A stretch of DNA of 64,000 nucleotides from the IMG/VR virus record IMGVR_UViG_3300032334_000315, positions 90,690 through 154,689 of that record; one strand, 5' to 3'. The notes beneath the pieces are model-generated. The model was given only the letters and a program-made list of their open reading frames with translations. It ran no database searches and was not told where the DNA came from. Positions 1 through 64,000 of the stretch are shown here, in pieces. How positions within the stretch are numbered: the first letter of the stretch is position 1; the number at the start of each line of letters is the position of its first letter. The position numbers and the translations under genes are program-made. This DNA comes from a virus.

Positions 1-299
1 TTCCAACGCTTACGAGCCATCGTAAACGTGATGGAGTCATTGATCTGGAGATTGAACTTGGATAGAAAATCACCTTCGCCCTCAAAGCCTTGAACATTTT
101 TAATATAGACTTCAATATCAACCGCATCATCAAATGTGGATGTTGGATCTTCACCAAGAAGTGGATCCACATTTTGAAGTGTGCGCGGCAAATACTTTAC
201 GTCCAGACCATAAATCTTAATCGCTTGCACGATAAGATCCTCAGCAAGATCCTGCTGGCGCCCGTATGTGAATGGTCGGAAGTATTTGTTTGTTGTCAT
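1..299 (-). CDS. 14: Neck protein gp14 (partial, 3' end outside window)
   Basis: Open frame running off the left edge; 99 codons are visible, beginning MTTNKYFRPFTYGRQQDLAED. This N-terminus and the position directly after gp13 fit T4 gp14, a head-completion/neck protein that with gp13 seals the filled head and gives the tail its docking site. The start ATG lies 3 nt after the gp13 stop, so the two are co-translated as in T4 (order 13-14). The C-terminal part is missing, so total length cannot be compared. Identification is by resemblance and synteny. Confidence 0.8.
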   Translation of the reverse strand, partial: MTTNKYFRPFTYGRQQDLAEDLIVQAIKIYGLDVKYLPRTLQNVDPLLGEDPTSTFDDAVDIEVYIKNVQGFEGEGDFLSKFNLQINDSITFTMARKRW

Positions 300-301
300 T
301 C

Positions 302-1045
302 TTAGCCGATCATATCCGTAACAGGCAAGCTATAGTCATTAATGAGCGATGCTTCCATCGTTGTTATCATATCGTTTGCTTCTTCCCAAATCTTCTGTCC
401 ATTAAATGCAATACCACCAGGAAGCTGCATGCCTTCATATAGCTTTAGATTCTCGCCCCACTGGCGCTTCACGAGCGCGGTCGCGTACTGTTTTAACCAT
501 GAATCGTTCCATACATCCGTATATGTGTTCGGATCCAAACTTGCATATCCATCCACGATAATACTATATCCTGGCTGTACGTCGGTGGACCATGCCATGT
601 CAATGTGTAGGGTATTAGTGTGGCGATTGAAACGGATAGGTTTTTTACCGACAAAGATTTCTTCCAGCGTCTCGATGTGGCGCATAGCCATAACATATGG
701 TGCCACAGAAACGCTGGTAATATTGAATAGCTCGTTTAGATGAAGCTGATAGCGAACATTGAACATACTGGTCGTGCTATAGCTATCGCCGAGATCAAAG
801 ATACGGGTAACGCCAATGATGCTTTCCGGAAGAGTAATGTAACGATTGGTAATGTCGGTAGGAGTAACCACATGCCTATAGAGAACATGTTCGGTGCCAT
901 CATAGTGGTAATCGCGGTACTTTGCAATAGCGTCGTCGATACGATCTTCGACCTGCTCGTCATCCACATTGATATCAATAACTGGCGCTCCGAGGCGGCG
1001 CAGGATATAGTCTTTGAATTCCTGTCTTGATGCTGGAATAGCCAT
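302..1045 (-). CDS. 13: Neck protein gp13 (head completion)
   Basis: 247 residues, shorter than T4 gp13 (about 309). The N-terminus (ASRQEFKDYILRRLGAP...) followed by an acidic stretch and DAIAKYRDYHYDG is typical of T4-type gp13 neck proteins, which join the packaged head to the tail with gp14. The start is supported by a GGAGTG ribosome site just upstream. A late promoter box (CATAAATA) lies about 25 nt upstream. It is the first gene of a minus-strand neck operon with gp14 following after 2 nt. Divergent from the TctC gene on the other strand. Confidence 0.85.
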   Translation of the reverse strand: MAIPASRQEFKDYILRRLGAPVIDINVDDEQVEDRIDDAIAKYRDYHYDGTEHVLYRHVVTPTDITNRYITLPESIIGVTRIFDLGDSYSTTSMFNVRYQLHLNELFNITSVSVAPYVMAMRHIETLEEIFVGKKPIRFNRHTNTLHIDMAWSTDVQPGYSIIVDGYASLDPNTYTDVWNDSWLKQYATALVKRQWGENLKLYEGMQLPGGIAFNGQKIWEEANDMITTMEASLINDYSLPVTDMIG

Positions 1046-1068
1046 TTATCACTCCGAGTTAGTTCTGC

Positions 1069-1076
1069 TATTTATG
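1069..1076 (-). promoter_or_regulatory. T4-type late promoter box (CATAAATA) for gp13
   Basis: Minus strand reads CATAAATAG about 25 nt before the gp13 start, one mismatch from the T4 late consensus TATAAATA. A second element, CTAAATAG, lies at about 1084-1091. Consistent with late expression of neck genes. Confidence 0.6.
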
Positions 1077-1079
1077 TTC

Positions 1080-1109
1080 TTGACTATTTAGTCTATATAG
1101 TGCTATGAT
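1080..1109 (+). promoter_or_regulatory. Sigma70-like promoter overlapping the first TctC start codon
   Basis: TTGACT at 1080-1085 and TATGAT at 1104-1109, separated by 18 nt. The -10 contains the annotated ATG (1105), so a transcript from here would begin inside the gene. Either the ATG at 1123 is the real start, on a nearly leaderless message, or the match is fortuitous. Confidence 0.4.
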
Positions 1110-2067
1110 TCGTTTGATCGTAATGCTCTTTATTGGCTTCATCTCGCTTGCGGCTGCGGCGGCTGAGCTAAAAATAATCACTCCATCCAATGACGATAGC
1201 TATAATATCAACGCCAGGATTCTATCCAGGCATCTCGGTAAATACTTACCAGACAATCCTACTATAACTATCCAATCCATGCCAGGCGCTGCGAGCTTAG
1301 TTGCAGCCAATTACATATACAATATTGCGCCGAGAGATGGTAGCGTTATCGGCATTGTCTATAAAGAGATTCCGTTTGTCGGGCTATTAGGCGGTGACGG
1401 AGTCCAGTTTGATCCTAATCATTTCAACTGGATTGGGTCGGTAGCAGACGGCCGCAAGGATGCTGTTATTCTATGGGCCAATGAACCGAAGTTTCGGTCA
1501 GACTTCGTTGTAGGTGCTGAGGGTGCCACATCAGGCAACATGGCTTTGTTTGTCAACAAAATGCTTGGCACCAATTTCAAGATTGTCGGTGGTTATCCAA
1601 CGACCGGTGCTAACCGTCTCGCGCTTGAGCGCAAGGAAGTGGATGCGGTTATCTATAGTTTGATTGGTATCAAAACGCAAAAGCCCAACTGGTTACAGTC
1701 AGGCAGCGGCATCTATCCAACGCTTCAGTTTGGCAACGGTACGGCCCGTCTACCAGAATATAAAGAAGTTCCAGCACTGGCTGAATATGTAACAGACGAC
1801 AAAGACAGAAAGCTCCTTCATGCTTTTGAATCCCAGTTCATAATGTTGCGCCCATTCGTAGCACCGCCTGGCGTGCCAAAAGCTCGCATAGATGAACTAC
1901 GCAATGCGTTCTCAAAAGCAATGGTGGATGCTGAGTATGTTGAAGATGCGCGCCGTGCAAACATAGATATTAATGCTATCAGCGGTGCTGATATGGAAAC
2001 CATGATAAAGACTCCAGTAAATATCGAAACGCTCGATAGTCTCAAACAGATTTATAAGGTAAAGTGA
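1105..2067 (+). CDS. TctC/Bug-type periplasmic solute-binding protein, copy 1
   Basis: 320 residues with an N-terminal signal peptide (hydrophobic core MLFIGFISLAAAAA before ELK). The mature part has the TctC/Bug pattern: the early PGA segment (SMPGAASLVAANYIYN), the GTVIG-like strand (DGSVIGIVYKE), a central VGAEGATSG loop, and a C-terminal PFVAPPGVP. These proteins are periplasmic binding subunits of tripartite tricarboxylate transporters and bind small carboxylates. No TctA/TctB membrane subunit is present here, so any transport would need host partners. No clear ribosome site precedes ATG 1105; ATG 1123 is an alternative. Followed after 1 nt by two oxygenase genes, making a three-gene plus-strand operon. 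Two more copies lie at 3370-4281 and 7170-8102. Confidence 0.8.
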   Translation: MIRLIVMLFIGFISLAAAAAELKIITPSNDDSYNINARILSRHLGKYLPDNPTITIQSMPGAASLVAANYIYNIAPRDGSVIGIVYKEIPFVGLLGGDGVQFDPNHFNWIGSVADGRKDAVILWANEPKFRSDFVVGAEGATSGNMALFVNKMLGTNFKIVGGYPTTGANRLALERKEVDAVIYSLIGIKTQKPNWLQSGSGIYPTLQFGNGTARLPEYKEVPALAEYVTDDKDRKLLHAFESQFIMLRPFVAPPGVPKARIDELRNAFSKAMVDAEYVEDARRANIDINAISGADMETMIKTPVNIETLDSLKQIYKVK

Positions 2068-2068
2068 A

Positions 2069-2749
2069 ATGTTCGAACATGCTCTATTTCCTACACTGTT
2101 AACCGAATTTGAATATCCAGAAAAAGATGCGTTCAAAAATGCTTTTTACCAGGGCATCTTCAAGTATATGTCACCCGAAGGATACTCAAGCGAGTTCACT
2201 GGCCATGTGAATATCCACCATGAACCATCGTTTGAGCCATTCTTCAAGTTTGCTTCAGATTGCGTCAAGCAATATATCGCAAGACTTCACTTGGATCCAA
2301 ACCTGTTTGAGTACAATGTGGTCAAAACATGGATGAACATTACTAAAAATCGTATGACACCTATGCACAATCATGCGGACGCGCACATGTCATTTACCTA
2401 CTACATTAACATTCCAAAAGAGTTCTCAAAGCCTATTCGTTTCTTCAACTACAATATGAGACATGAACCGTTCCCAGGTTGTATCAAGTTTAATGATCCA
2501 TCAAAATGGGACGACTTCAATGCATACACATGGCAGATTGAACCACAAGAAGGCAGACTGTTTGTTTTCCCAGCAAATTTGACGCATGACACCGTAGGCC
2601 ATGAAGAAGAGAAAGAACCAGGATGCTTCACTCCAGACGATCTGGATCAGATGCGCGTCTGTCTTGCGTGTGATATTCTTCTAACATATAAAAATAAAGC
2701 AGCGAAACCATTGGGTGTCCAACCTGTGAGTAACTGGAGAATTTTCTGA
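2069..2749 (+). CDS. Putative 2OG-Fe(II) oxygenase
   Basis: 226 residues. Likely iron ligands are H102 and D104 (HNHADAH) and distal H173 (FPANLTHDTVG), spaced as in the double-stranded beta-helix fold of 2-oxoglutarate/Fe(II) dioxygenases. It resembles the phage and bacterial family often annotated as TIGR02466-like. The substrate is unknown; such enzymes hydroxylate protein side chains, nucleobases or small molecules. It starts 1 nt after the TctC stop with an AAGG-type ribosome site inside the TctC end, and its stop overlaps the next oxygenase start (TGATG), so the pair is translationally coupled. Confidence 0.7.
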   Translation: MFEHALFPTLLTEFEYPEKDAFKNAFYQGIFKYMSPEGYSSEFTGHVNIHHEPSFEPFFKFASDCVKQYIARLHLDPNLFEYNVVKTWMNITKNRMTPMHNHADAHMSFTYYINIPKEFSKPIRFFNYNMRHEPFPGCIKFNDPSKWDDFNAYTWQIEPQEGRLFVFPANLTHDTVGHEEEKEPGCFTPDDLDQMRVCLACDILLTYKNKAAKPLGVQPVSNWRIF

Positions 2750-3369
2750 TGGCAAAGTATACAACAATTTATAATGATCCATACCGTCGCGCTAAGATTA
2801 CTTTGCCGTTTGCATTTTGGGATGGAGCATTCTCAGACGAAGAACTAAAAGCGGTTATTGAGTATTGCGATTCATTCGGTGTCGAACAGAGTACGCTTAC
2901 TGGCACCACAGACATTGAAGAAATTAAAAAGTACCGCGAATCAAAGATTAAGTTTCATGAGCGTAATCAGGACAACGGCTGGATCTTTGACAAACTAAAC
3001 TTCATCATTCAGTCTATCAACGAGATGTATTATGGCTTTGATTTGAATGGATATAATGTGTTCCAGTATACCACATATGACGCTGAAGACGAAGGCCGAT
3101 ATGATTGGCACATGGATATGGCAATGGGCCATGAGCAACCTGGTGTGGCTGAAATTCGCAAGCTATCACTCACTCTCCTATTGGACGATGAGTTTGAGGG
3201 TGGTGAGTTCCAGATCAATGGTAGCAATGCACATGAACCTATCATTGCAGAATTGAAAAAAGGACGGGCTATTTTGTTCCCGTCCTTTATGATTCACCGT
3301 GTTACGCCAGTCACAAAAGGCAAGAGGCGATCAATCGTTGTCTGGGTAGTAGGACCAAAGTTCCAGTAA
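2749..3369 (+). CDS. PKHD-type 2OG-Fe(II) oxygenase (prolyl-4-hydroxylase-like)
   Basis: 206 residues with a clear motif set: H121-M-D123 (YDWHMDMA), distal H183 (FPSFMIHRVTPV) and a basic 2OG-binding segment (KGKRRSIVVWVVGP). The RKLSLTLLLDDEFEGGEF strand pair is typical of PKHD/P4H-like hydroxylases. Known relatives hydroxylate proline or other residues; the target here is not shown. The nearby fibre at 10817-12181 is collagen-like and proline-bearing, a plausible but unproven substrate. Coupled to the previous gene by TGATG. Its stop meets the convergent TctC gene with no gap. Confidence 0.8.
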   Translation: MAKYTTIYNDPYRRAKITLPFAFWDGAFSDEELKAVIEYCDSFGVEQSTLTGTTDIEEIKKYRESKIKFHERNQDNGWIFDKLNFIIQSINEMYYGFDLNGYNVFQYTTYDAEDEGRYDWHMDMAMGHEQPGVAEIRKLSLTLLLDDEFEGGEFQINGSNAHEPIIAELKKGRAILFPSFMIHRVTPVTKGKRRSIVVWVVGPKFQ

Positions 3370-4281
3370 CTACTTCAACACAATGTCTTTTTCATACTTA
3401 TCGACAATTTTATTTATTTTATCAATTTCTTGTTGAATTTTTTCTCGTTCAAAACATCTGAGTTCATGACCAATCTTCTCAAGTAGTTTTATAAAATCAG
3501 TCGATCCACATATTTTTGGCAAAAAAATATCAAACGTCTTTACAAATTCAACTCTTTCTTTCGGTACAGAAAATCCGACAGTTGATACAAAATTAAAATC
3601 TGGAACACCAACATGTTTTCCATTAGGAATATTTGATGCTTCTAAACTAGATGATAAGATTGGTCTCAAGCCTATGATGTCTTGTGGCGAAAATATTGTA
3701 TAGTCAGCTTCGTTTACCAATATGCTTTTTGTTATTTCATATGGTGATGTGTAATTTAAATCTTTAGATTTAAAGCCAATCGACTTTAATAAAACAACAT
3801 TAAGATACGGTGTTATTGCATTTGTTGTTGTATTCCCAAAGTATACAGTTTTTCCTGAGCTAAAAAGATTTTTTAAATCATTAAACGATTTGATATTTGA
3901 TTTCGGGTTAACGGCAAGATGAAAAGGTGTTCCAGAAAAAGATTGTACTTGAACAACATCACTATTTCGATTATAGGCATTTATATTTGGGCTGGTATAT
4001 CTACCTAAAGTGACACCGGATATACCAGACCAAATCAGAACGTCTTCGCCGGCTCTGGCCGCAGATATAGCTCTAAGGGTAGCATTATCTCCACCAGCTC
4101 CTGGTATTGAAGTAAGCCGAAATTGAACATCATTCTGAATAATATTGAGTTGAGATATTACTTCTGTCCCTACAAGCATTCCAACACTGCCTGGGGTAAA
4201 CATCGAGTAAACATTTACTTCTTTTGCCATAGCACAATTTGACAATAGTAAAAAAAATAATGCAAACATTTTATTAAACAT
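3370..4281 (-). CDS. TctC/Bug-type periplasmic solute-binding protein, copy 2
   Basis: 303 residues with a signal peptide (MFNKMFALFFLLLSNCAMA). Family signals: the early FTPGSVGMLVGTEVISQLN region, SIPGAGGDNATLRAI (the PGAGG loop), and the C-terminal FSVPKERVEFV. It follows a PP-loop gene by 12 nt with a good AAGGAAA ribosome site, so the two form a unit. The same PP-loop/TctC pair is repeated in opposite orientation at 5978-8102. This gene and 4294-5496 are visibly richer in A/T than the flanking late genes, suggesting separate acquisition. Substrate unknown; no cognate membrane subunits are seen. Confidence 0.75.
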   Translation of the reverse strand: MFNKMFALFFLLLSNCAMAKEVNVYSMFTPGSVGMLVGTEVISQLNIIQNDVQFRLTSIPGAGGDNATLRAISAARAGEDVLIWSGISGVTLGRYTSPNINAYNRNSDVVQVQSFSGTPFHLAVNPKSNIKSFNDLKNLFSSGKTVYFGNTTTNAITPYLNVVLLKSIGFKSKDLNYTSPYEITKSILVNEADYTIFSPQDIIGLRPILSSSLEASNIPNGKHVGVPDFNFVSTVGFSVPKERVEFVKTFDIFLPKICGSTDFIKLLEKIGHELRCFEREKIQQEIDKINKIVDKYEKDIVLK

Positions 4282-4293
4282 AATAAAATTTCC

Positions 4294-5496
4294 TTAAAAT
4301 TCTGGCTTAAATTGTCCGAGATAATAAAGTCTAGAAAATAGAGTCTTATTCAAGTTTGATTTGTTTGCTATTTTATCATATTTTTTCCATTTGTGCGATT
4401 GATAATCAGCATAAAAATCATGCGCCGTATGAGATATACCAATAGTTTCTACCAACTTTATATCGGGACTTATTTTTGTTGGTTTAGAGCCAACAAAAAT
4501 ATTTGGATCCCAATCCGGATAAATGATTGTATTATACCATCTATCTAAAATAAAACCTGGTGGACATTTTATTTTTGGATCAGACAATGCGTTTTTTACC
4601 ACATTTCGTATGTACATCCACTCATTATATAATTTTTTACTTTTTGCCAATTTATCAATAATTACTTGACACTGTTTTACCGGTATCATTGGAAAATCTG
4701 GTGACCAGTAAAAATCTTCGACTGTATATGGAGCACCTTCTTTTTGAAGAGATACTCCGATATTTGCGAGAGTGATATCGGAAAACAAAAAGAAAATTTT
4801 ACCATCGTCGGTAATGTCAATAATGGGTTTTTCGAGGCCTCTGATAACAGCTACATTTTCTTTTGTTATAGACTGTCTTTCGTGTTTAATTAAAAGTGGT
4901 GACCAATTTTTTCCTACACCTCCTGTAACCCATCTAAGTGACCTAGGTTCATCGTTATGACCAAGATACTCATATTTTTTTCCACCTATTTGCGTGATTA
5001 AATTTTCCGACGAATCAATCAATGTAATTTTAGTGTTTGGACTATATTTTTTAATTTTATTTAACTGTGGTATAACGGCCATCTCAAATTCCATAAACTC
5101 GGTGAGATCCTCGTCATTAAGCAATATGCTACGATCCAATCTATTAATCGCTCTCTGGTGATGAACAATAACGATCTCATCTAAAAAAATATTATTTTTA
5201 AGAAAAGTTTCCAAAACTTGTGTTGAATCGCTACCTCCGGAATATCTTAAAATTAGATATCGGTATTTATCACGCAACTGTTGGGCGCGATCTCTATACA
5301 GGACCGATATGTCAAGGTGTATGGTTTTTTCCCAGTTGATGTTTGAAAAAATATGGTCGTTGTAATAGAATTGAATCTTACCGCCATAATCTTTCTTTAA
5401 TAGCATAAGATCCAATGCATCTTCTCGCATTACAAAAGTTTGGTTATCATAAACATAATAACCCAGGTGTGGGTACTTTATATCAAAAGTTAACAT
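4294..5496 (-). CDS. PP-loop ATPase family protein, copy A
   Basis: 400 residues. N-terminal domain of about 60 residues (GYYVYDNQTFVMREDALDLM, then IQFYYNDHIFSNINW), then a linker LYRDRAQQLRDKY, then the PP-loop SGGSDS at 86-91, which binds the pyrophosphate of ATP in N-type ATP pyrophosphatases (QueC, TilS, asparagine synthetase, PAPS reductase). The C-terminal third is family specific (IIYPDWDPNIFV...KPTKISPD). PP-loop enzymes adenylate a carboxyl, amide or nucleobase; which one here is unknown. It has close paralogues at 5978-7168 and 9324-10379. Upstream gene 5497-5931 ends directly before its ATG; downstream is TctC copy 2. Confidence 0.75.
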   Translation of the reverse strand: MLTFDIKYPHLGYYVYDNQTFVMREDALDLMLLKKDYGGKIQFYYNDHIFSNINWEKTIHLDISVLYRDRAQQLRDKYRYLILRYSGGSDSTQVLETFLKNNIFLDEIVIVHHQRAINRLDRSILLNDEDLTEFMEFEMAVIPQLNKIKKYSPNTKITLIDSSENLITQIGGKKYEYLGHNDEPRSLRWVTGGVGKNWSPLLIKHERQSITKENVAVIRGLEKPIIDITDDGKIFFLFSDITLANIGVSLQKEGAPYTVEDFYWSPDFPMIPVKQCQVIIDKLAKSKKLYNEWMYIRNVVKNALSDPKIKCPPGFILDRWYNTIIYPDWDPNIFVGSKPTKISPDIKLVETIGISHTAHDFYADYQSHKWKKYDKIANKSNLNKTLFSRLYYLGQFKPEF

Positions 5497-5931
5497 TTAT
5501 TTGTTTTCATAAAATGGATACAGCTCGCCTGTCTTTCTATTGCGGTATGAATAGTAAAATTGAAAATTTACGTCTCTTAAATTTGACTTTGGATTCAAAT
5601 CTAGCATTTTCTGTTTGATATCAACAATCGCTGTATTGTAAGCTCTTGCTAGAGCGATATTTGAAAAGTAATATTCAATAATCAATGTGGTGTCATCTTC
5701 TGTATATCTGCGCGTCCAACCTTCAAATCCTTCAAATAGTTCTGGAGCCATTTGATCTCTAAGATTCTTCGTTGCTCTAAAATGAGCGGTATTTTTTATA
5801 GTGACGTTATCTCTAACATCAAACAAAACATCGACAGCCTTTGGTGAATTGATAGGAACATAGATGTCCGCCCAATTACCGCCCTCAGATTTGACAGTGA
5901 TTATACTGAATATGATTGGTGCGTCGGTCAT
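5497..5931 (-). CDS. Hypothetical protein leading the minus PP-loop/TctC unit
   Basis: 144 residues from ATG 5931, chosen because GAGGAG lies 7 nt upstream; an in-frame start at 5967 would have no such site. The sequence (MTDAPIIFSIITVKSEGG...) has no motif I recognise. It has beta-strand-like segments, an aromatic centre (FEGFEGWTRRYTEDDTT) and no signal peptide or membrane segment. It abuts the PP-loop gene (stop at 5497, next start at 5496), so it is the first gene of a three-gene minus operon. It shares a 46-nt intergenic region with the divergent PP-loop gene at 5978. Confidence 0.65.
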   Translation of the reverse strand: MTDAPIIFSIITVKSEGGNWADIYVPINSPKAVDVLFDVRDNVTIKNTAHFRATKNLRDQMAPELFEGFEGWTRRYTEDDTTLIIEYYFSNIALARAYNTAIVDIKQKMLDLNPKSNLRDVNFQFYYSYRNRKTGELYPFYENK

Positions 5932-5977
5932 AAAATTCTCCTCGTTTGATTCTGGTCTATTTAGCATATATAAACAT
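5932..5977. promoter_or_regulatory. Divergent promoter region of the mirrored PP-loop/TctC units
   Basis: Only 46 nt separate the start codons of two opposed operons. On the plus strand TTGATT (about 5946) lies 17 nt before TATAAA (5969-5974), a weak sigma70 match with the -10 almost touching the ATG. On the minus strand CTAAATAG (about 5958-5965) resembles a degenerate late box. Co-regulation of both arms is likely but not shown. Confidence 0.4.
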
Positions 5978-7168
5978 ATGAAATTGCATAATGGATATTA
6001 CACCTATAACGGAAAAATGTTTTTTGCTCGTGAGGACGCATTTGATGCGATGCTATTGAATAATGATCTCAGCGGTCAAATTTTATTCAATTACAATGAT
6101 CCTATCTTCGCGAACATCAATTGGACTAAAGATCCAAAGATAAACATTTCTAGTCTATATCGTATGCGCGCTCAACAAATCCGAGATAAGTATAAGTATG
6201 TCATACTTTCGTTTTCTGGTGGTAGCGATTCAACTCAAGTTCTTCAAACTTTTTTGAATAATGACATATTCATAGACGAAATCCAAGTATCAACTTTGGA
6301 CAAAATGACGCACCGATTTAATAAACAAGAATTGGCTAAAGATCGAGATTTGGGATATATCATGGAATACGAGTATGCTGTAAAACCTATGTTAAAGATC
6401 GTCAAAGAAAAATCACCAGATACCAAAATTACGATTCATGATGCTTCTGATTATCTACACGATCAGTTGTCTGAGAAGAAATTTTTTCCATTAGGAAATG
6501 ATGCACGAACGAGAGTCGGTTCTCCTAGAATGTCACCTGGTGTAGGTCCATCATTCATATGGTGGTATATGTACAATACAATTAATTCAGATAAGTCAAC
6601 AGACAGAGATGGTGTATGTATTGTTAGAGGCTTTGAAAAACCGTCAATTATGATTGACGATGACAACAAGATGTATTTTCATTTCTATGACCATACTATG
6701 ATTTCAACGGCCGCAATCAATAAAGGTGAAGTTGTTGAAAATTATACCACTGAAGATTTTTTTTGGTCTCCAGATATGCCTTTTATTCCGGTCAAACAGT
6801 GTCATATGATTCTGAATAAGTTCAGAAGTGACAAAAAATTTCTAAACAAATATAAAGATGGATTGAAAGCTATCGACGAATTTGCTAAATTAAATTACAA
6901 ACCTGTGTATTCGCCAGCAATTCATATCGAACGAATGTTGTGTGAGATTATATATCCAAATTGGAATCCTAATACGTTTGTGGCACCTAAGCCAACAAAC
7001 ATAAGTCCAGAGTTCAAGATATATGAGCTGGCTGTTGGAAAACACTTCGGTAATGATTTCAAAAAAGAAATCCAAAACTATAAAGAATCCAAATATGACG
7101 CAATATTAGACAAAAGACAATTTTATAGAATGATTCCATCGAAAAAATATTATGTAGGAGACATATAG
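5978..7168 (+). CDS. PP-loop ATPase family protein, copy B
   Basis: 396 residues from ATG 5978. The longer frame from 5864 would overlap the divergent gene and adds no family sequence, whereas 5978 gives MKLHNGYYTYNGKMFFARED, aligning with copy A. PP-loop SGGSDS at residues 80-85, preceded by the family linker LYRMRAQQIRDKYKYVIL. The C-terminal IIYPNWNPNTFVAPKPTNIS matches copy A closely. Probably an ATP-dependent adenylating enzyme of the N-type ATP pyrophosphatase superfamily; substrate unknown. TctC copy 3 begins 1 nt after its stop. Confidence 0.75.
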   Translation: MKLHNGYYTYNGKMFFAREDAFDAMLLNNDLSGQILFNYNDPIFANINWTKDPKINISSLYRMRAQQIRDKYKYVILSFSGGSDSTQVLQTFLNNDIFIDEIQVSTLDKMTHRFNKQELAKDRDLGYIMEYEYAVKPMLKIVKEKSPDTKITIHDASDYLHDQLSEKKFFPLGNDARTRVGSPRMSPGVGPSFIWWYMYNTINSDKSTDRDGVCIVRGFEKPSIMIDDDNKMYFHFYDHTMISTAAINKGEVVENYTTEDFFWSPDMPFIPVKQCHMILNKFRSDKKFLNKYKDGLKAIDEFAKLNYKPVYSPAIHIERMLCEIIYPNWNPNTFVAPKPTNISPEFKIYELAVGKHFGNDFKKEIQNYKESKYDAILDKRQFYRMIPSKKYYVGDI

Positions 7169-7169
7169 A

Positions 7170-8102
7170 ATGTGGATGCGAATTTTATCTTTCTTGCTCG
7201 GCACGTCATTTATGATAACCAGTGCGTTTGCTTTGGAAGAGCGAGTCAATATTTACACCAGATTTGCAGCTGGTGACAACACTATCATTATGGTTAACAT
7301 GATGATTAAGCAGTTGAATAAGAAATATGAAGGTGTTTACGATTTTAGGGTCAACATTATTCCTGGATCAGGTGGAGAATCTGCCGACCAGAGAGCTATA
7401 TTGGATGCCAATGCAGGAATAAACACACTTGTCGTAGGCAGCATTTCAAATTTTGCTATCAATCCAATTGTCTACGATTCAAAAATCAATCGCGATATCG
7501 AATTTATTCCAGTTGAGTTGGCCCATAGATTACCAAACGCAATCATGGTAAATCCAGACTTAAATATCAATACGGTCGACGATCTGGTAAAGCATATTAG
7601 AAACAAGAATAAAGCTTACAGCGGAAACACTCTGCAAGCAACTTCTCCGATTCTGTTAGACTCAATATTCAGAACTCATTATGGATTGAATAATGTTGAG
7701 AGTGTAAAATATAAAGCACCACCTGAAGTTGCGAAGAGCGTTCTTATTAATGAAGTCGATTATTCAATTTTAAATCCCATCGACACCACAGGGTTAAAGC
7801 TTTTAGCAATTTCGTTTCCTCAAAGAGATGCTTATTTTCCAAATATTCCTACGGGAATTGAATCTGGCATGCCAGATTTTAATTATGCTTCAAGCATGAT
7901 GTTCTATGTGCCAAAAGCAAGTCTGAAATTTGTCGCTACTATCAGACAGGAACTCCATCAAGCATGCCTTGATAGCTATGGTATTGATATGGTAAAAACT
8001 CTTAAAATTACACCAATATGCAATAACGATGAGACATTTCTTTGGAAAGAAATTACTAGAGAAAGATTGCTAGCCCTAAAACATAAAGACTCACTCAAAT
8101 AA
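7170..8102 (+). CDS. TctC/Bug-type periplasmic solute-binding protein, copy 3
   Basis: 310 residues with a signal peptide (MRILSFLLGTSFMITSAFA). Core signals: TRFAAGDNTIIMVNMMIKQLN, then IIPGSGGESADQRAILDANAG (PGSGG loop), and a late MMFYVPKASLKFV. It is more similar in these blocks to copy 2 than to copy 1. A good AGGAG ribosome site overlaps the end of the PP-loop gene. The gene converges with, and overlaps by 12 nt, the PP-loop gene on the minus strand. Its pairing with copy B mirrors copy 2 with copy A. Confidence 0.75.
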   Translation: MWMRILSFLLGTSFMITSAFALEERVNIYTRFAAGDNTIIMVNMMIKQLNKKYEGVYDFRVNIIPGSGGESADQRAILDANAGINTLVVGSISNFAINPIVYDSKINRDIEFIPVELAHRLPNAIMVNPDLNINTVDDLVKHIRNKNKAYSGNTLQATSPILLDSIFRTHYGLNNVESVKYKAPPEVAKSVLINEVDYSILNPIDTTGLKLLAISFPQRDAYFPNIPTGIESGMPDFNYASSMMFYVPKASLKFVATIRQELHQACLDSYGIDMVKTLKITPICNNDETFLWKEITRERLLALKHKDSLK

Positions 8103-8891
8103 TGCTAAAAACTGTTCTTTGGTACCAAAAGTGTGATTAGGATCAGGCGTATGTACTCTATGCTGCCTGATACGGACAAATACTAGATCATATCCTGATC
8201 CATAATCATACGAGAATTTTGGTCTCCATGGAATGTTATAGATCCTTGATTTGAAATCTTGAACCGTTTCATTACCCATTTCTTTTACCATAGCACAACA
8301 CAGTTCTGGCGTGTATGTGAAAAAGTAATGGGTATTATCATTGTGAATTAAAACGTCATTGTAGAAATCCCACTCATTAGCACCAACATACATTTGTCCA
8401 TCATTGTCGTCAATGATGTGTTCGCTCATAATCATAATCCCGCCATGATCTTCTGCGTATCTACCGACTATAAGGCCTGGTACAGAATTGTGACCATATC
8501 CACTTAATTTTTTAAATATGTCATCAACAAAGATCGTCAATAGTTCAGACGGTGTTTTGTCGATAACTATAGGATCTATTCCGTACTCCTTGCAAGTACG
8601 AAAAGCATAAGCCGATTCATATTTGTTTATTGGCGTATTGACAATAACGGGAATTACGTTATGATCGCGTTCGACCATACGTCTAAACACGAACTCTGAA
8701 TCCATACCGCCACTAAAACCAATAAACAACTTTTCTGATTTATCAGCAATTAAATCGGCAGTGTAATCTGTAGCTGCATCAAAAGACATTATATTGTATG
8801 GCTTTGTATTCAGATGCACAGAAAAATTTGTCGAATTGTTTATTAATCTTTTGGATAGATTACTTCGAAGCCAATTGTTTTCCGTTGCCAT
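8091..8891 (-). CDS. PP-loop ATPase (distinct short type)
   Basis: 266 residues. PP-loop SGGMDS at 60-65 inside a beta-alpha unit (EKLFIGFSGGMDSEFVFRRM), followed by a second strand (VIPVIVNTPINKYESAYAFRTCKEYGIDPIVID split by loops), as in QueC/AsnB-like N-type ATP pyrophosphatases. It lacks the N-terminal domain of the other three PP-loop proteins, so it is a different family. Start 8891 has GGAAAGG upstream and overlaps the hydroxylase gene end by 32 nt. Part of a minus operon: PP-loop (9324-10379), hydroxylase, this gene. Function and substrate unknown. Confidence 0.75.
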   Translation of the reverse strand: MATENNWLRSNLSKRLINNSTNFSVHLNTKPYNIMSFDAATDYTADLIADKSEKLFIGFSGGMDSEFVFRRMVERDHNVIPVIVNTPINKYESAYAFRTCKEYGIDPIVIDKTPSELLTIFVDDIFKKLSGYGHNSVPGLIVGRYAEDHGGIMIMSEHIIDDNDGQMYVGANEWDFYNDVLIHNDNTHYFFTYTPELCCAMVKEMGNETVQDFKSRIYNIPWRPKFSYDYGSGYDLVFVRIRQHRVHTPDPNHTFGTKEQFLALFE

Positions 8892-9327
8892 CTAAGCCTT
8901 TCCATGTACCAAATATCAAGTCCCAAATGGGAATGAACACGCCATAATTTTTGGTGGCATAATCATGGTGAATGAGATGCCACTTGCCACTGGTTAGGAA
9001 TGGATAGAGATTGATGCGCTTGTTATGTTCGACCGCCTCTTGGATAAAGCCAGCCCAAATGTAGTACGCAACTAAAAGCCACCAATGACCAGTGATTGCA
9101 GATATTATAATCGTTGGAATCACTTCTGTCAACCACTGATCTATGGTGCTATTCCAGGTATCGAAAAAAAGAAATGCGTTTTTCCAGTTTAGACCTTGGA
9201 TTGTTTGGTCTGTTACCTGCGCGTGATGATCCATGTGAAATTTACGGACAATCGGAATCACATGGGCCGCACGATGCGCCCAATAGACGACAAAAGTCCA
9301 TAAAAGAAACACAAGGAAGTAGCTCAT
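8860..9327 (-). CDS. Fatty acid hydroxylase superfamily membrane protein
   Basis: 155 residues from the ATG at 9327, whose ATGA overlaps the stop of the upstream PP-loop gene; a longer frame to 9357 lies inside that gene. It has the histidine boxes of the sterol desaturase/fatty acid hydroxylase superfamily: H18-RAA-H22, H31-MDHH (31-35), H101, and H117-LIHH (117-121) with D122. Hydrophobic segments at about 1-17, 70-95 and 125-140 fit a membrane di-iron oxygenase. Relatives hydroxylate or desaturate acyl chains, sterols or carotenoids. It is short for the family but keeps all boxes. Rare in phages; possibly modifies host lipid or lipid A. Confidence 0.75.
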   Translation of the reverse strand: MSYFLVFLLWTFVVYWAHRAAHVIPIVRKFHMDHHAQVTDQTIQGLNWKNAFLFFDTWNSTIDQWLTEVIPTIIISAITGHWWLLVAYYIWAGFIQEAVEHNKRINLYPFLTSGKWHLIHHDYATKNYGVFIPIWDLIFGTWKGLDGNGKQLASK

Positions 9328-10379
9328 TTTAGATAGTATGGTTGCGAAAAGAAGCAATGCTTTCTATTTATCGCTGTATGCTTTGATATAGTTCTCATGC
9401 CTTCCAGCGTCATTCTATACATAGCACTATCGGTTTTTGATAGCATGAACATATCTCTGGCGCTGAGCGAGCTATACATGGATTTGGTCGATTCAAATTG
9501 AAGTGGTGTTCTGAGGTTATATATGATGCTATTCATCCGTTTCATGCGGTCCATATATGCGACTTCTCTTTGCCAACCATGAGGTAATGTTTTACCCTGC
9601 ATTATCATATCAACAAAAAGCGTTTCAAACCTCATGACAACGTGGGCCTGCTTTACCATGATCTTTATTACGATGTCATCTGTACCGTTGTAGAAATTGA
9701 TGCGCTTGAAGTTTTCATCTTCATAGTTTGCACCATAGTCATTGACGGATAGATCATTAAATCGGACGCAGTTATCGAGGGCTTCATATCCTGGCTTGTC
9801 GGAACCCATAATATAGCATGTCTTTTTGTTATTGTCTTTGCCAATAAACTTCTTCAGGTCATACCAGAATAGATTATGAACGCTTTTAAATGCACCGATA
9901 TGATCGGTCCATTCATTACCATATTTTTTAATGAGTGTGAAATTGTTTGGATCGGTAAAGTGTTCGGTATAGTCAGATACCGTAATCTTTGTGTTCGGTA
10001 GATGCATACCGTTTAGAGTCGGAAACGCATTGAGATATATGTCGCCGTTATGATTTTCGTCGGTGCCTTTTTGTTTATCTTGAGAGAATGCGCCGACTAA
10101 AAGTATCTCGTCTATCAAAATATTATTGTAGTAGAATGTTTCCAATATGTTGGTAGAGTCGTAGCCTCCAGAATAGCATAGGATCACGTGGTCATATTGA
10201 TCGCGAATCTGCTGTGCGCGTTCGCGATACAATACATCTAGAGTTTCAGTTGGCTCTGTTTTCCAATCGACTTTTTTAAAAACGTCATCGTAAAAATAAA
10301 AAGAACAATGTCTGTTTGAAGCAACAGCCGCAGCGTGTGTTGGATAGACATTTCTATCCTCATCATAATAAAACATCAT
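9324..10379 (-). CDS. PP-loop ATPase family protein, copy C
   Basis: 351 residues. Same architecture as copies A and B: a reduced N-terminal region (residues 1-45), linker LYRERAQQIRDQYDHVIL, PP-loop SGGYDS at 70-75, then NILETFYYNNILIDEILLVG. The C-terminus has diverged. The nucleotide-binding motif is intact. It begins 9 nt after the stop of 10389-10820 and is coupled to the hydroxylase through ATGA. A GATAAATAG element at about 9361-9370 inside the gene could be a weak late promoter for the genes after it. Confidence 0.7.
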   Translation of the reverse strand: MMFYYDEDRNVYPTHAAAVASNRHCSFYFYDDVFKKVDWKTEPTETLDVLYRERAQQIRDQYDHVILCYSGGYDSTNILETFYYNNILIDEILLVGAFSQDKQKGTDENHNGDIYLNAFPTLNGMHLPNTKITVSDYTEHFTDPNNFTLIKKYGNEWTDHIGAFKSVHNLFWYDLKKFIGKDNNKKTCYIMGSDKPGYEALDNCVRFNDLSVNDYGANYEDENFKRINFYNGTDDIVIKIMVKQAHVVMRFETLFVDMIMQGKTLPHGWQREVAYMDRMKRMNSIIYNLRTPLQFESTKSMYSSLSARDMFMLSKTDSAMYRMTLEGMRTISKHTAINRKHCFFSQPYYLK

Positions 10380-10388
10380 TGAATGTGT

Positions 10389-10820
10389 TTACCCTGCTGT
10401 TTTGTTGGTAAAATTATCCTTTGATAGCGAATCAATCAAACTCTTAATATCATCATCTGTTAGAACATCGGCCTTCTTAGCAAGAAGTTCATCAGTATTT
10501 TTAATAACGGTTTTACCAAGCATTGCTTTTACATTTGTTAAAGATGTATCTATATCTGGATTATTTACAGCTTCCATTTTACGAAGCCATGCCATTGGTG
10601 CGTTCATAAGGATAAAATCTTCAAGCACTTGCCCTTCTAGTGGTGGAATTGGCATGTCTAAAGATACATCCGTGCGGCAGCGCATAGGAGTACTGTCTGG
10701 GCGACGATTAACATCGTTTGCCACTTTTAGCATTTCTTCGGTTATTTTATCAGTTGTATATCTGACAACAAACAAATGGTCATCAGGCCATACTTCAATG
10801 ATTCTGTAATGAATGTTCAT
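10389..10820 (-). CDS. Hypothetical protein after the collagen-like fibre
   Basis: 143 residues, soluble, no signal peptide. The opening MNIHYRIIEVWPDDHLFVVRY looks like a short beta-rich domain; the rest is helical and acidic or lysine-rich near the end. Its ATG overlaps the stop of the collagen-like fibre gene (10817-10820), so it is co-translated with it. Such a position is typical of fibre chaperones or fibre-attached small proteins, but no known chaperone motif is visible. Function not assigned. Confidence 0.6.
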   Translation of the reverse strand: MNIHYRIIEVWPDDHLFVVRYTTDKITEEMLKVANDVNRRPDSTPMRCRTDVSLDMPIPPLEGQVLEDFILMNAPMAWLRKMEAVNNPDIDTSLTNVKAMLGKTVIKNTDELLAKKADVLTDDDIKSLIDSLSKDNFTNKTAG

Positions 10821-12181
10821 CCTACTGGTCCCGTTCTAGTTCCTGTGTTAATCCAACTTGTCACATATGCATTACCAGTTACGGCATTTCCTTGCGAACC
10901 TGTAGCACCAGTCGCACCTGTGGCTCCTGTGTCTCCAACTGCGCCTGTGGCTCCTGTGTTTCCTGGTGTTCCTGTTCCTCCAACATTTCCTACAGCACCA
11001 GCATTACCTGCAGGCCCATAACCACCTGCACCGCCGCCACCTTGAACGACACCCCAACCGCCTGGTGAACCATAAGGAGGATTATAACTTGCAGCACCAC
11101 CAGCTCCTATATTACCGCCGGGTCCGCCTGATGCGTAACCAGACCAACCAATAGTACCACCACCGCCACCACCATTAGCACCACCACCACCGCCAGCGTT
11201 TCCTGAAGTCACGCCAGGATAATAGCCTCCGCCACCTCCTCCACCATAACTACCACCACCGCCGCCGCCTCCACCGGCACCGTCCGGATCGGCCTTAGCG
11301 TTATAAGCATAACCACCTCCGCCTCCTCCACCACCGCCTCCGGTAGCTGCTCCACCACCATTGCCCGGTGAACCTCCAGCGCCCCCAGGTGCACCAGCGC
11401 CACCGGGCCCACCTGGGCCTCCTGGTCCGCCAGGGCCACCGACTCCGCCGGGCCCTCCTGTTCCACCGGCACCGCCGATAAATGATGTTGTGTTTTCAAT
11501 AACCGTTATTAGACCAGTAACGGAGTCAACCTGAAATGCGATACCGCCGGTACCACCAGCGTTACCAGTCACACCAGTGCCGCCTGTATTTCCTTTGCCG
11601 CCTGCGTTGCCTTGCCCACCACCATTACCGGGTGAGCCGTTATTTCCCGGTGCACCGTTATTACCTGGATTAGCAGGTGAACCGCCGCCGCCTCCATTAC
11701 CAGATACTTGCCAATAAGCAGGCGAGTTATAACCAGCGGGCACACCCTTAGATGCAGGATAATAACCTGTAGCAGGAAAATAAATTGGTGATCCTGCACC
11801 GCCACCACCACCGACACCATTTGAACCTGGATTACCTGGTGTCCCAGTATTACCTGGTGTGCCTGGGTTTCCCGCAAGGCCTGTAGTGCCGGAGTTTCCT
11901 GTAGTGCCTGGATTACCTGTAGCACCTTGATTACCAGAAGTGCCTGTGCCGCCTGTGATGGTAGAAGTATTCTTCACATACACAAACGAACCAGCTTTCC
12001 AACCAGTTCCAGTCTTAAATGCTGGTGTGTTAGGTGATGATGATCCGATGTTATTATTGATAAAGCATAGCAAGTTCAACGGATATGTAGGTGCAGCCGA
12101 TGTGTTATATAGGTCTACGTTATTCGTAGAGCTATCAATACTAACAACCTTAGTTGGTCTTGCCATTAAAAATGTGAACAT
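10817..12181 (-). CDS. Collagen-like, glycine-rich tail fibre protein
   Basis: 454 residues; an alternative start at 12163 gives MARPTKVVSID. Residues about 1-75 form a small N-terminal domain. The rest is dominated by Gly-X-Y repeats (GNPGTTGNSGTTG, GPGGVGGPGGPGG) and by runs of glycine with aromatic residues (GGGGGGGYYPG, SYGGGG). The triplets predict collagen-like triple helix. The glycine runs recall the polyglycine-II sandwich of T4-like gp38 adhesins, an analogy and not a homology call. Probably a distal fibre or adhesin. It follows the other fibre gene after 3 nt. Confidence 0.75.
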   Translation of the reverse strand: MFTFLMARPTKVVSIDSSTNNVDLYNTSAAPTYPLNLLCFINNNIGSSSPNTPAFKTGTGWKAGSFVYVKNTSTITGGTGTSGNQGATGNPGTTGNSGTTGLAGNPGTPGNTGTPGNPGSNGVGGGGGAGSPIYFPATGYYPASKGVPAGYNSPAYWQVSGNGGGGGSPANPGNNGAPGNNGSPGNGGGQGNAGGKGNTGGTGVTGNAGGTGGIAFQVDSVTGLITVIENTTSFIGGAGGTGGPGGVGGPGGPGGPGGPGGAGAPGGAGGSPGNGGGAATGGGGGGGGGGYAYNAKADPDGAGGGGGGGGSYGGGGGGGYYPGVTSGNAGGGGGANGGGGGGTIGWSGYASGGPGGNIGAGGAASYNPPYGSPGGWGVVQGGGGAGGYGPAGNAGAVGNVGGTGTPGNTGATGAVGDTGATGATGATGSQGNAVTGNAYVTSWINTGTRTGPVG

Positions 12182-12184
12182 GTG

Positions 12185-13213
12185 TTATCTTACATCCGGC
12201 ATGAATGAACCATAGAGATATGTACCATCAGAAACGAACGAAAATACGTCATGCGCGCCCGCAGCAGTAGATAGAGGAGGTGCAACACCAGCAGTCCACT
12301 TAAAGATTGCATTCCATGTTGCTGTACGACCACCGGTACCGTCTTGATAAATGTGGAGAATATATGTACCGACTTTTAGATTTGATGGTGCACCGATTGT
12401 GCGATTACCACCAATCGTCACAGTAGCAATCTGACCTAATGCTGTGTTCCACGCTACTGTGGCCGCATCTGAAAGTGTTTGCTGTAGAATGTTTGCGGTT
12501 GCGGTGCTTACTGTTCCATTGAATGTGGAGTTACCAGAAACTGTGAGATTCTGAGTGACATTTAGTGATCTATTTACAGTAACAAGACCAGAAGATGCAA
12601 TGGTAAATCTATCAGCCAGACCGAGCTGAACACCCCAACCCGAAGTGTTAGCTGTAATCTTTGCGACTTCAACACCATTGATGGTATAGAAGTCATATGT
12701 GTTATAACCCGTCGGCGCTTTTCTTTGGAATGCTGCCGTTGCACCTGTCGATTCGGCCAGAACCGCTTGACTGGCTGCTCTAGAAACCGTAAGAACACCA
12801 CCAATATTAGTATTACCACCAACAAAAAGATTTGTGGAAACAGTCGCACGACCAACAACATTTGCTGTGCCTGTAATAAAAGTTGTTTTGTTTGCTCCAC
12901 CTAAAAACGTATTACCAGATACGTTTAGATTCGTGCCGACTGTAAGGCGACCAGACGCGGTTGTTAGGCCTGTAAATGTGGAGTTGCCTGTAACGCCTAG
13001 ATTGGTACCAACTACGGCTCTACCTGATGCAGTGAATAGACCCGTGACAGTTGCAGTACCTTTTGCAGTGAACGCTACGTTAGATGTCAGAGTGTTAGCA
13101 TAAAGAGAAGAGTTGTTGATAGCAAACTGGCTCATACGATCCAACACAGTGTTGGTTCGCGTTCTCCACGTATTAAATGTATCCGTAAGGGCGACGTTAG
13201 CTATCTTAGCCAT
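12185..13213 (-). CDS. Tail fibre/receptor-binding structural protein
   Basis: 342 residues. Short N-terminal helix (TFNTWRTRTNTVLDRMSQFAIN) followed by at least five repeats of a beta pattern (GRAVVGTNLGVTGNSTFTG, GRLTVGTNLNVSGNTFLGG, GRATVSTNLFVGGNTNIGG), typical of trimeric phage fibre shafts. The C-terminal 90 residues (VTIGGNRTIGAPSNLKVGTY...) match a globular tip domain common in marine and soil phage fibres. Promoter box TATAAATA lies about 70 nt upstream, inside the preceding small gene. Confidence 0.8.
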   Translation of the reverse strand: MAKIANVALTDTFNTWRTRTNTVLDRMSQFAINNSSLYANTLTSNVAFTAKGTATVTGLFTASGRAVVGTNLGVTGNSTFTGLTTASGRLTVGTNLNVSGNTFLGGANKTTFITGTANVVGRATVSTNLFVGGNTNIGGVLTVSRAASQAVLAESTGATAAFQRKAPTGYNTYDFYTINGVEVAKITANTSGWGVQLGLADRFTIASSGLVTVNRSLNVTQNLTVSGNSTFNGTVSTATANILQQTLSDAATVAWNTALGQIATVTIGGNRTIGAPSNLKVGTYILHIYQDGTGGRTATWNAIFKWTAGVAPPLSTAAGAHDVFSFVSDGTYLYGSFMPDVR

Positions 13214-13216
13214 CTA

Positions 13217-13432
13217 TTATCCTATCTTGTCTAAAAGTCGCTGCATCAGCGATTTTATTTGATCTATATCAGACTTCATATTATTTATATCTGAAAGAGC
13301 AGCGTCCAATTCCTGTTGCTTATTTCTCTTACGTCTATAAGCTTCAAGGCCATCAATATCGGTACTCAGAACAGCCTGGTTAGTAACATCTCTGACTAAC
13401 CCAGGCGCGTCTTTTACTTTTGCTACTTGCAT
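13217..13432 (-). CDS. Small coiled-coil virion-associated protein
   Basis: 71 residues. The N-terminal part (KVKDAPGLVRDVTNQAVLSTD) is followed by a helical, heptad-like C-terminus (ALSDINNMKSDIDQIKSLMQRLLDKIG). It lies between the giant structural gene and the fibre gene with 3-nt gaps on both sides. Similar short proteins occur at this place in other T4-like phages, from memory. It carries a late promoter box for the fibre genes within its coding sequence. Exact role unknown. Confidence 0.6.
   Translation of the reverse strand: MQVAKVKDAPGLVRDVTNQAVLSTDIDGLEAYRRKRNKQQELDAALSDINNMKSDIDQIKSLMQRLLDKIG
13282..13289 (-). promoter_or_regulatory. T4-type late promoter (TATAAATA) for tail fibre genes
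   Basis: Exact TATAAATA on the minus strand inside the 71-residue gene, about 70 nt upstream of the fibre gene at 13213. Would allow separate late expression of the fibres. Confidence 0.55.
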
Positions 13433-13435
13433 TTC

Positions 13436-16400
13436 TTACCTCTGTAGTGCAATTGCTCTAAGTTCATGGACTGTTGGTGGATTCGTGCTGGTATCAGCAG
13501 TCAATACGACTTTAACAGCAAAGAACTTGAATCGCACATAACGAGCTTTTGTTGAGTTGCGATATTCAACATAACCAGTTGTGTTATTTGCACCATACTG
13601 ATTGATAGCACGACCAGATGTGTCGGTAATAGCAGTTGTTGGGAAGTTTGGCATATTGTATGTTAGCTCAATATAATCTTCCTTATTGATGCTGCTTGAA
13701 TATCTAGTTGTTCCAGTGTAACCCTGAGATGTGTCACGACTCATAGGAATCCAACGTGCATCTTCAAACAAATCATTGTCGTCCGCATTTAGGATCTTAG
13801 CATATACCTTAACATCGGATCCCGGTGGAATGTATGCTGCTAGATACACACGAAGGTCTTCTGCATCTTGACCATCTGCGAGTGTCACGCGACGAGTGAC
13901 ATAACGAGTTTTAGAATTGCCACCGGACTTTACCCAATCTTCTGATGATCCAATTTCTGTGTTAGAACTAATCAGATTGCGAGTTGCGACCAATGAAATT
14001 CTGCGAAGATCAATAGCTGGTGAAGCAACAGCATTTCGGCCATTAAGAATGTACTGTATTTCAGCGGACTTATTTCTAGCCATTGTTGAGCTTGAAGCTG
14101 AAGTGTTTGCTTCAATGCTGCGACTCAAAATATAATGAGGAGATGAGAGTTCAGCCACATCATTAATTATAATTTCTCCGAATGATGAATCGCGTGTGCT
14201 TGTGCTTGAAGCAAACTTAGCATATGCTCCTACAGATGTATTTGATGGTTGAATCAAATTGGTAATCAAGCTGACATTGTCCATTGATACGCTATCAATT
14301 GTTACGATACAAGCTGTGTACGCATTTGTTTGACCTGTGATGTACATACCGGGGAAGAACATACGGTTTGCACTGTTTGCTGGTCCACTGTTTGCATATG
14401 CTGTGTTGGCAATATGTAGTTTGGTGTTTGCGTAATTCACAACATCATAATAAACTGTTCTACCAACTGGATATGTTGCAGACTTTAGCGCAGTACATGT
14501 ACCAATTTGTACGCCCGTTGTTGGATTAGTGTTACGAATCGTAATTGTTTCACCACCCTTGAATGCTGCACCAATTGAATTACCTTTAATGCGAATTGCA
14601 CTAGTGCTCCAAGATGTGATTGTGCCGGTTGCTCCTGATGTTTGGCCCTGTGCATAGCAAAGGATTGAGCCAGCCGTATTAACTGATTTCGTATTAGAGA
14701 ACGTACCTACTAGAAGCTGTTCGCCATAAACAAGTTCACCAATCTTATTGAATGCACCTGTTGTGTTAGCGATAGTGAAGTAGTCGCGATTCTCATTCTT
14801 TAGAACCAAAGTGCCTGTAGAGCTAGAAGCAAATTTTGCGTAGTACGCAGTAAACTTCAAATCTTCATTTTCTACCGGCACCCATGTGCGCTGATTTGCT
14901 GAAGTGAATAGGAATCCTGCAGCTGGCTGCTCAGAAACACGAGACTTTGTTATAATATCTTTTTCACCAAGAACGGCTGTAAATGCATTGTAGTTTGGAT
15001 TTGTACCTGCTGGAATGAGAACAATCGCATATTCTTTGCCGTCACCCACATAAACTGGTGATGGGAAATATACCGGTGTTACCGCAGATCCGTCATCGCT
15101 GATATTGATATCGGCCGACGGAACAACAACACGAGAGAATGGCACAACGCGAGTTGTAATGTACGCTGTAGCTGGATCCACTTCACGCAATTCAATAATA
15201 ATTGGAAGTGTTGCATCTTTAGTTGCAAAATATAAATCCAACTTAGTTAGATACATTCCACTTGTTTGAATTCGGTTTGACAATAGTGCTGTAATAAGCA
15301 TGGTCTGTGCGATAGGATCATCTGATCCTCCACAACCACCATCGCCTCCACCACCACCGTCTCCACCGCCTCCACCGTCGCCGGGAGCTGGGCCAGCATC
15401 ACCTGCATCACCAGGAATAACACCAACGAGACGTTGCCCACCAACTTCATTTGTCGTTGTTTGATTGACGTTTTTAATTTCAGTCAACAATTGTTGTGAA
15501 ATTGTTGCTCTTTTTGTTGAAAGAGTTAAGTCTGAAATGCCTGCCATCAAACCTTCAGATGAATAATCCGTTTCGGCTGATGTTGTAAACTGACCAAAAA
15601 CAAGACTATTTGTTGAATTATCAACAAAACGTAGACGCTTAGTTCCTGTACGGAAACGAAGTGATGAATCGCTAGGTAGACGGAATATACCATATGCAGA
15701 CCCATCAGCGCCAGTATTTAAAGATGCTCCTTCAACAGCGGTTGGTTTTGTCGGAACACCGTTTACCTTAAGACCAGAGTTATATTCATCGGCTGTTAGT
15801 GGTGTGATGTATCTATTAACATCTACTCCGTCAAAAAAACCATAGATACGGCTACTAGACTTCATTCCAACAATTTTGAAGATAATCATGCGCGAGCGCA
15901 TGAATGGTTGAATATTTACGTCTTTAACAAAATTACCTAAAGTCTGTTTATTATTTGTTACTGTAGCTATAGTTTGACTACCAGTTCTTCCTTCAATTGT
16001 AGGTGTTGTAAAGATATTTTGCGTGATGAAATTCTGCATCACGTTTGTGGAACCGTCAGCTTGAGGTACAAGAGTTTGATCCGTATCTCTATTATTTGAC
16101 GAGCTTAAAACTGGTGTACCAACAAATGTTTGTTGCCATCCATTCCATGATGTTGGCCATGCATTAGCTAACCAAATCCAGTTATCTGTGTTCAAATCAA
16201 TATTGATATCAACATCTGGTCGCTGCGTTGTGTCCATCCAATAATCACTATCAGGTGTGATTGTGATTGTGCCTCTCCACAAGAACGCTGTACCAACACA
16301 ATTACGAGTTGTCGTTGCATAAGGTTGTGTTACCAAAACATCGTGACTATATGGTAAAGTTACAAGATCGCCAGGAACAGCATTAGATACCGAAACGATA

Positions 16401-19400
16401 GAAACTGACGCGCCACTTAATGTCGAGTCTGATATTGATACAGAGCCACCAGCAGTAAAATTACCAGTAGCATTTTCAACATATAGTTTAATACCATAGC
16501 CACGGCCACCAGTAATTTGTTGGTATGCCATATTTCTAATTGTTGCTGTAACAGAACCTGAAGTTATTGTTGCGCCTGCTAGATTACCAGAAACGCCGTT
16601 TTCTGGGCGAGTTGATACATATTCACTCGGAAGCAAATCTATGATAACTGTCTGGTCTTTAGATATACCGGCTGGTGTTACGTTGGTACGTACAACACCA
16701 GATGAGTTTGCAGTATAAGTCAGAGCAACATTGTCCAGCGTCATCAATGGACGCATTTTGCCCTTTTCGGAGTCAACAGTCCACTTCGTATCATTATCAA
16801 ATGGATTGGCTACTCCATATCCTTTAAACGAATCTACAAGAATGCCATTTTTAAATCTGTCTAATCCACTTGCATCTGGAATCAATAGATCCGTGGTATT
16901 CTTTTCCAATAGATTCAAGGATGTATAATACTCTAGACGATCTATACGATCACGAATGTTACCAATATCGCGCATCGTATAACGCTCATTGCGGATCTTA
17001 CGAACATTGTTAGACAAGTCCGCACGATTTACACGGCGCGCAATTTCAACTGGAAGAGAAGGATACGGAGCAAGAGATATTGTGGCTAGTGCCATCATAT
17101 CTTCCGGCACTGCTGGTGCAGCAGGTCTGCTATCAGGAACACCTCTTACAATGTTAAAAATACCGGCCTTAGTGACAGCAACAGTGTCTATACGCTTTAG
17201 ATAATAATCAGCATCTGTTGTGAAATCTTGACCTGTCGGTGGAAATTTTAAGCAACCAGTTGGATTATAAAATGTCGTAGAGGTAAGCGGATTAATTGAA
17301 ATATTTGTCAATGCCGTCACGCTATTTGCGGTATCGGCAATACGAGGACGAACATCAACACAGTCGCGAAGATCAAATGCTATACCTGATGTCGGAGAAA
17401 CATACACAGGAATGTCATATGTGTACATTTTTGATGTGTCAGTTCCAGCAGTTGAGTCATTTACTGGATAAGAATCGACTGAAAAATATCCTACACCAGA
17501 CGAATGGCTGTGTGTAAAATGGTCAAATGTTACAAGCAATCTATCTCCAGAAGAGATAGACAAACTGCTTGATGATTTCTTCTTCAAGCGAGCATGATCG
17601 TAATAGTTGTCTCCCATACCGGTGTCAAGAATGAAATCGTTTGTTACATCTGTACCTTCAGTGGTAGTACTAAAATTTGAACTTGACTTCTTACGAACGG
17701 ATACAAGTTTGAATCCATCAGACATACCAAGAGGCCATGGACCTGTGGTATTGGCTGTATATGAAGTGCCGCCTCCGGCGCCGATACGAATTTGAACCAG
17801 ACGGTTACGAGCAATTACCTTAGCCGCTTCTTGTCCATCAATTTGATTGACATGTGCTACAATATTAAGTGGAACACCTGTCGTGTTAAATGTCTCGTTT
17901 AGATTGATTGTTGCTCCGCGCGCAGGTGAAGAAGAAATCTGAACTGTACGAGCGCCATTACCACCATATCCACCTAGATCAACAACTTGACCTGAGATAA
18001 ATTTCTTGTAGTACTTACCACTTGTTACTGTAGCTGCTGCTGTACCCAGTACATTCAATGATGTATCGCTGTTTACTGCACTAACAATAAGATCACCAGC
18101 AAGACCGATATGGAGAACATCGCCCACATTGATCTTAGTTGTGAAACCAGAACCGCCAGCACCGGTTACAGTATTAGCACCAGAAGTTATGCTTACGGAA
18201 CCAACCGCAACAGTGTTAGCTGCGCTTGTCACTACAGCATGAAAATCTGTACGGCGTGCTGACTGACTTAGATATGATCCGCCACCATCAAATGTCTGAT
18301 TGTCGTCACCTGTGTTTAGTGTAGCAACACCAGATGTATCGGTTGTCTGAGTAAATGTTTTGTAGAATTCAAAATCATTATTGACTACACCTGTTGCATC
18401 ACGAAGCTTTTTAGTAGCGATTGTTGGCAATCTAAAAATTGCACGATCTGTAGCAGAGTCTACAGTATTGGCTGATAGATAACGAACATCGGCTTTACCT
18501 GGTGTATTTGCCGAATATGCAACACCCTGAACTTGGGTAAAAGATTTACCAGCAGCCATTTTAATGTCGGTTAGATACATTTTATAAAGAGCATTTGGAG
18601 CTCCTGGTGTACCACTAAGATATTCAAGACCTCTCACACGCGCGGTACCGATCGTAGCACCTTTAGCGCCTCCTGATGGCCATGTTGTTGAGTATTCAAG
18701 TCTAGTTACAGAATTCGACTGGTTGTCTTTTAGATTTACTAATGACAATCCATTGAGATCCCATTTGCCGGCTACGCAGTCAACAATTAAATAATTACCG
18801 TAATCAATAAGTGCTTTTGCAGACTGAACAGAACTATAGTCAGTGGCTTTATTGAAAGAGATGCGTGTGGATACAATATTTTCATTATCATATCCTTTGA
18901 CATACGCTTTGCCAGGTTCAACAATAGCAACAAGTTTTGTAGAAAGGCCACCTTCAGAAGATGTGTATACTCCTTGATTATTACCAACTTTCAAATGCTC
19001 TTTAATCGTTACGCCCATACCAGAAACAACATAATCGCCAGACTCATCGACTGTACGCTGAGCAAGATAATCGCGGATCTTTGAATACTGAGTGCGATTT
19101 GAAATTGACTGAACGATACCATTTTTTACCTGCATCAACTCAATGAAAGTATTTGACACGGTTGCATCAATATCCACTTTCTTCAAATCAACAACAAGCT
19201 TTAAGCGGTTGGCGCCAGGCGCAGCGTAGTTATAAGATCCAGATGCTGGATCCAATAGCGTTGAGTCATCTACTTCTGAGATAATTGATTCAACGATGTC
19301 AAAACCAACGCGAACGCTAGGTGTCTTATCATATTTACTTAAAACCAAAGTCTGAGCAGGAACACGAATGAAGTGGTCTTTAGCATAAACAATACCAGCA

Positions 19401-19957
19401 TTAAAATTGGCTGCAATACCATATCCTTCAGCTGGATATTGTGCAGTTCCTACAATCGTATTTGCGACAAGGCCGCTGCCGTCTGTAGCGATAAGAATTT
19501 CGTTGTTGGTAAAATACTTTCTACCGCTGCTATTAGCTGATTGATATTTCAAAAATAATGTTTTTGTGTGTGGTGTGTTAGCTTCGGAACCATCATTACT
19601 ATTTACAACCAACGCGGTAACACCGGATGTGGAACCACGGAGTGTTTTACCAATAAATAAAGATGGTGTAATTGAAACACCTGTGCTAGTTTTATCACGA
19701 AGGCGGACATAAGTATACATTACGTCAAAGTTCATTTCGAACCCACGCACCGTAGAACCTTCTCTAAAAATATGTTCAGCAAAACGATCAATCTGATTTT
19801 GTAGGATCGTTTGCATTTGAGTCAGTTCACGGGCCTGAACTGCTAGTCCTGGACGAAAAAGGATTCTATGATAGTTCTTTGCCTCATCAAAATCATCGTA
19901 GAATGGATCTACGTTAAAGTTTGTTGAGAGCGTGACGGAATTTGCTTCTCCAGCCAT
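13436..19957 (-). CDS. Giant DUF4815-type virion structural protein
   Basis: 2173 residues, the largest gene of the window. The N-terminus (NFNVDPFYDDFDEAKNYH, then RPGLAVQARELTQMQTILQ) is the hallmark of the DUF4815 family found in T4-like phages of cyanobacteria and alphaproteobacteria. The body is beta-rich with many SGVTAL/NTVTG-like repeats. A flexible glycine linker (GDGGGGGDGGGGGDGG) sits at about residue 1520 before a DDPIAQTMLI segment, followed by Ig-like or carbohydrate-binding-like C-terminal domains. Position between gp8 and the fibres suggests a baseplate-attached fibre or peripheral wedge protein. Confidence 0.75.
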   Translation of the reverse strand: MAGEANSVTLSTNFNVDPFYDDFDEAKNYHRILFRPGLAVQARELTQMQTILQNQIDRFAEHIFREGSTVRGFEMNFDVMYTYVRLRDKTSTGVSITPSLFIGKTLRGSTSGVTALVVNSNDGSEANTPHTKTLFLKYQSANSSGRKYFTNNEILIATDGSGLVANTIVGTAQYPAEGYGIAANFNAGIVYAKDHFIRVPAQTLVLSKYDKTPSVRVGFDIVESIISEVDDSTLLDPASGSYNYAAPGANRLKLVVDLKKVDIDATVSNTFIELMQVKNGIVQSISNRTQYSKIRDYLAQRTVDESGDYVVSGMGVTIKEHLKVGNNQGVYTSSEGGLSTKLVAIVEPGKAYVKGYDNENIVSTRISFNKATDYSSVQSAKALIDYGNYLIVDCVAGKWDLNGLSLVNLKDNQSNSVTRLEYSTTWPSGGAKGATIGTARVRGLEYLSGTPGAPNALYKMYLTDIKMAAGKSFTQVQGVAYSANTPGKADVRYLSANTVDSATDRAIFRLPTIATKKLRDATGVVNNDFEFYKTFTQTTDTSGVATLNTGDDNQTFDGGGSYLSQSARRTDFHAVVTSAANTVAVGSVSITSGANTVTGAGGSGFTTKINVGDVLHIGLAGDLIVSAVNSDTSLNVLGTAAATVTSGKYYKKFISGQVVDLGGYGGNGARTVQISSSPARGATINLNETFNTTGVPLNIVAHVNQIDGQEAAKVIARNRLVQIRIGAGGGTSYTANTTGPWPLGMSDGFKLVSVRKKSSSNFSTTTEGTDVTNDFILDTGMGDNYYDHARLKKKSSSSLSISSGDRLLVTFDHFTHSHSSGVGYFSVDSYPVNDSTAGTDTSKMYTYDIPVYVSPTSGIAFDLRDCVDVRPRIADTANSVTALTNISINPLTSTTFYNPTGCLKFPPTGQDFTTDADYYLKRIDTVAVTKAGIFNIVRGVPDSRPAAPAVPEDMMALATISLAPYPSLPVEIARRVNRADLSNNVRKIRNERYTMRDIGNIRDRIDRLEYYTSLNLLEKNTTDLLIPDASGLDRFKNGILVDSFKGYGVANPFDNDTKWTVDSEKGKMRPLMTLDNVALTYTANSSGVVRTNVTPAGISKDQTVIIDLLPSEYVSTRPENGVSGNLAGATITSGSVTATIRNMAYQQITGGRGYGIKLYVENATGNFTAGGSVSISDSTLSGASVSIVSVSNAVPGDLVTLPYSHDVLVTQPYATTTRNCVGTAFLWRGTITITPDSDYWMDTTQRPDVDINIDLNTDNWIWLANAWPTSWNGWQQTFVGTPVLSSSNNRDTDQTLVPQADGSTNVMQNFITQNIFTTPTIEGRTGSQTIATVTNNKQTLGNFVKDVNIQPFMRSRMIIFKIVGMKSSSRIYGFFDGVDVNRYITPLTADEYNSGLKVNGVPTKPTAVEGASLNTGADGSAYGIFRLPSDSSLRFRTGTKRLRFVDNSTNSLVFGQFTTSAETDYSSEGLMAGISDLTLSTKRATISQQLLTEIKNVNQTTTNEVGGQRLVGVIPGDAGDAGPAPGDGGGGGDGGGGGDGGCGGSDDPIAQTMLITALLSNRIQTSGMYLTKLDLYFATKDATLPIIIELREVDPATAYITTRVVPFSRVVVPSADINISDDGSAVTPVYFPSPVYVGDGKEYAIVLIPAGTNPNYNAFTAVLGEKDIITKSRVSEQPAAGFLFTSANQRTWVPVENEDLKFTAYYAKFASSSTGTLVLKNENRDYFTIANTTGAFNKIGELVYGEQLLVGTFSNTKSVNTAGSILCYAQGQTSGATGTITSWSTSAIRIKGNSIGAAFKGGETITIRNTNPTTGVQIGTCTALKSATYPVGRTVYYDVVNYANTKLHIANTAYANSGPANSANRMFFPGMYITGQTNAYTACIVTIDSVSMDNVSLITNLIQPSNTSVGAYAKFASSTSTRDSSFGEIIINDVAELSSPHYILSRSIEANTSASSSTMARNKSAEIQYILNGRNAVASPAIDLRRISLVATRNLISSNTEIGSSEDWVKSGGNSKTRYVTRRVTLADGQDAEDLRVYLAAYIPPGSDVKVYAKILNADDNDLFEDARWIPMSRDTSQGYTGTTRYSSSINKEDYIELTYNMPNFPTTAITDTSGRAINQYGANNTTGYVEYRNSTKARYVRFKFFAVKVVLTADTSTNPPTVHELRAIALQR

Positions 19958-19969
19958 GATACCTTCCGA

Positions 19970-21562
19970 TTAAAATTTGAGTACTAGCTTAATGTTTTCT
20001 GTTTGGTCACCAGCGCGTTCAACTTTTTCTCTATACTCAGTATATAGTATAAAGCCAGTGTTGCGCTGTAGAGCTGGTCCGATACGCGAGACTACGGTAG
20101 CAGTGACACCGGTGGTACCACCTGTAACAGTTTCGCCTGCTAAGAATGTACCACCTGTACCATTTGTCGTCTCGCGGATCACGCGCACGATGCCTTTAGT
20201 TCTTGATGCGTTTGTATTTGCAAAATACACATTTCTAGCTTTAGCACCTGTCGATAGGCCCGTAATAATCTCGTCTGCTTGAAAATCGCCATTGACGCCA
20301 GAGACAACAATTCGTGTGCATTGGTCAATGACAGATGCGTTAGCAGTTCTACCATCAGCAAGCAATGGATCACGCATTAGTCCGATGATACGGAAATCAT
20401 TGTTTGATGCAAACGTGTTAGCTTCCGATCCAATTAGATTCACGTTAATCATTACATTATAACCGCGCAACTCATCAACGGGATCTGATCCGTGACCACC
20501 GATTGGAGGAATAATCGCATACGCACTTGCGCCTGAGCCATACAATGGATTACTACCGAATGATACGTTAGCTTGCGAGTAGTCTTCACCATTTTGAATT
20601 ACCGTGATTTTATTGATAAACCCACCAGCACAATTTGACACATAGGCCGATACTCTGGTTCCAACTGATCTACCACTATCACCGCGAACAATCACACGAG
20701 GAGAAATATAGTATTCGCTTGTAGTGTCTGGTATTGTGGTAAACGCATTATTTACAGTCAGAATTCTAGTTGCGCCTCTGTAATTCGTAATCGTTCTAAT
20801 TTGACCAGAACCAGTTCCAGCTCTAATGAATAAAGAAGAACCTGCATATGCGCCATCAAGATTTGTAGCACTATCTTTCAACACAAACGATGTTGCATTA
20901 GTCACAGTGAGAAAAGTATTTGAATTGCATAGATAATTGCTGCCGGTATTACTCACAAGGATGGTATGAATCGCACCATTAGCCGCATTATCCTGAACTG
21001 TCCACTGTGCGCTGCTATCTTGACTCTGTAACGTCTTAACTGGCATCCACGCAGGAGTCAAAAACTTTAGTGCTTCGCCAGCTGAAATGGTATACAGATA
21101 TTTCCAACGATAACCATCGGCCGTTGATATAATTGTAGTACCAGTTCCAGTTGGCTTAACTGTTGACGGACCATACTTATTATTGTCGATGACTTTATAT
21201 ACGTTATTTTCATTTGTTAACACATAGTAATTGTGTTCTTGGATCGTATGATTTATATAAAGTTGTAAATTCTCTTGGTCATCCCACTCATCATAAACTG
21301 TACCTGATGTCCAATCGTAGCGCGGCACCACATGCGAAACATCCGATGGTTGAATACGCTTGACCGACATAATGTCGCGCCACTGATTATAGTATGTTTC
21401 TTGATATGTATCCGTTGGATTTGGTGGATCAACTTCATTATTCCATGCAAAACTTTTTCCGATAAAGAAAAAGTAATGCGTAGGAGATGCTTCACCAAAC
21501 GATTCAAAAAATTGAATCGCGTTGTGAATCCTGAAATGTGAAGTAATTAATCCACCAGCCAT
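19970..21562 (-). CDS. 8: Baseplate wedge protein gp8
   Basis: 530 residues, larger than T4 gp8 (334). The N-terminus (ITSHFRIHNAIQFFESFGE, then YYFFIGKSFAWNNE-like HYFFFIGKSFAWNNE) and VVPRYDWTSGTVYDEWDD are characteristic gp8 blocks; gp8 is a dimeric wedge component linked to gp7, gp10 and gp6. The extra length is mostly repeated GTGSGQIRTI and GATGV-type beta segments in the C-terminal half. It follows the 188-residue gene by 1 nt. Identification is by recognisable motifs plus wedge context. Confidence 0.85.
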   Translation of the reverse strand: MAGGLITSHFRIHNAIQFFESFGEASPTHYFFFIGKSFAWNNEVDPPNPTDTYQETYYNQWRDIMSVKRIQPSDVSHVVPRYDWTSGTVYDEWDDQENLQLYINHTIQEHNYYVLTNENNVYKVIDNNKYGPSTVKPTGTGTTIISTADGYRWKYLYTISAGEALKFLTPAWMPVKTLQSQDSSAQWTVQDNAANGAIHTILVSNTGSNYLCNSNTFLTVTNATSFVLKDSATNLDGAYAGSSLFIRAGTGSGQIRTITNYRGATRILTVNNAFTTIPDTTSEYYISPRVIVRGDSGRSVGTRVSAYVSNCAGGFINKITVIQNGEDYSQANVSFGSNPLYGSGASAYAIIPPIGGHGSDPVDELRGYNVMINVNLIGSEANTFASNNDFRIIGLMRDPLLADGRTANASVIDQCTRIVVSGVNGDFQADEIITGLSTGAKARNVYFANTNASRTKGIVRVIRETTNGTGGTFLAGETVTGGTTGVTATVVSRIGPALQRNTGFILYTEYREKVERAGDQTENIKLVLKF

Positions 21563-21563
21563 A

Positions 21564-22130
21564 TTAGGCGCTTGCTGTATAAGTTACGTTTACAGTGTCG
21601 CCGCTTGAAACGACCTTATCGCCACCAGTGAATAGACCTACTGAGTAAAGAACGCCAGTTGTGCCATCCTTGGTTGATACCGAGTTCAAGAATGCGCCCT
21701 TGACAGTACCAGAAGAAGTGATAGAGAAAGAAACCGCAGCCGATGTGGCCTTAGATCCAGACGATGCGGCTGACCATGATGGAGTTGGGCGCGCAGCCTG
21801 TGAATATGTTGGGTTATAGGTAGCGCCAGCTTCCAACCAACCTGTGTGTGATGACATTGTGTCACCAGCAGCCACGGCTGTGTAAGATGTGGAGCTGATT
21901 AGGCCCATGTACCAAGCAGCGGTATAAGCGGAACCAGCTAGATACTTGTCTAGGAGGTCATTCTTACCAACTGTGGTTACGAGATTTGAAAACTCATCTG
22001 ACCACTTTACATTACCATCTTCGTCAACGCATGAGACCATGTAGAAACCGGTTACGTTTACGTCTTCGTTCATACCGCCGCCACGAATAACGGAAGCGTC
22101 TGTCATAATATTTGCATCAATCTTTTCCAT
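21564..22130 (-). CDS. Phage structural protein (small fibre/baseplate)
   Basis: 188 residues. It opens with a short acidic region and then [21 protein letters not shown], followed by [29 protein letters not shown], a pattern seen in structural proteins of many tailed phages near fibres. Beta-rich, serine/threonine-rich C-terminus. Strong GAGGAG ribosome site, 49-nt leader with a palindrome, and an exact late promoter box upstream, so it probably heads its own late transcript into gp8. Confidence 0.65.
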
Positions 22131-22160
22131 CTTTTTCTCCTCTGATTAATGGAATTTGTC

Positions 22161-22176
22161 TAAGCTATTTAGCTTA
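22161..22176 (-). promoter_or_regulatory. Perfect palindrome in the leader of the 188-residue structural gene
   Basis: TAAGCTATTTAGCTTA has 7-nt arms around TT. It lies between the late box and the start codon on the minus strand, so it would form a stem-loop in the 5' leader, or serve as a protein-binding site. No T-run follows, so a terminator is unlikely. Confidence 0.4.
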
Positions 22177-22178
22177 CC

Positions 22179-22186
22179 TATTTATA
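22179..22186 (-). promoter_or_regulatory. T4-type late promoter (TATAAATA)
   Basis: Exact TATAAATA on the minus strand, in the only real gap between wedge genes, 49 nt upstream of the 188-residue gene. Confidence 0.75.
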
Positions 22187-22188
22187 TA

Positions 22189-25100
22189 TTATCCCACGCT
22201 GTAAGCAAATGTCGCGTTGGATGTGACTGGAACATAATTTGTGCGAAGCGTCAAGAAGGTATTTGAGAATATCGCATTGACTTGATATGTAGTCGTGCTG
22301 CCGCTGCCTATGGCCGCTGCTATTACTGTTGTTCCTACGCCACCAACTTGAATGTTTCCTGTGTTTGCTCTAAGCGCATTGTTCGCAAACCACGGAATAC
22401 CTTTTGCGATACGTACCAGGCGTGGTGTACCATTGAGTGCGTCGATAACAAATGGGTCGTAAGCTGATATTGTAGCTGAGTCGTAGAAGGATGCGATATT
22501 GTTGGCCATAGTAACCTGAACATAAGTTCCGTTGACCAAAATAATTTTGATGGCCGATGGTGCGTCTGAAACTGCGGTATTTGCTGTGCCGTCTGCTGGA
22601 TATGTGCCGATCGCAGTCTGTATATGTGTGGTCGTAACAGGTTCGGTTGTTGATCCTGGATATGTGCCGATAGCAGACTGCTCATCACTGGTTGCAATGC
22701 TTTCATCAGACGTGCCTGGATAGATACCGGTACCACCAAACGAATCAGTTGTGGCAACATTAGCTGTACCGAGACCAAGGAATCTGACAGTGACAGACGG
22801 ATTACCATTTGCTGTAGCCACTTCTGGACCAACAGCAACGTCCTTAGACACGAATGCGGCAAGAATTTCATTAGGATTAATCTCATTACCCAATGATGAA
22901 TCGGTCGTAATCTTAGTGCCAGAAACAATTTCAGTTGCATATACTGGTTCAAGATTTCTGACATTGTGGATGTTAGAACTGGACTGTGCGAGCGTGAATG
23001 GCAATGAAGCACCAGAACGAATGGTATAAGTACCAAACATTTTTGTGCCAGCTGGATGCACCAAGTTTTTGATAATCTCACGGTACTTATTAACAAGCTC
23101 ATTTATCTGTACAACGTATGAGAATTCTTGATAATAATAGTTGTCTTGGATCTTATTGTTCCAAGACAAAAATCCTTTGGTATCTGTGTAGCGACCAGGC
23201 AGATTCTTAACACCAGATACTAGTGGTGCACCAGCGCCATTGAATGTTGTCTTTAATTTACGGTATGTGGTACCACGATTGCCTGGTGTGGCCTGAATGA
23301 TGACACTATTGCCTTGCGTTACGTTTTGAATTGTAGCAAGTTCGTTTCTATTGAAGTTGGCGCCAGTAGATGTGAGAGCAATACTCACAATTGAACCAGG
23401 AGCATAGTCGGTACTTACGGTAGCATTTCTACCAATAAATCCGCCAAAACCGTCGTCGATGTTTAGAATTGATGTGGTATCATCAACAATACGAATCGTT
23501 GGTAATGTCTCATAGTTATATCCAGGATTGATAATAGAGATAGAGTTGACTGAATATGTTCCTGTTGTAGAGAATGCAAATGCTGTCTGTAGCGTTGAAT
23601 CTACATTAGCCGCAGCAAGACGAATATATGCATCAGCGCCAGGAGCAACAAAACTACCACCAGGTCTAAACACAGACACAAAACTCGTATCACTTATAAC
23701 CGTATGAACACGAAGCGTATTTGCTTGCCCAGGAATACGCACCAACAATCCTGGCTGTAGTTGTGTGCTAAACGATGTACCTATACCAAAAACTGTATTT
23801 GATGTGGACGAAAATGTCAATCTACCAGTTAATTTAGATGAGACGGTAGCTGTGTTTGATCCCATCGACACAAAATAGTTTGGTGCACCAATCATAACTT
23901 CGGCCATAGGACCGATAGGATCACTATTAACCGCAGTGCTTACGGGTGTGAGTGTCCATGAAGCAATACGAACATCTAGACCTTCACCAGATCCACCTTC
24001 AACGATAATTTCAGTATGTTCTTTGGTATATCCAGAACCACCGTCTGTCAATACGACTTCAACGGCACTCTTATTGCTTACTTGCTCGATGATACCATAT
24101 GCTGGCTCAGTTGACGCGGCACCGTTGATTTCAACAAGGTCACCTTTTTCGTGATACGAACCACCGGAAGAGTGATAAGCACCACCCTGTAGAACATTAA
24201 TACCTGTCAACGAACCGAGCTGATTATTAATCGTAGCTGTATTGCCGTATTGATCCGCAACAACCTCACCATCGACAAATAATCCTGATATGGCTTGAAT
24301 TGTTAGGTCGTACACCAAAATACCAGATGCTTCAATGACTTGAATATTTTCTACGCGAGCGACTGCGCGAGATGTTAAACCTGTTATTGTAGTGCCAGTC
24401 ATAACTGTTGGTACGTTATTATATGGCGTACCAACACGAACAACAGTTTCTCTTACCCAACGGCCATCAGATGCGCGAAGGACGTCTTGACCAGGATAAT
24501 AAAACTCAATTTCTTTGTTGAACATTGCACGGAAAATTGTACGAAAAGAATCGTCAGAACCGCGTGTTCTATAAAACTCTCTGATATATTTTGTCATCAA
24601 ACGTTGGTCAGCCATAACATATTTTGGTATGTTTGGCATAAATTCGCGTCTAAAATATGCGATGAACGTATCAAGCGAACGATCTACGTCTTGATTATCA
24701 GGCAATCCACGAATAGCATCAATTGCCATTCCTTGCTGCTCAGCAAACTGGTAGTAACCCTTTAGAAATGAAACAAACTGTGGACCATCTTCACGAATGA
24801 ACCCAGGGAATTGCATTTCAATCTTAGGTGAAATTTTACGATATACGTTTTCAGCACCAGATATTACATGGTTTTCATATACAGGATAATCAACCAGATT
24901 GACAGATTCAAATATGTCAACAGGAATAACACGAACGAATAAGTCTGTGGCAGTTACGCTTTCGGATATGTTTGCTGGGTATATACCTGCACCAACTTGC
25001 GTTACCGCAGCCGTCATCGTTTCAACAATGTTGGTTATAACCCTAGGTGTATCGGTGAGAGAGACGTTTGCCGTACCAGCAGCAAGTGCAGTTACTAGAA

Positions 25101-25275
25101 CAGACTGAACACTGTTGGCAACCGCACGTTCTGAAACGCTTAGATTCCAAACAGGTCCGCCCTGTACGGCCGAAAGCGCGACATTTGCTGTGATTTGAAC
25201 GCCAGCAGTCCATGTTGCAAATGGATCTGCTGAAAGTGTTAAAAATTCTCCGACACTTACTGTATATGTTGCCAT
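22189..25275 (-). CDS. Baseplate/virion structural protein between gp6 and gp8
   Basis: 1028 residues. The N-terminal 130 residues are repetitive beta segments. The best conserved region is about 140-270: EMQFPGFIREDGPQFVSFLK, then DIDRSLDTFIAYFR-like and FYRTRGSDDSFRTIFRAMF and EIEFYYPGQDVLRASDG, which I associate with wedge proteins of T4-like phages from aquatic and soil hosts, at the place of T4 gp7. The C-terminal part has TYPG-type repeats (GIYPGTSDESIATSD, GTYPGSTTEPVTTT). A gp7-like role is inferred from position only. It starts 1 nt after the gp6 stop. Confidence 0.65.
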   Translation of the reverse strand: MATYTVSVGEFLTLSADPFATWTAGVQITANVALSAVQGGPVWNLSVSERAVANSVQSVLVTALAAGTANVSLTDTPRVITNIVETMTAAVTQVGAGIYPANISESVTATDLFVRVIPVDIFESVNLVDYPVYENHVISGAENVYRKISPKIEMQFPGFIREDGPQFVSFLKGYYQFAEQQGMAIDAIRGLPDNQDVDRSLDTFIAYFRREFMPNIPKYVMADQRLMTKYIREFYRTRGSDDSFRTIFRAMFNKEIEFYYPGQDVLRASDGRWVRETVVRVGTPYNNVPTVMTGTTITGLTSRAVARVENIQVIEASGILVYDLTIQAISGLFVDGEVVADQYGNTATINNQLGSLTGINVLQGGAYHSSGGSYHEKGDLVEINGAASTEPAYGIIEQVSNKSAVEVVLTDGGSGYTKEHTEIIVEGGSGEGLDVRIASWTLTPVSTAVNSDPIGPMAEVMIGAPNYFVSMGSNTATVSSKLTGRLTFSSTSNTVFGIGTSFSTQLQPGLLVRIPGQANTLRVHTVISDTSFVSVFRPGGSFVAPGADAYIRLAAANVDSTLQTAFAFSTTGTYSVNSISIINPGYNYETLPTIRIVDDTTSILNIDDGFGGFIGRNATVSTDYAPGSIVSIALTSTGANFNRNELATIQNVTQGNSVIIQATPGNRGTTYRKLKTTFNGAGAPLVSGVKNLPGRYTDTKGFLSWNNKIQDNYYYQEFSYVVQINELVNKYREIIKNLVHPAGTKMFGTYTIRSGASLPFTLAQSSSNIHNVRNLEPVYATEIVSGTKITTDSSLGNEINPNEILAAFVSKDVAVGPEVATANGNPSVTVRFLGLGTANVATTDSFGGTGIYPGTSDESIATSDEQSAIGTYPGSTTEPVTTTHIQTAIGTYPADGTANTAVSDAPSAIKIILVNGTYVQVTMANNIASFYDSATISAYDPFVIDALNGTPRLVRIAKGIPWFANNALRANTGNIQVGGVGTTVIAAAIGSGSTTTYQVNAIFSNTFLTLRTNYVPVTSNATFAYSVG

Positions 25276-25276
25276 C

Positions 25277-27178
25277 TTAGAAGTTATTTAACCTTCCGCC
25301 TGGAATTACAGATGATTGTGTTTGACCAATCGTTTCGATGCTCGTCACGTTAGCTACTACATTTCCAGAAAGATCATCAATAACTTGCACTTTTGATTGT
25401 GCCATTAGCAGAATTTGATTTCGAATAGGAACAATGTTTGTTGTTGTTGGCGCAGCAACAATTGAAATTGTATCACCAATAAAATCTTGTGGTAAAAACG
25501 ATATTAGAGTTACTATACCTTTTTCATAATTAACTGTTCCAGCATTATACGATAGATAATTTCGCGACAAAACTTCAGCGGTTGTGTTTTCAGCAATCGG
25601 ATAATAAATTTGAAGTGTGCCATATCCATTATCGTCAAAATAGCAATTTGGATATCCTTTGAAGGTAAATGGTGATGATGTGATGGTGCCCAAACTTATG
25701 TTATTTGGAATACCGTCAATATAACCACCAAGGCCTTGAATGGGATGATTGAATCTTAGTGTGTATGTGCTTGGTGTTGTCAATGATGGTATGAACATTT
25801 TTTTGGTACGGATTGTGGCATCTGATGTTGTTATGGCGTCATCTGCACTGTCAATCATTTCCAAAAATTTAGAGAAACGAAAACGCTTACCGAACGTATT
25901 TAATTGTGTAGTTTCATAGCTTTTAATTTTTCTCGCAATTTTATCAGCAAGTTCGCCTGGTGTGAGTGTGGTTCCGCGCAGGTCCACGCGAGAGATCACG
26001 CTCGGTATCACATAGAGATATGTTGGGTCTACCATTTCAACGTCGATTGATTGTACGTTATATTTTTTAAGATTCAATCTAATCGTATCTTTGCGATTTG
26101 TTGAAAAAATATTACCAATTTTTGGTTTCGCGCACACAAAAACTTTACCATATATTGGTGGACTATTGTCTTCACCACCCCATGTGCTAATAGCTTGAAT
26201 GTCTGGATTATCGCGCAAAAGGATACGCTCATAATCGTTATTGATAACGGCACGATTTTGTGTTTCATATGCTAGTGGCGCATTACGACGCACCGACTCA
26301 ATATTTTCTAATGCTGCTCCACCAGACGCACGGCCTATCGGTGAAATATAGATGCTTGATTGACCAGCAATCGTTGAATCAATCAAACTAAAATTCTTAA
26401 CACCATTGCACGTTTCACCATTACAGACTCGGTATGATATTTGCACAACGCTTGATGTATCTGGATAATAACCAAACACGCCGTCACCAAATGCTACCTT
26501 ATATTTGTATCCGCGATCCGCTTCGACATAATAAATTTTTGAACTTGAATTAACTGTTAGAATGTCGTCTGCGCGTGTGTACGTTTGCGTATTGCCTGAC
26601 ATAGTTACAGATACGGTTATGCTTGATGTATCAACATTTTCGTTTGGCAAAACAAATGAGGTATTTGATGCGCGATTGAAAAGGAATCTATGCGTCAGTG
26701 GTTCACCTTCTGTGATATTAATATATCCAGAAAAACCACCAACAGAGTTGGCAGTGATTGTGTACGTCTGTGGTGTCACGAATTTAAATGCTGTGCCATT
26801 GACGGATGTAGTGAATCTGGTATTCTTAGGAATTGTTATTGAGCGGAATGTCGCATTGGAAAAACTGTTGGTAAAAATAATTTGCAGATTGGCTGTAGCA
26901 CCACGCGCAGACGACGGAACATATCCTATTGCTTTAGCTCGTGATACCACGCTATCGTAAATTTGTGCGCTATCAAGAAAACCTTCAGTTGTGGCCATAT
27001 TCGCATAGAAAGCCTGATAATATGTGTTGTACGCAAGAAGATCAATCAGTGTACCAATAGCCGAATCTTGGAAATCGTAGTCGGTAAATTCTGGCTTTGC
27101 GGCCATAAAATTGCGTAGATTAGCGCGAATTGACGCGAAGTCTAATCCTGTTACAATGAGATCAGTATTAGCAGCCAT
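25277..27178 (-). CDS. 6: Baseplate wedge protein gp6
   Basis: 633 residues, close to T4 gp6 (660). The N-terminus (LDFASIRANLRNFMAAKPEFTDYDF split across positions 10-35) followed by DLLAYNTYYQAFYANM and SVVSRAKAIGYVPSSARGA is the classic gp6/gpJ-like signature; gp6 forms the wedge core ring with gp25 and gp53. Its ATG overlaps the gp25 stop (27178), giving the conserved gp25-gp6 coupling. Confidence 0.9.
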   Translation of the reverse strand: MAANTDLIVTGLDFASIRANLRNFMAAKPEFTDYDFQDSAIGTLIDLLAYNTYYQAFYANMATTEGFLDSAQIYDSVVSRAKAIGYVPSSARGATANLQIIFTNSFSNATFRSITIPKNTRFTTSVNGTAFKFVTPQTYTITANSVGGFSGYINITEGEPLTHRFLFNRASNTSFVLPNENVDTSSITVSVTMSGNTQTYTRADDILTVNSSSKIYYVEADRGYKYKVAFGDGVFGYYPDTSSVVQISYRVCNGETCNGVKNFSLIDSTIAGQSSIYISPIGRASGGAALENIESVRRNAPLAYETQNRAVINNDYERILLRDNPDIQAISTWGGEDNSPPIYGKVFVCAKPKIGNIFSTNRKDTIRLNLKKYNVQSIDVEMVDPTYLYVIPSVISRVDLRGTTLTPGELADKIARKIKSYETTQLNTFGKRFRFSKFLEMIDSADDAITTSDATIRTKKMFIPSLTTPSTYTLRFNHPIQGLGGYIDGIPNNISLGTITSSPFTFKGYPNCYFDDNGYGTLQIYYPIAENTTAEVLSRNYLSYNAGTVNYEKGIVTLISFLPQDFIGDTISIVAAPTTTNIVPIRNQILLMAQSKVQVIDDLSGNVVANVTSIETIGQTQSSVIPGGRLNNF

Positions 27179-27606
27179 TAGCGAACCCTATTTAAATTGA
27201 TATCTAGCGAAATGTCGCTTAATGAAGCAATTACTTTGAACCGAATCGTAACATTCATGCCGTTGAGGTCTGGGTATGGTAAAACGCTAACAGTATCAAC
27301 GCCAATATCATCCATAATTTTTACACGAGGCTCAAAGTTTTTGAGTGTGGTATTGATTCTGTTTTCCATGTTGGATTGAATAAACGGCGAAAAATTTTCA
27401 AACAGTTGTGATCTAACATCTCCACCAAATTCTGGTTGAAATGGTCTCTCATACTTGTTTGTTAGAACTAAATTTCTAACAGCCTGCTTTACCGCCTCAT
27501 CATCCTTCTTCATCAAGAGCTTTCCTGTGACTGGATGCTTTCTAAAAGACAGGTCAAAGTCTCTGTAAGATGTTTTATTGAGCGACGATGGTAACTTTTT
27601 AGCCAT
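27178..27606 (-). CDS. 25: Baseplate wedge protein gp25
   Basis: 142 residues, close to T4 gp25 (132). It contains the gp25/GPW-like fold signals: YRDFDLSFRKHPVTGKLL, a NLVLTNKYERPFQPEFGG block and SQLFENFSP. It binds the gp6-gp7 core of the wedge. The start is preceded by AAAGGAAAAA and by an AATAAATA late-type box. First gene of the minus wedge operon gp25-gp6. Confidence 0.9.
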   Translation of the reverse strand: MAKKLPSSLNKTSYRDFDLSFRKHPVTGKLLMKKDDEAVKQAVRNLVLTNKYERPFQPEFGGDVRSQLFENFSPFIQSNMENRINTTLKNFEPRVKIMDDIGVDTVSVLPYPDLNGMNVTIRFKVIASLSDISLDINLNRVR

Positions 27607-27627
27607 TGAGTTTTTCCTTTTATCTGT

Positions 27628-27635
27628 TATTTATT
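27628..27635 (-). promoter_or_regulatory. Late promoter-like box (AATAAATA) for gp25
   Basis: AATAAATA on the minus strand about 22 nt before the gp25 start, one mismatch from TATAAATA, in a 97-nt gap between genes. Confidence 0.5.
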
Positions 27636-27647
27636 ACAAAAAAACTC

Positions 27648-27676
27648 TTGACATCCAGTTATTTTTGCGGTATAAT
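27648..27676 (+). promoter_or_regulatory. Perfect sigma70 consensus promoter, antisense to late genes
   Basis: TTGACA at 27648-27653 and TATAAT at 27671-27676 with a 17-nt spacer, all 12 consensus bases matched. It points right, into the minus-strand genes from 27704, where the plus strand has no convincing coding frame. It would make an antisense RNA. A second promoter with the same perfect match is at 61405-61433. Confidence 0.7.
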
Positions 27677-27703
27677 AAGGATGTTATAACCGGTCAGATA
27701 CTA

Positions 27704-29572
27704 TTACCCATAATCACTACCCACATCAAGACTACCCTGTTGGTCGTAATCGTATCCACCTTCAGATCCTGTATAACTATCATACCCGTCAACAGCAGAC
27801 ATTGGTTCTCTAGTAACTTGCTCTGTTAGTTTTTGTTCAAGCTGACTATTCCAATCTTGTGGGTCATTAAAGTTATCACCTAATTGATACGGATCAGATC
27901 CTCTATCAATAGTTTTGTTTATTGATGCATAATTTGATTCGTTACCAAATTCACCATCAAGATATTTGTATGCTGACGCGCTAGAATCAAACGGTACCTT
28001 AGTGTCAGCCATTACTGCGCCGCCTCTATCTGGTCTAGTTGGTTGTGGTATATTTCCAGCAGCATCGGTTGGTGTTCTTAGCTCTTTATATGCATCGTCA
28101 AGCAAAACAGTGGTGCTTGTCGAAGATGTGGCCGCACCACTATCTATGATACCACCAGACTCAAAGTTTCGATTTGAAAATATATTTGAGACTGAATCGG
28201 CTAATGCTAAACCAGCACTAACGCCAGCAATAATCTGTAGAGCGTTGGCTACCGGTGTATTTGGTCTTATTGCAGGATATCTTCGAACTAACTCAGAATA
28301 AGGCATAGAATAAAGTATATCATATGGAGTAGCACACATCAAGTCTAATTCTTTGGTGTGTCTTTCAATCTGTGTGCTTAGCATCATACGACGAAGTTCA
28401 GCCAATTTTGCAGTATTTGGTCGACTGCTATTACTGCCCCAATTAATAGTGTTGGCATTTCTTGTCAATTTTTGAGTGCCGTATGAAGTCGCAGCTGGAC
28501 TTGATGTGACCATCTTTGCGATACTGGCAGCACTAGCTATTGTTGAAGCTATATTCATGGCTTGCGATAACGGCTTCATAAGATCGGACACGCTGCCAGC
28601 GGCTGCACCTTCAGCAAATAAATTTTTCAGTTCAACAGGTTTAACTGGTTTTGGCGGCGCCGCAGTTTTAATTGGCGGTTTTGCGTCTTTGGTAGGCAGT
28701 TTGCCAGGAATTGGCATCATCTTCATAATGCCATCAGGCGATAGACTTAGGTTTGGAAGCTTAGAAGCGATATCAAATCCAGCGCCTGTTAAAGCACCAG
28801 CCACCATTTGAGTAGCGATTGCATTTGGATTAATCATAGGAAATTTTGATGCCATACCAGCGGCCGCGGCCGCGATAGCAACAGGATTACCAGAACTCAT
28901 AGCTTTAGCCATACCAGCAGCTTGCCCAGCTAAGCTAACTGCACCACCAACAGCACCGGCTGCGGCACCGGCTGCACCGGCTACAGCTCCGAGAGCGCCT
29001 GATGCTGCACCTAGTGCAGCTTTTGCTGCATCTGCGGCTTTAGCAACATCGGCTAATAACCCACCTTTCATTGCCATTGCTATGGCCGATGTTGGTCCTT
29101 TTAGTGCTGCATCCATAGCAGCTTTGACGGCTGTAATTTGCCCTGGAATAGCAATGCTACCTGGACCTAACATCTTTATTGGAAGTTTATCTGTAATTCC
29201 ACTGGCAAGACCTTTCAATCCTTCCATAGCCGCACTTAGGCCTGGCGCAAGCTTACTTACAGCATCGCCCATGCCAGCAAGATCAGCCAATTTACCAGCT
29301 GCGGCTGCGGCTGCAACGCCAGCAACAACAGTAGGAGATAACTGGAATAGAGGCGGTCTATATCCAAGAGGATCACGCATCATAGCTAATGCTATCTGCG
29401 GATTAAACAATTCAGGATGGTCGCGCTGCAAAAGCATAGATTGCTTATGAATTAAGTCTGTACCCATATACTTATATTTTTGTCCGTATAGGGTGTATTC
29501 AACACCAGCAACGATATCCTGCACATCAGCAAGAACCGCTCTAAGTTGGTAATCTATCTGTAACTGATCCAT
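27704..29572 (-). CDS. Baseplate hub-associated protein with long Ala/Gly-rich segment
   Basis: 622 residues. Residues 1-80 (MDQLQIDYQLRAVLADVQDIV, RDHPELFNPQIALAMMRDPLGY) form a helical N-terminal domain. About 85-290 is highly Ala/Gly-rich (ALGAASGALGAVAGAAGAA split by charged residues), resembling glycine-zipper helices of tape-measure proteins. A proline/lysine linker follows, then a helical domain (about 400-450) and an acidic, tyrosine-rich tail ending GSDYG. I do not recognise a named T4 homologue. Position next to the spike genes suggests a hub or spike-associated protein, perhaps delivered into the cell envelope. Confidence 0.6.
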   Translation of the reverse strand: MDQLQIDYQLRAVLADVQDIVAGVEYTLYGQKYKYMGTDLIHKQSMLLQRDHPELFNPQIALAMMRDPLGYRPPLFQLSPTVVAGVAAAAAAGKLADLAGMGDAVSKLAPGLSAAMEGLKGLASGITDKLPIKMLGPGSIAIPGQITAVKAAMDAALKGPTSAIAMAMKGGLLADVAKAADAAKAALGAASGALGAVAGAAGAAAGAVGGAVSLAGQAAGMAKAMSSGNPVAIAAAAAGMASKFPMINPNAIATQMVAGALTGAGFDIASKLPNLSLSPDGIMKMMPIPGKLPTKDAKPPIKTAAPPKPVKPVELKNLFAEGAAAGSVSDLMKPLSQAMNIASTIASAASIAKMVTSSPAATSYGTQKLTRNANTINWGSNSSRPNTAKLAELRRMMLSTQIERHTKELDLMCATPYDILYSMPYSELVRRYPAIRPNTPVANALQIIAGVSAGLALADSVSNIFSNRNFESGGIIDSGAATSSTSTTVLLDDAYKELRTPTDAAGNIPQPTRPDRGGAVMADTKVPFDSSASAYKYLDGEFGNESNYASINKTIDRGSDPYQLGDNFNDPQDWNSQLEQKLTEQVTREPMSAVDGYDSYTGSEGGYDYDQQGSLDVGSDYG

Positions 29573-29587
29573 GGATATGAAAACCTA

Positions 29588-30394
29588 TTATGGTGAATGG
29601 AATGGTGGAGATGCAGGACCAGTGCGGCCGTCAAGTGATGGTTGTCCGATATATGTCGTCTTTGTTGTTGTGACAGTTGACGAATCAATCTTAATGCCTG
29701 TAGATCCAACTTTGCTTGTGATATTTGTTCCTGCCAAAACTGTTGTTGCAGCTTCACTATTAATTGTAAGATTGCCAACCGAACTCATACCAAGAGCATC
29801 ACCAGATGCTATGTCCATACCACCGCCGTACAGATAGAACAATCCGCCTACCATTTCATATTTGTCTCCTGCCACGCTGTTGGTATAGTTACCGACAGTT
29901 GTTGACATGTGGTTACCCATTGTGCTGACAGTATTATCACCACCTGTAATAAGATCACGGTTCTTTGATGTTCGGTGTGATGTGTGGCCATTGACTTGAA
30001 CTCTCTGGTCACCACCGTGTTCCTGAAGCGTATTACCATCAGATTTCAAATTAATGTCCTTATGGCTCACTAGTTCAAAATCACCAGCTTCAATCTTCAT
30101 TTTACCAGTGACATTGATTTCGTAGTCACCATCAATCGTAAGACTAAAACGGCCATGCACCACAGTTTCTTTTATGCCATCGACGTACTCTTGGTCATAT
30201 TTTTGAATCTTTGTGATACGCGCACCATCATCTTGGATTTCAATGAATGTTCCGCTCGCGTGATACACGTGGATGCGTCTGTCACCCGGTGAGTTATCAA
30301 TTTCAATCTTGTGCCCAGCCTCTGTTGTCCAGACGTGGTTGCCAAGATACTTTGATTTTTTGCCACCAGGTGGTATTTCTTTGGCTACTGCCAT
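29588..30394 (-). CDS. Spike beta-helix protein (gp5 C-terminal part)
   Basis: 268 residues. The centre (about 60-230) carries the repeats of a triple-stranded beta-helix: GRFSLTIDGDYEINVTGKM, GDNTVSTMGNHMSTTVGNYTNSVAGDKYEMVGG broken by turns, as in the C-terminal domain of T4 gp5 and VgrG-like spikes. In T4 this domain is fused to an OB-fold and a lysozyme; here it is a separate gene. The tip ends PSLDGRTGPASPPFHSP, which could cap the needle or dock a PAAR tip protein. Two genes downstream of the OB-fold gene in the same minus operon. Confidence 0.75.
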   Translation of the reverse strand: MAVAKEIPPGGKKSKYLGNHVWTTEAGHKIEIDNSPGDRRIHVYHASGTFIEIQDDGARITKIQKYDQEYVDGIKETVVHGRFSLTIDGDYEINVTGKMKIEAGDFELVSHKDINLKSDGNTLQEHGGDQRVQVNGHTSHRTSKNRDLITGGDNTVSTMGNHMSTTVGNYTNSVAGDKYEMVGGLFYLYGGGMDIASGDALGMSSVGNLTINSEAATTVLAGTNITSKVGSTGIKIDSSTVTTTKTTYIGQPSLDGRTGPASPPFHSP

Positions 30395-30405
30395 AAATCA
30401 TTTCC

Positions 30406-31449
30406 TTAAGATTGAAATGCAAGGTCGATGCCTATATTAGGATTATATACCGTTGCATTTGGATTTACTGGTTGTTCAGTTTGGAAGCTGGATTCCAAAC
30501 CTATGTTTGGATCAAATGATCCTGCTTTAATTGAACCAGAAAGCATCGACAAATTATCAGAACTTTTAGCTGCTTCTGTTGCGGCGGTAGATGCCGCTTC
30601 GCCGAGTTTACCTGTTGCTTCATCCATACTAGGAAAAGTAGAACCGCCGGTCGCTGCACTAGCTAAATCTGCAAGCGAACTTGGTGCACCAGAAGTGAGA
30701 GACGATAGCACACCACCTAAAGCGCCACCTGCTAATGCGCCACCGAGCGCGCCTAGAACACCACCTTTTGCAGCACCAAGCGCAGCACCGATTAGACCAC
30801 CTAAAGCACCTAATCCATCACCACCAGCACCTACTACGCCAAACGGATGCTTGATAGGTGGTCTTGGTATACTATTTGCTTTTTGTCTAGCATCTTTACT
30901 AGTTACTCGCGGATCTGTATCTCTTTCTTTATCAGCACGACCAGGTAAACCGGTTGAACCATCATCATCTTCTGTTGGATGTACAGATGGATTGCCACCA
31001 ACACCAGAATTGCCACCTCCACCTGGTATTTTTGATACTGCATCCAATAGGCCTGCAACAAGCGCAACCTTCTGTGGTATCGTCATGCTTTTTTGTTTAT
31101 ATTGCATTGACGCTGTTGTCGGTCTTTTGATTACCAACTCACCATATACGTTATCCGAAACTATAATGATATTATTGGTCACATCAATTACACTGGCTTC
31201 AACATCATATTGCCCAGGATATAAAGGCGATGAAAAGTGAAGTTTCCAAACATTTGGTATGACCGATTCATCAATACCAAGATTACCATCAAACAGTTTA
31301 TATGTGATATAATTTACTGTTATGTGGATTGTTTGGTTTTTCTGACGTTCAAAATTGACCTTTCCTGTGAGAATAGGCGTAGGTGTAGTCGTTGACAGTG
31401 GGTTTACGTTGATAAAGTAATCCGCATATGGTGACTGTGTTATTGCCAT
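30406..31449 (-). CDS. Spike-region protein with Ig-like domain and glycine-zipper
   Basis: 347 residues. Residues 1-110 look like a beta-sandwich (KVNFERQKNQTIHITVNYIT, KLHFSSPLYPGQYDVEASVI). About 205-260 is a strongly hydrophobic glycine-zipper (GLGALGGLIGAALGAAKGG, VLGALGGALAGGALGGVL). The C-terminus has two short repeats, NIGLESSFQ and NIGIDLAFQ. It lies exactly between the OB-fold and beta-helix halves of gp5 (TAATG-type overlap with the OB gene), so it is probably part of the spike or hub complex. No homologue recognised. Confidence 0.6.
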   Translation of the reverse strand: MAITQSPYADYFINVNPLSTTTPTPILTGKVNFERQKNQTIHITVNYITYKLFDGNLGIDESVIPNVWKLHFSSPLYPGQYDVEASVIDVTNNIIIVSDNVYGELVIKRPTTASMQYKQKSMTIPQKVALVAGLLDAVSKIPGGGGNSGVGGNPSVHPTEDDDGSTGLPGRADKERDTDPRVTSKDARQKANSIPRPPIKHPFGVVGAGGDGLGALGGLIGAALGAAKGGVLGALGGALAGGALGGVLSSLTSGAPSSLADLASAATGGSTFPSMDEATGKLGEAASTAATEAAKSSDNLSMLSGSIKAGSFDPNIGLESSFQTEQPVNPNATVYNPNIGIDLAFQS

Positions 31450-31835
31450 TATTTTTTAGGTCCTGATCCTGGCGATTGTTTACCTGAACCGCCTTTCTGC
31501 TGAACATGTGGGAATGAACCGACTGCTACAGGATACTGTGCGCCTTCACTGTCCCAAAAAAATCCATATACCTTTGATCCTTCTGTAATGCCTGTCGGCG
31601 AACGACCAACGCCACTGATGGATGCGGATGTCATCGGTGTTGCAACATCACACCATGGCAATTCTTTAGTTGGTAAAACACTTTTGTCTTCCGTGTGATG
31701 CCCATGGATTCTAACTTTCAAACGGCCGAGCTTCAACTCATCTTTTTTACCAGAGAATTGCCCAGTACCACGATCTTCAACAGTGCCAACCCACCACAAA
31801 AGATTTTTACCAAACATGCTTGCTTGTTCTGCCAT
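31449..31835 (-). CDS. 5: Spike OB-fold protein (gp5 N-terminal part)
   Basis: 128 residues. Motifs KNLLWWVGTVEDR, then LGRLKVRIHGHHTEDKSVLP and ELPWCDVATPM, SEGAQYPVAVGSF are those of the gp5/VgrG OB-fold that sits on the gp27 trimer. T4 gp5 continues into a lysozyme and a beta-helix; this gene stops after the OB-fold with a lysine-rich tail (SGKQSPGSGPKK). The lysozyme domain is absent from this cluster. It lies between the gp27-like hub and the Ig-like protein. Confidence 0.85.
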   Translation of the reverse strand: MAEQASMFGKNLLWWVGTVEDRGTGQFSGKKDELKLGRLKVRIHGHHTEDKSVLPTKELPWCDVATPMTSASISGVGRSPTGITEGSKVYGFFWDSEGAQYPVAVGSFPHVQQKGGSGKQSPGSGPKK

Positions 31836-31847
31836 GACTAAACTCCT

Positions 31848-33110
31848 TTATTTACTATGCGAATCAGATTTGCATTCCAAAACACAGTTGTATTTGAAAT
31901 CTTTGTCATCTTTATATATGATATGGCGAACACTTGTCACTAAAAATACACCAGAGCGATTGTCAAGTTCATTGTTTTCTTGGTTAGATGGAATTTGAAG
32001 CTTCACTTTTATGCCGGGTTTAATTGTTGTGTTGCCTGGAACAAGGACGTTCATCACTAAATTTTCTAGTTGGTTTGCAATTGCAGATTGTGCACCATGC
32101 TCACCAATTGTTCTTTTGTTTTCCGCATCTTTTGGTGAGCGAGAATCAATATATTTGCTTTTTTCACCAGCACCTTTACCAACACCGCCATGTGCAATGT
32201 TGAAGCGGATAACTTTTGTGCCAATAGATCCTTCTGTACCTTTAGATTCGTCTTTTTCTACGATTGCGTTTTTATTCAGTGTTTTTGAATCTTGGCCCTG
32301 TCGTTTGCCACCTGGTACAGAATCCACTTTTCCTGTTAATGGATCATAGATATACTGGTGGTCCGATTCTGCGCCACTATCACTAGCATCTAGGCCATGA
32401 AAATCTTGTTTCTGTTCAAACGAAATTATACGTTTTGATGCGTCACCACCAGAGCCAGTGTTTTGCAAAGCATATGAGAATGTCATAGCTTCAGAACCTT
32501 CAAGCATAGATGCTATCGTTTTGAAGTGGTATCCATCTCTGTCTTGGTAGTAAACATAATTTGAAGCTTTAGCTTTTGCTGATTTAGCTTCTTTGCCAGC
32601 CCAACGAAATACTGTTGTGGGATTACGACCAGTGCCAACGTAGTTCTGTTTACCTTCGCTCTCTTCATTAGTAATCAAGTCTTTTTTGATTGTCTTTGAA
32701 TCTTTGGTGTATATCTCATGGACTTGCTTGACCATGTCAGATAGCTTCATGTCTTTATATGGCTTATCAATTGCCTTTGCGTTGTCGGATGCCATCTCTG
32801 ACGACACGGCTGTGAGCGTGTACATGTCCTGTTTGTCTTTCACGCGCATACGATCACCAACAATAGCCACTTCAAATTTCATTTTGATTTGAGCGCCTGA
32901 TCTGCCACCAAATCCAATCTCAACGTCTTCGCCATTCTTTAAATTGGCGTTTTGACTGAATCCGCTTCCGTCGTTGATAACGATATTACAAGACGCGCTG
33001 GTTGTGTATATGCTTTCAAAATAATCAAGTTGATTTACAATAGCACGAACATCGGTGCCTTTAATTGTGCATGTTGAAAGTAAACCAGCACCAGTTGTTT
33101 GGTCGCTCAT
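31848..33110 (-). CDS. 27: Baseplate central hub protein, gp27-like
   Basis: 420 residues, near T4 gp27 (391). The order gp53, this gene, gp5 OB-fold matches the hub context, and the N-terminal half (TCTIKGTDVRAIVNQLDYFE, VEIGFGGRSGAQIKMKFEVA) reads as a barrel-type hub domain also seen in gpD/VgrG-like proteins. KAIDKPYKDMKLSDMVKQVHEIY and a late LQIPSNQENNELDNRSGVFLV region add to this. It forms the trimeric ring carrying the spike. Start overlaps the gp53 stop by 4 nt. The name gp27 rests on size and synteny as much as sequence. Confidence 0.75.
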   Translation of the reverse strand: MSDQTTGAGLLSTCTIKGTDVRAIVNQLDYFESIYTTSASCNIVINDGSGFSQNANLKNGEDVEIGFGGRSGAQIKMKFEVAIVGDRMRVKDKQDMYTLTAVSSEMASDNAKAIDKPYKDMKLSDMVKQVHEIYTKDSKTIKKDLITNEESEGKQNYVGTGRNPTTVFRWAGKEAKSAKAKASNYVYYQDRDGYHFKTIASMLEGSEAMTFSYALQNTGSGGDASKRIISFEQKQDFHGLDASDSGAESDHQYIYDPLTGKVDSVPGGKRQGQDSKTLNKNAIVEKDESKGTEGSIGTKVIRFNIAHGGVGKGAGEKSKYIDSRSPKDAENKRTIGEHGAQSAIANQLENLVMNVLVPGNTTIKPGIKVKLQIPSNQENNELDNRSGVFLVTSVRHIIYKDDKDFKYNCVLECKSDSHSK

Positions 33111-33694
33111 CGAACGGTAACTCCATCAAAAATATTTGGATGTTGATCTTTAATGAGCAACAAATAGTTCAAATCAAGTAGAAATATCTTTCTACGGTCT
33201 TCATTTAATTCTACTTCGTATTCATATATTGTTTTTGTTTTTCTTTCAAATGCAGCAAGAGATAGATATGTGGTTTCGTCAACAATTAATATTTTTTCTG
33301 GAACAATCCGCTGTGTGCCATTGTCATTCTGAATATACTGCTGCTGGATAATTTTTTCATAGTGGTGGATTGTTATCTGTGTGTATTCAACCGAACCATA
33401 TTTGTCTCTTAGATATGAATCCATTTCTTCATATGATAGAGGCCATTGGAAATATGGATCATGGATTTCATTGACAAGTAAGATTAACCAATCCATAGTC
33501 ACATCACCATAATAATCATATGCAACAGAATCCGCTCGTTCACCATCTTGAACAAAATATGTATCAAATGCAACGCTGCTATTTTTTAAAAAATCAGCAG
33601 CAGAAAACCTACGAGTGATATCCGTAACAGGAATCGACTTCGTGCTATTTGGTATTTTGTACTGAATCGTAGGAAATGGTGTGAAATAAAGCAT
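33107..33694 (-). CDS. 53: Baseplate wedge protein gp53
   Basis: 195 residues, matching T4 gp53 (196). Characteristic blocks: FDTYFVQDGERADSVAYDYYG, MDWLILLVNEIHDPYFQWPL and SYEEMDSYLRDKYGS. gp53 clamps neighbouring wedges together around the hub and carries a LysM-like fold in T4. It is 3 nt after gp48 and overlaps the gp27-like gene by 4 nt. Start ATG chosen from family alignment at MLYFTPFPTIQY. Confidence 0.9.
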   Translation of the reverse strand: MLYFTPFPTIQYKIPNSTKSIPVTDITRRFSAADFLKNSSVAFDTYFVQDGERADSVAYDYYGDVTMDWLILLVNEIHDPYFQWPLSYEEMDSYLRDKYGSVEYTQITIHHYEKIIQQQYIQNDNGTQRIVPEKILIVDETTYLSLAAFERKTKTIYEYEVELNEDRRKIFLLDLNYLLLIKDQHPNIFDGVTVR

Positions 33695-33697
33695 TGA

Positions 33698-34828
33698 TTA
33701 CCTTGGTGGTTGATTTAACATCTGTTCTCTTAGTCTGTTTATACGATCAGAATTAATTGACCCCGGTACATCTCCAAAAACAGCATCTCTCTCGGTTCGA
33801 ACTCTAACCGCTTCTGGATCATTATCAGACCTAAGGTCCGGCTCTCTTATAGCGGAAACTGGACTGCCAGGATTTAAGAATTGCTTTGAGATGATCTCGG
33901 TTTCTTTAAATGTTAGAGACAAAGATACTTCGGCTGGTGCCGGTTCACCACTGCCATCCGCATTTCTGATATAGGCTGCATAAGCTTGTGGATGGTAATC
34001 CACTTTGATGTCAGTGCAAACAGAAGGCCTCATTTTGAAAAGATATGCATCTCTTGCAAATTTAATTTCAAAAAATTCAGGATATTTAAAAAACAAACCA
34101 CCAGCAACGAATTCTGGATGAGAATAATAAGTAAACATGGCTATGATACGGCGGATAATGTCGGACTCTCTTCTATTGCGTGGAGATAGTTTCCAGCTAA
34201 ATGAATGGTCACGAAAATCAACACCGGTAAATAGCACAATCTTATGTGGGTTTTGAGCAATACCACCACCAACTTTTAGTGCAGCACCTAAAGCGTCGCC
34301 CGTTACACCCATGCCGGCTAATCCTGCTTGTGCAATTTTAGCAGCTCCAGTTGTTGCTGCTAAAGCGCCTATACCAGCTAAACCAGCACCAGCAAGTCCT
34401 GCGCCAACCGCAGCTTGCCCAGGTATATCGTTATTGCCATATATTGCTCTATCAAAAGGTTTAAGCGCAGATCCGGCGGCCATATGTAAATCTGGTGTGC
34501 TATATGTTGGATTATAATCAGTTGAAAGATTTGCTGGAAGAGGCAAACGAACTACTCCGCCTGCACCTTCTACGGCACTGCCAAACCCTGTTAGTCCTAA
34601 CGCCGAAAGAGTAGCACCTTCCAATACACCTTTTGTAGGCTTAGCAACAAATTCCATCCAGTTATTATTCATTGCAAGATCACTAGGAAATGAGTTATCA
34701 TCTCCTTTAAAAGGATCACCACCTGTACCACCAATTAAAGACGGATTGGAAACATTATTAGTATTGATTCCTGGCGGTGGACCTGCATTTGCTCTTGATG
34801 CTGCCAAGTCTCTTGCTGTATCTGCCAT
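33698..34828 (-). CDS. 48: Baseplate tail-tube-cap protein gp48 with Ala/Gly insertion
   Basis: 376 residues, close to T4 gp48 (364). The C-terminal half has the conserved gp48/gp54 pattern (HKIVLFTGVDFRDHSFSWKL, SPRNRRESDIIRRIIAMF, FLYKYPEFFEIKF-like). Residues about 135-195 form an Ala/Gly-rich hydrophobic stretch (AVGAGLAGAGLAGIGALAA) that looks like an insertion. gp48 caps the baseplate and starts the tail tube. Preceded by a GGGAGATA ribosome site and an exact late promoter box. First gene of the minus hub/spike operon, divergent from gp4. Confidence 0.85.
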   Translation of the reverse strand: MADTARDLAASRANAGPPPGINTNNVSNPSLIGGTGGDPFKGDDNSFPSDLAMNNNWMEFVAKPTKGVLEGATLSALGLTGFGSAVEGAGGVVRLPLPANLSTDYNPTYSTPDLHMAAGSALKPFDRAIYGNNDIPGQAAVGAGLAGAGLAGIGALAATTGAAKIAQAGLAGMGVTGDALGAALKVGGGIAQNPHKIVLFTGVDFRDHSFSWKLSPRNRRESDIIRRIIAMFTYYSHPEFVAGGLFFKYPEFFEIKFARDAYLFKMRPSVCTDIKVDYHPQAYAAYIRNADGSGEPAPAEVSLSLTFKETEIISKQFLNPGSPVSAIREPDLRSDNDPEAVRVRTERDAVFGDVPGSINSDRINRLREQMLNQPPR

Positions 34829-34852
34829 ATTTTGGTATCTCCCTAACCAATC

Positions 34853-34860
34853 TATTTATA
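34853..34860 (-). promoter_or_regulatory. T4-type late promoter (TATAAATA) for gp48
   Basis: Exact TATAAATA on the minus strand 24 nt upstream of the gp48 start, in the 49-nt divergent gap with gp4. Confidence 0.75.
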
Positions 34861-34877
34861 CGCAATACATAGAGTGC

Positions 34878-35324
34878 ATGAAAGCATATACTGGTCGGTT
34901 TGTACCGAAAAATCCACAGAAATATAAAGGTGATCCTACGAAGATTGTTTACCGATCGTCGTGGGAACTGCGCGTCATGGGATATCTGGACAACAATATC
35001 AACGTCATTCAATGGGCCTCGGAAGAGCTTGCGATTCCGTACAAGTCACCGATAGATGGCAAATGGCACCGATACTTTCCAGACTTCGTGGTTAAGATGC
35101 GTGACAGAGATGGCAAAGTCACAGTGAAGATGCTGGAAGTTAAACCAAAAGCGCAGTCTGTACCGCCTACCATCAAGAAAGGTGTATCAAAGCCAAGTAA
35201 GAAATACTTGAAAGAAGTGATGACTTGGGGCATAAATAGTAGTAAATGGGAAGCTGCAAAGGAATATTGTGCTGACCGCAACTGGCAATTCGTAGTGCTT
35301 ACGGAAAAGGAACTCGGTCTTTAA
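34878..35324 (+). CDS. 4: Head completion protein gp4
   Basis: 148 residues from ATG 34878, matching T4 gp4 (150); a longer frame from 34746 would overlap gp48 and adds no family sequence. Conserved blocks: YTGRFVPKNPQKYKGDPTKI, YRSSWELRVMGYLDNN and WASEELAIPYKSPIDGKWHR, then DFVVK...LEVKPK. This Y-F-x-D...E-x-K arrangement is endonuclease-like; gp4 is needed to complete filled heads. Its stop overlaps the next start (TAATG), the first of several couplings in this plus operon. Confidence 0.9.
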   Translation: MKAYTGRFVPKNPQKYKGDPTKIVYRSSWELRVMGYLDNNINVIQWASEELAIPYKSPIDGKWHRYFPDFVVKMRDRDGKVTVKMLEVKPKAQSVPPTIKKGVSKPSKKYLKEVMTWGINSSKWEAAKEYCADRNWQFVVLTEKELGL

Positions 35325-35926
35325 TGGTCGCATACATCTTCGATAGTCTGATCCATAAGGCTGAGAGTGCTGGTATTAAACGCGACTCCCGCGCATGGTT
35401 TCGTAAGCAAGCGCAGGCCGTCAATGCTAATCCAGCTTTGATGCTTCGCAGTCAAGCAAACAGGTTAACTAATATACCAATGATTGGTCGCATGTACCTG
35501 TTCCGCTATGATCCAAAAACTAAAAACAAACTGCCGTATTATGATAGGTATCCGCTTGTTATTCCAATTGGTACTGGTGGCAAGACTGGTGGTACTGCAT
35601 CATCTGGTGGTTCGTTTCTTGGTTTGAATCTTCACTATCTACCACCGGTGCTGCGAGCAAAGCTGATGGATGCTCTGTACAATGTAGCATCTTCAAAAAC
35701 ATTTGACGACAAGACAAAGCTAAAGATATCTTACGACATCCTTAGCCAAGCATCGCGTTACCGTTTCTTCAAGCCGTGCGTCAAGCGTTACCTGATCTCG
35801 CATGTGCAATCTAAATTTTTCTATATTGAACCCACAGAGTGGGACATGGCTTTGTTTCTTCCGCTTGATAGATTTGTTGGAGCTAGTAGAAATGTTGTCT
35901 ACAAAGACAGCCGAAATAGGATTTAA
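35324..35926 (+). CDS. Conserved T4-like virion/morphogenesis protein, role unassigned
   Basis: 200 residues. Family-like blocks IGRMYLFRYDPKTKNKLPYY, FLGLNLHYLPPVLRAKLMDAL and FFKPCVKRYLISHVQSKFF occur in many T4-like phages at this place, but I cannot attach a reliable T4 gene number. Soluble, basic, no signal peptide. Coupled to gp4 by TAATG, and 2 nt before the tube-like gene, so it is expressed with the head-completion and tube genes. Confidence 0.65.
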   Translation: MVAYIFDSLIHKAESAGIKRDSRAWFRKQAQAVNANPALMLRSQANRLTNIPMIGRMYLFRYDPKTKNKLPYYDRYPLVIPIGTGGKTGGTASSGGSFLGLNLHYLPPVLRAKLMDALYNVASSKTFDDKTKLKISYDILSQASRYRFFKPCVKRYLISHVQSKFFYIEPTEWDMALFLPLDRFVGASRNVVYKDSRNRI

Positions 35927-35928
35927 CG

Positions 35929-36666
35929 ATGCCTTTTAATATAGCAGATTTTAACTCTGAGATTGCCAAAACTGGTATTGCAGCAACATCGCACTTTGAA
36001 GCTGTGATAACAAGAGGTCCAGGTGGCAGATCACTAGCACCATATGGCCTTGACCAGGGAATGCGCTTTCGTATTGAGAGCGTCAATTTACCAGGCCGTA
36101 CGCTTACAACATTGGATCAACAATATCATGGTCCTGTTCGCGCAATGCCGTATCGTTTCCAACACCAACCAGTAACATTCACAGTTATTCTCTCGCGTGA
36201 CATGCGCGAGCGCGAAGTGTTTATGAAGTGGCAAGATTTCTTTGTTGGGCATCATCGTACCAATTATAATACCGCTGTAGTTCCAGGTATGTTCGACTCA
36301 AAATATTATGACGATGGCATCGGCGAGATTGAAATTTGGCAATACTCTCAGCCAACACCACAACGATTTCCATCCAATGCACCTAAATCAAATTCATATC
36401 AACAAAGCAATCTATCGCCCGGTGCACAAACTGGTAATCCTTATCTTTCTATGCAAGAACAACCAGATGCTGTTGTGCAAAATCAAATTAGATTTCTGGA
36501 AGCATATCCAAGTTCCGTAAATGATATTGCTATGTCATGGGGCGATGAAGGATATGCAAAACTTCAGGTTGAAATGAGATATAGGACTGTTATTGAAACC
36601 AACAAATCGTTTAGAAATAACACTGCATTTAATCAAGACGCACGTTCAGGATACGGATTCTTTTAA
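35929..36666 (+). CDS. Tail tube-fold protein (gp54/gp19 family)
   Basis: 245 residues. The N-terminal part (ATSHFEAVITRGPGG, FRIESVNLPGRTLTT) and the VTFTVILSRDMREREVFMKW strand-helix are typical of the T4 tube fold shared by gp19 and the baseplate tube initiators gp48 and gp54. Because it sits among hub genes next to gp26 and near gp48, gp54 is the more likely assignment; gp19 is 163 residues in T4. A loop rich in Q/N/P at about 145-180 is an extra. Confidence 0.7.
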   Translation: MPFNIADFNSEIAKTGIAATSHFEAVITRGPGGRSLAPYGLDQGMRFRIESVNLPGRTLTTLDQQYHGPVRAMPYRFQHQPVTFTVILSRDMREREVFMKWQDFFVGHHRTNYNTAVVPGMFDSKYYDDGIGEIEIWQYSQPTPQRFPSNAPKSNSYQQSNLSPGAQTGNPYLSMQEQPDAVVQNQIRFLEAYPSSVNDIAMSWGDEGYAKLQVEMRYRTVIETNKSFRNNTAFNQDARSGYGFF

Positions 36667-36683
36667 TATAAGTGAGGTAAATT

Positions 36684-37391
36684 ATGGCACTACCGAAATT
36701 GGCTACACCAAAATTTGGATTAGACTTACCATCAAGTGGGCAAAGAATTAATTTTAGGCCGTTTGTTGTGAAAGAGGAAAAGATGTTGCTTATGGCTGCA
36801 TCCGCTGAAGACCAAAACTCTATGATTGACGCTGTGAAAGATGTTATCGCAGCCTGTGTGACGAGCGATATCAATGTGGATAAGCTACCATATTTTGACC
36901 TTGAATATATCTTCCTCAACATTAGAGCGAAGTCAATTGGTGAAATCGTCAAGATGGAATATCGCCACACTGGCGGTGTAAACTATGCAGGCATCGCATG
37001 TGAAGCTGTTACACCAGTTGATATCAATCTTGAAGAAGTGAAGGTCCAAAAAAGTGATAGCCACTCAAGCAGAATTGATCTTGATGGTATTCTTGGTATG
37101 GAAATGAGATATCCTACCATCAGTGATATCAAACAAATTACACAAGGCGACGATGAAATTGAGATGCTGGCTAAATGTATTATGTCGGTATATGACGCAG
37201 AAGAAGTTTACGAACCGGATAATTTGGCTGATTCAATTCAGTTTATTGAAGGCCTCAATAGCGTCCAGTTTGCTAAAGTAATGCAGTTCATTCAGACGAT
37301 TCCAAAGCTAAAGCATTCGTTTAGTTATAAGTGTCGTGGTTGTGGGCAAGAAGATACCGTGACGTTGGAGGGCCTGTCTGATTTTTTTTAA
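36684..37391 (+). CDS. 26: Baseplate hub protein gp26 (tail assembly chaperone-like)
   Basis: 235 residues, near T4 gp26 (208). Blocks ASPKFGLDLPSSGQRINFRPF-like at the start, FVVKEEKMLLMAASA, the central YFDLEYIFLNIRAKSIGEIV and a C-terminal CRGCG pair fit the T4 baseplate gp26 family. The gene ends in eight T residues running into TAA, with the next frame opening exactly at TAATG, see the slippery-site entry. Good GAGGTAAA ribosome site. Confidence 0.85.
   Translation: MALPKLATPKFGLDLPSSGQRINFRPFVVKEEKMLLMAASAEDQNSMIDAVKDVIAACVTSDINVDKLPYFDLEYIFLNIRAKSIGEIVKMEYRHTGGVNYAGIACEAVTPVDINLEEVKVQKSDSHSSRIDLDGILGMEMRYPTISDIKQITQGDDEIEMLAKCIMSVYDAEEVYEPDNLADSIQFIEGLNSVQFAKVMQFIQTIPKLKHSFSYKCRGCGQEDTVTLEGLSDFF
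37382..37388 (+). other. Candidate -1 ribosomal frameshift site (T TTT TTT) at the gp26 end
   Basis: The last codons of gp26 are GAT TTT TTT TAA. The heptamer T-TTT-TTT is slip-competent and stands directly before the stop. A -1 shift would read TTA then ATG of the 58-codon frame, fusing gp26 to the gp51-like tail (293 codons plus the leucine). Tail assembly chaperones of many phages use this arrangement. No strong downstream hairpin was seen. Confidence 0.45.
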
Positions 37392-37567
37392 TGGTCCTCT
37401 CTCATAACACACTAATGAACTATTATCAAACCAATTTTTCGCTTATGCAACACCACAAATATTCTCTGAGTGACATTGAAGGAATGATACCCTGGGAGAG
37501 GGATATTTACGTTAAGATGCTACTAGAATACCTTGAGAAACTAAAAGAAGAACGCGAACGAGGATAA
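37391..37567 (+). CDS. gp51-like small hub-assembly protein
   Basis: 58 residues. Its ATG shares an A with the gp26 stop (TAATG) and lies in the -1 frame relative to gp26. The sequence (YYQTNFSLMQHHKYSLSDIE, then MIPWERDIYVKMLLEYLEK) has the DIE-x-M-x-PWER-x-IY core found in short tail-assembly proteins of T4-like phages, some annotated gp51. It may be made by re-initiation or as a frameshift extension of gp26. Too short to have been picked by simple length cut-offs. Confidence 0.7.
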   Translation: MVLSHNTLMNYYQTNFSLMQHHKYSLSDIEGMIPWERDIYVKMLLEYLEKLKEERERG

Positions 37568-37570
37568 TAA

Positions 37571-39880
37571 ATGGCTAAAAAGCCAGGACCAGTAGCAGGC
37601 AGTTTAGGAAACACCGATTACTATTACAAGAGTGATGGTACGGTTGTGGACGAGAACGGCATTCCCGCGTCTGCGCGAATTTCCGCGATGTTTGCTGCGC
37701 CTGCTCCAGTTGAAGAAGCTGCGGCTGTAGTAGCACCCAAAAGAAAGAAGAAGAATAACGCTCAAATTGCTGGCGTATTGAAGAACACCAAATATTACTA
37801 TGCGCCAGATGGTTCTATCATTGATGACCAAGGCAAACCAGCACCTGATAAGATTGCTGTATATTTTCCACCGCAAGAAAAACGCGAAGCAATTGCAGCA
37901 GCAATGCCAAAAGCACCAGGCATAAAGGCTGCAACTAAAGCAACAGGTGTACCTAGCAAGGTAATCAAACAATTCAACAAAAACATATCCATCGCTACCA
38001 ATCTGATTACCACAAATCAGAAGATAATGGAGTCATATCCAAAACTATTTGAACAGATGAGTGGTGTTGTTCAAAAGATGACAGAGCAAAACGAAACTGT
38101 CATTCGTACCATGATTCAAAATAACCAAGAGTTTCAAGATAAAGTTATTGAGACGCTGACAGGCGCAAAAGCACCAACACAAGCTGGTGGTTCTGTAGCA
38201 CCAAAGCCTGGACGTAAAGGTGCTGGTCGAAAATCACTAAAAGCTTCACGAAGCACCGCGGTTCTTGCGCGGGCGCAGAGAATGAAGCAATCCCGATCTG
38301 CTAGTAACACGAGACTTGGTATAGGTCTTGCCGTTGCTGGTACGGCTGTGGCCGTTGGTGCAGCTTTGATTGCAACTAGTCCAAGCGGTGGTGGCGGTGG
38401 CGCTGGTCCTAGTGGTGAAGCGCCACCAGGTGGAATGTGGCCCAATACGCCAGCATCTGGTAGCAATAAACAAATCCTTGAAACGATAAAAAAACGCGAA
38501 TCTGGTGGTAACTATAACATCCGTTCAAATTCATCTAGTGCATCTGGTGCTTATCAGTTTATTGATAGTACATGGCGTTCACGCGCACAGGCAGCTGGCG
38601 TAGATATACAAAAATATCCACGAGCATTTATGGCTCCACCAGATGTACAAGATAAAGTAGCAGATGTTTATATTTCTGAAGTTCTTCGTCAAAATAATAA
38701 TGACGTATCAAAAATTCCACTTGTTTGGTATACTGGTAATGCTCAAGGTCGCATGTCTGCGAACGCACTGGCTGTCAATAGAGGTTTAACACCACAAGCA
38801 TATCAAGCGTCATGGATGAAAACATACCAGCAAATGGGCGGTAATGTTCAAACTGCGGCGGCACAACAAACAACTCCTACTGCACCAGCTGCACCATCTG
38901 GTGGTCCAACCACCGCATCAACACCAGCATCCGCAACGACAGGTGCACCAGAACGTAGGCCTTCTGCAACGCCAGAAGAAGCTGCAACGCATCAAGCCAA
39001 CGTAACGATGCTAAAAAATATAAACGATCTTGCAGCAAGAAAAGGTCCTGGTGCTAGACTCGGTGAAGCTAATGAAGCAAAGAAAAAAGAGCTAGAAGGG
39101 AAAGTAGCAGCATACAATCAGAAATTTAGTCTTGCACCTATTCAACAAGCTGGTACTGTCCGCCCATTAGATACAACAGGATTGCCGTCTCAGCAACAGG
39201 TACAGACTTCGCTTGCGAGTTTGGGAAATACCGATCTTCAAAAATATAATACCAAAGATCAATCGCACATAGCTGGTCTACAACCAGACTTTGCTGGTAG
39301 ACTTGGGCAGTTTCTCGCAGCGGCTGAGCAAGCTGGTGCACCAATTAAGATTATGTCTGGTTATCGTAGCCCAGAGCGCCAAGCGCAATTGTTTCAAGCG
39401 GCCGTTGCTAAGTATGGTAGCCCAGAAGCTGCGAGAAAGTGGGTAGCACCACCAGGCAAATCAAATCATGGTAGAGGTATTGCGGTAGACTTGCAATATT
39501 CATCTGGGCAAGCGCGAGGATGGGCTCATCAAAATGCAGCTAAGTTTGGTTTGCATTTTAGAATGTCGCATGAGCCATGGCATATTGAGCCACAGGGTGG
39601 TGCAAGTGATGGAGAGTTTACGCCTGGTGCACCTGCTCCAGACTATTATGCTGGTGGTGGTGCAGGTAATAGAATGGCTGGGGCTTCGCAAGACTATGCT
39701 GTGAATCGTGCGTGTGCGTGTCCACCTATGAATACGGCTATCATCAATAGGACTGTCACGAATGATATTAGAACCAATATATTTCAACAGATGGCAGGAC
39801 CAACATATCGCCCACAATCAATGGTCTCACCATTTATGATCGGTGCGGAAATCGGATCTGCTCTTAGAAGGTTATTTTAA
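37571..39880 (+). CDS. Hub protein with transglycosylase and M15 peptidase domains
   Basis: 769 residues. Residues about 8-42 and 66-100 are two copies of a motif (GSLGNTDYYYKSDGTVVDENG; GVLKNTKYYYAPDGSIIDDQG). About 130-200 is helical/coiled coil; 248-270 is a hydrophobic Gly/Ala segment. From about 300 comes an SLT-type transglycosylase with catalytic E310 (KRESGGNYN) and SGAYQFIDSTW. A P/A/T-rich linker follows, then at about 560-690 a VanY-like M15 carboxypeptidase with SNHGRGIAVDL and EPWHIE as zinc ligands. It can probably cut both glycan and peptide of peptidoglycan during injection, replacing the lysozyme missing from gp5. Confidence 0.85.
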   Translation: MAKKPGPVAGSLGNTDYYYKSDGTVVDENGIPASARISAMFAAPAPVEEAAAVVAPKRKKKNNAQIAGVLKNTKYYYAPDGSIIDDQGKPAPDKIAVYFPPQEKREAIAAAMPKAPGIKAATKATGVPSKVIKQFNKNISIATNLITTNQKIMESYPKLFEQMSGVVQKMTEQNETVIRTMIQNNQEFQDKVIETLTGAKAPTQAGGSVAPKPGRKGAGRKSLKASRSTAVLARAQRMKQSRSASNTRLGIGLAVAGTAVAVGAALIATSPSGGGGGAGPSGEAPPGGMWPNTPASGSNKQILETIKKRESGGNYNIRSNSSSASGAYQFIDSTWRSRAQAAGVDIQKYPRAFMAPPDVQDKVADVYISEVLRQNNNDVSKIPLVWYTGNAQGRMSANALAVNRGLTPQAYQASWMKTYQQMGGNVQTAAAQQTTPTAPAAPSGGPTTASTPASATTGAPERRPSATPEEAATHQANVTMLKNINDLAARKGPGARLGEANEAKKKELEGKVAAYNQKFSLAPIQQAGTVRPLDTTGLPSQQQVQTSLASLGNTDLQKYNTKDQSHIAGLQPDFAGRLGQFLAAAEQAGAPIKIMSGYRSPERQAQLFQAAVAKYGSPEAARKWVAPPGKSNHGRGIAVDLQYSSGQARGWAHQNAAKFGLHFRMSHEPWHIEPQGGASDGEFTPGAPAPDYYAGGGAGNRMAGASQDYAVNRACACPPMNTAIINRTVTNDIRTNIFQQMAGPTYRPQSMVSPFMIGAEIGSALRRLF

Positions 39881-41844
39881 TGGCTATTTCAAAACTCGTA
39901 ACTGGTACACCATTTGATAGACCAGCAATAACATTTAGTACCAAGTCTGCGGATAGTAATATGCAGAAAGCATCATCGTCGCTATTGACTAACAAGAGTT
40001 CAATGGGAGACCTTGCGGACTCTATGTCACGTTTGAATATTCAACTAACACAATTGCAAAAAGTATCTAATGAAATTATGAAAAGTATTGCAAGCGTTCT
40101 AAAGACGATTGCTAGAGTTGACCATGATATGACAGGCCGCTTTAGAACATTGAACAAAGAACTGGCTGCGTCTCGTACAGAGTTTACCAGAAGTCTTGCT
40201 TACATAACACCATCTTTGACAGGTGGTGCTGGTGCTGCTATCAGTGGTGCTGCATTAGGCGCTGCGGCACCAGCTGCGGCAGCGGACGCTATTCCTTCAA
40301 GTGGCAATTCCACATGGGACGCATTTATTGCATTCTTAAAAGTTACTGCACCATTATTTTTAGGCAAGATAGGTAAAAAAATAGCAACTATGGCTATTTT
40401 GGCTGCTACTGGTATTGGATGGATTGGCGTTGCTATTGGTCTTGCATTATCAATTGGTGATGCGATTGAAATGTATAATCTCTGGAAACAATTTAAAAAC
40501 GAAAAGCCAGATCAAGCTGAAATTGATGGTGCTATGGCATCATATAATAAGTCACAACCACCAATCGGTGCACCACAGGGCGCACAATTAACCGATATGT
40601 CAATGTCTGGTGAAACTGGTGCATTTGCCGAAGCTGCTGGTTCGAAAGCAAAAAGTGGATCTGGTGCACCTCAAGGCGGCGCTTCAGCCACCACAACGGC
40701 TGCAACTCAAATGTCAATGATGGAACCACAAGACAAAGCTGGTGCAACACCACCAGCAGCCGCAGCCGCACCAACTGATATGTCAATAAGTGGTGAGACT
40801 GGTGCATTTGGTGCTGCTAGACAATCAGCCGCAGCACCACAACCAATGAGAAGACCTGCGGATACTGCACCTGCCGCAGCTACAGGTGCACCTGTAATGG
40901 CACCACCTGATCCACACGCTAAGTCTAAAGCTATGTTTCAACAACAACAGGATATGGAAAGAAACGGTGATTCTGGTGCTACTGCAATGTTCTTTGCTGC
41001 GGATCAACAGAGACAAAAAGAACTTGCTGGTTTAAAAGCTGTTGCTGCTGCACCTGGTGCACCAGTAGAAGCAAAAAAAGCGGCTGCGAAATCGCTACGC
41101 GATGCCACAAATCCAGCTACGTTTGGTCGTGGTGGTGGGCACACTACAGGTGAAACAACCGGTGCTATCGGACGTGGTGGCGGTGACCATACTGATCCTC
41201 GTAAGTTAGGGCGCGGTGCTGGTAGTCACACATTACCAACAGACGGATTACCTGGCGGTGATACTGGTCTTAGTGATAGAGATGTTCGCTCGGCTAATAT
41301 GCAAAATGCATCCAACATCATGCAAAAAGAATATGATGCAAAAGATCGTCTTGCTCCTATCCAAGATCCTATGGCAGAAATGGCCAGAAAAATGGAAGAA
41401 GCAAAACGAATCGGTGCATTACAGGACCGACAAGCCATAGACGATAAAGATATGGCTGATGCTGCTAAGTATAAACCACTAGAGCAACAGCGCGCTGCTA
41501 TAGATTCTGGTGCAGCTAAACCAACAACACCTACGCAAGCATTTAAAGCTAATATAAGAAACATGACTGGTCCTGAAGGTAACGCTGAGAATCCGCCACC
41601 AGTACCAGGTGCACCCGCTGCGTCTGCGCCCGCGCAAGGCCCACCACCTGCACCAGAGGGCGACGAGTCTGCTGGTTATAAAGGCAAGTTAGGTCAAATC
41701 TTACAGACTAATATGAATGATTATAATGTCGTCAATAAAAGTGCGGGTGGAGATCAAAATGTCACACCAAACTTACCGTTATCAGCAGATAATCCATTAC
41801 TAACGAGTAAATTTCGTAAACAGTATTTGCAGAACCACCAATAA
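39880..41844 (+). CDS. Large virion protein with coiled coil and hydrophobic segment (possible tape measure)
   Basis: 654 residues. Residues about 50-110 are heptad-rich (LADSMSRLNIQLTQLQKV, NEIMKSIASVLKTIARVDHD). About 110-190 is hydrophobic with Gly/Ala motifs and one or two membrane-like helices (MAILAATGIGWIGVAIGLALS). The second half is Pro/Ala/Gln-rich with repeats: TDMSMSGETGAFAEA and TDMSISGETGAFGAA; GRGGGHT, GRGGGDHT and GRGAGSHT. This resembles a tape-measure or hub protein such as T4 gp29 by position and composition, not by clear homology. Starts on the last base of the previous stop (TAATG). Confidence 0.6.
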   Translation: MAISKLVTGTPFDRPAITFSTKSADSNMQKASSSLLTNKSSMGDLADSMSRLNIQLTQLQKVSNEIMKSIASVLKTIARVDHDMTGRFRTLNKELAASRTEFTRSLAYITPSLTGGAGAAISGAALGAAAPAAAADAIPSSGNSTWDAFIAFLKVTAPLFLGKIGKKIATMAILAATGIGWIGVAIGLALSIGDAIEMYNLWKQFKNEKPDQAEIDGAMASYNKSQPPIGAPQGAQLTDMSMSGETGAFAEAAGSKAKSGSGAPQGGASATTTAATQMSMMEPQDKAGATPPAAAAAPTDMSISGETGAFGAARQSAAAPQPMRRPADTAPAAATGAPVMAPPDPHAKSKAMFQQQQDMERNGDSGATAMFFAADQQRQKELAGLKAVAAAPGAPVEAKKAAAKSLRDATNPATFGRGGGHTTGETTGAIGRGGGDHTDPRKLGRGAGSHTLPTDGLPGGDTGLSDRDVRSANMQNASNIMQKEYDAKDRLAPIQDPMAEMARKMEEAKRIGALQDRQAIDDKDMADAAKYKPLEQQRAAIDSGAAKPTTPTQAFKANIRNMTGPEGNAENPPPVPGAPAASAPAQGPPPAPEGDESAGYKGKLGQILQTNMNDYNVVNKSAGGDQNVTPNLPLSADNPLLTSKFRKQYLQNHQ

Positions 41845-41868
41845 AAAAGGGAGAGCCGAAGCTCTCCC
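41843..41868 (-). terminator. Rho-independent terminator after gp32
   Basis: On the minus strand an 8-bp stem GGGAGAGC / GCTCTCCC closes a TTCG tetraloop and is followed by six T, about 37 nt past the gp32 stop. A second 7-bp hairpin (CGTAGGG / CCCTACG, 41876-41904) precedes it. On the plus strand the run is on the wrong side, so termination is for gp32. Confidence 0.85.
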
Positions 41869-41905
41869 AGGTTGCCGTAGGGTAAAAGGAATAAACTCCC
41901 TACGA

Positions 41906-42847
41906 TTAATCATCATCCTCAGCAAGCTTTTCAAAAAACGACAAATCGTCATCATCTACAGCCTTAGCCTTAGGAGCTGGTGCCGACTTCCCTACTGCTG
42001 GTGCAGCCATTGAACGGGCAGTCGGACGGTCAAAAGGGATATCATCCTCATTGCGATAAGATGCGCCAGCTGGCTCAGCAAGAACCTTCTCCAGCTTTGT
42101 CTTCAACTCATCGTAAGACTTGAAGTTAGACGGCGCAAGAAAAGCCTGAAGCGAATGAGCGCCCTGCCAAATTGCAGCCATATCCTCATCACTAGCAAGA
42201 GCAGCTGGTGCATCAAACTCAGATTTATCGTAATTGCGATAGCCTTCGACCTTACGAATCTTTAGCTTGAAATTAGCACCATCCCACAATTCAAAAGGAT
42301 TGAATGCGTTTACTGGATCGTACTTAGGATTTTCTGGGCTGCGACCCTGTTCATCGAAAGGAGGATGCATGACTTCATCCAGCTTATCCCAAATCTTCTT
42401 ACCGAACTTGAAAAGAAAGACTTTACCTTCATTCTCAGGATGTGCAGGATCCTTGAGTACGACGATATTTGAGATGTAGTTGAGACGACGCTTACGCTGA
42501 CGGACAATTTCCTTGTCCTTTTCGTTGCCAGAATTCCAAAGCTTGGAGTTCATCTCAGATACAGGATCTTGCTGACCGATAGTGGTCAAAGAGTTCTCAA
42601 TATACCAACCACCTGGGCCCTGAAAGCCATGATTCCAAACACGGACCCACGGAACTTCTTCACCAGCAGGAGCAGGAAGAAAGCGAATAACAGCAAAGCC
42701 ATTACCCATCTTATCTACTTCAGGCTGCCAGAAACGCTCGTCCTTAGACGAACCAGTTTCCTTAGTTGATAGCTTATTGATTTCTTTGGTAAGACGCTCA
42801 AGTGAGGATTCGCGATTGCGCTTGAGGTTCATAAATGCTTCATTCAT
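41906..42847 (-). CDS. 32: Single-stranded DNA-binding protein gp32
   Basis: 313 residues (T4: 301). N-terminal basic segment (NLKRNRESSLERLTKEINKL) for cooperative binding, an OB-type core (GFAVIRFLPAP, NILVLKDPAHPENEGKVFLF-like), and an acidic tail (DDDDLSFFEKLAEDDD) for partner proteins. The T4 zinc site is lost: the region reads GWYIENSLTTIGQQDPVSE and the whole protein has no cysteine. It coats ssDNA in replication, recombination and repair and recruits gp59, encoded next. Strong promoter upstream and terminator downstream make it a separate unit. Confidence 0.95.
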   Translation of the reverse strand: MNEAFMNLKRNRESSLERLTKEINKLSTKETGSSKDERFWQPEVDKMGNGFAVIRFLPAPAGEEVPWVRVWNHGFQGPGGWYIENSLTTIGQQDPVSEMNSKLWNSGNEKDKEIVRQRKRRLNYISNIVVLKDPAHPENEGKVFLFKFGKKIWDKLDEVMHPPFDEQGRSPENPKYDPVNAFNPFELWDGANFKLKIRKVEGYRNYDKSEFDAPAALASDEDMAAIWQGAHSLQAFLAPSNFKSYDELKTKLEKVLAEPAGASYRNEDDIPFDRPTARSMAAPAVGKSAPAPKAKAVDDDDLSFFEKLAEDDD

Positions 42848-42908
42848 TTGTATATCTCCGTTGTATGTTGTTGTATAGATTTTTATTCACTCAATCATAA
42901 TAACATGT

Positions 42909-42939
42909 TATTTATACACTATTCTGGTGCAAATGTCAA
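42909..42939 (-). promoter_or_regulatory. gp32 promoter: sigma70 elements overlapping a late box
   Basis: Minus strand: TTGACA (42934-42939), 17-nt spacer, then TATAAATA (42909-42916), which serves both as a -10 (TATAAA) and as an exact T4 late box. Would allow early and late expression of gp32. Confidence 0.8.
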
Positions 42940-43520
42940 GACAAAAACACCTGACGCATAATCTTTTTAATGTTATCAGGATCAACTCTCACAAATGGCC
43001 TGTACTTCTTTAGTTGACGATACACCTCAGGCCATATGATAGTATCGCTAATTACCTTGTTCCATGCATCAAGCACATTGAAGGCAATATCAAAAGCAAT
43101 CACGGTTTCCGCAGAGACCTTATTGCCCATATAAAGTTTGATTAGTTGTGGATGTTCACCAGTTGTCTTCAATAGAGACTTCGGATCATCCACATCATCA
43201 ACGATTTTATTTAGTTCTTCCTTGAGCTGGTACGAGAAAGTTTCCATGCGCTTCAACCAAGCTACATAAACTTTCTCGGACTCAGGACCAGACATATCAC
43301 CGACCCATCGTACACCAGCAGACGAGACAAAGTTAGCGACAAAGAAATTGGTTAGTTCGTCATCGCTATATTTGCGCTCTATCTTCCGAAAGAGATATTG
43401 ATCCTTGCGTTTTAGAAATGACGCTTCGGATATCTTTTTGATTTTGCCAGAGTATTTGATGAAGTCATAGTCGGATGTGAAGTGAAGCTTGAGGGCTTGA
43501 TAGCGTTGGTATGCTGTCAT
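42936..43520 (-). CDS. 59: Helicase loader gp59
   Basis: 194 residues from the ATG at 43520, which overlaps the upstream stop as ATGA; T4 gp59 is 217. The opening TAYQRYQALKLHFTSDYDFI and KYSGKIKK are the family signature, with later DQYLFRKIERKYSDDELTNF and a FVSSAGVRWVGD block. gp59 loads the gp41 helicase onto gp32-coated forks. It is followed directly by the gp32 promoter, so the two partners are neighbours but separately controlled. A TTG at 43538 is an alternative start. Confidence 0.9.
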   Translation of the reverse strand: MTAYQRYQALKLHFTSDYDFIKYSGKIKKISEASFLKRKDQYLFRKIERKYSDDELTNFFVANFVSSAGVRWVGDMSGPESEKVYVAWLKRMETFSYQLKEELNKIVDDVDDPKSLLKTTGEHPQLIKLYMGNKVSAETVIAFDIAFNVLDAWNKVISDTIIWPEVYRQLKKYRPFVRVDPDNIKKIMRQVFLS

Positions 43521-44605
43521 GCCTTCCATATTTTCCAACCACGCTCTTCCATCTTACTGATACGCCACGGTGCAACCAGTTCCATAATGCCGCACTGATT
43601 AGACCGAATCTGTGTGTTCTTAATCGTATCAAACACCTCGCGTGTGATATAGAGTTTATCATTGTACGGTGTATATGATATGCAACAATGCACCATATCA
43701 AAATGAGCAATGAGTTCCGCGCGTGTGGTGTATGATGTAGTAACGAACTGGTTCTTATGGTTCATATCAAATGCGGTAAATTCAATCTTGTCATTGTTCA
43801 TATAGTCGGTACTACCGATCTTGAACAAACCAGGTTTAGATATATTCATATCATCAACATATTCTTTGACGTACTGTTTTGTCTTAGCATCATCAAGAAT
43901 GAACACATCAATATCATGCGGCAGTTCTTTATTGAGAAACGACGCGAAGCAACCACCAGCAACAACTACCTTTTCATTGTACTTGAGTTTTTCTGGCAAA
44001 AACTTGAGATAGTTATTCTTTAGAACATACTTCATATTACGAATCTCGGCCTGTTCTGCATCGGTAAACAATGCATTACGCGCCATCTGTTCGTGCTTAT
44101 AGTCAATGCCAAGCACATCATCAACGAACCCTTGCCTTGTGATAGAGCCGTTTGGATTTGCCATCCATTGACCCAACGTAGGCAAACTAGATCCTACAGC
44201 ACTAGGATGACCAATACCACCAGAACCACCAGCACCTGTCGTTATTACCACGGTGCTATCAGATACCCATTGAGTGCTACCGATAACAGAACCATCGGTT
44301 GCATAATCACAGATGCCATCAGAATGTGATATTGAACGATTAGGCAATTGATTGGCCTTTGCGTTGAGAATTTCACGGAGTTTATCATACGGAACTGCCA
44401 TAACTTGACCTATAGCTTCTAAGATAATTTGATAAGGATCTCTCGCATCTTCAAGTTCATAGCGAGTGATTTGTTTTGACCTGTTCGTTACCGAGTAGTT
44501 GATAGTAAAGGTATCAAGACCAAAATCTTGATAGATGTGAATGTGGTCAAGATTTAGATTGCGTATCCACATTTGGATATCGCTCATAGGCGTGGTTGAT
44601 ATCAT
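43517..44605 (-). CDS. Phage nucleotidyltransferase (Pol beta-like fold)
   Basis: 362 residues; the ATG at 44605 overlaps the gp33 stop (ATGA), and 44587 (MSDIQMWIRN) is an alternative. The middle has the nucleotidyltransferase signature VVVAGGCFASFLNK followed by DIDVFILDD (GG-x-x-F then D-x-D, residues about 210-235). The C-terminus continues with IEFTAFDMNHK and DMVHCCISY. Such phage proteins are often called nucleotidyltransferases; the substrate (RNA, protein or antibiotic-like target) is unknown. N-terminal 100 residues (HIYQDFGLDTFTINYSV) are not recognised. Overlaps gp59. Confidence 0.7.
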   Translation of the reverse strand: MISTTPMSDIQMWIRNLNLDHIHIYQDFGLDTFTINYSVTNRSKQITRYELEDARDPYQIILEAIGQVMAVPYDKLREILNAKANQLPNRSISHSDGICDYATDGSVIGSTQWVSDSTVVITTGAGGSGGIGHPSAVGSSLPTLGQWMANPNGSITRQGFVDDVLGIDYKHEQMARNALFTDAEQAEIRNMKYVLKNNYLKFLPEKLKYNEKVVVAGGCFASFLNKELPHDIDVFILDDAKTKQYVKEYVDDMNISKPGLFKIGSTDYMNNDKIEFTAFDMNHKNQFVTTSYTTRAELIAHFDMVHCCISYTPYNDKLYITREVFDTIKNTQIRSNQCGIMELVAPWRISKMEERGWKIWKA

Positions 44606-44850
44606 ATCGGAAGCTTTGCTCCAGTGCGTTTGATTAGATTAGAACCTAGCGCCTCTGATTGAATAAGTTTCTTGATCTTTGGTCCGATGAGACGAGGCAC
44701 GCTCTCGGGTTCAAGCCCGGACGCGGTACACACGTCCAAGCAAGCGTCAATATATGTCATACCTTTATTGAAGACACGATCTTCCACCATGCGAGCAAAT
44801 GTTTCGCTTGTCATAATGCTCGCTGGTGTATCGTTCATGCTTGCAATCAT
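44602..44850 (-). CDS. 33: Late transcription co-activator gp33
   Basis: 82 residues from ATG 44850, which overlaps the previous stop as ATGA; ATG 44838 (AAGGA at 12 nt) is the alternative. The sequence TSETFARMVEDRVFNKGMTY, IDACLDVCTASGLEPESVP and a basic LIGPKIKKLIQSEAL tail match the short T4-like gp33 proteins, which link RNA polymerase and the sliding clamp for late promoters. Its presence fits the many TATAAATA boxes of the window. gp55 is not in the window. Confidence 0.75.
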   Translation of the reverse strand: MIASMNDTPASIMTSETFARMVEDRVFNKGMTYIDACLDVCTASGLEPESVPRLIGPKIKKLIQSEALGSNLIKRTGAKLPI

Positions 44851-45515
44851 TCCTTCTTTTTCTTGGCCTTCCCTGCTGCTAGACCCGCCATCTCTATCTC
44901 CTCCAAAGAACGACCACATCCCGTGCATCTTCCATCATCTCCAAGTTTGCAAATATCAACACATGCCGAAATATCTTTCGGCACACTAGGCAAATCATTT
45001 AGTTTACGAAGCGATTCAGCTAGACCAGAGTTAGGAGCAACGGTTGTCGTCACAGAACCAAACATCATAGAATCAAATGATGCGGCCGTTGCATAACCGG
45101 TTCTCGGATCACTTGTAAGCTGCAGGCCTACGCGATGAGTAGGATACTCATGTTCTTTAACATGTGCCATCGGACCGCCAGTATTCTTGCGCTTGATATC
45201 TTCGCTAAGAAGTTCAGGCCAATAAAGCTCTAGTGCGCTGCAAGCCTCAGTGCAAACAAAGAAGTGATATTCACCAGGCCGAACGCTAGTAAAGTCACCT
45301 GCTCGGAGAACAGTAACATCGGTAAGCTCGTAGTTATTCTTTCGTACATGGATTTCCAGTACTCCTGATTCAACGTAGAATCCATTCCATTTATGTTCAT
45401 GTAGGTGCTCCGAGCAGCGAAAGCCTGCCTTTACGTTGATCTTATGTAGTTCGACCAATGCGTTCTGAATAATAACGCTGGTGTCACCCCAAACCTTACC
45501 TGTCACGTTAGCCAT
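44847..45515 (-). CDS. Cupin - DUF1289 fusion protein
   Basis: 222 residues. N-terminal half is a cupin: H38-x-H(EHK)-x-NGFYVESGVLEIHV as motif 1 and RPGEYHFFV as motif 2. The C-terminus (about 183-208) is a DUF1289-type cysteine motif, C185-x3-C189-x7-C197-x2-C200 with GRSLEEI, then a lysine-rich tail. DUF1289 is usually a stand-alone short proteobacterial protein; function unknown. The cupin may be an isomerase or epimerase of sugar metabolism, suggested by kdsA two genes upstream. Fusion is in one uninterrupted frame. Overlaps its upstream neighbour by 8 nt. Confidence 0.7.
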   Translation of the reverse strand: MANVTGKVWGDTSVIIQNALVELHKINVKAGFRCSEHLHEHKWNGFYVESGVLEIHVRKNNYELTDVTVLRAGDFTSVRPGEYHFFVCTEACSALELYWPELLSEDIKRKNTGGPMAHVKEHEYPTHRVGLQLTSDPRTGYATAASFDSMMFGSVTTTVAPNSGLAESLRKLNDLPSVPKDISACVDICKLGDDGRCTGCGRSLEEIEMAGLAAGKAKKKKE

Positions 45516-45945
45516 GAGTAGTGCCGTCCTCTTCTTCCTTTGTCAAATCAAATGGGCCATGAAATACGACTTCTCTATCGGTAGCTTCCCAACCATCGTT
45601 TTCCATACCTTCGTGCCACTCTTCATCAAACAACTCTTGGATACGCTCTTGCTCTTCTTCGTCCATGTCATCAGGAAAAGTCCACGAACACGCGACGCCA
45701 TCATCAAAGCTATGATCCATCAAATCATAGTCAAGCGAATAGATATCAATACCATTATCATCATCAAGGTCAATATCCTCAACGGCTTTGAGATAATCCT
45801 TGAAATCTACATCGTCAGGAACATCGAACTTGGCATAACCCCAACGCCACCAAGTCTCGTATTCAATAACTTGCCCATCCTTATTGAAGTATTCAGTTTC
45901 CTGAATGTTTTTCTTATAGCGAGTTTCCAGCTTCCAAATTGCCAT
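45508..45945 (-). CDS. Conserved acidic phage protein
   Basis: 145 residues, very acidic (DDVDFKDYLKAVEDIDLDDD; MDEEEQERIQELFDEEW). The N-terminus MAIWKLETRYKKNIQETEYF is shared, from memory, with hypothetical proteins of many T4-like phages. No catalytic motif; strongly negative charge would suit a DNA mimic or a protein-binding adaptor, which is only a suggestion. A sigma70-like promoter lies upstream inside kdsA. Overlaps kdsA by 32 nt and the cupin gene by 8 nt. Confidence 0.6.
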   Translation of the reverse strand: MAIWKLETRYKKNIQETEYFNKDGQVIEYETWWRWGYAKFDVPDDVDFKDYLKAVEDIDLDDDNGIDIYSLDYDLMDHSFDDGVACSWTFPDDMDEEEQERIQELFDEEWHEGMENDGWEATDREVVFHGPFDLTKEEEDGTTHG

Positions 45946-46774
45946 TGTCTAACCTTTCACTTCTTTTCACTACATCATCAATCTCAAGTAAACTATACAA
46001 CAATGCGTCGAACTTGTCAAGTGCAATCATGTTCGGTCCATCGCATGGTGCATTATTTGGATTCTCGTGGACTTCCATAAACAAGCCAGCAATACCTACA
46101 GCCGTGGCTGCGCGAGCGATGAGTGGTACAAACTCACTCTGCCCACCAGAACTTGATCCATTACCACCTGGTAGCTGTACAGCATGAGTGCAATCCATGA
46201 AGACTGGGTAACCCCAATGCTTCATAATATCAAGTGAGCGCATATCGACCACGAGATTCTTATAGCCAAATGTTGTACCACGCTCAGTCAATATGATTTT
46301 CTTGCAGCCGAAATGCTCAAGCTTCTTGACTACGTTACCCATTTCTTCAGGAGCCATAAACTGGCCTTTCTTCACATTGACTGGCTTATGTGTTTCAGCC
46401 GCTGATTGAAGAAGATCAGTCTGTCGGCAAAGGAATGCAGGGATCTGAATAACATCAGCATTTGTTGCACCACATTGCCAGTTTTCATGTACGTCCGTGA
46501 GGACTTCAATGCCTCTACCACGGACGGCATCCATTCCATAATATGCCTCATCGAAGCCTGCACCTCTATAAGCAGTAGCGGATGTTCGATTAGCCTTATC
46601 GAAGGACGTCTTATAAATGAAATTGATTTCTTGACCGAAGCGTTTGCCAACGCTTTCTACGATATCACGCAGCGACTCTGCCATAAAGATAGCATGTTTC
46701 TGTGTTTCAAACGCACAAGGACCTGCAATGATGCTGAGAGGCTTAGAATTACCACACTTATCATAAAATGTCAT
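45914..46774 (-). CDS. kdsA: KDO-8-phosphate synthase KdsA
   Basis: 286 residues, full length for KdsA (about 280). It shows the family's PEP/metal-binding blocks: IAGPCAFETQ, IYKTSFDKANRTS, GIEVLTDVHE, VDVIQIPAFLCRQTDLL-like, NVKKGQFMAPEE, TERGTTFGYKNLVVDMRS and DCTHAVQLPGG. It condenses phosphoenolpyruvate with arabinose 5-phosphate to make the KDO-8-P precursor of the lipopolysaccharide inner core. The N-terminal cysteine seen in metal-dependent forms corresponds to C20 of IAGPC. No other KDO genes are seen in the window. Start overlaps the 56-residue gene (TAATG). Confidence 0.9.
   Translation of the reverse strand: MTFYDKCGNSKPLSIIAGPCAFETQKHAIFMAESLRDIVESVGKRFGQEINFIYKTSFDKANRTSATAYRGAGFDEAYYGMDAVRGRGIEVLTDVHENWQCGATNADVIQIPAFLCRQTDLLQSAAETHKPVNVKKGQFMAPEEMGNVVKKLEHFGCKKIILTERGTTFGYKNLVVDMRSLDIMKHWGYPVFMDCTHAVQLPGGNGSSSGGQSEFVPLIARAATAVGIAGLFMEVHENPNNAPCDGPNMIALDKFDALLYSLLEIDDVVKRSERLDNGNLEAGNSL
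45992..46020 (-). promoter_or_regulatory. Sigma70-like promoter inside kdsA
   Basis: Minus strand TTGACA (46015-46020), 17-nt spacer, TATAGT (45992-45997). It would feed 45508-45945, the cupin and gp33. Confidence 0.55.
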
Positions 46775-46944
46775 TACCGATCCTTATACCTAGTGTCAAT
46801 TTCTTTTAGTCTTGCTTTTATATATTCTACCACCCACACCTTTTGTGGATCACTATCATCCATAAAAATTAGCACATTATTCAATTCATCTACGAAGGCT
46901 GCTTTTCTTAGAGTGTCTATCGAATAATTGTACCTATTTTTCAT
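46774..46944 (-). CDS. Small hypothetical protein coupled to kdsA
   Basis: 56 residues, beginning MKNRYNYSIDTLRKAAFVDE and ending IKARLKEIDTRYKDR. Its stop shares a base with the kdsA start (TAATG) and its ATG follows the previous stop by 3 nt, so it fills the operon exactly. Basic, helical, no known motif. Missed by length cut-offs. Confidence 0.65.
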   Translation of the reverse strand: MKNRYNYSIDTLRKAAFVDELNNVLIFMDDSDPQKVWVVEYIKARLKEIDTRYKDR

Positions 46945-46947
46945 GGC

Positions 46948-47610
46948 TTAGTCCCACAGTGAGCGATAGTATTTTCCGAAAAGCTTTAATGCGTTCTGCT
47001 TACGTTGTTCAAACACAAGAGAATCGGCACGATACTTTTCCCAATTACCTTGTTCGTCATCTGGCGGAACAAGCATGTCGGTAAAGCCTTCCTGATCCAT
47101 CTTTTTGATAATGGGCGCACGATTTTCAGGGAATGCGGGCGCATCGGGATCATCGTTTGCTTCCTGGTAGAAAGCCCAGATCATTTCATCAAGGATCCAG
47201 TTCCACCGATCAAAGAAAAGATTATCAGTGTCCCATTCTTCCTTCTTCGGCTCAGCATTAGTTGAGCGCAGATTCTCAGGCACATCCTCGTCATCTGTGA
47301 AAGGAGCACCATGCTTGGTATTTCTCAACTGTACAAGCATAGGATGAATGATAAGGGAAAGAGTGTGATCCATTGACCAAGTGTCGTAGGGTTCAATCTT
47401 TACGCTGATAGTGCGTTCGCGCTTTTCTTGAATCCAGTTGCAAGCAGTCGTAACCCAAGTGTCTGCAAGCCAATCACCAAACTTATCCTTGAGACGATAA
47501 TCCCACCGATCAATCTCGTCGCGGTGGTGGCGCTTAGTCCAGAAGAAAATGTAATCTGTAATCTGATACGGTCCGTACCAATTCAGATATGGTCCAATCT
47601 TGACTTTCAC
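46948..47610 (-). CDS. Conserved phage hypothetical protein
   Basis: 220 residues, rich in W and acidic residues. Blocks MKVKIGPYLNWYGPYQITDY and WVTTACNWIQEKRERTISVK, plus DTWSMDHTLSLIIHPMLVQL, belong to a protein I have seen repeatedly in phages of aquatic and soil bacteria, with no assigned function. No signal peptide, no membrane segment, no catalytic motif recognised. Overlaps the next upstream small gene by 4 nt. Confidence 0.65.
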   Translation of the reverse strand: MKVKIGPYLNWYGPYQITDYIFFWTKRHHRDEIDRWDYRLKDKFGDWLADTWVTTACNWIQEKRERTISVKIEPYDTWSMDHTLSLIIHPMLVQLRNTKHGAPFTDDEDVPENLRSTNAEPKKEEWDTDNLFFDRWNWILDEMIWAFYQEANDDPDAPAFPENRAPIIKKMDQEGFTDMLVPPDDEQGNWEKYRADSLVFEQRKQNALKLFGKYYRSLWD

Positions 47611-47819
47611 TTTATATCCTTCAAAATCTCTGATAGTTTATAGCCAAGAGTTGCCAATTCATTAGACCACTTTTCCATGATATCGTAGTCTTCAGGATTA
47701 GGATTATCACGCGACCCATACGGATCGCCGATGTTATTGGATGCTTCAAAAACAACATCAATCGCATTACGAAGACCACTTAGCATGGCATTGTACTCTT
47801 CAAAAAAATCTAATGGCAT
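47607..47819 (-). CDS. Small hypothetical protein
   Basis: 70 residues (MPLDFFEEYNAMLSGLRNAI...), helical and acidic; not recognised. ATG shares its base with the previous stop and its own stop overlaps the next gene by 4 nt (ATGA), so it is an integral part of the operon. Confidence 0.6.
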   Translation of the reverse strand: MPLDFFEEYNAMLSGLRNAIDVVFEASNNIGDPYGSRDNPNPEDYDIMEKWSNELATLGYKLSEILKDIK

Positions 47820-48013
47820 TACCAGTTCTCATAATCCGTGATATCTTTCCAGAGACCTTCACCTTCACCGATCTCAATTTCTGCGCGAAGACAGAAACCA
47901 ATACCAGTGCTACCACCGATAAGAGTAATCTTGTGAGGCTGAGGATCCATATCCTTGATCCATTCAGTTAGAGATTCTAGCTCTTTAGGGCTAATCATTA
48001 GTTTCTGGCTCAT
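47819..48013 (-). CDS. Small hypothetical protein
   Basis: 64 residues from ATG 48013; the longer frame up to 48208 would run through the neighbouring gene. Sequence MSQKLMISPKELESLTEWIK followed by a beta-hairpin-like KITLIGGSTGIGFCLRAEIE. Not recognised. Start lies 1 nt after the previous stop. Confidence 0.6.
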   Translation of the reverse strand: MSQKLMISPKELESLTEWIKDMDPQPHKITLIGGSTGIGFCLRAEIEIGEGEGLWKDITDYENW

Positions 48014-48014
48014 A

Positions 48015-48230
48015 TCATACTCCAAAATTTTGTTTGATATAATCGCCGACAGGACAGAAGCCTTTATTGAAGTTGTCATCAGCAACCTTGGCACATTCTT
48101 GGATGATTGACTTAGCAAAAATTTCCATAAAGTCAGAGAAATTTTCCAAGATCCTTTGTCTATCATTGTATGGCTGAGGCCAATATTCTGCGATAGACTG
48201 TTCAGCAAGTTCTTTAATACGCTCGTTCAT
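48015..48230 (-). CDS. Small conserved phage protein (MNERIKELAEQ family)
   Basis: 71 residues from ATG 48230, with GAGGA about 5 nt upstream; the GTG at 48233 is less likely. MNERIKELAEQSIAEYW, then IFAKSIIQECAKVADDNFN, is a widespread small phage protein type, function unknown. A related C-terminus appears in 63487-63792 (VAEECITLADDSQ and IKDHFGLD). Overlaps the 28-residue membrane gene by TGATG. Confidence 0.65.
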   Translation of the reverse strand: MNERIKELAEQSIAEYWPQPYNDRQRILENFSDFMEIFAKSIIQECAKVADDNFNKGFCPVGDYIKQNFGV

Positions 48231-48316
48231 CACATCCTCGCCAATTTAGCACAAAACCAAAGAACAGCACAACAGATCACACAAAGTCCGGCAATTCCTG
48301 CTAATACTTCCATCAT
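48230..48316 (-). CDS. Tiny single-span membrane protein
   Basis: 28 residues, MMEVLAGIAGLCVICCAVLW and a basic end (KLARM). One hydrophobic helix with three cysteines. GGAG lies 4-7 nt before the tandem ATGs and its stop overlaps the next gene (TGATG). Position and ribosome site support a real gene. Role unknown. Confidence 0.55.
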   Translation of the reverse strand: MMEVLAGIAGLCVICCAVLWFCAKLARM

Positions 48317-48329
48317 ATATCTCCAAAGT

Positions 48330-48405
48330 TGGCTCGGGGTGATGGGCTCGAACCACCAACACACGGATTCAAAGTCCGTAGTTCTACCAATTGAACTAAC
48401 CCCGA
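48330..48405 (-). tRNA. tRNA-Gln (anticodon UUG)
   Basis: Cloverleaf on the minus strand: acceptor TCGGGGT / ACCCCGA, D arm GTTC-AATTGGTA-GAAC, anticodon arm ACGGA-CTTTGAA-TCCGT with anticodon TTG, T arm GGTGG-TTCGAGC-CCATC, discriminator G and an encoded CCA (48330-48332). All stems are paired. It reads CAA codons. It is the only tRNA seen in the window. Confidence 0.95.
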
Positions 48406-48412
48406 ATAAAAA

Positions 48413-48637
48413 TCAAGCCTCGTTTAGAAGCTCAGCCGAACCACGAACCTGCTCACCTATGGTGCCAGGTGCATTGACGAAGCCCATGAGAACTTCGGCC
48501 TTCTTGATAACATCATTGACTGTGGGATATTTTACTGTAGCATCACGCTTGACTTCCTGACCTAGAAGATATTCTTGGTCGCACATGGTCTGTGCCATCT
48601 GGAGAACATTGAAGCGGAGCATCTTATCATCGTTCAT
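48413..48637 (-). CDS. Small hypothetical protein
   Basis: 74 residues from ATG 48637 (MNDDKMLRFNVLQMAQTMCD), preceded by AAAGGTGA; the longer frame to 48700 would enter the tmRNA. Helical, no motif. It lies between the tmRNA and tRNA-Gln and may be co-transcribed with them. Similar small proteins occur in other T4-like phages, from memory. Confidence 0.6.
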   Translation of the reverse strand: MNDDKMLRFNVLQMAQTMCDQEYLLGQEVKRDATVKYPTVNDVIKKAEVLMGFVNAPGTIGEQVRGSAELLNEA

Positions 48638-48663
48638 AATTATCACCTTTCTAATAAAGTTAG

Positions 48664-48976
48664 TGGGGGGATTCTGTTTCCACGTTCCCCCCGAACGCAT
48701 ACTTACGCTGCTAGAGCGTAAGAGATAGGTGCATTATCGTTAGCATCTAAAACGCGCCTCGGTCTACTCGTGCCTTTACTACTATCTGTCGAACCTATAT
48801 CGCCCCCATCAAAGATACACGGCCTGTATGCCTACAGTATGCAACACTACCAAGACCGCATGTTGCATTGACAACCACTAGAGTATCTTGCGTCACTCCG
48901 TGTATCCATGGTGGAGGCGTCGGGTACTGCCCCCGAGTCCAAATGGTTTATTCCGAACGTCTCAACAACCTTAGCG
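48664..48976 (-). ncRNA. ssrA: Circularly permuted (two-piece) tmRNA
   Basis: Reading the minus strand: the acceptor piece comes first and ends GACGCCTCCACCA (CCA at 48909-48911). Its T arm TCGGG-GGCAGTA-CCCGA has the non-standard loop of alphaproteobacterial tmRNA. An intervening loop follows, closed by a 9-bp stem GATACACGG / CCGTGTATC. The coding piece then starts GGGGGCG (48801-48807) and pairs with CGCCTCC over 7 bp with the G3-U70 alanine identity pair. Next come a pseudoknot region, the tag frame at 48703-48744, and a pseudoknot built from CGTTC-GGGGG-GAACG with a distant CCCCCC. It rescues stalled ribosomes and tags their products. Outer ends are approximate. Confidence 0.92.
48703..48744 (-). 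other. tmRNA tag reading frame (ANDNAPISYALAA)
   Basis: Resume codon GCT at 48744, then 12 more codons and TAA, giving ANDNAPISYALAA. ANDN at the start and ALAA at the end are the hallmarks of proteobacterial tags; LAA is the ClpXP/SspB degradation signal. Confidence 0.9.
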
Positions 48977-48979
48977 TAT

Positions 48980-49013
48980 TATTTATAATACATGGAAAGA
49001 GGGTGTTTGTCAA
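48980..49013 (-). promoter_or_regulatory. tmRNA promoter: sigma70 elements overlapping a late box
   Basis: Minus strand: TTGACA (49008-49013), 17-nt spacer, TATTAT (48985-48990). An exact TATAAATA late box overlaps it at 48980-48987. The remaining stretch 49014-49109 shows nothing else recognisable. Confidence 0.75.
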
Positions 49014-49109
49014 GCAGATAATTTCTGGCTGATGCTTCTGACCAATTGTTGATGCAGATATATCGTGGGCAATCCCAGTACATAAACATGAACGAGGTAA
49101 AATGTTCAC

Positions 49110-49802
49110 TCATGCGAACTCCGACAAACTGGCTTTAAGCCTACGCTCGTAGCCATCGCGCACACGAACCAAATCAGCCACATAATCATTTCGCTTGCCT
49201 TCAAACACATCAAAATCACCTTCGTCTGATACAATCAGAATTGCAAAGTCCAGTGTACGGATGCTAGTGTGCTCCTCGAACATGATAGAGTAAGCGGTGG
49301 CCTGTAAGAAATAATCGTGGATTTGGTCGCGTGTTTTCTGGCGTATGGATGTTTTGAAATCAACCACAGTTGGCTTGCCATTCCATTCGCAGATAAGATC
49401 GGCTGTGCCAGCAATGCGAAGAATGTCGGAATACATTGCTGATTCTGTAGCATACACCAACTGGAGATTGGTGTCAACGCATTTCTGCACCTTGCGGAAT
49501 CTTTCAACAGTGGCTGGCATTTCTTTAGCCAAATTCAAATCATCACCAAGAATATATTTCTCCATGATAGAATGAAGGGCTGTACCACGCCTAGCAGCTC
49601 CCTGGCTGATCTTATTAGCCTCGTCCGCACCCACGCGAGCGCGCCACTCCGCGATGGACTTTTTCTTTTCTGGCTGAGAAGAAAGGACAGTTGTGATTGA
49701 TGGGTAGACGTTTGCCTCAGGCGTCGAATACCGACGCCCAAGGTCTGTGTTGATCTGCTTTGCTTTTGGCAAATCTATGTGCATATCAAAGTCAAATTTC
49801 AA
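49110..49802 (-). CDS. PD-(D/E)XK nuclease (RecB/Cas4-like exonuclease)
   Basis: 230 residues. YPSITTVLSSQPEKKKSIAEW, GTALHSIMEKYI, then the nuclease core RIAGTADLICEWNGKPTVVDFKTS (D in GTADL, DFK in VVDFKTS) and a C-terminal QATAYSIMFEE match the PD-(D/E)XK exonucleases common beside PhoH in T4-like phages. Catalytic D and K are in place, with H73-type and Q residues of the RecB family (ALHSI, QATAY). Likely processes DNA ends. Overlaps the PhoH gene stop by 4 nt (ATGA). Confidence 0.85.
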   Translation of the reverse strand: MKFDFDMHIDLPKAKQINTDLGRRYSTPEANVYPSITTVLSSQPEKKKSIAEWRARVGADEANKISQGAARRGTALHSIMEKYILGDDLNLAKEMPATVERFRKVQKCVDTNLQLVYATESAMYSDILRIAGTADLICEWNGKPTVVDFKTSIRQKTRDQIHDYFLQATAYSIMFEEHTSIRTLDFAILIVSDEGDFDVFEGKRNDYVADLVRVRDGYERRLKASLSEFA

Positions 49803-50587
49803 TTTATGATGCCTCGCTCTTCCAGATTGATTCGTGTAATTATATAGTCTTTCACGAAGCCCGAGCGGACGATATCACCTTTCTCAAACTTTACAATTTC
49901 AAAGGACTTCATATGGTCTGCAATCTTCAAAAGATTTGGCATGCCAGATCCTTCGCGCATGTAGTCCTTCTGGTTGAAGTCGCCACATAGAATGATACGA
50001 CAACCTTCACCAACACGGGTCATAATGGTATTCAATTCAGCATCGCTCATGTTCTGGCATTCATCCACGATGATGATGCTATTCTTGTATGTGATACCGC
50101 GAAGGAATGAAGTGGTGCAAAATTCAATGTAGTGATTTGTTTTGAACCACTCATATGGATTTGGCTTGTCAACTAACTCAGCACATATTGCGGAGTAAGG
50201 TGCTTCATAGACTGCGGCCTTTTCCTTCGCGCTACCTGGAAGAAATCCAATGTCACGCGATGGTACTACGCTGCGAATGATAACGATAGGCTTTGGAGCT
50301 TCACCAGATAATACCGAATGGAGTGCGAGATATAGAGAAAGGAATGTCTTACCAGAACCAGCGACACCATGCAGAATCATATTCTTGCCTGCATCATATG
50401 CCTCGAACACTTTACGCTGTGCTTCTGTCTTTGGTATAATCGACTTCAATCGTGGTGGTGGTACAAACGACGGTTGGCCGTATGATTTTGTCTTTCGCTT
50501 TTTTTCTTTTCTACCTCGTCTTGTAATGTACTTATCTGCCTCTTGCTCTAGGAACTTCTCGTTAACCACCTCAGCGACTAGGGACAT
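49799..50587 (-). CDS. phoH: PhoH-like ATPase
   Basis: 262 residues. Walker A GVAGSGKTFLS, Walker B IIIVDECQNM and sensor LCGDFNQ identify a PhoH-type P-loop NTPase/RNA-helicase-like protein. The N-terminal 50 residues are basic (RRGRKEKKRKTKSY). PhoH is frequent in T4-like phages of aquatic bacteria and is often linked to the phosphate-starvation response, but its role in phages is not settled. GGAGAAT ribosome site. First gene of a unit with the nuclease. Confidence 0.9.
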   Translation of the reverse strand: MSLVAEVVNEKFLEQEADKYITRRGRKEKKRKTKSYGQPSFVPPPRLKSIIPKTEAQRKVFEAYDAGKNMILHGVAGSGKTFLSLYLALHSVLSGEAPKPIVIIRSVVPSRDIGFLPGSAKEKAAVYEAPYSAICAELVDKPNPYEWFKTNHYIEFCTTSFLRGITYKNSIIIVDECQNMSDAELNTIMTRVGEGCRIILCGDFNQKDYMREGSGMPNLLKIADHMKSFEIVKFEKGDIVRSGFVKDYIITRINLEERGIIN

Positions 50588-50627
50588 ATAATTCTCCGTT
50601 GGATGTTACAGGAACATAACGAACGTG

Positions 50628-50861
50628 CTACCAAACATTTACCGTACTTCTAGGGTGCTTCTTTTTGATTGTCTTGAGGATATCATTGAAGCCCGAGTCG
50701 GGTTTATTGCGGGATGAGATTACGCCTGACACGATTGGAGGCGCGGAAAGACTTTGACGTAGGTGGGGATTTTCTGCGAGATACTTTTCCAGCTCTGAGT
50801 ATGACATGAACTCGCTGGTAATCTCGTTGGTCTGAATATTCTCAATACTGTACATGGGCAT
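50628..50861 (-). CDS. Small conserved phage protein (FmdB-like)
   Basis: 77 residues. MPMYSIENIQTNEITSEFMS, PHLRQSLSAPPIVSGVIS, then DSGFNDILKTIKKKHPRSTVN is a conserved small protein in T4-like phages, sometimes called FmdB-like, although the cysteines of FmdB are missing here. It starts 31 nt from a late promoter box that overlaps a divergent one, so it is probably expressed late. Function unknown. Confidence 0.65.
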   Translation of the reverse strand: MPMYSIENIQTNEITSEFMSYSELEKYLAENPHLRQSLSAPPIVSGVISSRNKPDSGFNDILKTIKKKHPRSTVNVW

Positions 50862-50891
50862 AGTGAAAAGTTCTCTCTGTGGTTCTAATTC

Positions 50892-50903
50892 TATTTATAA
50901 ATA
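50892..50903. promoter_or_regulatory. Interlocked divergent late promoters
   Basis: TATTTATAAATA contains TATAAATA on the plus strand (50896-50903) and on the minus strand (50892-50899), sharing four bases. The plus box serves 50922, the minus box serves 50861. Start codons are 19 and 31 nt away. Confidence 0.75.
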
Positions 50904-50921
50904 ACTGTAAAGGAGAAAATC

Positions 50922-51203
50922 ATGGATCAATGGTTCAAATTAGTTGCTGAAGTTGGCTTCCCTATCGCGGCTGCGTGTGCGGGTGGCTATTTCGTATTCC
51001 TCACAATGAAGTTCATTCTAGCAGGTGTTATGTCCAGTGTCAAGGGACTATCTGGCATCATCACCGCGCTGGACAATCGAGTAAAGACAATGAACCACGA
51101 TGTTATTCGTATTGACACGCTGGTTTCTAATGCTCTTGGTGTGAAGCCAGATGTGGATCGTATCGCAAGAGCTGATGGTAAGAATGATGCAAGGAGAGAC
51201 TGA
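50922..51203 (+). CDS. Small membrane protein, paralogue 1
   Basis: 93 residues. N-terminal GFPIAAACAGGYFVFLTMKF is a membrane helix; a second weak hydrophobic stretch follows (ILAGVMSSVKGLSGIITAL). The C-terminus is helical and charged. Similar to the next gene in layout (GFPI-A-x-G-G-Y then LDR/LIDR segment and charged helix), so they are paralogues. AAAGGAG ribosome site and late promoter. Holin-like or envelope role is possible, not shown. Stop overlaps the next ATG (TGATG). Confidence 0.65.
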   Translation: MDQWFKLVAEVGFPIAAACAGGYFVFLTMKFILAGVMSSVKGLSGIITALDNRVKTMNHDVIRIDTLVSNALGVKPDVDRIARADGKNDARRD

Positions 51204-51643
51204 TGGACGGTATTGCTGATCTGATAAACAAATATGGCTTTCCTATTGTCGCAGCTGGTGGCATGGGCTACATGATTTATTATGTGTGGACATGGGCCAC
51301 AAAAGAAATCAAACCTGTTACAAGCGAAGCGTCTACCGTTCTCATTGCTTTGATTGACCGCATTCGTATGCTCGACAACGACCTTATTCGTTTGAACCAG
51401 AAAATCAATATTGTTCTTCAGTTGCGTGGTAAAGAGATTGAATCCGAGCGCCACTTGCATGACGTTGAGACGGCAGCTAAAGCACAAGCTCGTGAACTAG
51501 AAGCTGCGGACAAACAGGTCAAAGCTGCTGAAGAACTAGCAGCCAAGCATCATAACAATGCTGTCGAAGTAAATGGTAGGCCCGTAGCGAACCCAGAGCA
51601 AAATACCAAGCAAGAGCCAAACCAGAAAAATAAGAAAGTATAA
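51203..51643 (+). CDS. Small membrane protein with coiled-coil tail, paralogue 2
   Basis: 146 residues. One N-terminal membrane helix (GFPIVAAGGMGYMIYYVWTW), then VLIALIDRIRMLDNDLIRLN, then a long charged helix (ESERHLHDVETAAKAQ, ELEAADKQVKAAEELAAKHH) that should form a coiled coil, and a polar end rich in N/Q/K. Coupled to paralogue 1. Converges with the adenylate cyclase gene, 4 nt apart. Two late-expressed membrane proteins near no recognisable lysozyme make a lysis role conceivable. Confidence 0.65.
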   Translation: MDGIADLINKYGFPIVAAGGMGYMIYYVWTWATKEIKPVTSEASTVLIALIDRIRMLDNDLIRLNQKINIVLQLRGKEIESERHLHDVETAAKAQARELEAADKQVKAAEELAAKHHNNAVEVNGRPVANPEQNTKQEPNQKNKKV

Positions 51644-51647
51644 TATC

Positions 51648-53705
51648 TTACTTGCTGTTGGTACGGAATACGCCATCCCAATCCTTAGGTAGAGGATTCT
51701 TTTTATAGTCCTCCACGCGCTCTTTCATCATTTCATAATACTCTCTTAGATCACCACCAAATGCCGATTCGAGTACGTGGAAATAATTTTCAAGTCTGTC
51801 CCATTCCTGTGCGCGATAGTATTTGATGAAGTCTGCGTGTGTGCGAGCATACGCCTTATTGATACCAATCTTTTCAACGATGGTGTATATCTTCACACCT
51901 TCGCTCTTACCCTTCACAGCAAGGCAATCAAGTTCCACACATAGATATTCATCCTTCACATATTCATAAGTCTTAGGACCAATGACCATCTTCACATGAT
52001 ATGGCTTGCTCTGCCCTTCCAGGCGCGAGGCTAGATTGACAGTATCACCGAGGCAAGTATAATCAAAACGTTGGTTACTACCCATATTGCCAACCACAAC
52101 GGAGCCTGTGTTAATCCCAAGACCCATACCAAAGGGTGGAACACCCTCAGTGGCGATCTCTTTGTTAAATCGTTCCAAATCACCTAACATCTCCAGTGCT
52201 GTTTTAACTGCATGTAATGCATGGTCTGCGTCATCAAGTGGCGCATTCCAGAATGCCATCTGCGCGTCACCGATATACTTATCTAGTGTGCCATCGTTCT
52301 GAATTATCTTAGCTGTCATCGCTGTCATGTAGCGATTCATTATTTTCGTAAGGCCCTGTACGTCATTACCGTAATGTTCAGAGATAGTCGTAAAGCCCCT
52401 AACGTCAGTAAACATGATAGATAGCTCACGGGTCTCTCCTCCCAAGCACAATAGTTCTGGATTCTTTTGTAGTTTCTCGACTAGTGCAGGTGAAAGGTAA
52501 GTACCGAACTGCTTTTTGATTTGTTGCTTTAGTCTAAACTCGCGAGCGAAATTGTTGAATACCAAGTGCCCATATACAACAGTTATAGCCAATACGATAT
52601 AGCTTGCATCCCATAGCTGTAACTCTGTTTTGAATAAATAATAACTCGCTGCTGATACTCCAACCACAATGAAAGCGTAGAATGGAACCGTTAACGCTAC
52701 CGTCAGTCTTGGAACTATATGGAGCAATAGTAGTAGCATGGTGGTTAGTAGTGCTCCTTCTATTAGCCTTCCTACGTTGGGGCGAGAAATAGAAGTTCCG
52801 TCTACCAGTGTTTGGAGTGTCTGCGCCTGAATCTCATGGGCCCACTTCTCACCGATTGGTGTTGCTATGATACCACCAACACCTTCAATCGTTAGACCAA
52901 GAATAACAATCTTGTCCTTCACGCGAGCATCTATCTCGGTTGCTTCTAGCGTATCAAACTTGGTATTCCAAGTCAACCAGATACGACCTCTTTCATCGGT
53001 TGAGATTGGTGGAAAAGCTGGGACTCTTACAGCCTCTATTCCACCTTCGTTCGTCTTAACTTGAAAGCTAGGGTCTCCAGCAGCGACACGAATGGTCTCC
53101 AAAGGAATGCTAGGATAAAGACCAGATGCAATATTGACAAGTAGAGGCATACGGCGAACCACACCGTCCAATTCAGAGATTGTTGCGACCACACCAACGC
53201 CTGAGGCAACTTCGGCATACTGGTCAAGAGGGCGTAATCCACCAGGCCAACGATAGACAACCCTAGCAGGATCAACAGGACCGATAGCAGCGAACCCACG
53301 ACGAACCGAGTCAGGCTTACTGTTTTGAGTAGTAGGGGTTTGAGCGAGGACAACACCTTCAAGAGTTTTTGCCAGTTCATCATCGCCTCCTGCTCTATCT
53401 TTCTCAGAGAATAGAATAGGCGCAACGATTACCGAAGCGCCGTTCTCTTTTAGTTTATTGATTGTCTTTGCGATATCTCTGCGGTCAAATGGCCACTGAC
53501 CAAACTTCTCGACCGACTTCTCACCAAAGTTAACAATTACAATCTCTTCTGATTGTTTCTTCTCCAGAGAAGTTATGAAGAGGTCGAACGTATTCAATTG
53601 TAGCTTTTGTATTGGACTGGGATTGACCACATACAATGTCAACAGGAGACAGGCGCTGATGGCAACCATCCATGTGCTTGTAAGAAACTTGACTAGCTTT
53701 TCCAT
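51648..53705 (-). CDS. CHASE2-domain class III adenylate cyclase
   Basis: 685 residues. TM helix at 12-28; CHASE2 sensor about 30-300 (NTFDLFITSLE, IVIVNFGEKSVEKFGQWPFDR, IVILGLTIEG); three TM helices about 312-380; a linker; class III cyclase domain about 425-612. Catalytic residues are complete: metal-binding D434 (FTDVRGF) and D480 (KYIGDAQ), adenine-specifying K476 and D548/T550, transition-state N557 and R561 (NLASRLE). It should make cAMP from ATP in response to an outer signal. Last gene of the curli-type operon; its ATG overlaps the previous stop (TGATG). Very unusual in a phage. Confidence 0.92.
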   Translation of the reverse strand: MEKLVKFLTSTWMVAISACLLLTLYVVNPSPIQKLQLNTFDLFITSLEKKQSEEIVIVNFGEKSVEKFGQWPFDRRDIAKTINKLKENGASVIVAPILFSEKDRAGGDDELAKTLEGVVLAQTPTTQNSKPDSVRRGFAAIGPVDPARVVYRWPGGLRPLDQYAEVASGVGVVATISELDGVVRRMPLLVNIASGLYPSIPLETIRVAAGDPSFQVKTNEGGIEAVRVPAFPPISTDERGRIWLTWNTKFDTLEATEIDARVKDKIVILGLTIEGVGGIIATPIGEKWAHEIQAQTLQTLVDGTSISRPNVGRLIEGALLTTMLLLLLHIVPRLTVALTVPFYAFIVVGVSAASYYLFKTELQLWDASYIVLAITVVYGHLVFNNFAREFRLKQQIKKQFGTYLSPALVEKLQKNPELLCLGGETRELSIMFTDVRGFTTISEHYGNDVQGLTKIMNRYMTAMTAKIIQNDGTLDKYIGDAQMAFWNAPLDDADHALHAVKTALEMLGDLERFNKEIATEGVPPFGMGLGINTGSVVVGNMGSNQRFDYTCLGDTVNLASRLEGQSKPYHVKMVIGPKTYEYVKDEYLCVELDCLAVKGKSEGVKIYTIVEKIGINKAYARTHADFIKYYRAQEWDRLENYFHVLESAFGGDLREYYEMMKERVEDYKKNPLPKDWDGVFRTNSK

Positions 53706-53968
53706 CAGTATTGGCTAACGATATAAGGGCTATTGGGACAATTGAGACCACAAGTAACACTAAGACTAAAAGACTGAGGCGTGTTTCCAGATTGAGATAC
53801 AATAGCCGAGATATTATTGCCAGTGAAATTAAGGGTAGCACTATGATTAGCACCAGACTGAGTAATACTAACATTCTGTAAGGATCCTATGATGTTCACG
53901 GTTGCATTGTTCACTGTCTGCGATAGCGCAGGCGTTGTCATTAGAAGGAGCGCGATTAAAGTTTTCAT
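53705..53968 (-). CDS. Small secreted curlin-like protein
   Basis: 87 residues with a signal peptide (MKTLIALLLMTTPALS). The mature part has curlin-type beta units: NATVNIIGSLQNVSITQSG, then NHSATLNFTGNNISAIVSQSG; Q-x-G followed by N matches the CsgA/CsgB repeat. The C-terminus has CGLNC, which could form a disulfide. It may be a nucleator (CsgB-like) or minor subunit. TGATG overlaps on both sides tie it to FecR and the cyclase. Confidence 0.7.
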   Translation of the reverse strand: MKTLIALLLMTTPALSQTVNNATVNIIGSLQNVSITQSGANHSATLNFTGNNISAIVSQSGNTPQSFSLSVTCGLNCPNSPYIVSQY

Positions 53969-55077
53969 CAGTTGCCCTGCTTTATAGTTATCGTTGTGGT
54001 TCCAGCACTGTTTACCATCTGCGTCACTGAACCACCATCCTGAGTCAGATTCAATGTCATGTTATGCGTAGTTGCTACCGTTAGTTCCATATATGAGTTA
54101 TACGATTCGCGGTAGAGTACGACGTTATCCTGTTCAACAAAATACTTTAGGCCTGTTGAAGCATTATATTTAGGTAGTAACGCATTGAACTCCGCAAGCT
54201 CGTTAGTTAACATCTGTGAACTGGATAGGTCTAGAAAGTTCATTAAAAAATCACTATCAAGAAAGTTCTTATCTAGTTTGTTATACTCTGTAAGGTAGTT
54301 CTTTTCAAGTTCGCTGTATTTGAGAAAATCAATGCCAAGTAAATCTGCGTCTAGTACGTTTGCGATACGCTCAACTGGTTGCTCACGCACAACAGGTTTT
54401 GCTGGTGCTACGATAAGCATATTATTTATCTGATCCAAATTCAAGTTCATAATGCTGGATTTTGGTGTACTGATACTGGTCTGCACATTGACAGTCTCAA
54501 ATGGTTTGGTTAACCAGATAGTGCCCATATCCGTAGTAACAGATATGGAACCAACCACGCAGTCGCGTTCAATATTTCGCCAACCAGTAGGGCAAGAAGG
54601 AAGCAAAATAATAGTAGAACGACCAATCTCATCGACGGTACCTGAGAAATCAGTTCCGCGGACACCGATTGTTGCTGTTGGTGTTTCCACCATGACTTGT
54701 TGCGGATCTGATTTAGCAATTTGCCCGGATGCATATTTGATAGTGCCGAGCGCCATCTTGATGCCAAGCTTGCCAGTTTTCTTTTCACCGTCGTAAACAA
54801 AATTGTCAATGACAAGGCGGCTGTGCTCCGTTATCTGAACTTTCGTATCATCTTGGAATGTGATACCAGTTTTGCCATTCGCAGTCGTGATGGTATCTTT
54901 CATCTCAACGCCACTAGCTAGTGTGCTGGAAATCAAGTTAGCATCACGCTTTATTTCTGCTGGGCCTGTTTGCTCTGTGACCTTACCAACTTCACCTTTA
55001 CTGGTGGTTGGACTTAATAAGAAGAGTATTGCCAGAACCAGTGATTGTAGAAATGACCTTAGAGTCAACACCGCCAC
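53968..55077 (-). CDS. Secreted FecR-domain protein
   Basis: 369 residues. Start is probably GTG 55077, GTG 55071 or TTG 55068 (AAGGTGG upstream); all overlap the end of the curlin gene by 70-80 nt. Signal-type N-terminus (LRSFLQSLVLAILFLLSP). Residues about 30-200 are a FecR domain: DTITTANGKTGITFQDDTKV, ITEHSRLVIDNFVYDGEKKT, and ATIGVRGTDF. The C-terminal half (ELEKNYLTEYNKLDKNFLDS...) is not recognised and ends in a beta-rich, curlin-like SVTQMVNSAGTTTITIKQG. FecR-domain proteins often accompany CHASE2 cyclases in bacteria, from general knowledge. Confidence 0.85.
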   Translation of the reverse strand: MAVLTLRSFLQSLVLAILFLLSPTTSKGEVGKVTEQTGPAEIKRDANLISSTLASGVEMKDTITTANGKTGITFQDDTKVQITEHSRLVIDNFVYDGEKKTGKLGIKMALGTIKYASGQIAKSDPQQVMVETPTATIGVRGTDFSGTVDEIGRSTIILLPSCPTGWRNIERDCVVGSISVTTDMGTIWLTKPFETVNVQTSISTPKSSIMNLNLDQINNMLIVAPAKPVVREQPVERIANVLDADLLGIDFLKYSELEKNYLTEYNKLDKNFLDSDFLMNFLDLSSSQMLTNELAEFNALLPKYNASTGLKYFVEQDNVVLYRESYNSYMELTVATTHNMTLNLTQDGGSVTQMVNSAGTTTITIKQGN

Positions 55078-55675
55078 CTTGCTTTATATCTACAGTGTTT
55101 GTTGCACCTAAGATATTCACATCGGCTTCATGACCATTCGTAGATGCTACGCCTGTCTGAATGATGTTGACACTATTGCCACCACCACCGTCAATTAGAA
55201 CCGTACTCTTCGCACCCGCGACTGCGCTGGAATCATTCTCTATGTTTACGGTGTTGTTGTCTGTGTTTACCGTCACGTTGGATATCGTGAACCCCTCGGC
55301 CTTCTGCGTGATGGTATTGTTATCGCCTGTGATGGTGTTATTTAATGTTGAGCCAGTACATGTGCCACTGACACCGCATTGCATGTTGATGGTGTTGTTA
55401 TCACCAGTAACGAGTGAAGACGCGGTTACGCCATCGCCCTGAACATTGATGCTCATAAGGTTGGTGTTACCGATCTGGTCGATAGTGACAGTATTATTCT
55501 GCCCGTTGAATATTGCTTTGTCGGTAGAATTTCCAATCACGTTCGAATTGCCAGTCTGAGTCATAGAAATTGTAGAACCACTACCGATTTGGTCTACATA
55601 CACACTATTGCTCGCGGCGTTTGCATATTGAAGCATAACCAAGAATGACAAAAATGCCAGTCTTGTACGTTTCAT
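54998..55675 (-). CDS. Secreted curlin-repeat protein (candidate major subunit)
   Basis: 225 residues with a signal peptide (LAFLSFLVMLQYANA). The mature protein is built of curlin-type units: NSVYVDQIGSGSTISMTQTG, NTVTIDQIGNTNLMSINVQG, NSVNIIQTG and NTVDIKQGG, the V-x-I-x-Q-x-G-x-x-N rhythm of CsgA/CsgB amyloid. Intervening NNT-rich blocks (GDNNTINM, TGDNNTITQ, NTDNNTVNI) keep the same beta-helix spacing. A Cys pair (CGVSGTC) sits at about 98-104. It follows csgG by 5 nt with GAGG upstream. Predicted amyloid substrate of the CsgG pore. Confidence 0.82.
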   Translation of the reverse strand: MKRTRLAFLSFLVMLQYANAASNSVYVDQIGSGSTISMTQTGNSNVIGNSTDKAIFNGQNNTVTIDQIGNTNLMSINVQGDGVTASSLVTGDNNTINMQCGVSGTCTGSTLNNTITGDNNTITQKAEGFTISNVTVNTDNNTVNIENDSSAVAGAKSTVLIDGGGGNSVNIIQTGVASTNGHEADVNILGATNTVDIKQGGGVDSKVISTITGSGNTLLIKSNHQ

Positions 55676-55680
55676 TTTGT

Positions 55681-56484
55681 TTACCTCTTCTTGATACTCC
55701 AGAGCTTCTTTTTGGCTCCCTCTTTTATCATATCGACCACTGCGGCTTCTATTGCTATTCTAACTGCATATGTTGTAGGTTCATTCGCTGCTGTCCCAGC
55801 TTCAAACTCGACAGACCTCGTACCTGCATCAACAAACTTAAACACATTCGCACCTGCGCTGGTGCTTAGAATAGTCTTAGATGATCCAGTGGACAACAGG
55901 ACTTCACCTGTGTTTATGGATATCAAACGCAGAACCACCGTGACTTCATCCTTACGGTACTCTTGGTTGGCTCCAACGCCAAGGAATCGTGCGCCAATAC
56001 CACCAGTGCCAATGTTTGAATCAAAGCCAACAATACCACCATCAATCATAATGCCTGCGACGGTTAGTGGTGTAAGCGGCTTTGCCTGATCCTTTTCGTA
56101 TAGCTCACGTTGGCTACGAATGAGCTGGCGTTCCTTCACCAGGTTCTCAAGCGAGGCCCGCTCTACCACTTGAAACCACCGACCTCTACCGGCGTCCTGG
56201 AGAGCTTTTATGAGGAATACCTCTGCACCCTGCGTGACTGCGGAACTCAAGCTGGCAAAGTTGGTAGCCGGCTTGCGTTGACCAGTCATATCCGGGAAGC
56301 GGTAGACGGCAATCGGAATTACCGGACCATCCACACCTCTCATATTAGCCAACTCATTGAACCGCTTGTTCATAATAATCTCTGGTGCGTCCGCTACCTC
56401 TTCAATCACATCCTTTGACATAAGCGTTGGCTGGCAACCAGCTACCAACAAACACGCAAGAACCATACCAAAAATCTTTACCAT
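55681..56484 (-). CDS. csgG: CsgG-type curli secretion lipoprotein
   Basis: 267 residues (E. coli CsgG 277). Lipobox LLVAGC with C17 for outer-membrane lipidation. Family blocks: IPIAVYRFPDMTGQRKP, LIKALQDAGRGRWFQVVERA, LENLVKERQLIRSQRELYE, and GGIVGFDSNIGTGGIGARFL, VVLRLISINTGEVLLSTGSSKTI. CsgG forms a nonameric outer-membrane pore (type VIII secretion) through which curlin is exported. The gene overlaps csgF by 7 nt in another frame, the same F-then-G proximity as in host curli loci, though the E. coli order is csgDEFG. Confidence 0.95.
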   Translation of the reverse strand: MVKIFGMVLACLLVAGCQPTLMSKDVIEEVADAPEIIMNKRFNELANMRGVDGPVIPIAVYRFPDMTGQRKPATNFASLSSAVTQGAEVFLIKALQDAGRGRWFQVVERASLENLVKERQLIRSQRELYEKDQAKPLTPLTVAGIMIDGGIVGFDSNIGTGGIGARFLGVGANQEYRKDEVTVVLRLISINTGEVLLSTGSSKTILSTSAGANVFKFVDAGTRSVEFEAGTAANEPTTYAVRIAIEAAVVDMIKEGAKKKLWSIKKR

Positions 56485-56918
56485 GCTAAACTCCCGTAGG
56501 GAACCACAACCTCTGTGACGCTACCAGCTGCGTCGGTTATTCGTAATGTAATCTGAGAACCATCCGATGACCATTGGACATTGTTGGTTGCTATGCTAAA
56601 TGTGCCAGATGTGGCGCCGTTGTCGGAGAACAGTTGCTCGGCTATCTTCTGCGAGAGTGTAGCATATACGCGGCTCTCGAGGTTATTGATAAACTTCGCA
56701 AGGTTCGTATTCTTAGCATCCGATGCAGCCTTAGCTGCGGCTGCTACCTTGTCGTCCATGATCTTTTGGCGTCGTGTCTGTTCCAGATTCTCAATGGTTA
56801 GCACATGCGAAGAAAAGCCCACACCTGAGAAGGCGGGGCTTTTAAAATTGAACTGAAGTTCAGTCGCATATAGTGGCATTGCTACCACACATAACAAAGC
56901 TACTAGAAGCTTTCTCAT
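56478..56918 (-). CDS. csgF: CsgF-type curli assembly factor
   Basis: 146 residues (E. coli CsgF 138). Signal peptide MRKLLVALLCVVAMPLYA; the mature N-terminus TELQFNFKSPAFSGVGFSSH matches the conserved start of CsgF, which inserts into the CsgG channel and anchors the nucleator at the cell surface. A helical middle with RVYATLSQKIAEQLFS and a C-terminal beta part (ITLRITDAAGSVTEVVVP) also fit. First gene of the operon; the late box ends 5 nt before its ATG, and there is no good ribosome site, so translation may be leaderless or coupled to thyX. Confidence 0.93.
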   Translation of the reverse strand: MRKLLVALLCVVAMPLYATELQFNFKSPAFSGVGFSSHVLTIENLEQTRRQKIMDDKVAAAAKAASDAKNTNLAKFINNLESRVYATLSQKIAEQLFSDNGATSGTFSIATNNVQWSSDGSQITLRITDAAGSVTEVVVPYGSLAW

Positions 56919-56923
56919 GCACC

Positions 56924-56931
56924 TATTTATA
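56924..56931 (-). promoter_or_regulatory. T4-type late promoter (TATAAATA) of the curli operon, overlapping the thyX stop
   Basis: Exact TATAAATA on the minus strand; the thyX stop TAA lies within it and csgF begins 5 nt later. A T4 late transcript would start close to the csgF ATG. It indicates late expression of the cassette, separate from thyX. Confidence 0.75.
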
Positions 56932-57616
56932 TGTCAACAGATGCAAGAACACCTCTGAGCGAAGGAAATGCATTCGCAATCTCTTCCCAAGCCTGCATAG
57001 CAATCTGACGGTGTTCCTTCTGAGTGCCCGCTTCTGTTCTCACTTCGCAATAATGGATCCAACTGCGAAGGCTACCAGCCATATACATCCGACTAAGAAT
57101 AAGTCCCTCAGGCAGTACAGCACGAGCTTGCTCCTTGGCAATTCCGTTATTGATAGCCCACTTGTAGACTTGCTCTGAGTGTTGCAACAAAAATTCTTGA
57201 TACTCTTTCCAATCACTGGCAAGTTTTTCGTCGTCCGTCTCAACCGAGTTCTGTCGATTTTTTGTGTCTTGTAGACGGGCTTCACGGGTAACGAACCCCA
57301 TGTCTTTTGTGGGATCGGCATAGCGTTGACTAAACTCCTGAAAACGGAATGAACGGTGACGCAGGATCTGTCTACCAATATCACGGGTGGTATTGATTTC
57401 CATCACCACATCAACCATCTCAAACGGCGACCAATGCTTATGCTTCGCAAGGTACTTCAAAAGCTTTGAAGCTGTCAGTGAGTTATTCTGGTTAGATGGA
57501 TTACTCACGCGGGCCACGTATGCGATAAACTCATCAACCGAAAGCTTCTGAGGATCACCAGGTGCATCCGTCCAAATCTTCGGTTCTGTCATAGCAATAA
57601 TTTTAGCAGTGTTCAC
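56927..57616 (-). CDS. thyX: Flavin-dependent thymidylate synthase ThyX
   Basis: 229 residues. The GTG start at 57616 is favoured by GAGGAAG 8 nt upstream. ThyX signature RHRSFRFQEFSQR (RHR-x7-S-x-R) at about 85-97; EQARAVLPEGLILSRMYMAG and HRQIAMQAWEEI complete the FAD/dUMP site. It makes dTMP from dUMP with FAD and methylenetetrahydrofolate to support phage DNA synthesis. Overlaps the next upstream gene as GTGA. The stop is inside the curli-operon late promoter. Confidence 0.95.
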   Translation of the reverse strand: MNTAKIIAMTEPKIWTDAPGDPQKLSVDEFIAYVARVSNPSNQNNSLTASKLLKYLAKHKHWSPFEMVDVVMEINTTRDIGRQILRHRSFRFQEFSQRYADPTKDMGFVTREARLQDTKNRQNSVETDDEKLASDWKEYQEFLLQHSEQVYKWAINNGIAKEQARAVLPEGLILSRMYMAGSLRSWIHYCEVRTEAGTQKEHRQIAMQAWEEIANAFPSLRGVLASVDI

Positions 57617-57825
57617 AGCTTAGCTTCCTCAATTAGATACATAACTTGCTTAGCGGACTCTTCGACTTCCCATGTGATTGGTGTGCCCATTGACGAGTGG
57701 ACAAATGTAGTCAAGCTACCATCTTTCATCTTAGCATGGTCATACACCGCAGTGATATGATGGATATTAACGTATAGAGGCTCGTCTTGAAATCCTTCGG
57801 AACAATTTTTTAACTTGATGAACAT
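57613..57825 (-). CDS. Small hypothetical protein before thyX
   Basis: 70 residues from ATG 57825 (MFIKLKNCSEGFQDEPLYVN); the longer frame lies in the neighbouring gene. Beta-rich with VNIHHITAVYDHAKMKDGSL. No recognised domain. Overlaps the upstream gene by 16 nt and thyX by 4 nt. Confidence 0.55.
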   Translation of the reverse strand: MFIKLKNCSEGFQDEPLYVNIHHITAVYDHAKMKDGSLTTFVHSSMGTPITWEVEESAKQVMYLIEEAKL

Positions 57826-58349
57826 GTGAACCACTCTGGTGTAGGCCGATTCGTCCATTTTGCGAACCGCGCTTTATGATTTATATAGTATGTGCGATAG
57901 CCGTCAATAGGATCAGGGCGCTTGCAGTCGTCGGGCATAGCTTGTGGAAATTCATAGACTGGGCCATTCTTCATACCGTTAGGCTTATGGTGCAAAGTCT
58001 TCCACAACATTTCGCATTTGTGAACCTTGTTATACCGATAGCGGTACTCATTGAGCAATGCACGGAACAACATAACAGCCCACACATAGTTATCAGAGGA
58101 CTGCATAGCCCACTGCGTACATGGATGACCAACATGGGTAGCTTTGTATAGTGAAATCTCGCGGTCATCGTTCAAACGCCACCGCTTGATCTTACGACCA
58201 GACGATGCGTCAACATATTCGTCGCCGTCAATGATCCGATGGACCGTAGAAAGCATCTGTGCTTCCTCGAGAATCATCTTGACCACATGCTTGTCGCAAT
58301 GATACTCAGCCGCCTTGACTGGATTCTGGTCTAGGATAAACCGATTCAT
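57810..58349 (-). CDS. Conserved phage hypothetical protein
   Basis: 179 residues. NPVKAAEYHCDKHVVKMILE, AQMLSTVHRIIDG, THVGHPCTQWAMQSSDNYVW and RFAKWTNRPTPEWF form a protein type common in large phages of aquatic hosts, rich in His, Trp and Cys. A metal-binding role would fit H17, C18 and H21 (YHCDKH), but function is unknown. Its ATG comes directly after the stop of 58350-58571. Confidence 0.65.
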   Translation of the reverse strand: MNRFILDQNPVKAAEYHCDKHVVKMILEEAQMLSTVHRIIDGDEYVDASSGRKIKRWRLNDDREISLYKATHVGHPCTQWAMQSSDNYVWAVMLFRALLNEYRYRYNKVHKCEMLWKTLHHKPNGMKNGPVYEFPQAMPDDCKRPDPIDGYRTYYINHKARFAKWTNRPTPEWFTCSSS

Positions 58350-58571
58350 TCACTTTCCAATCTTGCTCATTGTTTTTCTGCCGATGGTTTCGTTCACTCT
58401 CGCCCTGACATAGGCATTTTCCCAAGTCCAGGATTCGCCTGTATCATCTTGGAAACACACCCACATCAGGTCATTCTCTACGCCATAGTCAATGATTAAA
58501 TGTGCCATAGCTCTACCCTTTGGTGTCATCAAAGGGATAGGTGGGTTAAGTTGTGTTATGGTATTGCTCAT
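58350..58571 (-). CDS. Small conserved phage protein
   Basis: 73 residues. ITQLNPPIPLMTPKGRAMAH, then LIIDYGVENDLMWVCFQDDT and GESWTWENAYVRA, is a widespread small phage protein of unknown function, probably a small beta-barrel. AAAGG ribosome site; overlaps the neighbouring gene by 4 nt (ATGA). Confidence 0.7.
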   Translation of the reverse strand: MSNTITQLNPPIPLMTPKGRAMAHLIIDYGVENDLMWVCFQDDTGESWTWENAYVRARVNETIGRKTMSKIGK

Positions 58572-58768
58572 ACCTTTGTCGCCTTTAATTTAATACCATT
58601 TTCTGAGCGTTCTTCGTTGATTCTATACCAATTGCCATTGACCTTCTCATACCATTGCATGGCACAAGGGCAATCTGGATCACCATCTCTTGGACCAAGA
58701 CATCCACAGGCAGAAATATATGGTCTTGGCTTACTTAAATGTTGTTTAATTGCAATTTCCTCGTTCAT
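58568..58768 (-). CDS. Small cysteine-rich protein
   Basis: 66 residues with C-G-C-x8-C-P-C (ACGCLGPRDGDPDCPCAM), possibly a zinc- or iron-binding knuckle. No named family recognised. AAAGG ribosome site 6 nt upstream of its ATG. Confidence 0.6.
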   Translation of the reverse strand: MNEEIAIKQHLSKPRPYISACGCLGPRDGDPDCPCAMQWYEKVNGNWYRINEERSENGIKLKATKV

Positions 58769-58781
58769 CCTTTAATTCCCA

Positions 58782-58949
58782 TCATATAAGTTTCCTACTG
58801 GGTATAATTAACAACCAAGGTCTTGGCTTTCTCTTAATATCTTCTAGTGTAACTTTTAAGCAGCCTCTACGATAATAGTTACGATATCTATTCGTAATTG
58901 ATATTACTGGTTGAAATGTATCTTGATTGATTCCAGCTTGCTGTTTCAT
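58782..58949 (-). CDS. Small basic hypothetical protein
   Basis: 55 residues, MKQQAGINQDTFQPVISITN, then NRYRNYYRRGCLKVTLEDIK, ending WLLIIPSRKLI. Strongly basic. Its ATG overlaps the stop of 58946-59383 (ATGA). Too short for many gene finders. Confidence 0.6.
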   Translation of the reverse strand: MKQQAGINQDTFQPVISITNRYRNYYRRGCLKVTLEDIKRKPRPWLLIIPSRKLI

Positions 58950-59383
58950 ACCTTCACTCCTAGATATTCTGCAATGCGGTGTGTCAATGAAGTCTGATTG
59001 GCTTCAGCTTGCCGAGCAGCACGCCGTTCAAAGTACATACGCATTTTAGCCACTTCTGTGATTGATTTCATGTTGCGAATATCGGGATCAATATCATTGA
59101 ACCTGACACCTGAAAATCCCATACGCCAATCTTTCATTTCATCCGTAACTCTCTGAGCTATCCACTTAGCCGGATCGCTAGTGATTGAGGATAGCTGTTC
59201 CTGCATTTCTTTGACATACCCACTGGTATCTTTTACCATAGGAGTAGCATCTACATATGATTTATTGTCAATCCAATAGCTATCTTGAGTAGAAGGAACA
59301 GGATTATCAAAGCCACGACTACCAACGGCTGTACCAGCAACAGCACCAATACCGAGAAAGGATAGCATACTACGTCTGTTCAT
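58946..59383 (-). CDS. Hypothetical protein with Tat-like signal
   Basis: 145 residues from ATG 59383 (GAGG 9 nt upstream); a TTG at 59392 is unlikely. Twin-arginine-type N-terminus NRRSMLSFLGIGAVAG, then a polar, tryptophan-bearing region and a basic helical C-terminus (MRMYFERRAARQAEANQ). The RR motif with a short hydrophobic core suggests export or membrane attachment, although it is not a full S/T-RR-x-F-L-K box. Function unknown. Confidence 0.6.
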   Translation of the reverse strand: MNRRSMLSFLGIGAVAGTAVGSRGFDNPVPSTQDSYWIDNKSYVDATPMVKDTSGYVKEMQEQLSSITSDPAKWIAQRVTDEMKDWRMGFSGVRFNDIDPDIRNMKSITEVAKMRMYFERRAARQAEANQTSLTHRIAEYLGVKV

Positions 59384-59516
59384 CGTTGTCAACCTCTAAT
59401 ATAGCATAGACGATAGGCACAATCTTGCGATATGTCCAACGCTCTGGTTCTTCGAAACGAATAATTGGCAACAGATCGTCTTCATCGTGAAGATAACATA
59501 ACCAAGCAAGTTTCAC
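59370..59516 (-). CDS. Small conserved phage protein (GTG start)
   Basis: 48 residues, MKLAWLCYLHDEDDLLPIIR, then FEEPERWTYRKIVPIVYAIL. The EPERW...KIVPIVYA core is familiar from many phages. It starts at GTG overlapping the BI-1 gene stop (GTGA) and overlaps the next gene by 14 nt. Function unknown. Confidence 0.7.
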   Translation of the reverse strand: MKLAWLCYLHDEDDLLPIIRFEEPERWTYRKIVPIVYAILEVDNDEQT

Positions 59517-60214
59517 TTTCTATCTCCCAACAACTGAAGCAGGTTCACAAAGATATTGATGAAGTCTAGGTAAAGATTGAGAGCGCCAAAGATACCAGCC
59601 TTGCGGATTTCTTCATCATCATTTAGTTCATAGTACTTCTCTTTGATATCCTGCATGTCATATGCGGTGAAGCCAACAAAGATAAGCACACCGATGACAC
59701 TGATGGCAAAGGCCATAACGCTACTCTGTAGAAACAGATTGACAACGCCAGCAATCATCAAACCAATAGCGCCCATCATGAGGAATGATCCCATGCTACT
59801 AAGGTCACGTTTGGTAGTGTAGCCGTACAATGCAGTAGCACCAAATGTTGCAGCACTAATGAAGAACACATTAGCAATGCTGCCCAACTTGAATATCATA
59901 AAGATGCTACTAAGGCTCAAGCCCATCAAAGCAGAGAAACAATAGAGCATCGTCCTTGCTGTGCTTGATGACATACTATCTGCCATGTACGAGAACAGGA
60001 ACACGAATGCAAGAGGCGCAAAGATAGCGACCCACTTGAACGGTGTCCCCCAAATAGCTGCACCAATCTCAGGTGACAGACCAATGTATGCGCTAACGAC
60101 AGCACTGATTAGCAATGCGATTCCCATGTGATTGAACACACCAACAAGATATGTTCTCAGACCCCAATCAACGACTGGTGCTGGATATGCGTGTGATTCG
60201 TTTTGATAAGACAT
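59513..60214 (-). CDS. Bax inhibitor-1/YccA family membrane protein
   Basis: 233 residues with seven hydrophobic helices between about 28 and 225. Family signals: LISAVVSAYIG, GLSLSSIFMIF, FFISAATFGATALYGYTTKRDL, FVGFTAYDMQDIKEKYYE and GALNLYLDFINIFVNLLQLLG. BI-1/YccA proteins are inner-membrane proteins linked to calcium leak and, for YccA in E. coli, inhibition of FtsH. In a phage it could protect phage proteins from FtsH, which is inference. AAAGGAG ribosome site. Confidence 0.92.
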   Translation of the reverse strand: MSYQNESHAYPAPVVDWGLRTYLVGVFNHMGIALLISAVVSAYIGLSPEIGAAIWGTPFKWVAIFAPLAFVFLFSYMADSMSSSTARTMLYCFSALMGLSLSSIFMIFKLGSIANVFFISAATFGATALYGYTTKRDLSSMGSFLMMGAIGLMIAGVVNLFLQSSVMAFAISVIGVLIFVGFTAYDMQDIKEKYYELNDDEEIRKAGIFGALNLYLDFINIFVNLLQLLGDRK

Positions 60215-60217
60215 GCC

Positions 60218-60478
60218 TTACTCCTTTTCTAGCTCATTTATGCGAGCAGCGGCTTTATTGAAAGCATGGAAATATAACTTAAATTGGCTTTCCAGCTTCT
60301 CGATGCGCTTCTCTTTGTCTGCGATGGTCTGCTTCATTTCCATGATGCCGCCAGGACCAGATTCGAGTCGCTCGTTTTTTTCATTGAGATTTTTGATTGC
60401 TTCTCTGAGAGTACCCAGAGCAAGAATCAAATCGTTGAATCGGTCATCGCTCAGATGTGGTGCGTCTTCTCTGTTCAT
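60218..60478 (-). CDS. Small coiled-coil protein
   Basis: 86 residues, mostly heptad-type helix (LREAIKNLNEKNERLE, KQTIADKEKRIEKLESQFKL, AAARINELEKE). No catalytic motif. Overlaps 60475-60696 by 4 nt and lies 3 nt from the BI-1 gene. Confidence 0.6.
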   Translation of the reverse strand: MNREDAPHLSDDRFNDLILALGTLREAIKNLNEKNERLESGPGGIMEMKQTIADKEKRIEKLESQFKLYFHAFNKAAARINELEKE

Positions 60479-60696
60479 TTCTCATCATCTCCTGGATGAA
60501 TGGTAAGTGTAGCTTCTCTTAGTCTGTAACCTCTGTCATGCCATCTCTGTATACGGGTAGGGCGTTCGATATCATGTACCTCGTGCCCAAGCTTTCTATA
60601 CCACGCTTCACCAGCAGTAGGTGCAAATGTCCAGTACCCAAGTTTCCAATCTGGATCACCGGGCGGAACAATCACGAAACCTTTGATTTCCTTCAT
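60475..60696 (-). CDS. Small hypothetical protein
   Basis: 73 residues from ATG 60696 (MKEIKGFVIVPPGDPDWKLG), just after the phosphoesterase stop; the longer frame to 60759 lies inside that gene. Contains YWTFAPTAGEAWYRKLGHEV. Rich in aromatic residues, not recognised. Confidence 0.6.
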   Translation of the reverse strand: MKEIKGFVIVPPGDPDWKLGYWTFAPTAGEAWYRKLGHEVHDIERPTRIQRWHDRGYRLREATLTIHPGDDEK

Positions 60697-60697
60697 A

Positions 60698-61378
60698 TCA
60701 AATCTCCACAATCTTCGGAGCATAACGCCAGTAATCGTCACGCTCATTCTTGTAGCCACGCGGGTGACAGATCACGCGAGTATCACCAATCATATAGTCA
60801 AAATCATCGTGCGTGTGCCCGTGAATCCAAAGCTTAGGTGGCTTTTTCATATTGAGAATCTGTTTCTCAAGATTATTGGCAAAGCACACATTATGTGGAT
60901 CACTCATATATCTTTCATGCACCGACCGCATCGTGGGTGCGTGATGGCTCACAATGATATCTGCATCCATACCAAACAGAAAATGCTTGTGCATCTCGTG
61001 GGCCTCAATCATAGCCTCGTGTGTGAGGTCTGAGATATAGTAGCAATCAATCAGGCCTTTCTTGTAGGTGTACCACGCCAGATTGTCCTGTAGGTCTGTC
61101 CATAGAGTAGCACCAGCAATGCGAACACCATTGACCTCGCGCAGGATCGTGTGGTACTTGGCATCCGAGAATGTGTTGCCATAGTAATCATGGTTGCCAT
61201 GGATAGACAACATGTGGTCATAATGCTTTTGGTTAAATCGTGCGCGGGCATCATTGTCCTCACAGATATCACCAGCGCAGATATAGAACACATCGGCTTC
61301 AGGCGCAAAGTCCCAAGGTGTCTCTTCGGTCAGTACCGTCTTGTACATATGCAAATCGGACATGATGCCAATCTTCAT
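60698..61378 (-). CDS. Calcineurin-like metallophosphoesterase
   Basis: 226 residues with the complete motif set: D8-x-H10 (MSDLHMY), GDICEDN, GNHDYYG, VSHHAP and GHTHDDF. These coordinate two metals in phosphoesterases that act on nucleotides, cyclic nucleotides or phosphoproteins. Substrate not predictable. It has a GAGGAG ribosome site and a perfect sigma70 promoter, so it heads an early operon that continues toward the BI-1 gene. A cAMP phosphodiesterase role, opposite to the cyclase, is possible but unproven. Confidence 0.92.
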   Translation of the reverse strand: MKIGIMSDLHMYKTVLTEETPWDFAPEADVFYICAGDICEDNDARARFNQKHYDHMLSIHGNHDYYGNTFSDAKYHTILREVNGVRIAGATLWTDLQDNLAWYTYKKGLIDCYYISDLTHEAMIEAHEMHKHFLFGMDADIIVSHHAPTMRSVHERYMSDPHNVCFANNLEKQILNMKKPPKLWIHGHTHDDFDYMIGDTRVICHPRGYKNERDDYWRYAPKIVEI

Positions 61379-61404
61379 AGCTGCTCTCCTCTCATCATAG
61401 GTGT

Positions 61405-61433
61405 ATTATATAAGCTTAATGGTCAAATGTCAA
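61405..61433 (-). promoter_or_regulatory. Perfect sigma70 consensus promoter for the phosphoesterase operon
   Basis: Minus strand: TTGACA (61428-61433), 17-nt spacer, TATAAT (61405-61410). All 12 consensus bases match. About 27 nt from the -10 to the start codon. It is the best candidate for an early phage promoter in the window. Confidence 0.85.
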
Positions 61434-61436
61434 CCA

Positions 61437-61595
61437 CTACCAATGTCGGATCACGCCAGCCACGATGAAACAGTTGGTCATAATGTATGAGATAATAATA
61501 AGAGAGCGGATCAGAGCTACCCGATCCGCTTCCTTATCATCGCTACCAGCTTTCTCACCGAGGGCTTTGGCCCAGATGCGCCATAGCTTAGCCAA
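61437..61595 (-). CDS. Small conserved membrane protein (TTG start)
   Basis: 52 residues. AKLWRIWAKALGEKAG, a DDKEADRVALIRSLIIISYI segment and a hydrophobic end (MTNCFIVAGVIRHW) match a short phage membrane protein type I recall from many T4-like phages. No ATG is available; TTG at 61595 follows a GA-rich stretch and overlaps the preceding small gene by 8 nt. Confidence 0.6.
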   Translation of the reverse strand: MAKLWRIWAKALGEKAGSDDKEADRVALIRSLIIISYIMTNCFIVAGVIRHW

Positions 61596-61695
61596 GACGC
61601 TCGTTCCAATACTCTACAACATCAGCCCAGGTATCCGGATCATAGCCATTCTGGTGCATGTCCACACGTACCAACATTTCAAGGTCACTTCGCAT
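61588..61695 (-). CDS. Very small hypothetical protein
   Basis: 35 residues, MRSDLEMLVRVDMHQNGYDP then DTWADVVEYWNERLG. It overlaps the end of the oxygenase gene by 11 nt and the next gene by 8 nt. Acidic helix; role unknown. Confidence 0.5.
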   Translation of the reverse strand: MRSDLEMLVRVDMHQNGYDPDTWADVVEYWNERLG

Positions 61696-62317
61696 TATAG
61701 AATTCCTTTGCATAGTCCGAATCATTAACATCACGTTGCAGCTTCATTGCGACAACGTATCTTGGTTGCCAGCATCGTCTATCAACAGGCATACCTCTGT
61801 GTGGTATGTGAGCTGGAAAAATGATTAGACGATTTGGCTTATATGACACATATCTAATCGCATCCATTTTTCCATTCTCATCCTTTTCGTAGAAGCATGT
61901 GCCGCCTTCCCACTCAGGATCCCATTCTGTGCATGGATAATATATCGCGGTATAATCACCATCGTCTACATGGATATATGCATTCGTTCCATATGGATTG
62001 CAGTTAGCATATAAGCGCAAAATATCAAACTTACCTAGATGCTCAGCAAAAAGGTCAGATGCTTTGGCCCACAGAGAAATGATACTTGGATGCCTACTGT
62101 TTAGGTCGGACAACTGCTCTACCGTCATTGCAGGCATATTTTGTTGTGCTTGGAAAAAAGTAAAGTTCCAATGCCAAACATCGGACATATCTGGTCGCCT
62201 ATTAGTAGACGACCAGCGATTTGTCCACGACAAATTTTTCATATGTGCGAATAGATCCTCATGCTCTTTGATTGAAAGAACATCATCGAACACAAAAAAT
62301 TTGTCGTTAGCCATCAA
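61685..62317 (-). CDS. 2OG-Fe(II) oxygenase (third copy type)
   Basis: 210 residues with H116-V-D118 (NAYIHVDDGDY), EWEGGTCFYE, and distal H173 (LIIFPAHIPHRG) followed by R near 186 (QPRYVVAMKL), the full ligand set of 2OG-Fe(II)/P4H-like oxygenases. Substrate unknown. It belongs to a different branch from the two at 2.1-3.4 kb. Overlaps the previous gene by 4 nt (ATGA); MM at the start leaves 62317 or 62314 as start. Confidence 0.82.
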   Translation of the reverse strand: MMANDKFFVFDDVLSIKEHEDLFAHMKNLSWTNRWSSTNRRPDMSDVWHWNFTFFQAQQNMPAMTVEQLSDLNSRHPSIISLWAKASDLFAEHLGKFDILRLYANCNPYGTNAYIHVDDGDYTAIYYPCTEWDPEWEGGTCFYEKDENGKMDAIRYVSYKPNRLIIFPAHIPHRGMPVDRRCWQPRYVVAMKLQRDVNDSDYAKEFYNAK

Positions 62318-62523
62318 AAATCATTCTCCGTCTTGAACTCGACCGTATCAACGTATGTATATCCAGCAGCACGAAGGAATTGCGCGAATTGGGCACACAT
62401 TGTCGTTACGGTAGCATCGGTACCATCAAACGAAAGCGTGGTAATGTTATCAGGATACTGCTCGTCCGAAGAACCAACAGTCTCGGTGGTAAAGGTAACA
62501 GTCGTCTTCACGGTATCAGTCAT
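62314..62523 (-). CDS. Small hypothetical protein
   Basis: 69 residues, threonine-rich and beta-type (TDTVKTTVTFTTETVGSSDE), with FAQFLRAAGYTYVDTVEFK near the end. Similar small proteins occur in T4-like phages, from memory. Starts right after the previous stop; overlaps the oxygenase gene. Confidence 0.6.
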   Translation of the reverse strand: MTDTVKTTVTFTTETVGSSDEQYPDNITTLSFDGTDATVTTMCAQFAQFLRAAGYTYVDTVEFKTENDF

Positions 62524-62524
62524 T

Positions 62525-62995
62525 TTACTTATCCTTCATATGGGTATAACAGGTATGACGGTATCCGCCGTCTTCGGTAGGCCAGCCACAGCTGGTAACT
62601 TCATAGCATCCTGGCTCGTCACAACAATTCAGGACTTCTTTCAACTCGTGGAAATGATATTCGCGCATATCTTCGCGACCCTTTTCGAATGCGCCTTTGA
62701 GCATACGCCTAGCATTTGGCAAAGCCTCAGCATCAAACTCATTGCTGATGAATAGCCCATCACTACACAATGGCGCATAAGCATCAGGTCCAAAGCCAAG
62801 ACGATCATAAATCAGATGGCGATAAGAACCGCCTTCTGCGCCATGAGCCGCAATGTGTTTGAACACCCACTTAGTCACCGCGAGCTTCATATCATAGTCG
62901 CAGGTTTCTGCGAGTTTGTCAAGATCATTTTCACGTTCAGCCATTGCTTCACCTATCTTTGCGAAAGCTTCCCACATATCATCTTTATCGTTCAT
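62525..62995 (-). CDS. Hypothetical protein with C-terminal Cys cluster
   Basis: 156 residues. Helical N-terminus (AFAKIGEAMAERENDLDKLA) and C-terminal cysteines (NCCDEPGCYEVTSCGWPTE, HTCYTHM) that may bind zinc. No named family. Overlaps the next gene by 4 nt. Confidence 0.6.
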   Translation of the reverse strand: MNDKDDMWEAFAKIGEAMAERENDLDKLAETCDYDMKLAVTKWVFKHIAAHGAEGGSYRHLIYDRLGFGPDAYAPLCSDGLFISNEFDAEALPNARRMLKGAFEKGREDMREYHFHELKEVLNCCDEPGCYEVTSCGWPTEDGGYRHTCYTHMKDK

Positions 62996-63201
62996 TGTAT
63001 GATATCCACTATTCTGCTGGTCTGTTCATCCACTATACGGATGCGAGCGGCTCTGTTTGGTCGCGAGAACCTCGATTTAGCGGCATATCCACGAGGCACA
63101 TATGTCTGAGGATCATTCTGAACAGAACCTTCACATGTTGCCCAATTTACAACAACAGAACCAGCAAGATCCACCAACATATATTCAATGCGGACTGTCA
63201 T
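62992..63201 (-). CDS. Small basic hypothetical protein
   Basis: 69 residues. MTVRIEYMLVDLAGSVVVNW, then KSRFSRPNRAARIRIVDEQT; beta-rich and basic, no motif recognised. Coupled by 4-nt overlap to its downstream neighbour. Confidence 0.6.
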   Translation of the reverse strand: MTVRIEYMLVDLAGSVVVNWATCEGSVQNDPQTYVPRGYAAKSRFSRPNRAARIRIVDEQTSRIVDIIQ

Positions 63202-63202
63202 A

Positions 63203-63487
63203 TCAAAACTCCTTCCATATGTAGCTTGAGTTTTTGGTCTTGAACTTTACGGTCCAGAAACCTTCATCATTTACCGACTCTTCAGTGATCTCGGTAATCG
63301 GTGTGGTCTGCCAATAGTCTTGCGCTGCATATGTACGCCCATACGGTGAGCCGACGCGGACACCAAAGCCAACCATAGGATAGTCGGCATTCTTTACAGC
63401 CGTGCCGCTTTCGGCATCGAGGATTTCACACATAGGCCCGGAGTCACCAGCACCATCTTTGTCACGCACCAACGAATATCTAGGCAT
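63203..63487 (-). CDS. Small hypothetical protein
   Basis: 94 residues from ATG 63487, which overlaps the previous stop (TGATG); the frame upstream of it belongs to the other gene. MPRYSLVRDKDGAGDSGPMC at the start and EGFWTVKFKTKNSSYIWKEF at the end. Beta-rich; no motif recognised. Confidence 0.6.
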   Translation of the reverse strand: MPRYSLVRDKDGAGDSGPMCEILDAESGTAVKNADYPMVGFGVRVGSPYGRTYAAQDYWQTTPITEITEESVNDEGFWTVKFKTKNSSYIWKEF

Positions 63488-63792
63488 CAGTCTAATCCAA
63501 AATGATCTTTGATTGCTACCGACACAGGAAATGTCCTGCACTTATATTGCGAGTCATCAGCGAGTGTGATACACTCCTCAGCGACCAACTTGATAAGCTT
63601 CATAACATCATCGGAAATATCCACGCCTTCGCGCCAGCGAGAAAGCACTTCATCTCCATCAACGCTAAACCCTGCTTGGGTAATGATCTCGTGTAAACGC
63701 TCTTCGGTAATCAACGGTTCTCTCCTTGGACCCCATGGTGAAAAATCTTCATACTCACCATCATCAAGTGGATTATATCCTCCGAATGGCAT
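63487..63792 (-). CDS. Small conserved phage protein
   Basis: 101 residues from ATG 63792, with AAGGAAAAG just upstream and TGATG overlap with the tiny membrane gene. N-terminal half is polar and proline-rich; the C-terminal half (LIKLVAEECITLADDSQYKC, VSVAIKDHFGLD) resembles the end of the 48015-48230 protein (IQECAKVADDNF, YIKQNFGV), so they share a domain. Confidence 0.6.
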   Translation of the reverse strand: MPFGGYNPLDDGEYEDFSPWGPRREPLITEERLHEIITQAGFSVDGDEVLSRWREGVDISDDVMKLIKLVAEECITLADDSQYKCRTFPVSVAIKDHFGLD

Positions 63793-63902
63793 CACTTTTC
63801 CTTCTTGAACATACTGAGGATCATCAGCCACATCCACAGAATGGCTGCAACTGCCATGGAACATAGTAGCACGCCAACGAGGATACCGAGAATAGCCATC
63901 AT
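63792..63902 (-). CDS. Tiny single-span membrane protein
   Basis: 36 residues, MMAILGILVGVLLCSMAVAA then ILWMWLMILSMFKKEK, one long hydrophobic helix with a basic end. AAGGGA lies 6 nt before ATG 63902. Overlaps both neighbours (TGATG). Same type as 48230-48316. Confidence 0.55.
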   Translation of the reverse strand: MMAILGILVGVLLCSMAVAAILWMWLMILSMFKKEK

Positions 63903-64000
63903 TTGCATTCCCTTATATGCTTGCAGTCTTTACGGAAACCAAAACCAACACAGGTGCAGCTCCAGTGCGAACCATCACAGGTAACAGTGTATGACGAGCC
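63899..64000 (-). CDS. SWIM-like zinc-binding small protein (partial)
   Basis: C-terminal 33 residues of a gene entering from the right edge. CTCVGFGFRKDCKHI has the C-x-C...C-x-H spacing of a SWIM zinc finger, a motif seen in short phage proteins. Start is outside the window. Confidence 0.6.
   Translation of the reverse strand, partial: GSSYTVTCDGSHWSCTCVGFGFRKDCKHIRECK

Follow-up and report, generated by a model that had tools for sequence, protein, structure and literature searches.

The window, by which we mean the whole 64,000-nucleotide stretch analyzed here, is the final 64 kb of a 154,689-base (154.7-kb) virus record and carries, at positions 48662-49017 on the minus strand, a complete circularly permuted tmRNA of the alphaproteobacterial type. 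The gene is real and very probably functional, and the explanation that we strongly favor overall is that of a working phage-borne tmRNA that would be transcribed both early and late in infection, processed and charged by the host, and delivered by host SmpB. The features on which the analysis draws are as follows.

48662-49017 (-): whole permuted tmRNA gene and its promoter region (Rfam alpha_tmRNA match, ARAGORN)
49008-49013 (-): -35 element TTGACA, 17 nt from TATTAT at 48990-48985 (11 of 12 sigma-70 match)
48980-48990 (-): TATTATAAATA, in which a sigma-70 -10 element, TATTAT (48990-48985), overlaps a T4-type late promoter, TATAAATA (48987-48980)
48909-48940 (-): acceptor piece, comprising the T arm (T loop GGCAGTA), the 3' half of the acceptor stem and the CCA end (sequence, Rfam alignment)
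48808-48908 (-): intervening sequence (spacer) of 101 nt, closed by a stem of GGATACACGG (48907-48898) and CCGTGTATCT (48822-48813) (fold z -4.3)
48801-48807 (-): 5' half of the acceptor stem, GGGGGCG, with which the coding piece begins (sequence, Rfam alignment)
48703-48744 (-): tag reading frame, GCT...TAA, encoding ANDNAPISYALAA plus stop (ARAGORN, direct reading)
48665-48692 (-): terminal GGGGGG/CCCCCC helix enclosing GGAAACAGAA, the putative closing pseudoknot (RF01849 conserved end, fold)
49110-49802 (-): PDDEXK exonuclease just upstream of the tmRNA, the synteny anchor (phrog_298, E 2.1e-59; Pfam PDDEXK_1)
48330-48405 (-): tRNA-Gln (UUG) downstream of the tmRNA, likewise placed in most close relatives (ARAGORN)

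An earlier note on this DNA had proposed a phage-encoded permuted tmRNA and a search with the alpha_tmRNA covariance model, and its proposal holds. On this T4-like virus record, ARAGORN calls a tmRNA* at 48612-49001 (-) with the tag ANDNAPISYALAA, the same tag that had been read by eye, and positions 48662-49017 match Rfam alpha_tmRNA (RF01849) over its full length (model positions 1-355) at 107.3 bits (E 2.5e-28; gathering score, 50 bits) and tmRNA_permuted (RF04321), also at full length, at 93 bits (gathering score, 47). In the permuted order, the acceptor half (48940-48909) comes first, followed by the spacer (48908-48808) and then by the coding half from 48807. The acceptor piece terminates in CCACCA, whose CCA occupies 48911-48909 as read from the sequence; GGGGGCG (48807-48801) pairs with CGCCUCC (48919-48913) as the acceptor stem, which contains the alanine identity pair G3-U70 (G 48805 with U 48915). 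All of the parts that the note had listed (the CCACCA end, the GGCAGTA T loop, the 7-bp acceptor stem and G3-U70) are present, and in the intervening stem, given there as 9 bp, the nine Watson-Crick pairs are joined by one further G-U pair. The closing helix (48692-48687/48670-48665) forms in the fold and corresponds in the Rfam alignment to the conserved end of that model (RF01849), and the acceptor and intervening stems are stacked in the predicted precursor fold (z -4.3 for the 140-nt core and -3.1 for the 312-nt precursor).

Genes in the record include those for a gp32-type protein, a baseplate wedge, PhoH, an exonuclease and the late sigma factor gp55 (phrog_234, E 4.2e-60); SmpB was not found in the virus record. 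PhoH, the PDDEXK nuclease and the tmRNA follow one another at 50587-48662, and relatives of this neighboring PDDEXK exonuclease at 33 IMG/VR loci have a permuted tmRNA close by in 32 cases, 25 of them detected by ARAGORN and a further 7 by Rfam. The baseplate and CHASE2-cyclase proteins have their closest counterparts among isolates, at 34-44% identity, in Melnitz and in the Pelagibacter phages HTVC008M and Mosig. The 685-aa CHASE2 and guanylate-cyclase protein itself (51648-53705, minus strand), which is 42-44% identical to the Melnitz and HTVC008M versions, is a phage-encoded cyclic-nucleotide enzyme, and a DAHP synthetase I family protein (45914-46774, minus strand; PF00793, E 3.6e-61), possibly KdsA-like, is a metabolic gene on a phage. 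The region of tRNA-Gln(UUG) (48330-48405, minus strand) is 98% identical to positions 3836-3920 of a relative, L097, the other matching DNA of which is ~67-77% identical.

The tag has the ANDN start and ALAA-like end of host tags. It recurs identically in 10 related contigs among the 32 exonuclease-locus tmRNAs, and other tags at this locus include ANDNALIETRLAA, ANDNAPVAMALAA and AANDNVASQVRLAA, with the ANDN start and an (A/R)LAA-like end conserved and the middle variable. Given these 10 relatives and the closeness of the alphaproteobacterial host tags ANDNAPIALAA and ANDNRAPVALAA, we dropped the view, taken in the earlier note, that the middle of this tag is unusual.

The sigma-70/late double promoter that had been noticed upstream of the gene proved to be an arrangement conserved among phage copies. 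No other promoter match in the stretch is better than TTGACA-N17-TATTAT (11 of 12), which overlaps one of eight copies of TATAAATA in the window, a count reached by 4 of 100 shuffles. Comparison with the list of open reading frames places all eight just upstream of genes; only at the tmRNA and gp32 does TATAAATA occur together with TTGACA, the other six sites being without it, and gp32 is the sole other gene in this window to have both signals. In a set of 112 distinct viral permuted tmRNAs, TATAAATA precedes the acceptor piece at a fixed distance in 61, against 0.5 predicted from its same-strand density; the fixed-place motif is present in 31 of 62 sequence clusters and, in a larger set that includes Melnitz, in 91 of 164 phage copies. 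TTGACA (at least 5 of 6 positions) lies upstream in 71 of these 91 (3.3 expected), nearly always 17 nt away. The sigma-70 -10 element sits 3 nt upstream of TATAAATA in close relatives of the window, such that the two overlap, and in other phage copies a single TATAAATA appears to serve as both the -10 and the late promoter. Of 80 host copies, only 6 show a -35/-10 pair of this sort, and none of the 29 host copies checked has TATAAATA at the fixed place. We detected no link between TATAAATA and a nearby gp32 (Fisher p 0.54).

This conserved dual promoter is a new, comparative result and suggests that the tmRNA is expressed both early and late in infection. Because TATAAA itself resembles a sigma-70 -10 element, the late reading rests on the excess of TATAAATA, the gp55 homologue and the late-type sites elsewhere in the genome. 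Late-only expression, which we initially favored, was dropped once the TTGACA-N17 partner was found to be conserved. The arrangement gives a testable answer on timing, in that the tmRNA should be produced throughout infection, like gp32.

In trees of the mature parts, 63 of the 66 phage copies separate from the alphaproteobacterial copies sampled, as do 50 of 55 in trees without most of the promoter flank; supports are moderate, a motif was used to select the loci, and the host sample is not certain to include named SAR11 genomes. We conclude with moderate confidence that most phage tmRNA copies represent a lineage separate from the sampled host copies. The tmRNA is not a safe guide to the host, contrary to the earlier note: Melnitz has an ssrA of the alphaproteobacterial type and yet its host, OM43 Methylophilales, is a gammaproteobacterium; with phage copies also branching apart from host copies, we rejected this assignment. 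The genome of Microvirga lenta contains two near-identical permuted tmRNA copies above the cut-off and a weak third match (L193, L225, L322 and L323 are this genome and a related pattern hit), and its copy, which in the trees falls with a few phage tmRNAs, may be of the phage type. When genomes were scanned with the T-loop pattern relaxed, most matches were standard tmRNAs.

The interior of the spacer between the halves has been exchanged even among phages whose mature parts are nearly identical. Between DSS3P8 and V10, the mature parts are 99.3% alike and the spacers 65%; the corresponding values are 98.9% and 51% for L036 and L055 and 96.6% and 64% for the window and L417, with random spacer pairs averaging 42%. 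A spacer-closing stem of at least 8 bp is found in 79% of the phage copies, compared with 24% of those from hosts and 2% of shuffles, and its arms vary jointly between relatives, the sequence changing and the pairing being kept. As a phage-only trait the stem is weakened by the fact that hosts exceed chance (24% versus 2%) and that the gap shrinks at matched spacer lengths.

Some phage spacers contain open reading frames (ORFs) led by a Shine-Dalgarno sequence (L288, L045, L295, L280, L305, L258, L291, L266 and L300, as well as L429, L450-L458 and L530, the last being Melnitz). Several families of these ORFs have substitutions in third codon positions, a sign of purifying selection (in one example, 9/2/27 by codon position, with 29 synonymous versus 4 changed codons). 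One spacer protein of 69 aa has 290 IMG/VR relatives; among the best 80 of these 290, nine are encoded between the two halves of a tmRNA, and most of the rest are free-standing. The L429 spacer encodes a 144-aa relative of HNH homing endonucleases (phrog_655, E 1.1e-14), and in L045 and L050 the AGGAGA lies within the spacer stem. The ORF in the Melnitz spacer, which is unannotated, has the product MFKWLSKTRLVVITRDYF... and is related to other spacer ORFs (the shared 35 residues are alike); compared with L266 alone, its codon-position counts are weak (4/4/8). The window's own 101-nt spacer has no Shine-Dalgarno-led ORF. A literature search by titles and abstracts found no report of ORFs in the spacers of phage permuted tmRNAs, and the paired ends, swapped interiors and ORFs together constitute a new result, comparative in nature. 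We lean slightly toward the view that the phage tmRNA spacer is a protected cargo site, in which the pairing of the ends would hold the halves together while the interior is exchanged and can carry protein genes (the HNH homing-endonuclease relative and small membrane-protein-like ORFs); with the ribosome-binding site sometimes in the stem, how the precursor folds or is processed may govern translation, and the window would carry an allele without an ORF. If this is true, protein genes in spacers would form an unusual gene-in-RNA-gene arrangement, which the isolated phage Melnitz would allow to be tested.

From the anatomy of the gene, the conservation of its promoter, its synteny and the presence of gp55, all read in the sequence, we infer how transcription might be timed and how processing, charging, SmpB use and benefit to the phage might follow. 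Early in infection, host RNA polymerase with sigma-70 would read the tmRNA from TTGACA-N17-TATTAT, and later, gp55-programmed polymerase would read it from the overlapping TATAAATA. In the precursor, the acceptor stem would stack on the intervening stem, and host tRNA-processing enzymes would excise the spacer, leaving a two-piece RNA that host alanyl-tRNA synthetase could charge. The record has no SmpB, so the phage tmRNA would depend on the host's to deliver it to stalled ribosomes, where A-ANDNAPISYALAA would be added, the ribosome freed and the peptide marked for Clp proteolysis. It is plausible that the phage tmRNA thereby keeps ribosomes running as host mRNA is destroyed.

Three other accounts of the gene were weighed. 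That it is an early-only gene recycling host proteins, as proposed for Melnitz (PMC9004378), agrees with the consensus TTGACA-N17 promoter, but 91 of the 164 phage copies, that of Melnitz too, have TATAAATA overlapping the -10 at a fixed place, where same-strand density predicts ~0.5 per 112, and we regard this account as unlikely. Distinctly unlikely, in our judgment, is an interfering RNA that competes for SmpB/EF-Tu or redirects tagged proteins by means of a different tag, rather than rescuing ribosomes: the tmRNA of phage DS6A, which has little beyond the tRNA-like domain, inhibits host tmRNA (PMC4131195, PMC11915505), and the tag middles of phages differ from many host tags, but the tag frame, stop codon and ALAA-like end, unneeded by a decoy, are intact and conserved.

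The gene might instead be a passive and functionless relic, a host ssrA copy acquired by imprecise excision or integration, given that tmRNA genes are common integration sites and that ssrA fragments occur in prophages (PMC9004378). The window gene is complete, however, with a conserved phage-type promoter; one locus keeps a tmRNA in 32 of 33 relatives, and the phage copies branch as a lineage of their own, away from the host copies sampled. Such conservation makes a relic highly improbable, an origin that, from these comparisons, appears already largely refuted. A functional tmRNA, transcribed early and late, remains the explanation that we prefer.

Permuted tmRNAs on phages have precedents. 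A two-piece SsrA is annotated in Methylophilales phage Melnitz (MZ577097), whose authors treat it as an early gene and identify 53 two-piece tmRNAs across phage genomes, marine or aquatic samples being the source of 50 (PMC9004378). We also found permuted tmRNAs without annotation in the records of DSS3P8 (L003, 2938-3359), V10 (L004), RcXuper (L005), Erythrobacter phage L02 (L002), CcrBL9 (L531), MD18 (L532) and Cp1R7A-A1 (L533), with unusual tags among them (ANINNAPMEMAIAA and VNDNDVVVARDEVRLAA). In the roseophages DSS3P8 (L003, 2344-2777), V10 (L004, 2344-2777) and MD18 (L532, 238-705), the tmRNA is immediately preceded by GOLLD RNA.

The window gene belongs to a known kind, since Melnitz has the same order of PhoH, PDDEXK nuclease and SsrA, with small ORFs in between. 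Both are T4-like phages with a CHASE2-cyclase gene and a permuted tmRNA after PhoH and the PDDEXK nuclease, and Melnitz, whose tag is ANDNYVPVDYALAA, likewise has TTGACA-N17-TATAAATA upstream. They differ downstream, where Melnitz has a glutamine riboswitch and a late-transcription coactivator and the window a 74-aa ORF and tRNA-Gln, and in the spacer, which contains an ORF in Melnitz but not in the window. The roseophages DSS3P8, V10, RcXuper and MD18, Erythrobacter phage L02, Caulobacter phage CcrBL9 and Mesorhizobium phage Cp1R7A-A1, all phages of alphaproteobacteria, resemble the window in carrying a permuted tmRNA; unlike that of the window, these seven are away from the exonuclease locus, with no TATAAATA upstream in the copies checked and with tags such as ANINNAPMEMAIAA. 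With the Caulobacter-type two-piece tmRNA (RF01849), the window gene shares its gene order, acceptor stem with G3-U70, type of T loop, tag start and end, and terminal helix, whereas it differs from alphaproteobacterial host tmRNAs in its spacer (101 nt versus a host median of 36), its phage promoter and its separate lineage.
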